This document shows, in pieces, positions 1-36,872 of a stretch of DNA of 36,872 bases. Numbering within the stretch: position 1 is the stretch's first letter; every line of letters begins with the position of its first letter. Both the position numbers and the translations under genes were made by a program. The notes beneath the pieces are model-generated. The model made no database searches. It saw only the letters and a list, made by a program, of their open reading frames with translations, and was not told the DNA's origin. The stretch is from positions 1-36,872 of the forward strand of contig JAFMKE010000006.1 in the NCBI GenBank assembly GCA_017853115.1. Reading direction: 5' to 3'. This stretch comes from Verrucomicrobiota bacterium. GTDB lineage: Bacteria; Bacteroidota; Bacteroidia; Chitinophagales; UBA8649.

Positions 1-729
1 ACAGTCGATAAACAAACTATTGTAAATAATGCCTTTTACAAAGTTCTGGAGAATGGTAGCGTACTAAGTATATTAGAGCAACAAATATTGGACGATTCTC
101 TTGGGTTCAATCACGTACAGGTTTCAAGTATTGAGGAAAAATGGCAGATTGATTTACATCAATTGGATTACCAGATGCAACAAAACCTACTAATTGCTGA
201 ATGGCGAGAAAACGGCATTCATGATGCGAGCTATTCTGCCTTCAGTCTCCATACTGGCGAAAAACTTTTGGATTACACCTATGATAAATTAGAAATACTT
301 TTCAATCAGCCGGAAGAAAAACGTTTTTTTGGATTCTATTCGGATAATGGAATTGCCATAGATGCTTATACCGAGAATCGAGCCAAGGGAACATTAGGTA
401 TTTTGACCTATGCAAACCAAGCAAATCCAATTCGCCAACTTCGTTTGTCGGCAGCTGACCCGATGTGGGAGGCGTTGTTGGATATTTCTAATCCGGTTTT
501 TGAACTTGTTCCGCTTACGGCTGGATCGCTTGTTCTGAATAATGGGAAGTCATTGTTTTTCACAAGCCAGGACGCTTCTAAGGATAGTGACGTTAATTTC
601 GATATCCGCATAATTTTTTATACCACTGACACGTATAAGCCTGTCGAGTTTACCTTGCAAGTGCGAAATGACGAGTTACTTTTGCCTAAGGACTTTCAAC
701 ACAGTGTTTTTACATTGGAGTCGCTATAG
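1..729 (+). CDS. Hypothetical protein, 5' end cut off by the window edge
   Basis: The frame is open from base 1 to a TAG stop at 727-729, so this is the last 242 residues of a gene that begins upstream. A TTG at position 88 could start a shorter frame, but coding continues before it, so I do not take it as the start. The visible part has no signal peptide, membrane segment or cysteine motif. It has alternating short strands and polar turns (for example YTYDKLEILFNQPEEKRFFG, then a strand-rich C-terminal half ending HSVFTLESL), suggesting a soluble mostly-beta protein. I do not recognise the family. queE follows 17 bases later on the same strand, but two promoter-like boxes lie across the junction, so the two genes need not be co-transcribed. 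Confidence 0.75.
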   Translation, partial: TVDKQTIVNNAFYKVLENGSVLSILEQQILDDSLGFNHVQVSSIEEKWQIDLHQLDYQMQQNLLIAEWRENGIHDASYSAFSLHTGEKLLDYTYDKLEILFNQPEEKRFFGFYSDNGIAIDAYTENRAKGTLGILTYANQANPIRQLRLSAADPMWEALLDISNPVFELVPLTAGSLVLNNGKSLFFTSQDASKDSDVNFDIRIIFYTTDTYKPVEFTLQVRNDELLLPKDFQHSVFTLESL

Positions 730-742
730 TTTTGTAATTTTG
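727..742 (+). promoter_or_regulatory. Tandem TAnnTTTG -7 boxes before queE
   Basis: TAGTTTTG (727-734) and TAATTTTG (735-742) both match the Bacteroidota -7 consensus TAnnTTTG. The second ends four bases before the ATG at 747, so a transcript from it would be leaderless or would begin inside the annotated N-terminus, with ATG 765 or 804 then used. I saw no clear -33 TTG at the right distance. The motif match is seen; promoter activity is inferred. Confidence 0.4.
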
Positions 743-746
743 CAGG

Positions 747-1385
747 ATGGAAAACCCCAAGCTTATGCAAGCTTCATTGGATACGGCAGCTAGTTTGCCT
801 GTAATGGAAAGTTTTTATACTATCCAGGGAGAGGGGTATCACCAGGGGAAAGCCGCCTATTTTATTCGTTTAGCGGGATGTGATGTGGGTTGTCCTTGGT
901 GTGACGTAAAAGAGAGTTGGAATGCTGAAGAGCACGAGGTAGTTTTTCTAAAAGATTTAAAAGAAGAACTTCTAGAGTCAAATGCTCAAACCGTTGTTGT
1001 AACAGGTGGTGAGCCCGCGATGTATGATTTAAATGAAATCACGGCGATGATTCGATCTTTGGGAATGAAAACGCACATTGAAACAAGTGGGGCATATCCA
1101 ATAACTGGCGATTGGGATTGGATTTGTGTTTCACCCAAGCGATACAAGCGCGCATTGGAAGATAGTTTGTACAGGGCGGATGAACTTAAAGTGATCATTG
1201 CCCATAAGAATGATTTCAGATTTGCAGAGAAACATGCTGAGCTAGTTTCTGAAACGTGTAAATTGTATATTCAGCCGGAATGGAGCAATATGGAAGAAAT
1301 GATGCCTGAGATTATTTCTTTTGTCAAAGCAAATCCACAATTTGAGATATCATTGCAAGTACATAAGTATTTGAATATCCCTTAA
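747..1385 (+). CDS. queE: 7-carboxy-7-deazaguanine synthase
   Basis: Radical SAM enzyme that rearranges 6-carboxy-5,6,7,8-tetrahydropterin to 7-carboxy-7-deazaguanine in the cytosolic queuosine/preQ0 pathway. The canonical iron-sulfur motif CxxxCxxC is visible as C45, C49 and C52 in RLAGCDVGCPWCDVKESW. It is preceded by the QueE substrate motif MESFYTIQGEGYHQGKAAYF and followed by the SAM-binding VVVTGGEP. At 212 residues it has the compact length normal for QueE. Three in-frame ATGs are possible (747, 765, 804). The conserved core begins close to the third, so the first 6 to 19 residues are doubtful, especially as a -7-like box ends four bases before 747. No other queuosine gene is in the window. 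Confidence 0.93.
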   Translation: MENPKLMQASLDTAASLPVMESFYTIQGEGYHQGKAAYFIRLAGCDVGCPWCDVKESWNAEEHEVVFLKDLKEELLESNAQTVVVTGGEPAMYDLNEITAMIRSLGMKTHIETSGAYPITGDWDWICVSPKRYKRALEDSLYRADELKVIIAHKNDFRFAEKHAELVSETCKLYIQPEWSNMEEMMPEIISFVKANPQFEISLQVHKYLNIP

Positions 1386-1407
1386 AGCTGATCCAGTAGG
1401 GTTTGGC

Positions 1408-3360
1408 ATGAATTTTAGACTTCAGAATATTATTATGCTTATTCAGATCATCGAAAATATCAAGTTTTTACTTTTCGTTTTACTGCTTTCCTCTTGTGGA
1501 GTAAACCAGGGTGTAGCTCAAGAAACGGAAGGGTCGAAAAAAGCGAAAGAAGCTTTTGCCAGGGCCGATGAACATCGTGTTTTTGGACGATACGAGGAGG
1601 CGATGGAGGCTTATCGTGAAGCCGTGGACATTGACCCAAACTTTTTGAAAGCCCATCAAGAACTAGCTCAGCTTTATCAGAAATTATATTTAGACTACGA
1701 ACAAGCCTCTATTCATTATGAATTTGTAGTGGCATTAAATCAGCAGCTACCCATGCAGTATTATGAAGGGGCTAAATGTTATTTATACCTTCAAAACTGG
1801 GAGAAAGCTATGCAATTTGCAAGTGAATTTGATGAGAAGAGAACTAAAAGTGACTATACTAATTGGCAAGCCCAGCAACTAATAGAAAGCATTTCCTTTG
1901 CCCGCGAAGCAGTCAAGTACCCCTTGGATTACAATCCAATCAATCTGGGCCCTGCAGTTAATACTGAACTTGCTGAATATTTCCCCTCCATTACCGCGGA
2001 TAACGAATTCATCTATTTTACGGTTAGTGACCCGAAGGATCGTTATCCCAACGAAGATATTTATTTTGCGCAATGGATAGAAGGTGCTTGGCAGGAAAGA
2101 GTTTCTGTAACTGGTGTAAACCGGATGAACGCTCAAGAGGGAGCACACAGTATTACCCAAGATGGAAAATATTTGTTTTTTGCCAGTGATCGAATGGATA
2201 ACAATGCGGGTAAATTTGATATCTACATTGCAAAAAAAGTAGGCGAGGAGTGGCGAGATGCGGTAAATATGGGCCCGGTTATAAATTCGCGCTACTGGGA
2301 GTCTCAACCGGTGATATCGGCAGACTCGAAAAAACTATTCTTTGTTCGAGCCAGCAAGGATGGCTTTGGTGGAAGTGATATCTATCTATCAGAAATAAAT
2401 GAAAATGGAAGTTTTGGCGAACCACAAAATTTAGGGGCTATTATCAATACACCAGGAGACGAGCAACGACCTTATTTGCATCCTGATGGAAAAACATTAT
2501 ACTTCGCTTCTAACGGACATCCTGGTTTCGGGAAAGCTGATTTATTTAAAAGTATTCTCCAGGAAGATGGTACTTGGTCGAAACCAGTTAACTTGGGCTA
2601 TCCGATTAATACCTCCGAAGTGGAGTTTGGTTTATACGTGGCAGCCGATGGCAAGCGAGCCTTCATTTCATCCGATAGGGAGGGAGGATATGGAGGAATG
2701 GATATTTATAGTTTTGAGTTGCCAAGCACGGCACAACCCTCTTCGGTGGTAAGTGTGAAAGGTTGGGTATATGATGCCCAAACAGAACAAGCCGTTAAGG
2801 CCAATATTAAGATCATAGAAATAGAATCACAAAAAGCATATAAAACCTTAAGCTCGGATGAGTTGAATGGTTCGTACTTGGTTGTCTTGCCTACGGGTAA
2901 GAATTATGCTTATCACGTGAATGCAGAAGGTTATTTGCCCTACTCAGCGAGTTTTTCTCTAAAGGATATTAAGTTGAGCGAACTTGTGGAGCTTAAATCG
3001 CCGCTGACACCAATCGAAAAGGGAGCTGGATTTGTTTTGGAGAATATATTCTTTGATTCAGGAGATGCTCAGCTGAAGGAGGAATCAAAGGCGGAATTGG
3101 ATTTATTGGTAAACTACTTGAAGGATTTGCCAGATATGATTTTAGAAATCGGCGGCCATACAGATAGTGATGGAAGCGAAGAGTCCAATGTAATACTCAG
3201 CGAAGATAGAGCCAAAGCAGTGTATGCCTATCTAATTTCTCAGGGAGTGAATGAATCTCGTTTAAGATACAAAGGCTATGGAGAGACTCAACCTTTGGTT
3301 CCCAATGACTCCGAATCCAATAAAGAGAAAAATAGACGCACCGCTTTCAAGGTGCTTTAA
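1408..3360 (+). CDS. PorE-like OmpA-family lipoprotein: TPR, five-bladed PD40 propeller, CarboxypepD_reg-like, OmpA_C
   Basis: Predicted outer-membrane lipoprotein of 650 residues. A hydrophobic leader ends in the lipobox LLLSSCG (Cys30; ATG 1435 would also give a good leader). Residues about 44-150 look like TPR helices. Five WD40-like PD40 motifs follow near residues 191, 245, 299, 352 and 405, with forms such as GKYLFFASDR and GGSDIYLSEI. A CarboxypepD_reg-like sandwich spans about 450-520 (VKGWVYDAQT). The OmpA_C peptidoglycan-binding domain spans about 545-650, with GGHTDSDGS and the Asp/Arg pair in LSEDRAKAV. This order matches PorE, the Porphyromonas gingivalis T9SS subunit that anchors the system to peptidoglycan, but Bacteroidota carry several paralogues of this build. 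Orthology to PorE is therefore an inference. An 8-bp inverted repeat follows the stop. Confidence 0.85.
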   Translation: MNFRLQNIIMLIQIIENIKFLLFVLLLSSCGVNQGVAQETEGSKKAKEAFARADEHRVFGRYEEAMEAYREAVDIDPNFLKAHQELAQLYQKLYLDYEQASIHYEFVVALNQQLPMQYYEGAKCYLYLQNWEKAMQFASEFDEKRTKSDYTNWQAQQLIESISFAREAVKYPLDYNPINLGPAVNTELAEYFPSITADNEFIYFTVSDPKDRYPNEDIYFAQWIEGAWQERVSVTGVNRMNAQEGAHSITQDGKYLFFASDRMDNNAGKFDIYIAKKVGEEWRDAVNMGPVINSRYWESQPVISADSKKLFFVRASKDGFGGSDIYLSEINENGSFGEPQNLGAIINTPGDEQRPYLHPDGKTLYFASNGHPGFGKADLFKSILQEDGTWSKPVNLGYPINTSEVEFGLYVAADGKRAFISSDREGGYGGMDIYSFELPSTAQPSSVVSVKGWVYDAQTEQAVKANIKIIEIESQKAYKTLSSDELNGSYLVVLPTGKNYAYHVNAEGYLPYSASFSLKDIKLSELVELKSPLTPIEKGAGFVLENIFFDSGDAQLKEESKAELDLLVNYLKDLPDMILEIGGHTDSDGSEESNVILSEDRAKAVYAYLISQGVNESRLRYKGYGETQPLVPNDSESNKEKNRRTAFKVL

Positions 3361-3380
3361 TGGAATCGTTTTAAACCCTT

Positions 3381-3403
3381 GATAGTGTTGATAATACACT
3401 ATC
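3381..3403 (+). repeat. Inverted repeat after the OmpA-family gene
   Basis: Perfect 8-bp arms GATAGTGT (3381-3388) and ACACTATC (3396-3403) enclose a 7-base loop. No T-run follows on either strand, so it is not a standard intrinsic terminator. It could be a 3' end structure for the upstream gene or an operator for pckA. Confidence 0.5.
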
Positions 3404-3433
3404 TAAGATGTGGATAACCAAGGAAAAAAAACT

Positions 3434-3451
3434 GCTTGCTAAGCAGCAAGC
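3434..3451 (-). terminator. Hairpin upstream of pckA, A-run on the left side
   Basis: GCTTGCT (3434-3440) and AGCAAGC (3445-3451) form a perfect 7-bp stem with an AAGC loop. An A8 run at 3424-3431 becomes a T8 run on the minus strand, so the element has terminator form only for leftward transcription. Nothing on the minus strand nearby needs a terminator. On the plus strand it may be a regulatory structure or operator for pckA. Confidence 0.35.
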
Positions 3452-3465
3452 GTCAAATATAGTAT

Positions 3466-3473
3466 TAACTTTA
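3466..3473 (+). promoter_or_regulatory. Candidate -7 box for pckA
   Basis: TAACTTTA differs from TAnnTTTG only at the last base and lies 23 bases before the pckA ATG, giving a predicted short leader. The nearest upstream TTG (3436-3438) lies inside the preceding hairpin at a longer than usual spacing of 27 bases. Weak evidence. Confidence 0.3.
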
Positions 3474-3496
3474 CATGCCTAATCAAATCATTCTTT

Positions 3497-5095
3497 ATGG
3501 CAGTGTTAGGCAATCAAACGGCCAATTCATCACTTGAATATTTAGGTTTATCAACTACCGGTGATCAATACTGGAATCTTAGTCCTGAAGAATTAGCAAA
3601 CAAGACAGTCGAATTAAATCAAGGTGTATTTGCTGACAACGGTGCCATCGCTATTAATACGGGGGAGTTTACTGGAAGATCTCCAAAGGATCGTTTCATT
3701 GTGAAAGACGACCTGACAGAGAGCGCAGTGGATTGGAATCACATCAATTTGCCTTTTAGCGCGGATTCTTTTGATAAGTTGGAAGAGAAAATTATCGCTT
3801 ACCTTGGCGATAAGGATTTGTTTGTCAGAGATACTTACGCATGTGCAGATGATACATATCGATTAAATATTCGAGTTGTTACTGAATATCCTTGGAGTAA
3901 CATGTTTGCCTACAATATGTTTTTGCGCCCAACAGAAAATGAATTGGCTAATTTTAGCCCTGATTGGACAATTTTGAATGCTCCAGGCTTTATGGCAGAC
4001 CCTGCTACTGATGATACAAGACAGCACAATTTTGCGGTCATCAATTTCACTAAAAAACGTATAATCATTGGTGGTACCGGATATACAGGTGAAATCAAGA
4101 AAGGTATTTTTTCCGTATTGAATTTCTTGTTACCTCACACCAGAAATGTCTTGAGTATGCACTGCTCAGCGAACATAGGTGCTGATGGTGATACCGCTTT
4201 GTTTTTCGGACTAAGTGGTACAGGTAAAACTACACTAAGTGCGGACCCAAACAGAGCTTTGATTGGCGATGATGAGCATGGCTGGTCTGAAGAGGGTGTT
4301 TTTAATTTTGAAGGGGGGTGCTACGCAAAAGTAATTGACCTGAATGCTGAAACTGAGCCCGATATTTATAATGCAATTCGCTCAGGTGCAATCTTGGAAA
4401 ATATTGGCTTTAAGGAGGGTAATGTACCAGATTATACCGATTCAAGTATTACCTTAAATACGCGAGTTTCTTACCCAATTTATCACATCAATAATAGAGC
4501 TGAACCTTCGAAAGGAGGCATTCCTAAAAATGTATTCTTTTTAACCTATGACGCTTTCGGTGTATTACCTCCAATTAGTAAGCTTACTAACGAACAGGCG
4601 ATGTACCATTTCATGAGTGGTTTTACTTCTAAAGTGGCAGGTACTGAGGTGGGAATTAATGAACCAAAAACTACTTTTTCTGCTTGTTTCGGAGCTGCCT
4701 TTTTACCCCTTCATCCATCGGCTTATGCCAAAATGTTGGGAGAGAAGTTGCAATCATCAGGCGCTAACGCCTGGTTGGTTAACACCGGCTTGAGTGGCGG
4801 TGGTTTTGGGGTTGGTAAGCGCATGAGCTTAAAAGTAACACGAGCATTAATTAATGGTGCTTTGAATGGAAGCTTGGAAAAAGTTAAGTTTGAGAAACAC
4901 CCAATTTTTGGTATATTAATGCCTACAGATTTAGATGGTGTGCCGAACGAAGTATTAAATCCTAGAAACACCTGGACTGACAAAAATGCTTATGATGTTT
5001 CTGCTAAAAAGCTCGCAGAGGCTTTCAAAGAAAATTTTAAAATTTTTGAAAAAGAGACAGCACCTGAAATCGTAGAGGCTGCACCAAGTTTTTAA
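3497..5095 (+). CDS. pckA: Phosphoenolpyruvate carboxykinase (ATP)
   Basis: Cytosolic gluconeogenic enzyme that decarboxylates and phosphorylates oxaloacetate to phosphoenolpyruvate using ATP. The 532 residues match the ATP-type family length. Visible landmarks are the early FTGRSPKDRFIV substrate region, the P-loop GLSGTGKTTLSADPNR near residue 238, and the metal-binding LIGDDEHGWSEEGVFNFEGG just after it. The adenine/ribose region VNTGLSGGGFGVGKRMSL lies near residue 430. The gene stands alone on its strand: an inverted repeat and a hairpin precede it and a strong terminator follows 66 bases after the stop, so it is probably a single-gene transcript. The 136-base leader region with its palindromes is where catabolite or redox control would be expected, but no named operator is recognised. 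Confidence 0.97.
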   Translation: MAVLGNQTANSSLEYLGLSTTGDQYWNLSPEELANKTVELNQGVFADNGAIAINTGEFTGRSPKDRFIVKDDLTESAVDWNHINLPFSADSFDKLEEKIIAYLGDKDLFVRDTYACADDTYRLNIRVVTEYPWSNMFAYNMFLRPTENELANFSPDWTILNAPGFMADPATDDTRQHNFAVINFTKKRIIIGGTGYTGEIKKGIFSVLNFLLPHTRNVLSMHCSANIGADGDTALFFGLSGTGKTTLSADPNRALIGDDEHGWSEEGVFNFEGGCYAKVIDLNAETEPDIYNAIRSGAILENIGFKEGNVPDYTDSSITLNTRVSYPIYHINNRAEPSKGGIPKNVFFLTYDAFGVLPPISKLTNEQAMYHFMSGFTSKVAGTEVGINEPKTTFSACFGAAFLPLHPSAYAKMLGEKLQSSGANAWLVNTGLSGGGFGVGKRMSLKVTRALINGALNGSLEKVKFEKHPIFGILMPTDLDGVPNEVLNPRNTWTDKNAYDVSAKKLAEAFKENFKIFEKETAPEIVEAAPSF

Positions 5096-5148
5096 GGAGA
5101 TTTATTCTATGGGACTTTAATAGTGGCGAAGAAATAGTCAAGTTCAGA

Positions 5149-5182
5149 TTGATAATTACTAAAAAGCATTCCATTATCTTTG
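5149..5182 (+). promoter_or_regulatory. Candidate promoter for rsmE inside the pckA terminator
   Basis: TATCTTTG (5175-5182) is a perfect TAnnTTTG -7 box, located in the loop of the pckA terminator and reaching the first base of its right arm. A TTG at 5149-5151 lies 23 bases upstream, slightly longer than the usual -33 spacing. Transcription would start about ten bases before the rsmE ATG at 5199. Confidence 0.45.
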
Positions 5183-5192
5183 GAATGCTTTT
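5162..5192 (+). terminator. Intrinsic terminator of pckA
   Basis: An 11-bp perfect stem, AAAAGCATTCC (5162-5172) with GGAATGCTTTT (5182-5192) around a 9-base loop, ends in a short T-run. The matching A-run on the left means it could also work leftward. The rsmE start codon follows only seven bases later, so rsmE must be transcribed from a promoter inside this structure or by read-through. Confidence 0.75.
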
Positions 5193-5198
5193 GAATTT

Positions 5199-5897
5199 AT
5201 GCAAGTTTTTTATTCAGATAATATAACAGACCAATCTATTTTAATTGATGGTCAAGAACACCATCACCTTGTTAAAGTATTGAGAAAGAACGTTGGTGAT
5301 TATGTTTTTGTATGCAACGGCTTAGGTCTAATGCTTGAAGCAGAGATTATTTCCACTGGAAAAAAAGAAAGCGTTTTAAAGCAGCGCCAGATTGTTAAGG
5401 CGGAAAATAAAAACCCGAATCAACTGGTTTTAGCAGTGGCTCCCACGAAGAATATCGATAGATATGAATGGATGATTGAGAAATGCACTGAAATCGGTGT
5501 GCGAACTATAATCCCATTTTATAGTCACCATTCCGAGCGACGAAGAATTAAGCTCGAACGACTACAGCTTATTGCACTTTCGGCTATGAAGCAAAGTAAA
5601 TCCTTGTTTCTTCCTGAAATTAGGGATGCGGTGCTTTTTAAGGATTTTATTCATCAGGACTTTTCTGGCACAAAACTTATCGCTTCCATGGAAGAATCGA
5701 GTCGTAGCATAAAAGAAAGTATAGCCAATAGTAAAGAGCAGCAGGTTATAATTGCTATTGGCCCTGAAGGAGGATTTTCATCGGAAGAGATTGACGCGGC
5801 AAAAGAAAAAGATTTTATTCCAATAACTTTGGGGTCAAAACGTTTGAGAACCGAAACGGCTGGGGTGTTTTGTTCTGCAGCATATCAATTGAGATGA
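5199..5897 (+). CDS. rsmE: 16S rRNA (uracil-1498-N3)-methyltransferase
   Basis: SPOUT-class methyltransferase that methylates N3 of U1498 in 16S rRNA using S-adenosylmethionine. The N-terminal PUA-like domain is visible as INGQ-type text, here LIDGQEHHHLVKVLRKNVGD (residues about 10-30). The C-terminal trefoil-knot SAM site is seen as IAIGPEGGFSSEEID and LGSKRLRTETAG. At 232 residues it is near the family norm, with the end a few residues shorter than some members. The ATG at 5199 is the only start that keeps the N-terminal strand; it lies just beyond the pckA terminator. Its TGA stop overlaps the ATG of the next gene (ATGA), so the two are translationally coupled. Confidence 0.95.
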   Translation: MQVFYSDNITDQSILIDGQEHHHLVKVLRKNVGDYVFVCNGLGLMLEAEIISTGKKESVLKQRQIVKAENKNPNQLVLAVAPTKNIDRYEWMIEKCTEIGVRTIIPFYSHHSERRRIKLERLQLIALSAMKQSKSLFLPEIRDAVLFKDFIHQDFSGTKLIASMEESSRSIKESIANSKEQQVIIAIGPEGGFSSEEIDAAKEKDFIPITLGSKRLRTETAGVFCSAAYQLR

Positions 5898-6547
5898 AAA
5901 ACTTAGTTTCCATCATATACGCTTTAATAGCAATCGTAGGTTTACACGCACAAGGGAATATCCAATTGGCCTTGCTCAAGTATAATGGCGGGGGCGACTG
6001 GTATGCAAATCCTAGTTCTCTACCCAATTTGATTGCCTACTGTAATGAGGAGTTGAACATGAATATTGATCCCGAACCTGTGACAGTTGAAGTAGGTAGC
6101 CCTGATATTTTCAACTATCCTTTTATTCATATGACGGGCCATGGGAATGTCGTTTTTTCAGCGCAAGAAAAAGATAATTTAAGTATGTATTTGAAAGCAG
6201 GAGGCTTTCTGCATGTAGATGATAATTACGGAATGGACCAATATATTCGTCCACAGTTAAATCAGTTGATTACGGGTAGCAGTCTTGTAGAGCTGCCCTT
6301 TAATCATGAGATCTATAAGACATATTTCACCTTCTCTAATGGTGTACCCAAAATACACGAACACGATGATAACTTACCCAAAGCTTATGGCTTGTTTTAT
6401 GATGGACGCTTAGTATTATTATACACCTATGAATCAGATTTAGGTGATGGATGGGAAGATTCCAGTGTCCATAATGATCCGGAAGAAATAAGACAACTCG
6501 CCCTAAAAATGGGTGCCAATATGCTGAAATATGTTTTTAGTTATTAA
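5894..6547 (+). CDS. Exported DUF4159 family protein
   Basis: A 217-residue protein beginning with a clear signal peptide ([20 protein letters not shown]), hence periplasmic or exported. The mature part matches what I know of the DUF4159 family: [20 protein letters not shown] at the start, then [14 protein letters not shown] and [13 protein letters not shown], a flavodoxin/glutamine-amidotransferase-like fold of unknown function. I chose ATG 5894 because it overlaps the rsmE stop as ATGA and starts directly at the signal peptide. A start at 5870 would put eight extra residues before it. Coupling to a ribosomal RNA methyltransferase does not explain its role. It converges with pyrD and the two coding regions overlap by 4 bases. 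Confidence 0.85.
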
Positions 6548-7566
6548 ACGAGTTTTTTACGAATATCCCAAATCAAGCCCGGCCCCTCATAGATAAATCC
6601 TGTATATACTTGGACTAAAGAAGCGCCTAAGTCTATCTTTTCTTTCGCATCTTTTCCTGAATGTATTCCACCCACTGCTATAATTGGAATATTTTCTTTG
6701 TTGTTCGCTTGGAGAAATCGAAGGACTTCGTTGGATTTATTTAATATGGGTTTTCCGCTTAATCCTCCCGGCCCAATTGCTTCTACTTGCTTTTTTGATG
6801 TCGTGAGTGTATCTCTTGAAATAGTCGTATTGCTCGATATAAGACCCGCCGTCTTCGATTCATGAACCACAGCAAGTATATCCAACAATTGAGCTTCATT
6901 TAAATCAGGCGCAATTTTTAGGAGTATTGGCTTGGGCTTACTCTTCGACGCATTGATTTCCTGCAGCGTATTCAAAATCTTAAACAGCTGATCTTTTTCT
7001 TGAAGTTCCCGCAAATTGGGTGTATTGGGAGAACTCACATTTACCACAAAATAATCGACGTAATCGAATAGCTTGTTGAAACAAATCACATAATCTTCTA
7101 CAGCGTGTTCATTCGGTGTAACTTTGTTCTTCCCAATGTTTCCGCCAATCAGGATAGATGCGTTTACTTTCTTCAAGCGCTCTACAATTACATCTACTCC
7201 ATCGTTATTAAACCCCATTCGATTGATAATAGCCTCATCCTTTGGCAAACGGAATAAGCGTGGTTTGGGATTTCCTTCTTGAGGCAAAGGTGTAACGGTT
7301 CCAATTTCAATAAAGCCAAATCCTAAGGCGTCTAACACATCGATGTATTTGGCATTTTTATCAAATCCGGCAGCTAAGCCCACTTTATTTTTAAACTGTA
7401 AACCAAATACTTCTGTTTGCCCACTGGTATCCTCAGATTGATAAATCCTGGCGAGCAAAGGCCGTACTAAGGGTATACTGCATAATAGTTGTAAGGTGTT
7501 TAAAGTGAAATGATGCGCAGTTTCTGCAGGAAGGATGAAAAGTAAGGAGCGAAGAACTTTGAACAT
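6544..7566 (-). CDS. pyrD: Dihydroorotate dehydrogenase (quinone), class 2
   Basis: Oxidises dihydroorotate to orotate in pyrimidine synthesis and passes electrons to membrane quinone through FMN. The 340-residue length and the N-terminal extension ([20 protein letters not shown]) that docks on the membrane mark it as class 2 rather than the cytosolic class 1. Visible motifs are [30 protein letters not shown], and [15 protein letters not shown], which carries the serine expected as catalytic base in class 2. The FMN-phosphate glycines are in [13 protein letters not shown]. It runs divergently from rarA across 56 bases and converges on the DUF4159 gene. A TAACTTTA box ends four bases before the ATG. 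Confidence 0.96.
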
Positions 7567-7570
7567 GCCG

Positions 7571-7578
7571 TAAAGTTA
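7571..7578 (-). promoter_or_regulatory. Candidate -7 box for pyrD
   Basis: On the minus strand TAACTTTA (near TAnnTTTG) is followed by four bases and then the pyrD ATG. The same box-to-ATG distance is seen before queE, consistent with a leaderless transcript. Confidence 0.35.
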
Positions 7579-7622
7579 CGCCTATCCGTCTTTTTTTCTA
7601 GCTTTATACTTAATTAGTATTT

Positions 7623-8891
7623 ATGAAGAAGCACATTCCCCTAGCAGAAAGAATGAGGCCAGATGTCCTGTCCCAATATATTGGTCAACAGCATTTGGTG
7701 GGTGAAGGAAAACCGCTCAAAAGTTTTATCGAAAATAAGCGCTTGCCTTCTTTGATTTTTTGGGGTCCTCCTGGAGTAGGTAAAACCACTTTAGCGAGAA
7801 TTTTGGCTCATGATAGTGATGCACAATTCTTTCAACTCAGCGCTATAGACAGTTCGGTAAAGGAGATAAGAAGCATCTTGGAAACGGCTCGTAAGTTGCC
7901 CAAAACGGTTTTGTTTATTGATGAAATTCATCGATTTAATAAGGCGCAACAAGATTCATTACTCAAGGCTGTTGAAGATGGGACAATTACGCTTATTGGT
8001 GCCACCACGGAAAACCCATCTTTTGAGGTAATCTCAGCGTTATTGTCACGTTGCCAGGTTTTTGTGCTGGAACACCACAAGAAAGAAGATTTGGATTTTC
8101 TTTTAAAACAAGCGATAGAAACTGACGAGCTTTTGATGGATTTATCTATTGATTTGCTTGAAACAGATGCGCTTGTTGCTTTTAGTGGGGGTGATGCCCG
8201 GAAACTGCTCAATTTATTAGAAATGTATATCAATCAAAGTAATCAGTCAGAGACTATCAAGATTACTAATGACGCAGTTAAGGCTAAACTTTCCTCCTAT
8301 GCATCTATTTATGATAAAGATGGTGAACAGCATTATGATACGATTTCTGCCTTTATAAAATCAATAAGAGGTAGTGACCCAAATGCTGCGCTGATTTACT
8401 TAGCGAAGATGGTCTTGGCTGGTGAGGACCCCAAGTTTATAGCCCGAAGATTATTGATTTTGGCCAGCGAAGATATTGGGAATGCTAATCCCAACGCCTT
8501 ACTTTTGGCTAACAATTGTTTTCAAGCGGTGAACGTGATTGGTTACCCTGAATGTGAGTTGATTCTCTCTCAAACTGTGGTTTATTTGGCAACGAGTGAT
8601 AAAAGCAATGCCAGTTATTTAGCTATTAAAAAAGCCAAAGATTTGGTCAAAACCTATCCCAATGCGCCTGTTCCACTTCATTTGCGCAATGCGCCAACAA
8701 AGCTGATGAAAGACTTAGATTATGGTACAGATTATAAATATGCCCATGATTTTGAAGATAACTTCGCCTTTCAGGAGTTTATGCCTAAGGAGCTTGTGAA
8801 CCAGCGTATTTATGACCCCGGGAATAATCCTCGAGAACAACAGCAAAAAGAGTTTTTAAGGAAGCGATGGGGAGAAAAATATTCCTACTAA
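7623..8891 (+). CDS. rarA: Replication-associated recombination protein A (RarA/MgsA-type AAA+ ATPase)
   Basis: AAA+ ATPase of the RarA/Mgs1/WRNIP1 family that acts at stalled replication forks. The start MKKHIPLAERMRPDVLSQYI is typical. Walker A is GPPGVGKTT (about residues 48-56), Walker B is VLFIDEIHRFNK, sensor 1 is IGATTENPSFEV, and the arginine finger region is ALLSRCQVF. The family-specific C-terminal tetramerisation part is visible in KSIRGSDPNAALIYLAKMV and ASEDIGNANPNALLLANNC. The 422 residues equal the usual full length. A weak box, TAGCTTTA (7599-7606), lies 16 bases before the ATG. The gene is followed by arginine decarboxylase after 63 bases. Confidence 0.96.
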   Translation: MKKHIPLAERMRPDVLSQYIGQQHLVGEGKPLKSFIENKRLPSLIFWGPPGVGKTTLARILAHDSDAQFFQLSAIDSSVKEIRSILETARKLPKTVLFIDEIHRFNKAQQDSLLKAVEDGTITLIGATTENPSFEVISALLSRCQVFVLEHHKKEDLDFLLKQAIETDELLMDLSIDLLETDALVAFSGGDARKLLNLLEMYINQSNQSETIKITNDAVKAKLSSYASIYDKDGEQHYDTISAFIKSIRGSDPNAALIYLAKMVLAGEDPKFIARRLLILASEDIGNANPNALLLANNCFQAVNVIGYPECELILSQTVVYLATSDKSNASYLAIKKAKDLVKTYPNAPVPLHLRNAPTKLMKDLDYGTDYKYAHDFEDNFAFQEFMPKELVNQRIYDPGNNPREQQQKEFLRKRWGEKYSY

Positions 8892-8939
8892 CTTGTATAA
8901 ACTTCAAAGTAAATAATGCAATAACTCAAATATTGGATT

Positions 8940-8947
8940 TAAATTTA
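8940..8947 (+). promoter_or_regulatory. Weak -7-like box before arginine decarboxylase
   Basis: TAAATTTA differs from TAnnTTTG at the last base and ends seven bases before the ATG at 8955. There is no -33 TTG at the proper distance, so this is a weak candidate. Confidence 0.2.
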
Positions 8948-8954
8948 CATCAGT

Positions 8955-10352
8955 ATGAAAATCAAATACATCGATATTATCGATCAGACTTTTTACTTCC
9001 CACAGGAGGAGTTTAAGTTAGATGAAGAAACGGATAATTTGTTGTTCCATGATATTCCGCTAATGGATATCATCGAGGAGCACGGTACCCCGCTGAAAAT
9101 TTCCTATTTGCCCAAGATTTCTACGCAGATTAAAAAGGCTAAAAATTATTTTGAGCGCGCTTTTATCGTGAATGATTATAAGGCAAATTATTTTTATTCC
9201 TATTGTTCTAAAAGCTCTCACTTCTCTTTTGTGATTAAAGAAGCGCTTAAAAACGATATTCACATCGAAACCTCTTCAACTTTTGACATTGACATTGTAC
9301 AAAAAATGCACGAACAAGGTCATTTTTCGAAAGATCGATACGTTATTTGCAACGGCTACAAAATGCCTTCCTATATTAAAAAGATTGCCGAGCTTGTCAA
9401 TAGTGGCTTTAAAAATGTAGTTCCGATTTTTGATAATTTACAGGAACCTGAACGTTTAGCTGAGCTGCTCAAGAAACCTACTCAGTGTGGTATTCGTATT
9501 GCGAGTGAAGAAGAGCCGAAATTTGAGTTCTATACTTCACGCCTCGGAATAGGTTTTAAAGACGTTGTTCCCTTGTACAAAGAGAAGCTAAAAAACAATA
9601 AGAAGTTTAAGTTGAAAATGCTTCACTTTTTTATCAATACGGGAATTAAAGATACTTCCTACTATTGGAGTGAGTTGCTGAAAGTGGTTCGAGCCTACTG
9701 CGAATTGAAAAAGATTTGCCCTACGCTTTCGGCCTTAAATATAGGCGGTGGATTGCCGATTAAAAACTCTTTATCCTTCGACTATGATTATGAATACATG
9801 ATTGAAGAGATCGTGCGACAAATCAAAACCTATTGTAATAAGGAAGGTGTTGAAGAACCGGATATTTTTACTGAGTTTGGCAGCTATACGGTAGGTGAGA
9901 GTGGTGCTTTATTATTGAAGGTTTGTGATCAGAAACGTCAAAATGATCGTGAGAAATGGAACATGATTGATAGTTCTTTTATGACCAATCTTCCTGACGC
10001 ATGGGCCTTGAATAAAAAGTTTGTGTTGTTGGCCATTAACAATTGGTATGACGAGTATGAACGTGTTTTACTCGGTGGACTAACTTGCGATAGTGATGAT
10101 TATTACAACTCTGAAGCTCATTCTAATGCAATTTACCTGCCGAAATTCAATCGAAGAAAAGCCCAATATATTGGTTTCTTTCATACGGGAGCATACCAAG
10201 AAACGATAGGCGGATTTGGAGGAATTCATCATTGCTTGATTCCTCAGCCGAAACATATTATTTTGAATCGCGATAAAATGGGACACTTAACCCAAGAGGT
10301 TTTTTCAGAGCAACAAACGGCCGAATCTATGATTAAAATATTGGGATATTAA
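8955..10352 (+). CDS. speA: Arginine decarboxylase, short Bacteroidota fold-III type
   Basis: PLP-dependent fold-III decarboxylase of 465 residues, resembling the short arginine decarboxylases annotated as SpeA in Flavobacteriales, which make agmatine for polyamine synthesis. The predicted PLP-binding lysine is K86 in YSYCSKSSHFSFV. The phosphate-binding glycine loop is ALNIGGGLPIKN, and the catalytic cysteine that completes the neighbour's active site in the dimer is in GGLTCDSDDYYN. A C-terminal HTGAYQET fits the conserved active-site tyrosine. It is much shorter than the roughly 650-residue enterobacterial biosynthetic SpeA. Exact substrate (arginine rather than carboxynorspermidine or diaminopimelate) is by family resemblance only, and no agmatinase gene adjoins it. 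The stop TAA directly abuts the next ATG. Confidence 0.8.
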   Translation: MKIKYIDIIDQTFYFPQEEFKLDEETDNLLFHDIPLMDIIEEHGTPLKISYLPKISTQIKKAKNYFERAFIVNDYKANYFYSYCSKSSHFSFVIKEALKNDIHIETSSTFDIDIVQKMHEQGHFSKDRYVICNGYKMPSYIKKIAELVNSGFKNVVPIFDNLQEPERLAELLKKPTQCGIRIASEEEPKFEFYTSRLGIGFKDVVPLYKEKLKNNKKFKLKMLHFFINTGIKDTSYYWSELLKVVRAYCELKKICPTLSALNIGGGLPIKNSLSFDYDYEYMIEEIVRQIKTYCNKEGVEEPDIFTEFGSYTVGESGALLLKVCDQKRQNDREKWNMIDSSFMTNLPDAWALNKKFVLLAINNWYDEYERVLLGGLTCDSDDYYNSEAHSNAIYLPKFNRRKAQYIGFFHTGAYQETIGGFGGIHHCLIPQPKHIILNRDKMGHLTQEVFSEQQTAESMIKILGY

Positions 10353-10790
10353 ATGGAAGACTTTGATTTCGAAACCTTCATCTCAAACTATACACAGATA
10401 AATAATTTTGCCAGAGAAAATGGTGTTAAACATTCTGTTACTGGTCCTGGTGAGACAGAAACACGAATGACTATTTTGGATAAACACTTGAGTTCTCCCG
10501 GTGTTTCCCATGGGGGGGCATTGGCTGGGCTAATGGACGCCTTGCTCGGTTTCTGTGCCTTATCTAGCGCTATTCCAGACAGCAATCTAGTAAGTACTGT
10601 GGAGTTTAAGCTTAATTATTTCAAACCAATTTTGGCTGGTGATGTTCTAGTGGGTAAAGCGAAAGTTGTTCGCAAAGGAAAAAGCATAATTGTGAGCATT
10701 GGAGAAATTTACAGAGGTGATGAGTTGGTTTCCCATGGTCAAGGTACTTTTAATGTGTATCCTTTGCAGAAGAGAAAAGGAAGTATTTAA
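10353..10790 (+). CDS. PaaI-type hotdog-fold thioesterase
   Basis: A 145-residue hotdog-fold protein of the PaaI/YdiI/4HBT-like group, which hydrolyse acyl-CoA thioesters in the cytosol. The signature HGGALAGLMDALLGFCALS (residues about 52-70) contains the HGG oxyanion turn and the catalytic acidic residue of the group. It is followed by the strand pair VSTVEFKLNYFKPILAGD and a GEIYRGDELVSHGQGTFNVY ending typical of the fold. The substrate cannot be told from sequence. It begins at the base after the arginine decarboxylase stop and ends 18 bases before the dipeptidase, so all three are probably co-transcribed, although no shared pathway is obvious. Confidence 0.85.
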   Translation: MEDFDFETFISNYTQINNFARENGVKHSVTGPGETETRMTILDKHLSSPGVSHGGALAGLMDALLGFCALSSAIPDSNLVSTVEFKLNYFKPILAGDVLVGKAKVVRKGKSIIVSIGEIYRGDELVSHGQGTFNVYPLQKRKGSI

Positions 10791-10808
10791 AATTATATAA
10801 AGACAAAA

Positions 10809-12176
10809 ATGGAGTATATCAAAACATATTTAAGTGAGCATCAAGAGCGATTTATTCAAGAATTACTGAGCTTGTTACGAATACCTTCGGTAAGCGCGGA
10901 TAAGGCGTTTAAGGAGCACGTGCACGAAGCAGCTAGTTTCATAGCAGAGAAGTTGGTCGCTGCTGGAGCAGATAATGTGGAGATATGTCCTACGGCAGGT
11001 TATCCCATTGTATATGGAGAAAAGCTTGTTGACAAAAATTTACCCACCGTTTTGGTTTATGGCCATTATGACGTTCAGCCTGCCGATCCTTTGGAACTTT
11101 GGACCTCACCTCCTTTTGAGCCAGTAGTTAAAGAGGGCAAGATTTACGCAAGAGGTGCGAGTGATGATAAGGGGCAAATGTATATGCATTTGAAAGCCTT
11201 CGAAATGATGATGGCCAATGGCGGTGTTCCGTGCAATGTGAAGTTTATGATAGAGGGCGAGGAGGAAGTTGGTTCGGATAACCTCGAGACCTTTGTTCGA
11301 GCGAACACAGAACGATTAGCCTGTGATGTAGTTTTAGTGTCCGATACAGCATTAATTAGTTTAGAGAATCCCTCCATTACAACTGGCTTAAGAGGTTTGA
11401 GTTATGTTGAGGTGGAAGTAACTGGCCCTAATCGTGATTTGCACTCAGGAATTTATGGTGGGGCGGTAGCCAATCCGATAAATGTTTTGGCCGATATGAT
11501 AGCTTCTTTACATGATGAAAAAGGGTATATCACCATTCCAGGATTCTATGATGATGTGGACGAGGTGAGTAGAGAAGAGCGCACGCTAATGGCTAAAGCA
11601 CCATTTAGTTTAGATAACTACAAGGCACATTTGGATATAGCCGATGTGCAAGGTGAAGAAGGTTATTCAACCCTGGAGAGAACTTCTATTCGTCCAACCT
11701 TGGATGTTAATGGTATTTGGGGTGGTTATATCGGTGAAGGGGCGAAAACAGTTCTGCCGTCAAAAGCCTTTGCTAAGATTTCTATGCGTTTAGTTCCTAA
11801 TCAAGACAGTGCTAAAATTACTAAGTTGTTTCAACAACATTTCGAAAGCATAGCCCCAGCGAGTGTTAAGGTAAAAGTAAAACCTCATCATGGCGGTGAA
11901 GCAGCAGTTACTCCTACGGATTCTATTGCCTACAAGGCGGCTGAACAAGCCATGGAAACCACCTTTGGAAAAAGACCAATACCCTTGCGCAGTGGAGGAA
12001 GCATACCGATTGTAACTATGTTCGAACAAGTACTTGGTATTAAGACTGTACTCATGGGTTTTGGTTTGGATAGCGATGCGATTCACTCTCCCAACGAACA
12101 TTTTGCGATAGAGAATTACCTCAAAGGAATAGAAACGATTCCGTATTTCTATAAAAATTTTACCAATCTTCATTAG
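10809..12176 (+). CDS. M20-family metallo-dipeptidase
   Basis: Cytosolic zinc-dependent dipeptidase of peptidase family M20 (CNDP/DapE-like), 455 residues, the usual length. The metal and catalytic motifs are in order: VLVYGHYDVQPADP near residue 87 (His ligand and catalytic Asp), YARGASDDKGQMYMH near 115-125 (bridging Asp), EGEEEVGSDN near 150 (catalytic and metal Glu), a Ser-Asp motif VLVSDTALI near 178, and the C-terminal HSPNEHFAIENY (last His ligand). The lid-domain DLHSGIYGGAVANP confirms the dipeptidase branch. No signal peptide is present. It ends 100 bases before the giant secreted-protein gene. Confidence 0.93.
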   Translation: MEYIKTYLSEHQERFIQELLSLLRIPSVSADKAFKEHVHEAASFIAEKLVAAGADNVEICPTAGYPIVYGEKLVDKNLPTVLVYGHYDVQPADPLELWTSPPFEPVVKEGKIYARGASDDKGQMYMHLKAFEMMMANGGVPCNVKFMIEGEEEVGSDNLETFVRANTERLACDVVLVSDTALISLENPSITTGLRGLSYVEVEVTGPNRDLHSGIYGGAVANPINVLADMIASLHDEKGYITIPGFYDDVDEVSREERTLMAKAPFSLDNYKAHLDIADVQGEEGYSTLERTSIRPTLDVNGIWGGYIGEGAKTVLPSKAFAKISMRLVPNQDSAKITKLFQQHFESIAPASVKVKVKPHHGGEAAVTPTDSIAYKAAEQAMETTFGKRPIPLRSGGSIPIVTMFEQVLGIKTVLMGFGLDSDAIHSPNEHFAIENYLKGIETIPYFYKNFTNLH

Positions 12177-12276
12177 TTTGTACCAACTATTTTACCTATT
12201 TTCGACATGACCAGAGATTGAGTTTATTTCAGAGTATAGATTTTTTGTCTGGTAAAAGAATCAACAAACCTAGCTT

Positions 12277-15200
12277 ATGAACAGTCTTTATGTTTTGCGT
12301 ATTCGCGCATTTGTTATTGCACTACTGGCAATTTTACTTTCAACACCTATTTCTGCTTATGCAGCTGCGTATCAAGCATCTTGGTTTACATCGTCTGTAA
12401 ATCAATGTGGAGGTTATGTAGATCTTACTTTTACAATGTACTATAACGCTTCAGGTACTACTAATGATGATTTTTGGGAAGCGGGTACATATCTCAGAAT
12501 GAAAGTTGGAAATGGAAGCTATTTTAATATTGCGCAGCTTATGCGAGGTTCTGGGACTTGGAATTGGAATCCTAACAATGATGGTGTTGTGGGTATTAAT
12601 CGTGTGTTGGAGTATACTTCCGGAAGCATTTCAAATCCGATTTATTCAGAAGTGCGAAAATTAGATCATATTAGCGTGAATGATAATTCAACAGTTGGTG
12701 ACGGTAGATTTGAAATTACAATGCGCGTATTTTTTAAAGGAACAGATGTGGGAAAAACCATTAGTTTCGATATAGATGGAGTTTGGGAAGATGGTGGTTC
12801 TGCTGGGGTGCAAACAGTAAACTTTGATAATACAGAAACTTTAAATACAATTACAGCTTCAGATGCGACCAATTGCAGTGGAACTGAAATTACTTGGACT
12901 GTACCTGCAGGACTTTGTTCGGGAACAAATGTTGAGATTTTTAGAGGAACAAGTTCAAATCTCATTGCTACGGTACCTGCGACTACTGGAGGCTATTTTG
13001 ATAATTCTGGAGTTCCAGGTCAGGTGTACCCATATTGGGCTAGGTTTTCTAAGGATTTCACCTATTCGTTTGCCCGGTATGCGATAAATGGCATTTCAGT
13101 TACTCAGCTTAGTAATGGGAGTTCCACTTTTTCAAATGCAGGGACAACCTCCTCCCAAGAAGATGGAGCGAGAAAAAATGTGCCTGATGCTCCTTCGAAC
13201 CTGGATGCTAGTACCACTCTCTGTGATACTGAGATAGATATTTCATGGGATTGGATTACAACGAACCCAGATTCATTTAGAATTGTTAAAGACGGAGTAA
13301 ATGTTTCAACTACGCTAGGAGGCTCATTACGAAGTTATACGGATACCGATATTAACAGGGGAGAGGTTTATACCTATGAAGTACAAGCAAAGAACAATTG
13401 TGGTTGGAGTTCTTATTCTAATTCGAAGGATGGAATTTCCCCGCTAGGTCCGTCTAGTCCAGCAAATTTTGAGGCATATATTGTTCCTGGCGTTGGTATT
13501 CAGTTAACTTGGGGCGAAACCCCTAATGCGACAAGCTATCAAATAGAAAGAAGTTTATTAGGTGGAGGAGGTTCATCTTTTTTCGATCCAGATGGTGCCG
13601 CCGATGACACCTCTTACTTGGATGAATCACTGGTGCAATGCCAAACATATGAATATAGGCTAAGAGCTTTCAATGATTGCTCATCAACCGGGGTGATAGC
13701 AGACACGATAATAACTACTAAACTTATTCCAGACCTATCAAACACTTTTGATTTAGCTTCTAACCCCTTTCAGGCAAGCAAAGGATATTATTCAGACCGA
13801 GTAGAATTGAGTTGGTCAGTGGCTAATAATGAAAACTTCGTAAATCAGTTTAAAATTTATCGAAAAATTGCAGGCTCTGCAGATGATTCTATTGTAATTG
13901 AAACAGTTAATTCAGGAAGCAATATTCACAATGACTTTCTTGCATTGGCAGGTGTTTTATATAAATACACCATTGTTGCTGAATCTCAATGTGAGCAAAC
14001 AACCTTAAAATCAAATCCTGCAAGCGTAATCGGATTTAGAAGTCCTATTGGCACAATTTCAGGTCAAGTAAGTTTCGCTGGAGGTATTGCGGTAGAAGGC
14101 GTTAAACTTAGTGCAAATAGTTCTTCTGGTAATACGGGGTATGCGCTTAATTTAGATGGATCTGCTAGTTTGGAGATTCCATATGCGGCTAACTTGAACT
14201 CTGTTAATGGCTTTACCACTGAAATTTGGATTAAGCCAACTTCTCAAACGGGTTACTTTGATATAGTAAATAGGCCTGGAGTTTTTATGCTTAAACATGA
14301 TAATTCAAATTATGAGTTTGAAGTTTTTCCAATCTCTGGACCAAGTGTGAAAGTTAGTTTATCAGATGCTTTAGTGAATTTGAATAATTTTAATCAATTA
14401 ACCGCTTCGTTACATGAAGATACTATGAGGATATTTCTTAATGGCAACTTGGCATCGCAAGCATTTTTTCCAAGTGCTAATTTAGCACAGAATACCAATG
14501 GTATAAATATAGGAGATGGATTTGAGGGTGTATTGGATGAGTTCAGATATTGGATTAAAGGAAAGTCTCCTGCTGCAGTTAATCAAGATTTTTCTAGACT
14601 AATGAATGGAGGAGAAAGCAATTTGGTGGTTTACCTGAAAATGAACGAAAATAGTGGAAGTTTCGCCTATGATTTCTCCCGTACCTCGGTTACCAATTTC
14701 AACAAAAACCATGCAAGTTTTATTGGCTCACCAAGTTGGACTTCTGATATTCCCTCTTCCTCTCAATTAGCAATAGCCTCATATACCAATGCTCAAGGTA
14801 ACTATGTTTTATCCGTACCTTACAGTGGTACTGGAGAAACTTTTGTGTTAACACCAAGTTACTTGACCCATGTATTCGATCCATCTACAAGAGCTATTTT
14901 TGTAGGTGAGGGCTCAACTGTTTTTAATAATATTGATTTTGATGATATATCATCTTTTACAGTTCAAGGACGTTTAATTTACGCAAACACTTCATGCACA
15001 GCCGAAGGAGCTACCCTTTTGGTTGATGGCAATCCGGTAGTTTCGAATGGCTCAATCGTAAAAACGGATGCACAAGGAAATTTTTTAATTCAAGTACCTA
15101 TTGGTGATCATTATATTTCAATAGAAAAAAGTGGTCATTTTATGAGCGTTGGACGCTTCCCGGAAACAGGAACATATCCTTTTCAAAATGATTTGGCGGG

Positions 15201-18200
15201 AGTTAATTTTCAAGATTCTACCCTACTTAAAGTTGTTGGGCGTGCGGTAGGTGGTTTAAAGCAAGCAAGTTATATTCCAGGACTAGGTAAATCAAAGAAC
15301 AACATTGGAACAGCCGAGATAATTATTAAATCACAGCAAGGAAATGGTTGTTTTACAGATACGGTTTACACAGATGCTAGCGGGGAGTATTACATGTATG
15401 TACCTCCGTTAAGATACATTCCGACTATCACTATACCTAGTAACCCTACTATTGATTTTGGTGTTTTGGATTTATTGGATATGACAAATGCAACGGATGA
15501 AATTGTTTTTTACGACACCACAAGTACAGGTAGTGTTGTTGATTCGATTGTTTTAAATAAGCAATTAGATTTCATTCATCGGGTTAATCCTGAGTTGATT
15601 GTTTTGAATAGGGATGGTGATGGTGATTTTATAGGAGACACAACGTATACTTACATTCACGTCAATGGAGATACCATAGTAAGGAACCTGAAAACAAATC
15701 CATTTCCGTGGCCGGTTTTTGATGGTGTTTTTAAAGACAAAAAATATACATGCACTATCACGGCATTTGAGACCTACACTAATTTCGACGACCCCCTACA
15801 ACCTGTTTTAGATTCAGTGCCCACTACAGATGGGACATTAAATTTTAATAACCAGCTTTGCATTTCGCCGGTTGTTTCTGCTGAAATGTCCGACATCAAT
15901 ACCCTGGATTCTTTGAGATATTTAGAATATACCTTTGACTTAGGTGCTCCAAATTTCAATCAGAATGCTAGCATACCTGAATATAGTTTTGTAAAGACAT
16001 TTCAGTTGAATCTAAATCTTCCTAATGGGGTAACAATACCTTGGAAACCTGATGTTTTTAATGGGAATGGATCTCCTGCTTTTAATGCAGTTTATGATCA
16101 AATTTTCAGAGGATATGTGTTGGGCACTAAATCTGATGGGCAGCAATTTGTGACAGCAGGCCCGCAAGTTCCAGAATACGTATTAAGAGACCCGCCAGGA
16201 AGTGGTAGTTTTGCTTCAAGAGAGACGGGGTCTACAAAAACCACAAAGAGAGAATGGTCCTGGGCTTTAGGAGGAACAAGAAACTCTGAACTAAGAGCTT
16301 ATGTTGGACAATCTTTTAGTACGGGAATTGGTGTACAAATAAACACAGAGATTTCACAAGATCAGTTTTATGGCACTGAAACTACCGCATCTGGCAGTCG
16401 ATCAGGAGTAGAAACTGTCTCTATAATGAATACACAGTCATGGTCTACAGATAGCAGTCCTAACATGCCTGGACGGAATAGTGATTTGTATATAGGTAAA
16501 TCGAGTAACATGACTTATGGAATATCAGAAACGCTCAAGTTGGTACCCGACTCCATGTGTTCTACTGTTGATTGCATTATACCTACAACAAATACTGACT
16601 CTTTTGCTATGGCTAAGACTTATGGTGTTTCTATAGTCCCACAAGGATATAGTACTCAGTTTCTTTACTCAGAAAATCAAATTAAAAATCAGTTGATTCC
16701 TGACTTGATCGAACTGAGAAATGCCTTACTTAGTAATCCAGCAAAGTACACAAGTCTATTACCAATAGGACATCCCAATTACGGCTTGAATAATGACGAC
16801 CCAAGAATTACTGGAGAAACGGCCATTGTCAATGCTGAGGATATTATTGAATATAAGTTAGGAATGTATGACGAGAGTTATTCGCAGCCTATTATTCTTG
16901 GAACTGCAATACCGTATTCGGAAACGCATTATGAATCATCTGCAGCACAAGAGGCAAAATGGAGTTTATTCACTAAATACGATGGTGTTGACTCTTTATC
17001 GATTGCGGGACAAAGTTACATTTATAATGCTTTAACCTTGCAAGATTCTTTAACAGGAGATAGTGTTCGATGGATAAATAATCAAATAAAACTATGGGAA
17101 GAAACCATCATGTTGAATGAGTGGGAAAAAGTAAACATAAGCGATCCCGTAATCCGCTCAAAAATGAGAGATATTGAGTTGACAAAATTGTATAAGGAGT
17201 ACGAAGATTATATAATTGCCTACAATTCATTGCAAGCGTCCTCTCTTGTGGCTACAATTGCTTTTGTTGCATCAGGAATAGTCCCTTCTCCGGCTGCGGG
17301 GGTTGCGTTTGGTGTGAAAGCAGCATTAAAGACCAGTATTTACGAGCTCAAAAACATTATTTATGAATATCAGTCGAAAAGTGCGTTAATTTATGATCGG
17401 TATAGTCAAACACCGAATAATTTTTCTATTAGTAGTGGCGTAACTTTTACATCAAGTGCCAGCCATAAAACTATGAAAAGTGTTAAAACGGGCATAGATA
17501 TGCAGTCCAGTTTCGGATTTGCTCTTGATTTGAGTTTAAAAGTTAACGGAACCGGGTTGGCTAAAACAAAAGGCCTTAAGTTAACATATGATACCAAAAC
17601 AGCTACGATAAATGATAATGACACTACAGAAACAGTTAGTTTTACATTATATGATCCGGATCAGGGAGATTTCTTTTCTGTTAATGTTTTCCCCTCGTTA
17701 ATAGGTTGGGGACCTGTATTTAAGTTAGCTCCGGGCGGTAAAACTTCTTGTCCTTTCGAAGATCGAGTTTTAACGGAATACTATTTAGATGATCCAAATA
17801 ATCCAAGTCCGAATAATCTTTATGCTCCAAATTTTCTTTTAAGTGACAAAACACAGCAGAGAGATAAGCCTGTTATTTCAGTTGCCCCTAGTTTATTAAC
17901 GAATGTGCCAGTAACTGACCCTGCGGTATTTAATCTAACAATTGGCAATGAGTCTGAAAGCAATGATGTGAGAACATACAAAATTGCTCTTCAATCAACA
18001 AGTAACCCTTTTGGAGCAATTGTTAGTGTTGATGGATCTACTGTCTTTGCAGATGTTACAATAGGCCCTAATAGCTCTGTAAATAAAGTACTTGCTGTAG
18101 AAAAAGGACCTGGTCCAACCTATAATTATGATAGTTTATTGATAGTTGTGTATGCTGAATGCGATCCGTCAATAAGAGATAGTGTTTATGTGAGTGCGCA

Positions 18201-21200
18201 TTTTTTACCGACTTGTACGGATGCTAGTTTAGCTACACCAAATAACCAGTGGGTGTTAAATAACAATTTTAATGATACTATGCCAATAGCTGTCATAGAT
18301 TACAACGTTAATTTCTTTGATTTTAATAGTATTCGTTTGGATTACAAATCAAGTTCATCGCCACAATGGATTGGTTTACAAACTTTTTACCGGGACACGT
18401 CAGGTCTGAATAATCCGACGGCAATAGAGATACCAAACAATGTGCCCTTTACCTTATGGGATTGGGAAACAGATCAAATTGTAGATGGAAACTATGATTT
18501 GCGCTTAGTTGCGCAGTGTTCTTTGGTGGACAAGATTTCTCCAACGCATTCGGGTATAATGGATCGAATAAATCCACATCCATTTGGAACTCCAAGCCCT
18601 GCTGATGGTATTTTAGATCCTGAAGATGATATCTCTATTCGTTTTAATGAACCTATCGATTTAGGAAGCTTAACCTCACTGAATTTTGATATTCGTGGAG
18701 TGATAAATGGAAGCGAAACAAATCATGCAAGTAGTCTATATTTCGATGGTGTTGATGATTATGTTGAAGTGACAGGTGGTGCCCCGCTCCAACGAAGAGA
18801 CTTCACTGTAGAGTTTTCAGTAAAACGAGGTGCTCTTGGTGCAGAGCCTATAATTACTCAAGGTATTGATGCAAACGAACAAATTTATGTAGGATTTGAT
18901 AATGGAAACCATTTAGAATGCCGAATTAACGGCCAAAGCATAAAGTCACTAAATACATATACAGATAATCAATGGCATTATTTTGCAGTATCTTATTCTT
19001 ATGAAAATGAAGTAGTTGAAATTTTTGAAGCTTCTAATTCTTCTACAGCTGCAATTATTAATACTGGGAATACAGCCATGTTTGAAAATTACATAGGGAA
19101 CGATAAGCTTTTTATCGGAAAAGATGTTGCAAGCGGATCGTTTTTTCGGGGAAATATAGATGATGTTCGTATATGGAATACAGCTAGAAGTTTGAATGAG
19201 TTTAGTTTGACGAAATCGATTCATCTGAGTTCTAATGAGTTGGGACTACTATATAATTGGCGTTTCGATGAGGCAGATGGTATTTTTGCTAAAGACCATG
19301 TACGCTCAAGAGATGGAATAATAGTAGGAGCGGAATGGAGTGTTGATCCTGGAGGAAGTGCTGTAGTTTTTGACGGCGCAAATGATTATTTAAGAATTGA
19401 AAAGGGTGATGTTAATATTACCCGAGGTATGGATTACACTTTAGAATTTTGGTTTAATTCGACTCAAACAGCGGCAGCTACGCTTGTATCAACAGGGCTT
19501 GGTGATGGAATAGGCGCTGATTCTTTGTTTGCTTGGAACATTGAAAAAGATAGTTTGGGGAATATTCACGTTTACCATAACGGAGAAGATTTTATAGCGA
19601 CTAATTCAAATTATTTTGACGGGGAATGGCATCATTTGGCTTTAGTTTTAAATCGTTTGGGCAATCTCACATCTTATATTGATGGTAACTTAGAAAACTC
19701 GGTTCAGGCCACCCCTTTCAAAGATTTAGGTGGGCCGGCTTTTTATATAGGTGCAAGAGGATATTATATTGGGCCAACGGAATTAGTGGATAATTTCTTT
19801 GAGGGTATGATTGATGAGTTTAGGTTTTGGGATGCATCAAGAAAATTTGAGCAAATAGCCAGAGACAAAAATAACAGGATGTTAGGTGATGAATATGCTC
19901 TTCGTGTTTACATGCCCTTTGAAGATTACCAACTTGATCCAACGGGTATTGCTATTTTAACTCCAGGTTTGAATGAACAAATAGACCCAAGTCATCTTGT
20001 TACCAATCCGAATGGGGCGGTATTGTCGCCACTTACACCTAAGATTAAGTTACAAAGGCCAGTAGAGAGTATAGCTTTTACTTACAGTGTTAATAATGAC
20101 GAAATTATAATTACTCCTACTACAAATCAGGCTTTGATTGAAAATGTTACTCTTGATGTGACAGTCAGAGACGTAAAGGATTTGAACGGTAATATTATGG
20201 AGTCTCCAAAAACATGGATAGCATATATGGACAAGAATCAAGTAATCTGGCAGGATGATTTGCTGGTCTTTGATAAAATGTTTGGAGCAAGTTTAAATTT
20301 TAGTTCTACTATATCAAACGAGGGGGGAGCCGCAAAGAATTTTACTATTGAGAACATTCCAGATTGGTTAACGGCCGTGCCAACTTCGGGCATAATTCAA
20401 CCAAATTCTCAAAGGGTTATTAATTTTTCTATAGATCCAGGAGTTAATATTGGGGATTATTCTCAAGATATTCAGTTGTTAACAGATTTCGGATATCCTG
20501 AAAAGTTAACAATTGATTTAAAAGTCAGAGAAGAAGAACCCAATTGGGTAATTAATCCTGCTGATTACGATTATTCGATGAGTATTATAGGGTATTTGAA
20601 AATTAAAAACGTTGTAAGCACGAGCGAAGAAGATATTCTTGCAGCGTTTGTTAACGACGAATTAAGGGGCGTTGCACATCTACAATATGAACCATTATTG
20701 GATAGGCACCTCGTCTTTTTGGATGTGTATAGTAACGAAACGAATGGAGAGGATGTAAGTTTTAAGATTTGGGATGCAAGTTCTGGAATTCAATATACTG
20801 AGGTAACTCCGTTGATTATTCCATTTGTTGAAAACGAGATTATTGGAACACTTGCTACTCCACAACCTTTTGAAACTAATTATGAGATAGCATTTGATAT
20901 AACATTAGTTCAAGGATGGAATTGGATTGGGAATTTTCTTTATAATCAGGATTCTACAAATTTGGATGTCACTTTTGAGAGTCTGCAGTCTGAAACTGGC
21001 GATGAGATAAAAACTTTAACCCATGGATTTTCGAGCTATCTTGACACGATTGGTCTTCCAGTAGGTTGGCAAGGAGATATTAATGAGTATGGAATTCGAC
21101 CTGAATTAGGCTATAAACTTAAAGTTAGTCAATCAGATACCTTAGTGTTGAAAGGAGATGTTTTAGATCCAACATCTAGATTGATACAGTTAAGTGAGGG

Positions 21201-22095
21201 TTGGAATTGGATAGGTTTTATCTCGATTAGGAATCAAAGCGTTGATCAAGCTTTGGGTAACCTGAACGCTGCCGAGGGAGATTTAATAAAAGGAAAATCA
21301 CAGTTTGCAATTTATAGTAATCAACTGGGTTGGGTTGGAAGCCTTCAAACTATGGTTCCTGGCGCAGGATATATGTATAAATCGGCGAACACGGTAGATT
21401 TTGTTTACCCATTTGCAGGAATGTTTAAAAGCGGCTTGAATCAAGAGGAGAATGTGTACACGCATGAGCTTTGGCAGGTAAATCATGGAAGATTTCCAAC
21501 AAACATGACTGCAATTTTTAAGATTGAATCGGATTGTGATTACATAAATGATAAGCAAGATTTAACACTAGGTGTTATCGATGATAGTGGTATAATAAGA
21601 GGTGTAAGCCCAATAGATATGTTAGAAAATAATGGTTTGAGTTTCGCTACGTTTGGAGGAGAAATTAAGGAAGATTTAAATCTAAGAATTCTCGATAATA
21701 GTACCTTAGAAAGTTATCTTATTCAGGATAAGATTGAATTTTTAGCAAACGGTCACCTTGGTAGCTTAACTAATCCAAGCGTTATTCAAGTAAGTGAAGA
21801 GCTTTGCTTTAAGATGCAGTCTGATGCTGGTTTGTTAGCAGATTATTTCAAAGTATACCCTACCTTAATTGGAGAGGAGCAATATATGGATATCGTTGCT
21901 TTTGAAGAGGCCTATTCTACAGCAGCGCTATATAATGTTTGGGGCCAAAAGGTTTGGGAGGATGATTTGATTTTGGAAAACGGGTTTAATCGTCTTAACC
22001 TGAGTTTTAACAATTTGGAATTAGCTCCGGGCATCTATCACTTTACAATTGAGAATGGGGGCAAACAACATTCGGTTAAGTTAATCGCTAAGTAA
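12277..22095 (+). CDS. Giant T9SS-secreted multidomain protein (Fn3, CarboxypepD_reg-like, LamG, Big_5-like, type A sorting domain)
   Basis: 3272 residues with a Sec signal peptide ending near ISAYAA. Seen in order: N-terminal beta region (30-190); Fn3-like domains starting near 195, 302, 391 and 486; a CarboxypepD_reg-like sandwich (591 onward) interrupted by a LamG/concanavalin-like domain (617-823); two more CarboxypepD_reg-like units near 892 and 984; Ser/Thr/Gly-rich beta stretches (1320-1430 and 1718-1770) around a helical island (1524-1713) with a hydrophobic core at 1655-1684; an Ig-like domain near 1867. Two LamG domains follow (2153-2351 and 2362-2560), set inside a split Big_5-like Ig domain, then a BACON-like domain (2650-2750), a module shared with the next gene (2754-2865), two WNWIG repeats (2879 and 2973), and a type A sorting domain (3190-3272) with VYPT, NVWGQKVWE and LAPGIYHFTI. 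Function unknown; carbohydrate or matrix binding is plausible. Upstream, TATTTTCG at 12197 is only a weak promoter box. Confidence 0.93.
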   Translation: MNSLYVLRIRAFVIALLAILLSTPISAYAAAYQASWFTSSVNQCGGYVDLTFTMYYNASGTTNDDFWEAGTYLRMKVGNGSYFNIAQLMRGSGTWNWNPNNDGVVGINRVLEYTSGSISNPIYSEVRKLDHISVNDNSTVGDGRFEITMRVFFKGTDVGKTISFDIDGVWEDGGSAGVQTVNFDNTETLNTITASDATNCSGTEITWTVPAGLCSGTNVEIFRGTSSNLIATVPATTGGYFDNSGVPGQVYPYWARFSKDFTYSFARYAINGISVTQLSNGSSTFSNAGTTSSQEDGARKNVPDAPSNLDASTTLCDTEIDISWDWITTNPDSFRIVKDGVNVSTTLGGSLRSYTDTDINRGEVYTYEVQAKNNCGWSSYSNSKDGISPLGPSSPANFEAYIVPGVGIQLTWGETPNATSYQIERSLLGGGGSSFFDPDGAADDTSYLDESLVQCQTYEYRLRAFNDCSSTGVIADTIITTKLIPDLSNTFDLASNPFQASKGYYSDRVELSWSVANNENFVNQFKIYRKIAGSADDSIVIETVNSGSNIHNDFLALAGVLYKYTIVAESQCEQTTLKSNPASVIGFRSPIGTISGQVSFAGGIAVEGVKLSANSSSGNTGYALNLDGSASLEIPYAANLNSVNGFTTEIWIKPTSQTGYFDIVNRPGVFMLKHDNSNYEFEVFPISGPSVKVSLSDALVNLNNFNQLTASLHEDTMRIFLNGNLASQAFFPSANLAQNTNGINIGDGFEGVLDEFRYWIKGKSPAAVNQDFSRLMNGGESNLVVYLKMNENSGSFAYDFSRTSVTNFNKNHASFIGSPSWTSDIPSSSQLAIASYTNAQGNYVLSVPYSGTGETFVLTPSYLTHVFDPSTRAIFVGEGSTVFNNIDFDDISSFTVQGRLIYANTSCTAEGATLLVDGNPVVSNGSIVKTDAQGNFLIQVPIGDHYISIEKSGHFMSVGRFPETGTYPFQNDLAGVNFQDSTLLKVVGRAVGGLKQASYIPGLGKSKNNIGTAEIIIKSQQGNGCFTDTVYTDASGEYYMYVPPLRYIPTITIPSNPTIDFGVLDLLDMTNATDEIVFYDTTSTGSVVDSIVLNKQLDFIHRVNPELIVLNRDGDGDFIGDTTYTYIHVNGDTIVRNLKTNPFPWPVFDGVFKDKKYTCTITAFETYTNFDDPLQPVLDSVPTTDGTLNFNNQLCISPVVSAEMSDINTLDSLRYLEYTFDLGAPNFNQNASIPEYSFVKTFQLNLNLPNGVTIPWKPDVFNGNGSPAFNAVYDQIFRGYVLGTKSDGQQFVTAGPQVPEYVLRDPPGSGSFASRETGSTKTTKREWSWALGGTRNSELRAYVGQSFSTGIGVQINTEISQDQFYGTETTASGSRSGVETVSIMNTQSWSTDSSPNMPGRNSDLYIGKSSNMTYGISETLKLVPDSMCSTVDCIIPTTNTDSFAMAKTYGVSIVPQGYSTQFLYSENQIKNQLIPDLIELRNALLSNPAKYTSLLPIGHPNYGLNNDDPRITGETAIVNAEDIIEYKLGMYDESYSQPIILGTAIPYSETHYESSAAQEAKWSLFTKYDGVDSLSIAGQSYIYNALTLQDSLTGDSVRWINNQIKLWEETIMLNEWEKVNISDPVIRSKMRDIELTKLYKEYEDYIIAYNSLQASSLVATIAFVASGIVPSPAAGVAFGVKAALKTSIYELKNIIYEYQSKSALIYDRYSQTPNNFSISSGVTFTSSASHKTMKSVKTGIDMQSSFGFALDLSLKVNGTGLAKTKGLKLTYDTKTATINDNDTTETVSFTLYDPDQGDFFSVNVFPSLIGWGPVFKLAPGGKTSCPFEDRVLTEYYLDDPNNPSPNNLYAPNFLLSDKTQQRDKPVISVAPSLLTNVPVTDPAVFNLTIGNESESNDVRTYKIALQSTSNPFGAIVSVDGSTVFADVTIGPNSSVNKVLAVEKGPGPTYNYDSLLIVVYAECDPSIRDSVYVSAHFLPTCTDASLATPNNQWVLNNNFNDTMPIAVIDYNVNFFDFNSIRLDYKSSSSPQWIGLQTFYRDTSGLNNPTAIEIPNNVPFTLWDWETDQIVDGNYDLRLVAQCSLVDKISPTHSGIMDRINPHPFGTPSPADGILDPEDDISIRFNEPIDLGSLTSLNFDIRGVINGSETNHASSLYFDGVDDYVEVTGGAPLQRRDFTVEFSVKRGALGAEPIITQGIDANEQIYVGFDNGNHLECRINGQSIKSLNTYTDNQWHYFAVSYSYENEVVEIFEASNSSTAAIINTGNTAMFENYIGNDKLFIGKDVASGSFFRGNIDDVRIWNTARSLNEFSLTKSIHLSSNELGLLYNWRFDEADGIFAKDHVRSRDGIIVGAEWSVDPGGSAVVFDGANDYLRIEKGDVNITRGMDYTLEFWFNSTQTAAATLVSTGLGDGIGADSLFAWNIEKDSLGNIHVYHNGEDFIATNSNYFDGEWHHLALVLNRLGNLTSYIDGNLENSVQATPFKDLGGPAFYIGARGYYIGPTELVDNFFEGMIDEFRFWDASRKFEQIARDKNNRMLGDEYALRVYMPFEDYQLDPTGIAILTPGLNEQIDPSHLVTNPNGAVLSPLTPKIKLQRPVESIAFTYSVNNDEIIITPTTNQALIENVTLDVTVRDVKDLNGNIMESPKTWIAYMDKNQVIWQDDLLVFDKMFGASLNFSSTISNEGGAAKNFTIENIPDWLTAVPTSGIIQPNSQRVINFSIDPGVNIGDYSQDIQLLTDFGYPEKLTIDLKVREEEPNWVINPADYDYSMSIIGYLKIKNVVSTSEEDILAAFVNDELRGVAHLQYEPLLDRHLVFLDVYSNETNGEDVSFKIWDASSGIQYTEVTPLIIPFVENEIIGTLATPQPFETNYEIAFDITLVQGWNWIGNFLYNQDSTNLDVTFESLQSETGDEIKTLTHGFSSYLDTIGLPVGWQGDINEYGIRPELGYKLKVSQSDTLVLKGDVLDPTSRLIQLSEGWNWIGFISIRNQSVDQALGNLNAAEGDLIKGKSQFAIYSNQLGWVGSLQTMVPGAGYMYKSANTVDFVYPFAGMFKSGLNQEENVYTHELWQVNHGRFPTNMTAIFKIESDCDYINDKQDLTLGVIDDSGIIRGVSPIDMLENNGLSFATFGGEIKEDLNLRILDNSTLESYLIQDKIEFLANGHLGSLTNPSVIQVSEELCFKMQSDAGLLADYFKVYPTLIGEEQYMDIVAFEEAYSTAALYNVWGQKVWEDDLILENGFNRLNLSFNNLELAPGIYHFTIENGGKQHSVKLIAK

Positions 22096-22101
22096 GTTAA
22101 T

Positions 22102-23406
22102 ATGAAGATTCTGAGATTAATCTATGTTTTTTTCGCGTTGTTAACTCTTCAAGAGATTACAGCACAAACTCCAAGCTGGACAATTAATCCTGCCAATTAT
22201 CAATATACAATGTCTGTAATTGGTGTGGGGCTTTTTGATTGCGAACAAACCGGTGATTCTAATGATATGGTCGCTGCTTTTATCAATGATAGTTTAGCAG
22301 GTTTTGCCAAATTCAATACTATCATTGGATCGAACGCTTATGCGTTCTTGACGGTATACAGTAATGTGCCGGCTGGCGAAATAATTGAATATAAACTTTT
22401 TGATTCGTCGAGTAGTCAGATTGAGGATGCAATACTCGGAGATGTGTTTCAACAAAACGCTTCGATCGGAACAGCTATTACTCCCTTCGAGTTTAAAACG
22501 GACTTTGTCCTATCAAGTTTAAGTCTATTGAACGATACGATTTATGATTATAGTAGCGCTGGAGATACTGTTTCCAGCCTCCTGCTTTTGAATGAGTTAA
22601 TGGCTCAGGAGCAGGCTAGCTATACCTTCGTTAATGATTCAAGTGGTATAGACAATTTAAAATTTAGTTTGATAGGAGACTATTTAATTTTAGAAGAAAC
22701 TGTCGACATACTGGTTCAAGAAAGTTATCAAATTCATATTAGAGCTACTTCTTTAACAGGATGTGTTTTGGACGAAATTTTTACAATTTCGGTCTTCAAC
22801 ACCAATGTTCCTCCTACAGATATAATACAGAATCCTGCATATGTGGATGAAAATAATTCCATAGGTGCCTTCATAGCTTTATTGCAAGCTGTTGATGCTA
22901 CTCCTATAGATTATCATAATTTTGAATTAGTAGGGGCCGCTGATATTTGGCCGGATAATGAGGCATTCATTATTAATTATGACGAGTTACTCGCAAATAA
23001 AGTATTTGATTACGAAGAACAAAATGAGTTCAGAATACAAATCGAAGTAAAGGATGCCACGGGGAATAGTTATTTGGATACATTCACTGTGATTGTTGTT
23101 GATGAAATTGAATCAAACGAGGGGTTAAAAGCACCGAACTATATTAGCCCGAATGGAGATGGTGTAAACGATTTTTTTATCATTGAAAACGTTGAGCTAT
23201 ATTTTGATTATAGTTTGTATTTCTATAATGATAACGGCAATCTGGTGTATAGCAATGAAGGTGCATACGATAATTCGTGGAATGGAATTTCCAATAAGGG
23301 GCAAGAGTTGCCATCTGCCACTTATTTCTTTTATTTTGTCAATCGAATAAATGAAGCAGAAAATTTTAAAGGAAAGGTAATGATTGAAAGGCCTACAAAA
23401 TATTAA
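22102..23406 (+). CDS. Secreted protein with cadherin-like domain and T9SS type B (gliding-motility) sorting domain
   Basis: A 434-residue protein with a signal peptide (MKILRLIYVFFALLTLQEIT, then AQ). Residues 23-135 form a module homologous to one near the end of the giant protein (PSWTINPANYQYTMSVIG, then AAFINDSLAGFA and LTVYSN). The middle contains two cadherin-like stretches (about 140-235, then NVPPTDIIQNPAYVDENNSI near 240-335). The C-terminal 90 residues are a type B sorting domain: YISPNGDGVNDFFIIENVE, then LYFYNDNGNLVYSNEGAYDN and SWNG. Known type B cargo such as SprB needs a cognate SprF/PorP protein, and exactly such a gene starts 2 bases after this stop. The giant gene ends 6 bases before it. 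It may be the structural partner or attachment point of the giant protein, which is an inference. Confidence 0.9.
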   Translation: MKILRLIYVFFALLTLQEITAQTPSWTINPANYQYTMSVIGVGLFDCEQTGDSNDMVAAFINDSLAGFAKFNTIIGSNAYAFLTVYSNVPAGEIIEYKLFDSSSSQIEDAILGDVFQQNASIGTAITPFEFKTDFVLSSLSLLNDTIYDYSSAGDTVSSLLLLNELMAQEQASYTFVNDSSGIDNLKFSLIGDYLILEETVDILVQESYQIHIRATSLTGCVLDEIFTISVFNTNVPPTDIIQNPAYVDENNSIGAFIALLQAVDATPIDYHNFELVGAADIWPDNEAFIINYDELLANKVFDYEEQNEFRIQIEVKDATGNSYLDTFTVIVVDEIESNEGLKAPNYISPNGDGVNDFFIIENVELYFDYSLYFYNDNGNLVYSNEGAYDNSWNGISNKGQELPSATYFFYFVNRINEAENFKGKVMIERPTKY

Positions 23407-23408
23407 TT

Positions 23409-24611
23409 ATGAGAAAGTATTATATTTTATGTTTTTCCTTTATTCTGAGTATTAGTGTTGTTCGATCTCAATACACATTAACTGATAACGATATTAATTT
23501 TAAAAAGGCATCCTACAATTCCTCAATGATTGTTGCAGATAGTAACAATTTGGTTTTAAATCTAACTACATCGCTAAGCGATAATTTGCAGCAAACTTCA
23601 AGAATGCATTTATTGGCTTATGGAAATTTTGCTCCTTTGGGTTTAGGAATAGGAGTCAAATTCAATTCACGATTTAAGAGTTATTTTGAAACAACAAGTG
23701 CCGAATTTTTGATTGCAAAAAATATCAACTTTGATGATGCGAACACATTGAATTTCGGAATGAATTTCGGAATTGAGTATATTGGAATTAATCCTAACTT
23801 TTTTAATCAGTTTGTAGATCAAACTGATGAGTTTATACAAAGTAATCCCACACAAGGAGTACGATTTATAACTGGATTTGGAGCCAGTTACAGCTGGCGA
23901 AATAAGTTGATGTTGGGATTTTCGATGCCTGAGTTGGTTAAGACTACAAGTGATTTTTATCCTACCATTTTTTCTAATGTTGCTTATAAGCAACCACTTG
24001 GTAAGATTGGTACAATGTATGTCCAACCTGAATTGTTTTTGTATAGTACTAATATAGCTCCAGCAACCCTTGAAGGTTCGACTAGTTTTGGATATAAAAA
24101 TTATACTTGGCTGAAACTTGGTGCAAGGTCAAATAAAACCTTGATTCTTGGCCTTGGTGGAGGATACAATTTTGTAGAAGTTGGGTACAATTACAATATG
24201 AATTTTAGTAATTATCAGGTAGTTAATCAAATGCAGCATAATATCAATGTTTGCTTCAACTTCTTGCAAATGGGGAAATCAAAAGCGTTAACGAATGAGA
24301 ATAATGATTCATTTAAAGGTGATATTTCAAATATTGATTTTCCATACGCTGTGACAACCACTAAAGTTGAAAGTGAAATTCAATCTAGATATTATATTGT
24401 AGTGGAGTCATTCAAAACTGAGGATGAGGCTTTAAATGTTGTAGATAATCAGCTTAGTCAAGGTCAAAAATCATTTATCATAAGGGAAGTAAATTCTGGA
24501 ATTTACCATGTTTGTTTAGATAATGATAATGACTTTGATGAGATTACAAATAAAGTGATTTATATAAAAAACAACATGCATCCAGATGCTTGGATTATTG
24601 AAAATAAATGA
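23409..24611 (+). CDS. PorP/SprF-family outer-membrane protein with C-terminal SPOR domain
   Basis: A 400-residue protein with a signal peptide ending VVRSQ. Residues about 22-295 have the PorP/SprF pattern of an outer-membrane beta-barrel: the opening YTLTDNDINFKKASYNSSMI corresponds to the usual QYMFNxxxxNPAYAG start, followed by alternating strands such as LNFGMNFGIEYIGINP, SWRNKLMLGFSMPELVKTTS and LGLGGGYNFVEVGYNYNMNF. The family normally ends near 300 residues. Here about 75 more form a SPOR-type domain from residue 325 (SRYYIVVESFKTEDEALN to HPDAWIIENK), a fold that in known members binds denuded peptidoglycan. Immediate adjacency to a type B cargo gene fits the known SprF role in type B export. 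A very weak AT-rich hairpin lies at 24615-24632 after the stop. Confidence 0.85.
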   Translation: MRKYYILCFSFILSISVVRSQYTLTDNDINFKKASYNSSMIVADSNNLVLNLTTSLSDNLQQTSRMHLLAYGNFAPLGLGIGVKFNSRFKSYFETTSAEFLIAKNINFDDANTLNFGMNFGIEYIGINPNFFNQFVDQTDEFIQSNPTQGVRFITGFGASYSWRNKLMLGFSMPELVKTTSDFYPTIFSNVAYKQPLGKIGTMYVQPELFLYSTNIAPATLEGSTSFGYKNYTWLKLGARSNKTLILGLGGGYNFVEVGYNYNMNFSNYQVVNQMQHNINVCFNFLQMGKSKALTNENNDSFKGDISNIDFPYAVTTTKVESEIQSRYYIVVESFKTEDEALNVVDNQLSQGQKSFIIREVNSGIYHVCLDNDNDFDEITNKVIYIKNNMHPDAWIIENK

Positions 24612-24665
24612 TAGAAAAGAATTCAATCTTTTAAAACGTGAATAAATTTTTAAACAGGAAATAAT

Positions 24666-27600
24666 ATGTATATAATTTTTCATTTATCAATGGGATTAAT
24701 TCGCGCTTTGAAAAGTTATATGCTTTTTTTTGTGTTGATGTTGGGCGTTGGACTTAGTGCACAAACTTTCACTAGTGGAGTGCCATTGTCTAGCCCGAAC
24801 TCTTCAGGGATTTTGAACCCCTATCCAAACAATATAACGGTATCTGGTATCGGAGATATTAGTTCGGTTAGTGTAACATTGATAGGAGTTACGCACTCTT
24901 ATTCAGCAGATTTAGAAGTTTTGCTGGTAGGGCCAACAGGAGCTTCTTCGATATTGATGTCTGATGTGGGCCTTGGAAATGATTTCCTGAATGATAATAT
25001 TACTTTCCAAACAGGAGGTGCCCCTTTTGCAGTAGCCTCAGGAACTTATGCACCCATTGGTTCAGATTTTAATGGAGGTGCTCCAGCTCCTTCTGGTCCA
25101 TATTCAGCTGATTTAAGCGTGTTTGACTTTACAAATGCTGACGGAATTTGGAGTTTGTATGTTAATGATGATGCAGTTGGAGATTTTGGAGGGATTTCAG
25201 ATTGGAGTTTATCGTTTACATCCACCATACTGAGAGATACTACGGTAATCATTAGTTGCGATAATTATATAACTCCCTGGAATGATACTATTTATCAGTC
25301 ATCATTTCAGTTTGATACTATTCGAGATATTAATGGATTAGATTCTTTTTATAATGTTTATGATATTACAATTAATAACTATTTAGATCCAATATTATCC
25401 GTATCAGGCCCGGAATGCAGTCCAAATCCTAGTTTCAACTTTACGGCTACTAGCTCAAATCCTAATATTTCTACTTTCAGATGGTATAATCAAGTTGTTG
25501 GGGGAAGTTTGCTAAACACGGGTCCAAATTATGTTGCAAGCTTCAATGCTACTTCAAGTGTATTTGTTTCACAAGGAGGTCAGTTAGCTCCCTTCCCAGC
25601 GCAAACAAGCCTTAATACTGGAGCAAATACGGGAGGATACTGGTTTGTAGCTCCTAATGCTTTTGTAATCACTTCTTTGTTTGTCCCGACAAGTGATAGT
25701 TCGAAATTTCAAAATATTGCAGTGATTAGAATGGATGATAATTTATCTCCTCCGACAGCTAGTCTCAGTACTAATGATTTTAGCACATTATTTATTACCC
25801 AAGTAAATCCCACTCGTGGCAGTATAGCAGTAAACATACCCATTCAGGCTGGGGAAGTTATTGGTATTTTGGGATCTAGAGAATCTGACAACTCCTATTC
25901 AAATGCAAATAATCAAACGATTATTAATGGGGATACAATACCTCTAAAGAGAATTGCTTTTCCCGGTCTTTTAACTACAACGTCACCATACAATGTTAGT
26001 TCTTTTCCTCTGGTTTCGAATATTTCTAGGGTTTTATTCGAGTATTCTTCTTCCAATGTTTGTATCAATCCGGATCGCACTGAAATAGAAGCAATAGTAA
26101 ATCCTGTTTACTTAACAGAAATAGATACTATAGTTTGTGATTCATTAGTTTTTGCTAATGGCATGAGTTATGATTTTAGTCAATCGATTTATGATTCTCT
26201 GCAGTCTGTCAATGCTTGTGATAGTATTGTTAAATATAATTTAGTGGTTAATTATTCTACCTTTGACACTATTGTAGCGGCGGCTTGTGATTCATTTGTA
26301 TCACCCTCAGGGACGGTTTATTTTAATTCAACTACTTTCTACGACACTACGTTTTATGCAACGGGTTGTACAAATGTTAAGTACATTGACTTGACAGTTA
26401 ATTCAAGTTCTGTTGATACAGTTGCCATAACTCAATGTGATGAATTTACAACCCCCTTGGGAATTACGTTTACCACTGATACATTTTATGGGGAAATGCT
26501 TCAATCTGTTAATTCATGTGATAGTTTAGTTTATTTTGATGTTACTATTAATGTAAGTGAATTTACTTCCCAAAACATAATTGCCTGTGATGAATATTCA
26601 ACAGGTTTAAATGGCCCAACGTATTATACTTCAGGCATTTATTTTGACACCTTACAGACAGCGCAGGGCTGTGATAGTATTCTGGAAACTAATCTAGTGG
26701 TCAATTACAGCACTTTGGATAGTATAGTTGAGACGCATTGTGATGTTTACACTTCCTCCAATGGCAATATCTATACCACAAGTACAATATTTTATGATAC
26801 ATTGATTACGAATAGTAATTGTGATAGTTTGGTATATGTTGATTTAACGATTAACCAAAGTACTTTTCAATCATTAAGTGTAACCGCCTGTGATTACTAC
26901 TTTTCTCCAGCAGGAGATTGGTACACCACGAGCTCAATTTTTTCGGATACTTTGACAACTTCTAACGGCTGCGATAGTATTATAAATATCGATTTAACTG
27001 TAAATTATAATGAAAATGTCAATAATTATATTACCGTTTGTGATACTTTCGTATCACCTTTAGGGTTTGGATATAATTCTAGTTCAATTTTCACGGAAGT
27101 TTTAACCACATCTGCGGGTTGTGATAGCTCTGTCACTTTTTTCCTAACAGTTAATCAGTCTGAAATTAATGATGTTGAAGTAGTTGCATGCGAAAGTTAT
27201 ACATCCAATTCTGGTGATGTTTTTACTTCTAATGCAATGTATTCTGATACTTTATCAACTATTTTTGGTTGTGATAGCATAGTTAATTTCGAGGTAACTA
27301 TTTTAAATCCAACATTGGATCAAATAAGTATAGCAGTTTGTGATGAATTTGTTTCTTCATCAGGCACTTTATATACTACTTCGCAAACAATATATGACAC
27401 TTTAGCTTCTCAGTATGGTTGTGATAGTATTGTACAAATTGACTTAAATATAGGTCAATCGGAGCTTGAGACAATTTACCCTGAGGTTTGTGATATATTC
27501 ACTTCAAGTGGCGGGATAACTTATAACACTTCAGGCGTGTACGTGGAGTCTTATAATTCTGTTCAAGGCTGTGATAGTATTATAACTATTTTTCTTGAAG

Positions 27601-28073
27601 TCAACCCAGTTATACTCCATATTAATAAGGAAGGGAATGTATTGGAGTCCTTGGATTTTGAGGCAAGTTATCAATGGTTAAATTGTACTTCTGGTGAAAT
27701 TGTTTCAGGCGAAACGTCGCGAGTTTTTGAAGCTCCATCAAATGAAAGCTATGCTGTTATTGTGGATAATGGTTCTTGTATTGATACTAGTGATTGTGTT
27801 TCAGTTAACTCAATTGGTACAAGTACATTTTGGATTGAGAATATACAGCTAACTTTTTATCCAAATCCGGTAAGAGACCTCTTGATTATATCCGCAAGCC
27901 ACTCTTTAGATGATATACCATACAAATTGATAGATATAAGTGGAAGAATTGTTAAAAGTGGTGTTTTATATGGCAATGTTAATGAGCTTTCCTTAGATAA
28001 TGTTTCACAGGACGGTGTACTTTTCTTACAGATCCAAGACAAGTCTATTCCTATATTAAAGATGCAGAAATAG
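24666..28073 (+). CDS. T9SS-secreted P-domain protein with ten 50-residue Cys repeats and type A sorting domain
   Basis: 1135 residues with a signal peptide ending VGLSAQ. ATG 24690 (MGLIRALKSYMLFF) is the neater start, giving 1127 residues. Residues 35-190 are a proprotein-convertase P-domain (DLEVLLVGPTGASSILMSD, then WSLYVNDDAVGDFGGISDW). A degenerate repeat follows (about 190-236), then an Ig-like CHU_C-type domain (about 245-303 and 463-483) split by an inserted beta domain of about 155 residues. Ten tandem repeats with a CD...GCDS cysteine pair span 484-984. The C-terminal 80 residues are a type A sorting domain (FYPNPVRDLLIIS, LIDISGRIVKSG, GVLFLQI). Expected at the cell surface through T9SS. 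There is no protease domain, so the P-domain is likely adhesive. It follows the PorP/SprF gene after 54 bases, co-directional, and converges on smc. Confidence 0.88.
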   Translation: MYIIFHLSMGLIRALKSYMLFFVLMLGVGLSAQTFTSGVPLSSPNSSGILNPYPNNITVSGIGDISSVSVTLIGVTHSYSADLEVLLVGPTGASSILMSDVGLGNDFLNDNITFQTGGAPFAVASGTYAPIGSDFNGGAPAPSGPYSADLSVFDFTNADGIWSLYVNDDAVGDFGGISDWSLSFTSTILRDTTVIISCDNYITPWNDTIYQSSFQFDTIRDINGLDSFYNVYDITINNYLDPILSVSGPECSPNPSFNFTATSSNPNISTFRWYNQVVGGSLLNTGPNYVASFNATSSVFVSQGGQLAPFPAQTSLNTGANTGGYWFVAPNAFVITSLFVPTSDSSKFQNIAVIRMDDNLSPPTASLSTNDFSTLFITQVNPTRGSIAVNIPIQAGEVIGILGSRESDNSYSNANNQTIINGDTIPLKRIAFPGLLTTTSPYNVSSFPLVSNISRVLFEYSSSNVCINPDRTEIEAIVNPVYLTEIDTIVCDSLVFANGMSYDFSQSIYDSLQSVNACDSIVKYNLVVNYSTFDTIVAAACDSFVSPSGTVYFNSTTFYDTTFYATGCTNVKYIDLTVNSSSVDTVAITQCDEFTTPLGITFTTDTFYGEMLQSVNSCDSLVYFDVTINVSEFTSQNIIACDEYSTGLNGPTYYTSGIYFDTLQTAQGCDSILETNLVVNYSTLDSIVETHCDVYTSSNGNIYTTSTIFYDTLITNSNCDSLVYVDLTINQSTFQSLSVTACDYYFSPAGDWYTTSSIFSDTLTTSNGCDSIINIDLTVNYNENVNNYITVCDTFVSPLGFGYNSSSIFTEVLTTSAGCDSSVTFFLTVNQSEINDVEVVACESYTSNSGDVFTSNAMYSDTLSTIFGCDSIVNFEVTILNPTLDQISIAVCDEFVSSSGTLYTTSQTIYDTLASQYGCDSIVQIDLNIGQSELETIYPEVCDIFTSSGGITYNTSGVYVESYNSVQGCDSIITIFLEVNPVILHINKEGNVLESLDFEASYQWLNCTSGEIVSGETSRVFEAPSNESYAVIVDNGSCIDTSDCVSVNSIGTSTFWIENIQLTFYPNPVRDLLIISASHSLDDIPYKLIDISGRIVKSGVLYGNVNELSLDNVSQDGVLFLQIQDKSIPILKMQK
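26115..27617 (+). repeat. Ten tandem coding repeats of about 150 bp
   Basis: The encoded unit is about 50 residues, of the form D-x-I-x-x-x-x-C-D-x-[FY]-x(15-17)-[FY]-x-[DE]-x(8)-[GNS]-C-[DT]-S-x-V-x-x-x-L-x-[VI]-N. All ten copies keep both cysteines about 27 residues apart; copy 2 reads GCTN instead of GCDS. The units diverge clearly at DNA level, so this is an old protein repeat rather than a recent slippage array. An earlier degenerate copy lies at about 25236-25374, where the second Cys is replaced by Leu (INGLDSF). Confidence 0.9.
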
Positions 28074-28104
28074 GGGTTAATTAGGTTAAGTACCTTTGAT
28101 AATG

Positions 28105-31100
28105 TTAGTCTTTTAATTCTCGAAAATCTACAGGAACAACCTTACTAACTCCTTGTTCTTGCATAGTTACGCCGTAAATCACATCTACATGACTCATGGT
28201 TTGCTTGTTGTGTGTTACAATAATGAATTGTGAATCCTTAGAAAATTGTTGAATGATATTGTTGAATTTATCAATATTCGTATCATCAAGTGGCGCGTCA
28301 ACCTCATCGAAAATACAGAAAGGAGCTGGTTTTAAAAGATAGAGAGAAAACAACAATGCAGTTGCTGTTAAGGTCTTTTCTCCTCCGGATAGCTGATCGA
28401 TAATTTGAGGTCGCTTTCCTTTAGGTTTCGCAATAATATCAATCTTACTTTCTAAAGGATTGTCTTCGTCGAGTAGAATTAAATCGCATTTATCATCCTC
28501 CGTAAACAAGGTTCGGAAGACCTTCTGGAAGTTCTCTCTGACCTCATTGAAAGCTACCATAAACAAGGTTTTGGCAGTGTCTTCAATTTCCTTAATGGTG
28601 GTCAGTAAACTCTCTTTAGCATCCGTTAAATCTTTCTTTTGACTCGTGATGAAATCATAGCGAGTTTTCATTTCATCATAAGCTTCGACCGCCATTGGAT
28701 TGATCTCGCCAAAGTTGTCGATTCGATCTTTAATCCTACTTACTTTCTCTTGTAAATCTTCCTGAGCCAAAGCCTCGGATAAATCTTCATTGATGATATC
28801 ATTTACATCAATTTTGAACTCCACAGCTAATCGTTCTCGAAGTGAATTTAACTCAATTTTCAAGTCAGTGAATTGATCTTTCAACTTGTCTAATTGCTGC
28901 TGTATCTGTTGCTTTTTGAAAGAAGTGTCTTTAATCGTAGCCTCTAACTCATTGATTGCAGCTCGGCTGTCATAATAAGCCTGTTCAACAGTTTCAACTT
29001 CTTTTTCAATCTTTTCTTTATCCTTGTATCCTGACAGTAAAGCACTTTCCAATTTTTTCAATTGTGCTGTGATATCTTTACTTGCTTGCGCGGTTGAATT
29101 GAGCAAATGGGAATTCCTTTCTTGATCTTCTTCGACCTTACTGTGCTCTTTCTCAGCAAAGCTTAATGATTGTTGAATGTTTTGCAGCTTACTCAACTCT
29201 TGGTGATACAAGATATTGTTTTGATTATAGGTATTACTATTTTGGTTGAGTTTGTCCGTTAATTCGACAAAATGAGTATCTGCTTCTGAAACCAAACTAC
29301 GTAATTCTTCCCGTCGCTTTCCGAGTATACCTTGTTCGGCGGCCATATCTACATTCTGTTGCTTGATTTTGTCAATGGCCTCCATGACAGTTTTACTTTT
29401 TTGAACATTATTGTTAAAAAAGTTTTCGAGGTTCTCCACTTGGGTTTGAAGTGAAGTAAACTTCATATTCTTCTCATTGAGCAACCTCTTTTGTGCCTCA
29501 ATTTCTTCACTTTGGGTGCGTTCAGCCAGGCTATCCAGTTTGTCCTGGTAAATCAATAATGATTTTTGTAAAGAAGCAGTTTCCTTTTCATACTTCTTCA
29601 CTTCTTTCTGCAGCTTTTCCAGATTCTTGGCTCTTCCTATGCGTTTTCCTTCAAACAGTCCAACTGCACCGCCTGAAATAGAAAAATCATGCTTGATGTA
29701 TTTGCCGCTGGTACTTAAAAGATTCACCGCTTTAAACTGTTTATCTCGGATGAGTTCTTCCGCTTGTTCTTCTTGATTGATAAAGTAAGTTTTGTCCAAT
29801 AAAAACGCTACGAGTTCCTTGTATTTTTCATCAATTTCAATGACTTCTAATGCGGGTTTAACATCATTATGAATTATCGGCTGGGAAGCCTTAAAATGCC
29901 TGAATTCATCCAGGATGAAAAAGTTAGCTCGACCCTTCGCCGCATCATTAAGTAAGTTGACTGCACGGATAGCTTCATCTATGTTTTGAACAACATAATA
30001 GCTTAGATAGGATTCCAAATAGTTTTCGATAGGAATTCTATACTTTTCATCGCAATAGATGATGTCAGAGAGTAGTAAAGCATTTTTTGTCCAGGAAGCA
30101 TTTTTTTTCAGGAATTTAATGGATTCGGGAAATCCCTCTAGGTTATCAACTAAACTTTTTGTTAGGTTATATTCATTTTGTTTAGCATCTAAAATCCTAT
30201 TTTTCCTATTCAGTTCATCTTTGGTTTGGTTTACCTGCTTTTCCGTTTCTTCTTTTTCTTCTTGAAGTTTCTTTTCCGCAACGAGCAGTTTTTCAAGACC
30301 TAGTTCAAACTGCTTTTTTTCCTTTTCAAGCAGTGCATAAGCTGTTTTCAAGCTTTTCCGTTCTTCTTCTTTTGTTTGGCTTTCTTCTTGAAAAACAAAG
30401 AGATCCTTTTCATATTTTTCCAAACTTGATTGGTTAATAGCCGATTGTTTTTCTATCTCGTAGAAACGTCGCTCAATATCCTGAAAATCTTGTTTGTCTT
30501 TATCTAAATCTATTTTGAGCGTCTGATGCTCGGCTCTTATCTTATCTAGGGTAGTTTTTTGTGTTTCTAGTTCCAGCTGCTTGGTACTTGTTATTTTTTC
30601 CTGTTCGCTTACCTGTGTATTTAATTGCTTTTTAGATTCTTCAAGCTCGATTTTTTTGTGTTTCAGTGTTAAAATCTGCTCTTGTGCTGTTTGATTTTTT
30701 TCTCCTTCAAATCGAAGCTTTTCCTTCAGTACATTTCTGTCATTTTCTTGACTACTCACGCCCCCAATCAGCGCATTGAGTTTTTTCTGCACTGAACCCA
30801 GCGATTTTTCTTTTTCAAGATTGTCTAGTTTACTCTTTTCCAATCTGGCTTCTTGTTCCTTTAGCTCCGACTCGAGTTTAAGGTTTTTATCATTTTCTTC
30901 TTGTTGAAGCTTGTCGAGTTCCTTGTATTTTTCTTTGTATTTCGCTAAAAATTGTTTAGCAAGTTCTACAGAGAGTATTTTGTACTCCTCTTTAAGCGTA
31001 TAATAGCGCTTAGTTTTTCTCGCTTGCGATTCAAGACTCTTTAAATTGTTTTCTATTTCGTACAGTAAATCCTCAACACGCTCTAAATCGCCTTCTGTTC

Positions 31101-31647
31101 CTTTTAGTTTAAGCAGCGTTTCTCGCTTGCGCTTTTTGTATTTGGAAATTCCCGATGCTTGTTCAAACAATCTTCGCCTTGAATTTTCGCGATCGTTTAA
31201 AATCTCATCAACCATACCTAACTCGATGATGGCATAAGAATCGGCGCTTACACCCGTATCTAGGAATAAATTGGTAATATCTTTTAATCGGCAAGGGACA
31301 TCATTGAGTCGGTATTCACTGTCGCCATTGCGGTACAAGCGGCGGGTAATCGTAACCGTCTTAAACTCGGTTGCTATGATGTTTTTTGTATTTTCAAAGG
31401 TGAGAGAAACTTCGGCTAAACCACTGGCTTTTCTATTCTTGGTCCCATTAAAAATTAGATTGTCCATTTTTTCGAGACGGAGCATACTCGTTTTTTGTTC
31501 ACCCAACACCCAACGTATAGAATCGACAACATTACTTTTCCCGCAACCATTCGGCCCAACGATACCTGTTATGTTATCGTTAAAGTGCAGGATGGTTTTA
31601 TCCGCAAAGCTTTTAAAGCCTTTAATTTCTAATGTGCTTAATCTCAA
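28105..31647 (-). CDS. smc: Chromosome segregation protein SMC
   Basis: ATPase of the SMC-ScpAB complex that compacts and separates chromosomes. The 1180 residues show the full layout: N-terminal ATPase half (MRLSTLEIKGFKSFADKTIL) with Walker A GIVGPNGCGKSNVVDSIRWV at about 30-48, a coiled coil rich in Lys/Glu/Gln from about 165 to 500, and a hinge at about 515-640 (PESIKFLKKNASWTKNALLL, NLLNDAAKGRANFFILDEF). A second coiled coil runs from about 680 to 1000. The C-terminal half carries the ABC signature LSGGEKTLTATALLFSLYLL and Walker B FCIFDEVDAPLDDTN. The start codon is TTG (31645-31647): the codon before it is ATT and the next one TAA, so no ATG can extend the frame and none lies before the conserved core. 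A good promoter lies 22 bases upstream. Confidence 0.97.
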   Translation of the reverse strand: MRLSTLEIKGFKSFADKTILHFNDNITGIVGPNGCGKSNVVDSIRWVLGEQKTSMLRLEKMDNLIFNGTKNRKASGLAEVSLTFENTKNIIATEFKTVTITRRLYRNGDSEYRLNDVPCRLKDITNLFLDTGVSADSYAIIELGMVDEILNDRENSRRRLFEQASGISKYKKRKRETLLKLKGTEGDLERVEDLLYEIENNLKSLESQARKTKRYYTLKEEYKILSVELAKQFLAKYKEKYKELDKLQQEENDKNLKLESELKEQEARLEKSKLDNLEKEKSLGSVQKKLNALIGGVSSQENDRNVLKEKLRFEGEKNQTAQEQILTLKHKKIELEESKKQLNTQVSEQEKITSTKQLELETQKTTLDKIRAEHQTLKIDLDKDKQDFQDIERRFYEIEKQSAINQSSLEKYEKDLFVFQEESQTKEEERKSLKTAYALLEKEKKQFELGLEKLLVAEKKLQEEKEETEKQVNQTKDELNRKNRILDAKQNEYNLTKSLVDNLEGFPESIKFLKKNASWTKNALLLSDIIYCDEKYRIPIENYLESYLSYYVVQNIDEAIRAVNLLNDAAKGRANFFILDEFRHFKASQPIIHNDVKPALEVIEIDEKYKELVAFLLDKTYFINQEEQAEELIRDKQFKAVNLLSTSGKYIKHDFSISGGAVGLFEGKRIGRAKNLEKLQKEVKKYEKETASLQKSLLIYQDKLDSLAERTQSEEIEAQKRLLNEKNMKFTSLQTQVENLENFFNNNVQKSKTVMEAIDKIKQQNVDMAAEQGILGKRREELRSLVSEADTHFVELTDKLNQNSNTYNQNNILYHQELSKLQNIQQSLSFAEKEHSKVEEDQERNSHLLNSTAQASKDITAQLKKLESALLSGYKDKEKIEKEVETVEQAYYDSRAAINELEATIKDTSFKKQQIQQQLDKLKDQFTDLKIELNSLRERLAVEFKIDVNDIINEDLSEALAQEDLQEKVSRIKDRIDNFGEINPMAVEAYDEMKTRYDFITSQKKDLTDAKESLLTTIKEIEDTAKTLFMVAFNEVRENFQKVFRTLFTEDDKCDLILLDEDNPLESKIDIIAKPKGKRPQIIDQLSGGEKTLTATALLFSLYLLKPAPFCIFDEVDAPLDDTNIDKFNNIIQQFSKDSQFIIVTHNKQTMSHVDVIYGVTMQEQGVSKVVPVDFRELKD

Positions 31648-31669
31648 AATTTAGATTTTAGGCGAAAGA

Positions 31670-31700
31670 CAAAGATAAGTTTCTTTAGGTATTCGTCCAA
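31670..31700 (-). promoter_or_regulatory. Promoter of smc
   Basis: On the minus strand a TTG (31698-31700) and the perfect -7 box TATCTTTG (31670-31677) are separated by 20 bases, the expected Bacteroidota spacing. Transcription would start near 31663, giving a leader of about 16 bases before the TTG start codon. This is the best-formed promoter in the window. Confidence 0.6.
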
Positions 31701-31784
31701 GATAGAATCACCTGGTATGTTAGAGATATTCTTGGCATAAATTCGTTGTGTTTAAGCAGTGAACCCGACTTTTATTTATTTCCT

Positions 31785-31823
31785 AAGAATAATTCTTGTA
31801 ATTTCGATATTGAATCCGGATTC
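31785..31823 (+). promoter_or_regulatory. Two palindromes in the leader of the 168-residue membrane protein gene
   Basis: AAGAATAATTCTT (31785-31797) is a perfect 6-1-6 palindrome. GAATCCGGATTC (31812-31823) is a perfect 12-bp palindrome ending five bases before the ATG at 31829. Between them, TAATTTCG (31799-31806) is one base off TAnnTTTG. This arrangement suits an operator or a small leader structure, but no regulator can be named. Confidence 0.4.
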
Positions 31824-31828
31824 TATCT

Positions 31829-32335
31829 ATGAGCGTCAAATTAGTCTTTATCATATTGGGAATTATTTTCTACGCAGTTCGTTACCTGTCTCAAAGCGGA
31901 GGTGACAAGAAGAAAAGTCCCGCACCGTCTACGAATAGACCACGTTCTCAGCAGTCAAGCAAGCAGCCACAATCTATTGATGATATTTTCAAAGAATTTG
32001 TCAAGGAGGTCGAAAGTGCCAATAAAAAGAAGGAAAAATCAGTAGTGCCGCCTGTTCGTCAAGAGGCGAAAGCGCCAGTAAAATCAAGTGCTAAGTCTAA
32101 AGCGAAGACCTTGGATTGGCAACAGGTGAATCACACAAACATTCAAGCTAAAAAACAATTAATCGACCACAATGATTATCATGATCATTCGCATCGTGTG
32201 GACGAGGCACATCGTTCCGTCCCTGTTACTGACATTGCAGAATCGGAGGGAAGTGTATTCGAAATGAACTTGGAAGAAGTTGATTGGAAGCAAGCCGTTA
32301 TCTTGAAAGAGGTGCTTGATCGAAAGTATACCTAA
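31829..32335 (+). CDS. Membrane-anchored protein with disordered linker and His cluster, unknown function
   Basis: A 168-residue protein. Residues 1-19 form one hydrophobic segment (MSVKLVFIILGIIFYAVRYL) without a convincing cleavage site, so it is probably a single-pass inner-membrane anchor. Residues 22-95 are Lys/Ser/Pro/Gln-rich and likely disordered, interrupted by a short amphipathic helix (SIDDIFKEFVKEVESANKKK). Six histidines fall between 102 and 128 (DHNDYHDHSHRVDEAH). The end, EVDWKQAVILKEVLDRKYT, resembles a short C-terminal helix I recall from other small Bacteroidota membrane proteins, but I cannot name the family. It is divergent from smc and is followed 77 bases later by a lipoprotein gene that has its own promoter box. 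Confidence 0.8.
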   Translation: MSVKLVFIILGIIFYAVRYLSQSGGDKKKSPAPSTNRPRSQQSSKQPQSIDDIFKEFVKEVESANKKKEKSVVPPVRQEAKAPVKSSAKSKAKTLDWQQVNHTNIQAKKQLIDHNDYHDHSHRVDEAHRSVPVTDIAESEGSVFEMNLEEVDWKQAVILKEVLDRKYT

Positions 32336-32368
32336 TTAATCTTTACAAATCATTATTTACTTCTGTGT

Positions 32369-32376
32369 TAACTTTG
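32369..32376 (+). promoter_or_regulatory. -7 box for the TPR-like lipoprotein gene
   Basis: TAACTTTG matches TAnnTTTG exactly. It covers the codons just after a possible GTG start at 32365, which makes that start impossible for a transcript made from this box and supports ATG 32413, leaving a leader of about 30 bases. A -33 element is unclear (TTTA at 32342). Confidence 0.5.
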
Positions 32377-32412
32377 GCATTATTTTTCGATGAGTTAATA
32401 GAAAGTCAGCCT

Positions 32413-33594
32413 ATGAGATCTTTATTTTTTAGCCTAATTGTAGCGGGTAGTTTGTTTCTCGGAGGATGTGTTGGAGCAAATTACTATTTAAAAAGAGGTA
32501 ATTACGATGCCGCCATCCGATTTGCTGTCGAGAAACTCAGAAAAAATCCAAACAAGGCAGATAAACATATCCTAGCTTTGGAGACGGCCTTTAATATTGA
32601 GAAAGTACAGATTCTTGATCGGATAGAGTTTTTAAAACTCGATGGAAGTCCTGATTCTTGGGTTGAGATTCATGCGCTGTATGCTGAAATTGATGCATAT
32701 CAGCGGGCCATTAAACCGGTCTTGCCGCTATACTTAAAAAAGGAGCATCGTTATGCAGACATTGAGCTAATCGATGTGAATGAAGCATTGGTAGATGCCA
32801 AACAAAAGGCTGCGGCTTTTCTTTATGCCAAAGGAGTGGAGCTTCTCTCACAAAACACGAAATTTTCCGCGCGGGAGGCCTTCACTTATTTCCAAAAAGT
32901 GAAGGAGTACTATGGCATGTATCAAGATGTTGATCAAAAAATGGACGAGGCCTTTCAGATGGGGCAAAATCATATTTTGGTTCGTTATGGTAATACAAGT
33001 CCTATGATTATTCCTCAAGAGTTTTTTGCTAACCTTATGCAATATGATGAGCAAAGCCTCAATGGACTTTGGACAAGCTACTATCTTGATGCTGCTGCTC
33101 GTTCCGACTATGATTATTTTATCGATGTAGCAATATTCCAGGTCAATATTGGACCTGAGCAAGTGAATAATACTTCCCATCTTGATCAGAAGCAAGTTGA
33201 AGACGGATTTCAGTATGTTTTGGATGCCAATGGGAATGTTGCTAAAGATAGTTTAGGTAATGATATCAAAGAGCCGAAGTTTAAGACTATCAAAGCCACC
33301 GTTTATAAATCAGAGCAGACGAAAGTGGGTCAATTGGGTGGAGAAGTGAAATATTCCAAAGCTAATGGTCAAGTATTTCAGCGTTTCCCTTTTCAGGAAA
33401 ACTTAGTTTTCAAAAATTTCTTTGCTTCTTTTCAGGGGGATCCAAAAGCCTTGAGCAAGGAATCTAAGGCGATCATTGGCGGTCAGGCGATACCCTTTCC
33501 GAGTGACGTGCAAATGGTTATGGATGCTTCTCAACTGATTAAGACGAAAACCTTGAATCTCATTCAAAGTAATCAGGCTTTGGTTTTGGATTAA
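32413..33594 (+). CDS. Predicted TPR-like lipoprotein, unknown function
   Basis: A 393-residue protein from ATG 32413, chosen because it begins directly with a lipoprotein leader (MRSLFFSLIVAGSLFLGGC, lipobox LGGC) and because a -7 box overlaps the longer GTG frame. The N-terminal 180 residues look like helical repeats of TPR type (YYLKRGNYDAAIRFAVEKLR, KNPNKADKHILALETAF, FSAREAFTYFQKVKEYYGMY). The C-terminal half is more strand-like (YDYFIDVAIFQVNIGPEQVN, FKTIKATVYKSEQTKVG). I recognise no named family; similar proteins with this opening are known to me from other Bacteroidota only as hypothetical lipoproteins. It converges on the hydrolase gene with a 4-base overlap. Confidence 0.82.
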   Translation: MRSLFFSLIVAGSLFLGGCVGANYYLKRGNYDAAIRFAVEKLRKNPNKADKHILALETAFNIEKVQILDRIEFLKLDGSPDSWVEIHALYAEIDAYQRAIKPVLPLYLKKEHRYADIELIDVNEALVDAKQKAAAFLYAKGVELLSQNTKFSAREAFTYFQKVKEYYGMYQDVDQKMDEAFQMGQNHILVRYGNTSPMIIPQEFFANLMQYDEQSLNGLWTSYYLDAAARSDYDYFIDVAIFQVNIGPEQVNNTSHLDQKQVEDGFQYVLDANGNVAKDSLGNDIKEPKFKTIKATVYKSEQTKVGQLGGEVKYSKANGQVFQRFPFQENLVFKNFFASFQGDPKALSKESKAIIGGQAIPFPSDVQMVMDASQLIKTKTLNLIQSNQALVLD

Positions 33595-34355
33595 GCAAGC
33601 AGGAAAGAAAGCGTTTTCCCTAAAAATTCTTTGGGATTCTCAGCATGCAGCCAATGGCCGGCGCCTTGAATAACTACTTTTTCGTTGTTTACGAAGTATT
33701 TGTCAATAATCGGGAAATAAGCTTCTTGTATGTAGTCTGATTGATCGCCATAAATGAAGAGCGTTTCTCCGTCAAAATTATCTTCCGTTTGAAAAGTGCC
33801 TAGAATCTTAGTGTAATTCTTCCAAAGTGAATCGAGGTTAAACTTCCAGATAAAGGCATTATGCTCATCACGAGTTAAGCCTTTCATAAGAAACTGACGT
33901 ACACCAAATTGAGGAATAGATTGGGCGAGGATATCATCCACTTCCTTTCTTTGTTGTACAGTTTTAAGGTCAATACTCCGTAAGGCTTCAAATATTGCAT
34001 TGTGGCCGGGATCGTAAGTGACAGGAGCAATGTCCGCAACAATTAGCTTTTCTATATAGTCACCATGACTGAGGGCAAACTGCATGGCAACTTTCCCACC
34101 CATGCTATGCCCAAGTAGGTGGCAACGGTATATAAAGTTTTCGTTACAAAAGTTTAATAAATCCTCAACCATCAGGTTATAGGAAAATTCATCACTATGT
34201 GGCGATTTTCCGTGATTTCTTAGGTCGATGATAAAAACTGTAAAATGTTCAGCGTATTGCTTCGCAAGGGTTTGCCAGTTATCCAATGAGCCTAAAAGGC
34301 CATGTAGAATAATTAATGGTTCGCCTTCTCCAAATACTTTATAGTTTAATTGCAT
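33591..34355 (-). CDS. Alpha/beta-fold hydrolase (YbfF-like esterase)
   Basis: A 254-residue cytosolic alpha/beta hydrolase. The oxyanion loop is LIILHGLLGSLDNWQTLAKQ, then VFIIDLRNHGKSPHS. The nucleophile elbow is CHLLGHSMGGKVAMQFA (Ser near residue 88), the acid is probably the Asp in LFIYGDQSDYI, and the His is in VVIQGAGHWLHAENPKEFL. Overall length and motif wording are close to the YbfF acyl-CoA/general esterase group, but substrate cannot be assigned. It lies 40 bases downstream of lepA on the same strand with no terminator between, so it probably shares the lepA transcript. Confidence 0.9.
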   Translation of the reverse strand: MQLNYKVFGEGEPLIILHGLLGSLDNWQTLAKQYAEHFTVFIIDLRNHGKSPHSDEFSYNLMVEDLLNFCNENFIYRCHLLGHSMGGKVAMQFALSHGDYIEKLIVADIAPVTYDPGHNAIFEALRSIDLKTVQQRKEVDDILAQSIPQFGVRQFLMKGLTRDEHNAFIWKFNLDSLWKNYTKILGTFQTEDNFDGETLFIYGDQSDYIQEAYFPIIDKYFVNNEKVVIQGAGHWLHAENPKEFLGKTLSFLLA

Positions 34356-34395
34356 GATTGAAAGACCCTGTTGGTTTAGAAACAGCCTTCAGCCT

Positions 34396-36189
34396 TTAAT
34401 CGTTCAGTTTAAGTACAGCAAGGAAGGCTTGCTGAGGTACTTCTACTTTACCGAATTGCCTCATTCGTTTTTTACCTTTTTTCTGTTTCTCAAGGAGTTT
34501 TCTCTTTCGGGTGATATCTCCTCCATAACATTTTGCCGTAACATCCTTTCGCATAGCAGAGATAGTTTCTCTTGCTATAATTTTCATTCCAATAGCTGCT
34601 TGAATGGCAATTACAAATTGTTGTTTTGGGATAAGATCTTTGAGTTTTTCGCAAAGTCTTCTTCCGAAATCGTAGGCTTTATCCCGATGAATCATTGCGG
34701 AAAATGCATCAACGTTGTCTCCATTTAGCTTAATGTCCACACGAACCATATCCCCAGCTTGGTAGCCTATCATATGATAATCGAAGGAAGCGTAACCCTT
34801 TGAAATTGATTTCAAACGATCATAAAAATCGAAGACAATTTCAGCTAAAGGCATTTCGAATGTTAATTCTACTCTTGATGTAGACAAGTAAACCTGATTT
34901 TTTAAGATACCTCGTTTCTCCATGCAGAGGCTCATAATGCTGCCTATGTATTCTGGAAGCGAGATAATTTGTGCATTAATATAGGGTTCTTCGATGCGAT
35001 CAACGGCAGTTGGGTCAGGCAGATCGGACGGATTGTGTAGCAAGGTCATATCACCTTTTTTGGTATACAAGTGATAGGTAACTTGAGGTGTTGTTGTTAT
35101 TACTGATTGGTCGAACTCTCTTTCCAAGCGCTCGGTGATTATTTCCAAATGCAACATACCTAGGAAGCCGCAACGAAATCCAAAACCGAGGGCAATCGAA
35201 GTTTCAGGTTCGTATACCAATGAGGCATCATTCAACTGAAGCTTTTCTAGTGCATCTCTTAAATCCTCATAGTCGTCAGAATCGATAGGATATATCCCCG
35301 CGAATACCATGGGCTTAACATCTTCGAAGCCCTTTACCATATTTTTAGTTGGGGTAGCGGCATCGGTAATAGTGTCCCCAACTTTTACTTCTTTCGACGA
35401 TTTTATGCCCGTTATTACATAGCCCACATCGCCTGCACACAATTGTTCTTTGGGCTCGGGTTTTAGTTTAAGTATACCTATTTCATCTGCAAAGTAATCA
35501 TTACCTGTCGCAACAAATTTGATTTTTTGGCCTTTGGTAATTCTGCCATTATAAATTCTAAAGTAAGCGATTACTCCACGGTAAGCATTAAAAACGGAGT
35601 CAAAAATCATGGCTTGCAATGACTCATCTTCATTGCCTTCAGGCGCGGGTACGCGATTAATTACTGCAGTGAGTATATTGTCAACACCGAGTCCTGTTTT
35701 ACCGCTTGCTTCAATGATACTCTCCCGATCACAGCCAATTAAATCCATGATTTGATCAGCTGTTTCTTCTATCATTGCCCCAGGCATATCTACCTTATTA
35801 ATCACCGGAATGATTTCTAAATCATTTTCTAAAGCGAGGTATAGGTTGGAAATTGTTTGTGCTTGAATACCTTGAGCAGCATCGACTAAAAGCAAGGCTC
35901 CTTCACAAGCAGCTATGCTTCGAGATACTTCATAGGAAAAATCAACGTGGCCCGGCGTGTCAATGAGATTCAGCGTGTACTTCGCTCCATCCGTGTGCAA
36001 GTAATTCATCTGAATTGCATGACTTTTGATTGTAATCCCACGTTCACGTTCAATGTCCATATCATCCAAGACCTGCGCTTGCTTCTCTCTATCGGTAATG
36101 GTTTTCGTAGCATCGAGTAGTCTGTCTGCCAAGGTACTTTTACCGTGATCAATGTGGGCGATAATGCAAAAGTTTCGGATGTTTTTCAT
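34396..36189 (-). CDS. lepA: Elongation factor 4 (LepA), ribosome-associated GTPase
   Basis: Translational GTPase that acts on the ribosome, with proposed roles in back-translocation and 30S biogenesis. It has 597 residues from ATG 36189. The G-domain motifs are [15 protein letters not shown], the switch region [28 protein letters not shown], and [10 protein letters not shown]. The LepA-specific region is seen as [20 protein letters not shown], and the C-terminal domain ends [20 protein letters not shown] then [24 protein letters not shown] at 36196-36198 would add MSG, but the -7 box TATCTTTG covers that codon, so I prefer the ATG, which also gives the standard [14 protein letters not shown] start. 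The downstream hydrolase is probably in the same transcript. Confidence 0.97.
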
Positions 36190-36195
36190 GCCAGA

Positions 36196-36203
36196 CAAAG
36201 ATA
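36196..36203 (-). promoter_or_regulatory. -7 box of lepA
   Basis: On the minus strand the perfect TATCTTTG ends six bases before the lepA ATG at 36189. A start there predicts a leaderless or nearly leaderless mRNA. No TTG -33 element lies at the standard distance. Confidence 0.5.
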
Positions 36204-36227
36204 TAAACTAAAGACAAGCTTTTGGAT

Positions 36228-36255
36228 AAAAAAAAGGGGAACCTTTAGGTTCCCC
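36228..36255 (-). terminator. Intrinsic terminator of the 66-residue lipoprotein gene
   Basis: On the minus strand an 8-bp GC-rich perfect stem (GGGGAACC at 36236-36243 with GGTTCCCC at 36248-36255) and 4-base loop is followed by a run of eight T (A8 at 36228-36235 on the plus strand). It insulates lepA from the upstream small gene. Confidence 0.88.
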
Positions 36256-36278
36256 TCTCTAACTTTTAAATAGGATTC

Positions 36279-36479
36279 TTATTTACCAAATGTGCCACCA
36301 TTAGCCTCACATTCTGCTTTAGCTGCTTCATATAAGGCATCTTCGATGGCGTTACCTTTACACCATTCTCCATCATAGAATAATCCTGATTGGTCAGAGC
36401 AAGATCCACACTTGCTGCATGAACTAAGACCTACAGATAATAACATGCCAACACTTAATACTAACATTAATTTTTTCAT
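36279..36479 (-). CDS. Small cysteine-rich lipoprotein, 66 residues
   Basis: A very short lipoprotein: MKKLMLVLSVGMLLSVGLSS followed by lipidation Cys21 (lipobox LSSC), leaving about 46 mature residues. Four more cysteines follow (C24, C27, C40, C57), with a CxxC pair next to the lipid anchor and an Ala/Glu-rich helix before the last. No family is recognised. It has its own promoter box (TATCTTTG at 36515) and a strong terminator, so it looks like a well-expressed single-gene unit. The next gene upstream has the same plan and is probably a diverged paralogue. Confidence 0.82.
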   Translation of the reverse strand: MKKLMLVLSVGMLLSVGLSSCSKCGSCSDQSGLFYDGEWCKGNAIEDALYEAAKAECEANGGTFGK

Positions 36480-36514
36480 TTCGACTTATTTTTATTGAGT
36501 TTATAAATGTGAGT

Positions 36515-36522
36515 CAAAGATA
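36515..36522 (-). promoter_or_regulatory. -7 box of the 66-residue lipoprotein gene
   Basis: TATCTTTG on the minus strand, a perfect TAnnTTTG match, lies 35 bases upstream of the ATG; the predicted leader is about 28 bases. No good -33 TTG was seen. Confidence 0.5.
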
Positions 36523-36553
36523 TAAAAATAGTTTTATTCAGAAGTTTTTAGAC

Positions 36554-36583
36554 AAAAAAAGGGATGCATTGTGCATCCCTTTT
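36554..36583 (-). terminator. Intrinsic terminator of the 60-residue lipoprotein gene
   Basis: The perfect stem GGGATGCA (36561-36568) with TGCATCCC (36572-36579) around a 3-base loop can extend through flanking A and T bases to 12 pairs. On the minus strand it is followed by seven T. It has bidirectional form, since a T4 run also follows on the plus strand. Confidence 0.88.
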
Positions 36584-36602
36584 CTATCTAATTGGTGATT
36601 AA

Positions 36603-36785
36603 TTAGTTTTTACTCCAATCACATCCAGCAAGCGTACAAGTGCTTTCTAATACATCAGCTTGATCTTTACTTAGATCTTCATATTCAACTACTGCACCGA
36701 ACCCGCAATCGCAAGAGTAGCTGGTTGAACAAGAACTTAAAGCAAACAATCCAGCGATGCCAAGTACTAACGTTAATTTTTTCAT
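36603..36785 (-). CDS. Small cysteine-rich lipoprotein, 60 residues
   Basis: MKKLTLVLGIAGLFALSSC is a lipoprotein leader with lipobox LSSC (Cys19), leaving about 42 mature residues. These contain C25 and C27 (SCDCGFG) and C50 and C55 (STCTLAGCDW), with an acidic helix between (EDLSKDQADVLES). The plan (leader, two close cysteines, helix, cysteines near the end) parallels the 66-residue neighbour. No family is recognised. The 87 bases between its start and the window end hold no clear TAnnTTTG promoter; only AT-rich sequence with the palindrome ATTAATTAAT was seen. Confidence 0.8.
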   Translation of the reverse strand: MKKLTLVLGIAGLFALSSCSTSYSCDCGFGAVVEYEDLSKDQADVLESTCTLAGCDWSKN

Positions 36786-36872
36786 TTGGATAAGTTTTAA
36801 GTGATTAATTAATGCTTTGAATATAGATATTCCATTGGTAATTAAAAACTTTTTTCATTTAAAGAAAAGGTA

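Follow-up and report, generated by a model that had tools for sequence, protein, structure and literature searches.

The stretch of DNA analysed here (the window, 36,872 nucleotides) carries four forward-strand genes in close succession: a giant type A cargo of the type IX secretion system (T9SS), a type B cargo that we call the companion, a PorP/SprF-family outer-membrane protein and a further cargo, separated by gaps of 6, 2 and 54 bases (Table 1). Recomputed open reading frames agreed in every length and gap with those of an initial annotation of this DNA. The SprA translocon is encoded in the same genome (TIGR04189, 2457 bits), which marks the organism as T9SS-bearing. The first three genes form a tight unit and, judging from the sequence, are probably transcribed together; sigma-70 and terminator scans of the locus gave results at or near chance level. 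The nearest open reading frame with an OmpA tail (1408-3360) lies 9 kb upstream of the giant.

Table 1. Features of the locus, with positions in the window.
Feature	Position	Strand	Basis or remark
Giant type A T9SS cargo, 3272 aa	12277..22095	+	ORF, profiles, relatives 38-43% identical
Undescribed conserved core of giant, residues 1190-2140	15844..18696	+	Defines the giant family
First of two very long beta-hairpins predicted in core; rich in Ser/Thr/Gly, low confidence	16210..16446	+	AF2, local pLDDT mostly 32-50 mid-hairpin
Second very long predicted beta-hairpin of core, after helical segment, low confidence	17443..17652	+	AF2
W-domain 1 of giant, residues 2754-2877	20536..20907	+	W-domain profile
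W-domain 2 of giant, residues 3066-3176, weaker match	21472..21795	+	W-domain profile, E 1.2e-13
Type A C-terminal sorting domain of giant	21907..22092	+	TIGR04183
Companion, type B T9SS cargo, 434 aa	22102..23406	+	CHU_C, TIGR04131
W-domain of companion, residues 23-140, directly after signal peptide	22168..22521	+	Profile; AF2 pLDDT 94.8
Companion Cys47	22240..22242	+	Co-conserved with Cys221 (22762-22764) in 7/8 aligned close companions
Cadherin-like domain of companion	22837..23094	+	Pfam, below cut-off
Type B C-terminal sorting domain of companion	23128..23385	+	CHU_C / TIGR04131
PorP/SprF-family outer-membrane protein, 400 aa	23409..24611	+	PF11751
SPOR-like C-terminal domain of PorP/SprF protein	24372..24608	+	PF05036 17.3 bits (cut-off 21); alignment with other PorP SPOR tails
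Fourth gene, 1135 aa: P-domain, repeats, type A-like tail; neighbour outside the unit	24666..28073	+	Pfam/TIGR profiles, relatives

The sorting signals that the initial annotation had assigned to the first two cargos were borne out by profile searches. For the giant, TIGR04183 reached 28.1 bits over the last 110 residues and 23.1 bits over the whole protein against a cut-off of 23, and Pfam Por_Secre_tail remained below its own cut-off; the C-terminal domain (CTD) of the companion scored 45.3 bits with TIGR04131 (cut-off 35) and 70.4 bits with CHU_C (cut-off 27). The third gene, read before as PorP/SprF, passed PF11751 (48.3 bits, cut-off 22.3) but not the stricter TIGR03519 (57.8 against 90.55). 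Close companions have in common a signal peptide, a W-domain (described below) and a cadherin-like domain with a co-conserved cysteine pair, and the co-conservation of Cys47 and Cys221 suggests that an inter-domain disulfide may be formed.

The giant runs from an fn3 domain through three LamG domains and a carboxypeptidase-regulatory-like domain to the conserved core, which is followed by Big_5, two W-domains and the type A CTD. The core is undescribed in any library used here; searches of Pfam up to E 5 and of the PDB by sequence gave no match. Its AF2 model (pLDDT 76, pTM 0.64) places two very long predicted hairpins on either side of a helical segment; a fold search of the PDB returned mostly generic Ig-like tandem domains at low TM-scores and did not identify the long hairpins. 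In this model the hairpins faintly resemble the stem region of some pore-formers, a likeness that we treat as a lead only, and the alternation of hydropathy along them is just 1-2 standard deviations over background. Four further giants were found first, each having as its next gene a companion that opens with a W-domain, and together with the giant of the window they are 38-43% identical in pairwise comparison over approximately 3100 aligned residues, except for one pair of the five at 72%. A literature search found no description of such giants.

The main point of the locus, which the initial annotation had missed, is a domain common to the giant and the small cargo. This W-domain, of approximately 115 residues, occurs twice near the C-terminus of the giant and once in the companion. 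Its first sign was a match of the companion sequence to giant residues ~2750-2870 at 38% identity, and the copies were then located by a profile built from the shared domain. The companion copy is modelled with high confidence as a beta-sandwich. Searches of Pfam gave no family, merely scattered single-member matches, and the PDB yielded no match by sequence and none by Foldseek at E 0.001; the best fold matches, which are non-significant (E 0.03, TM 0.43), include starch-binding CBM20 proteins. Across 299 genomes of the host's order, where matches were inspected contig by contig, the W-domain is confined to giant reading frames or the adjoining reading frame, apart from a few matches where the giant is truncated by the end of the contig. 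Rare exceptions occur in the wider phylum, namely a 435-residue reading frame with a single copy (L145; L numbers refer to loci in other DNA), a cluster with no detectable core (L144) and, at L146:7268-15073, a peptidase-like reading frame of 2601 residues that has two W-domains and no giant core.

We then turned to the wider occurrence of the pair. A check of conserved synteny, named beforehand with the initial annotation, gave a divided answer: giant and companion are strongly conserved together, but the four-gene block is not. With the giant core as query and the neighbourhoods of the hits fetched, 32 loci from 25 genomes across the phylum (the window and 31 others) were found to have a W-domain companion directly downstream of a core-bearing giant. 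Among the 299 genomes of the order the W-domain (threshold E 1e-10) was detected in 35, the core in 37 and both in 32 (Fisher p 2e-34, the genomes not being independent of each other). Among giants that are shorter and more distant (L089-L094, L096 and others), most have two W-domains and no companion, and the companion is therefore not always needed. One giant, L019, lies on a contig titled Saccharospirillaceae (Pseudomonadota); it is nearest to Bacteroidota on the core tree, and the contig is probably a mis-binned one from Bacteroidota. Genes for a sensor kinase and a LytTR-type regulator adjoin the giant on its upstream side at L016, L065 and L019, and none were seen in the window. Directly upstream of the giants of L072, L137 and L142 are proteins with ends like phage tail-collar tips (e.g. 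RPKNMNFWIYIRIN).

The fourth gene has a different distribution. Its relatives are common in genomes that lack a giant, and it was not seen at the module loci that were read; it is therefore a neighbour only, and the four-gene unit was discarded as the fourth gene is not conserved at that place. Its type A domain falls below both cut-offs (PF18962, 23.7 of 27; TIGR04183, 21.7 of 23). By eye, position 24690 gives a better signal peptide and is probably the start, which would widen the preceding gap to 78 bases.

What might the shared domain do? Our preferred reading is that of a two-protein T9SS surface assembly, in which the W-domains couple both proteins and the companion serves as the exchangeable anchor of the giant; on the sequence evidence we give this an even chance of being right. 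The earlier suggestion of a type B protein that may keep hold of the giant gains backing from the domain common to both, with physical contact between them being presumed. Several observations weigh against the preferred reading: most of the distant giants do without a companion, the SPOR match of the window is below cut-off and the other two PorP proteins of the module have no such tail, and the type B cases number three. The chief rival, which we consider rather unlikely, is that the W-domain is a ligand-binding module in both proteins, for example a carbohydrate-binding one, and that giant and companion are exported separately and bind the same target with no mutual contact. A beta-sandwich of this size whose best, if non-significant, fold matches include starch-binding domains would suit such a role, as would companions with several W-domains (four in L097), the occurrence of two copies outside the pair in the L146 protein, and lipoproteins consisting of a W-domain alone, which could be surface binding proteins. 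A generic binding module, however, would not be expected to remain confined to giant and companion within an order, nor would its second carrier always be the directly adjoining gene.

It is improbable, in our judgement, that the companion acts during export instead, as a chaperone or capping partner for folding of the giant or its exit from the translocon. The giant gene comes first and is tightly coupled to that of the companion (gaps of 1-33 bases or an overlap in many loci), and a W-domain sits close to the CTD of the giant, both of which would fit such a helper; most companions carry signals for surface sorting themselves, and stretches of repeats that extend to more than 3000 residues, and this fits a lasting surface protein better. 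That a type B/PorP pair came to follow a giant type A gene by chance is very improbable and nearly excluded for giant and companion, given 32 recurrent loci with a shared domain and the co-occurrence within the order, even though such pairs are common and 13 PorP-family genes in this genome score above cut-off; for the fourth gene, chance neighbourhood still holds.

Support for an anchoring companion comes from the way in which its own attachment changes between loci. A type B CTD above cut-off is present in the companions of the window, L017 and L086, and in 3/3 cases a PorP gene is next. Seven companions have a type A CTD above cut-off (L069, L070, L082, L084, L095, L097 and L101), and those of L016 and L065 are type A-like by eye only. 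A coat-hanger GCX_COOH tail was detected by profile on the companions of L066 and L067. The genome G179 has three giant-companion loci (L066, L067 and L135) with coat-hanger-type companion tails, two recognised by profile and that of L135 by eye. At L071, L076 and L103 the companion is reduced to 137-146 residues, that is, a lipobox signal peptide (by eye) and a W-domain alone. Downstream of the 19 non-B companions with readable DNA no PorP gene was found, compared with 3/3 for type B (Fisher p 6.5e-4, with loci treated as independent, PorP sought with a two-sequence profile and three type B cases). PorP would therefore belong to the anchor of the companion and not to the invariable components of the system. 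On the core tree the three loci with type B companion and PorP do not group as a single clade; one well supported set of five includes companions of type B as well as type A-like ones. A constant pair with a variable attachment of the companion is the pattern expected of an anchor.

Type B cargo is known to need a cognate PorP/SprF protein for its export and to stay bound to it (PMC9143113, PMC12618676, PMC12635249), and by analogy the PorP/SprF protein of the window is expected to bind, export and anchor the companion. The Cys-X-Cys tail by which SprF is linked to the gliding track (PMC12635249) is absent from this protein, which has cysteines only at 8, 282 and 369, and a gliding adhesin is disfavoured for that reason. 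For static type B proteins, a tie to the wall (peptidoglycan) via PorE has been proposed (PMC12618676); no PorE-like gene was found beside the PorP/SprF gene, the next gene being the fourth cargo. Equivalents of the SPOR-like tail in three related genomes pass PF05036 (L110, 23.8; L113, 21.3; L118, 30.4; cut-off 21); no such tail is present on the PorP proteins of the module at L017 and L086. From the missing Cys-X-Cys motif, the SPOR-like tail and the PorE tie proposed for static proteins, we take the companion to be, in all likelihood, a static anchor linked to the wall.

A literature search on SPOR with PorP/SprF found no description of such fusions. Fused SPOR tails (L110, L113, L114, L118) or OmpA-like tails (L111, L112, L119 and, in the organism's own genome, L134 at G000:C137) are frequent on PorP/SprF proteins of the order. 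The initial annotation was right in the direction of its interpretation but wrong on the fourth gene and on its dedicated PorP/SprF-SPOR protein, which was overstated as a rarity given the 13 PorP-family genes here and the PorP-SPOR fusions common in the order; we therefore dropped PorP-SPOR as a special feature.

Under the two-protein assembly that we prefer, the giant would leave the cell via its type A CTD, and the companion would be exported via its type B CTD and then be taken up and retained by the adjacent PorP/SprF barrel. The periplasmic SPOR-like domain of the barrel would bind peptidoglycan, as its family suggests, which would make the anchor a static one. The giant and the companion would be joined by their W-domains, which lie near the C-terminus of the former and at the N-terminus of the latter, and the giant would thereby be held or positioned on the cell surface by the companion. 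Companions of other lineages would fill this role by means of a lipid anchor, a coat-hanger tail or a type A CTD. More broadly, and only tentatively, the locus may represent an undescribed system of Bacteroidota, in which a giant whose unique core may be a long beta-hairpin structure docks via a private domain on a companion whose anchor (lipid, type A, coat-hanger or PorP/SprF-SPOR) has been freely swapped in evolution.

Type A and type B export have been studied as separate routes, and here one private domain is carried by both kinds of cargo. With the giant-companion pair, anchoring of a surface protein in trans becomes open to test, and, since PorP is present only with a type B partner, the loci form a natural series in which to ask what a partner protein gains from the type B/PorP route. 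The analysis also gives names to the W-domain and the giant core, neither of which is described in the libraries used here.

To conclude, we compare the locus with systems already known. The static, PorE-linked kind (Fjoh_3952/3951/3950; PG1035/PorP/PorE of Porphyromonas gingivalis) likewise has a protein with a type B CTD encoded beside a PorP/SprF gene, together with an expected peptidoglycan link and no Cys-X-Cys gliding tail. There PorE is a separate protein, whereas in the window a SPOR-like domain is fused to the barrel, and the type B/PorP pair comes after the gene of a type A giant that has a domain in common with the type B protein. The SprB/SprF gliding adhesin of Flavobacterium johnsoniae also unites a giant surface protein and a PorP/SprF protein in one unit. 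However, SprB is a giant that itself has a type B CTD and moves on a track via the Cys-X-Cys tail of SprF, whereas in the window the type B CTD belongs to the small partner, the giant has a type A CTD and the Cys-X-Cys motif is absent. The PorP-SPOR and PorP-OmpA fusions of the order share with the window a PorP barrel fused to a domain of a peptidoglycan-binding family (SPOR-like in the window) but, in the DNA read here, do not lie beside a W-domain giant. The pairing of type B cargo with PorP is thus already known, and what is new is the private domain, the conserved pair of giant and companion and the apparently exchangeable anchor.
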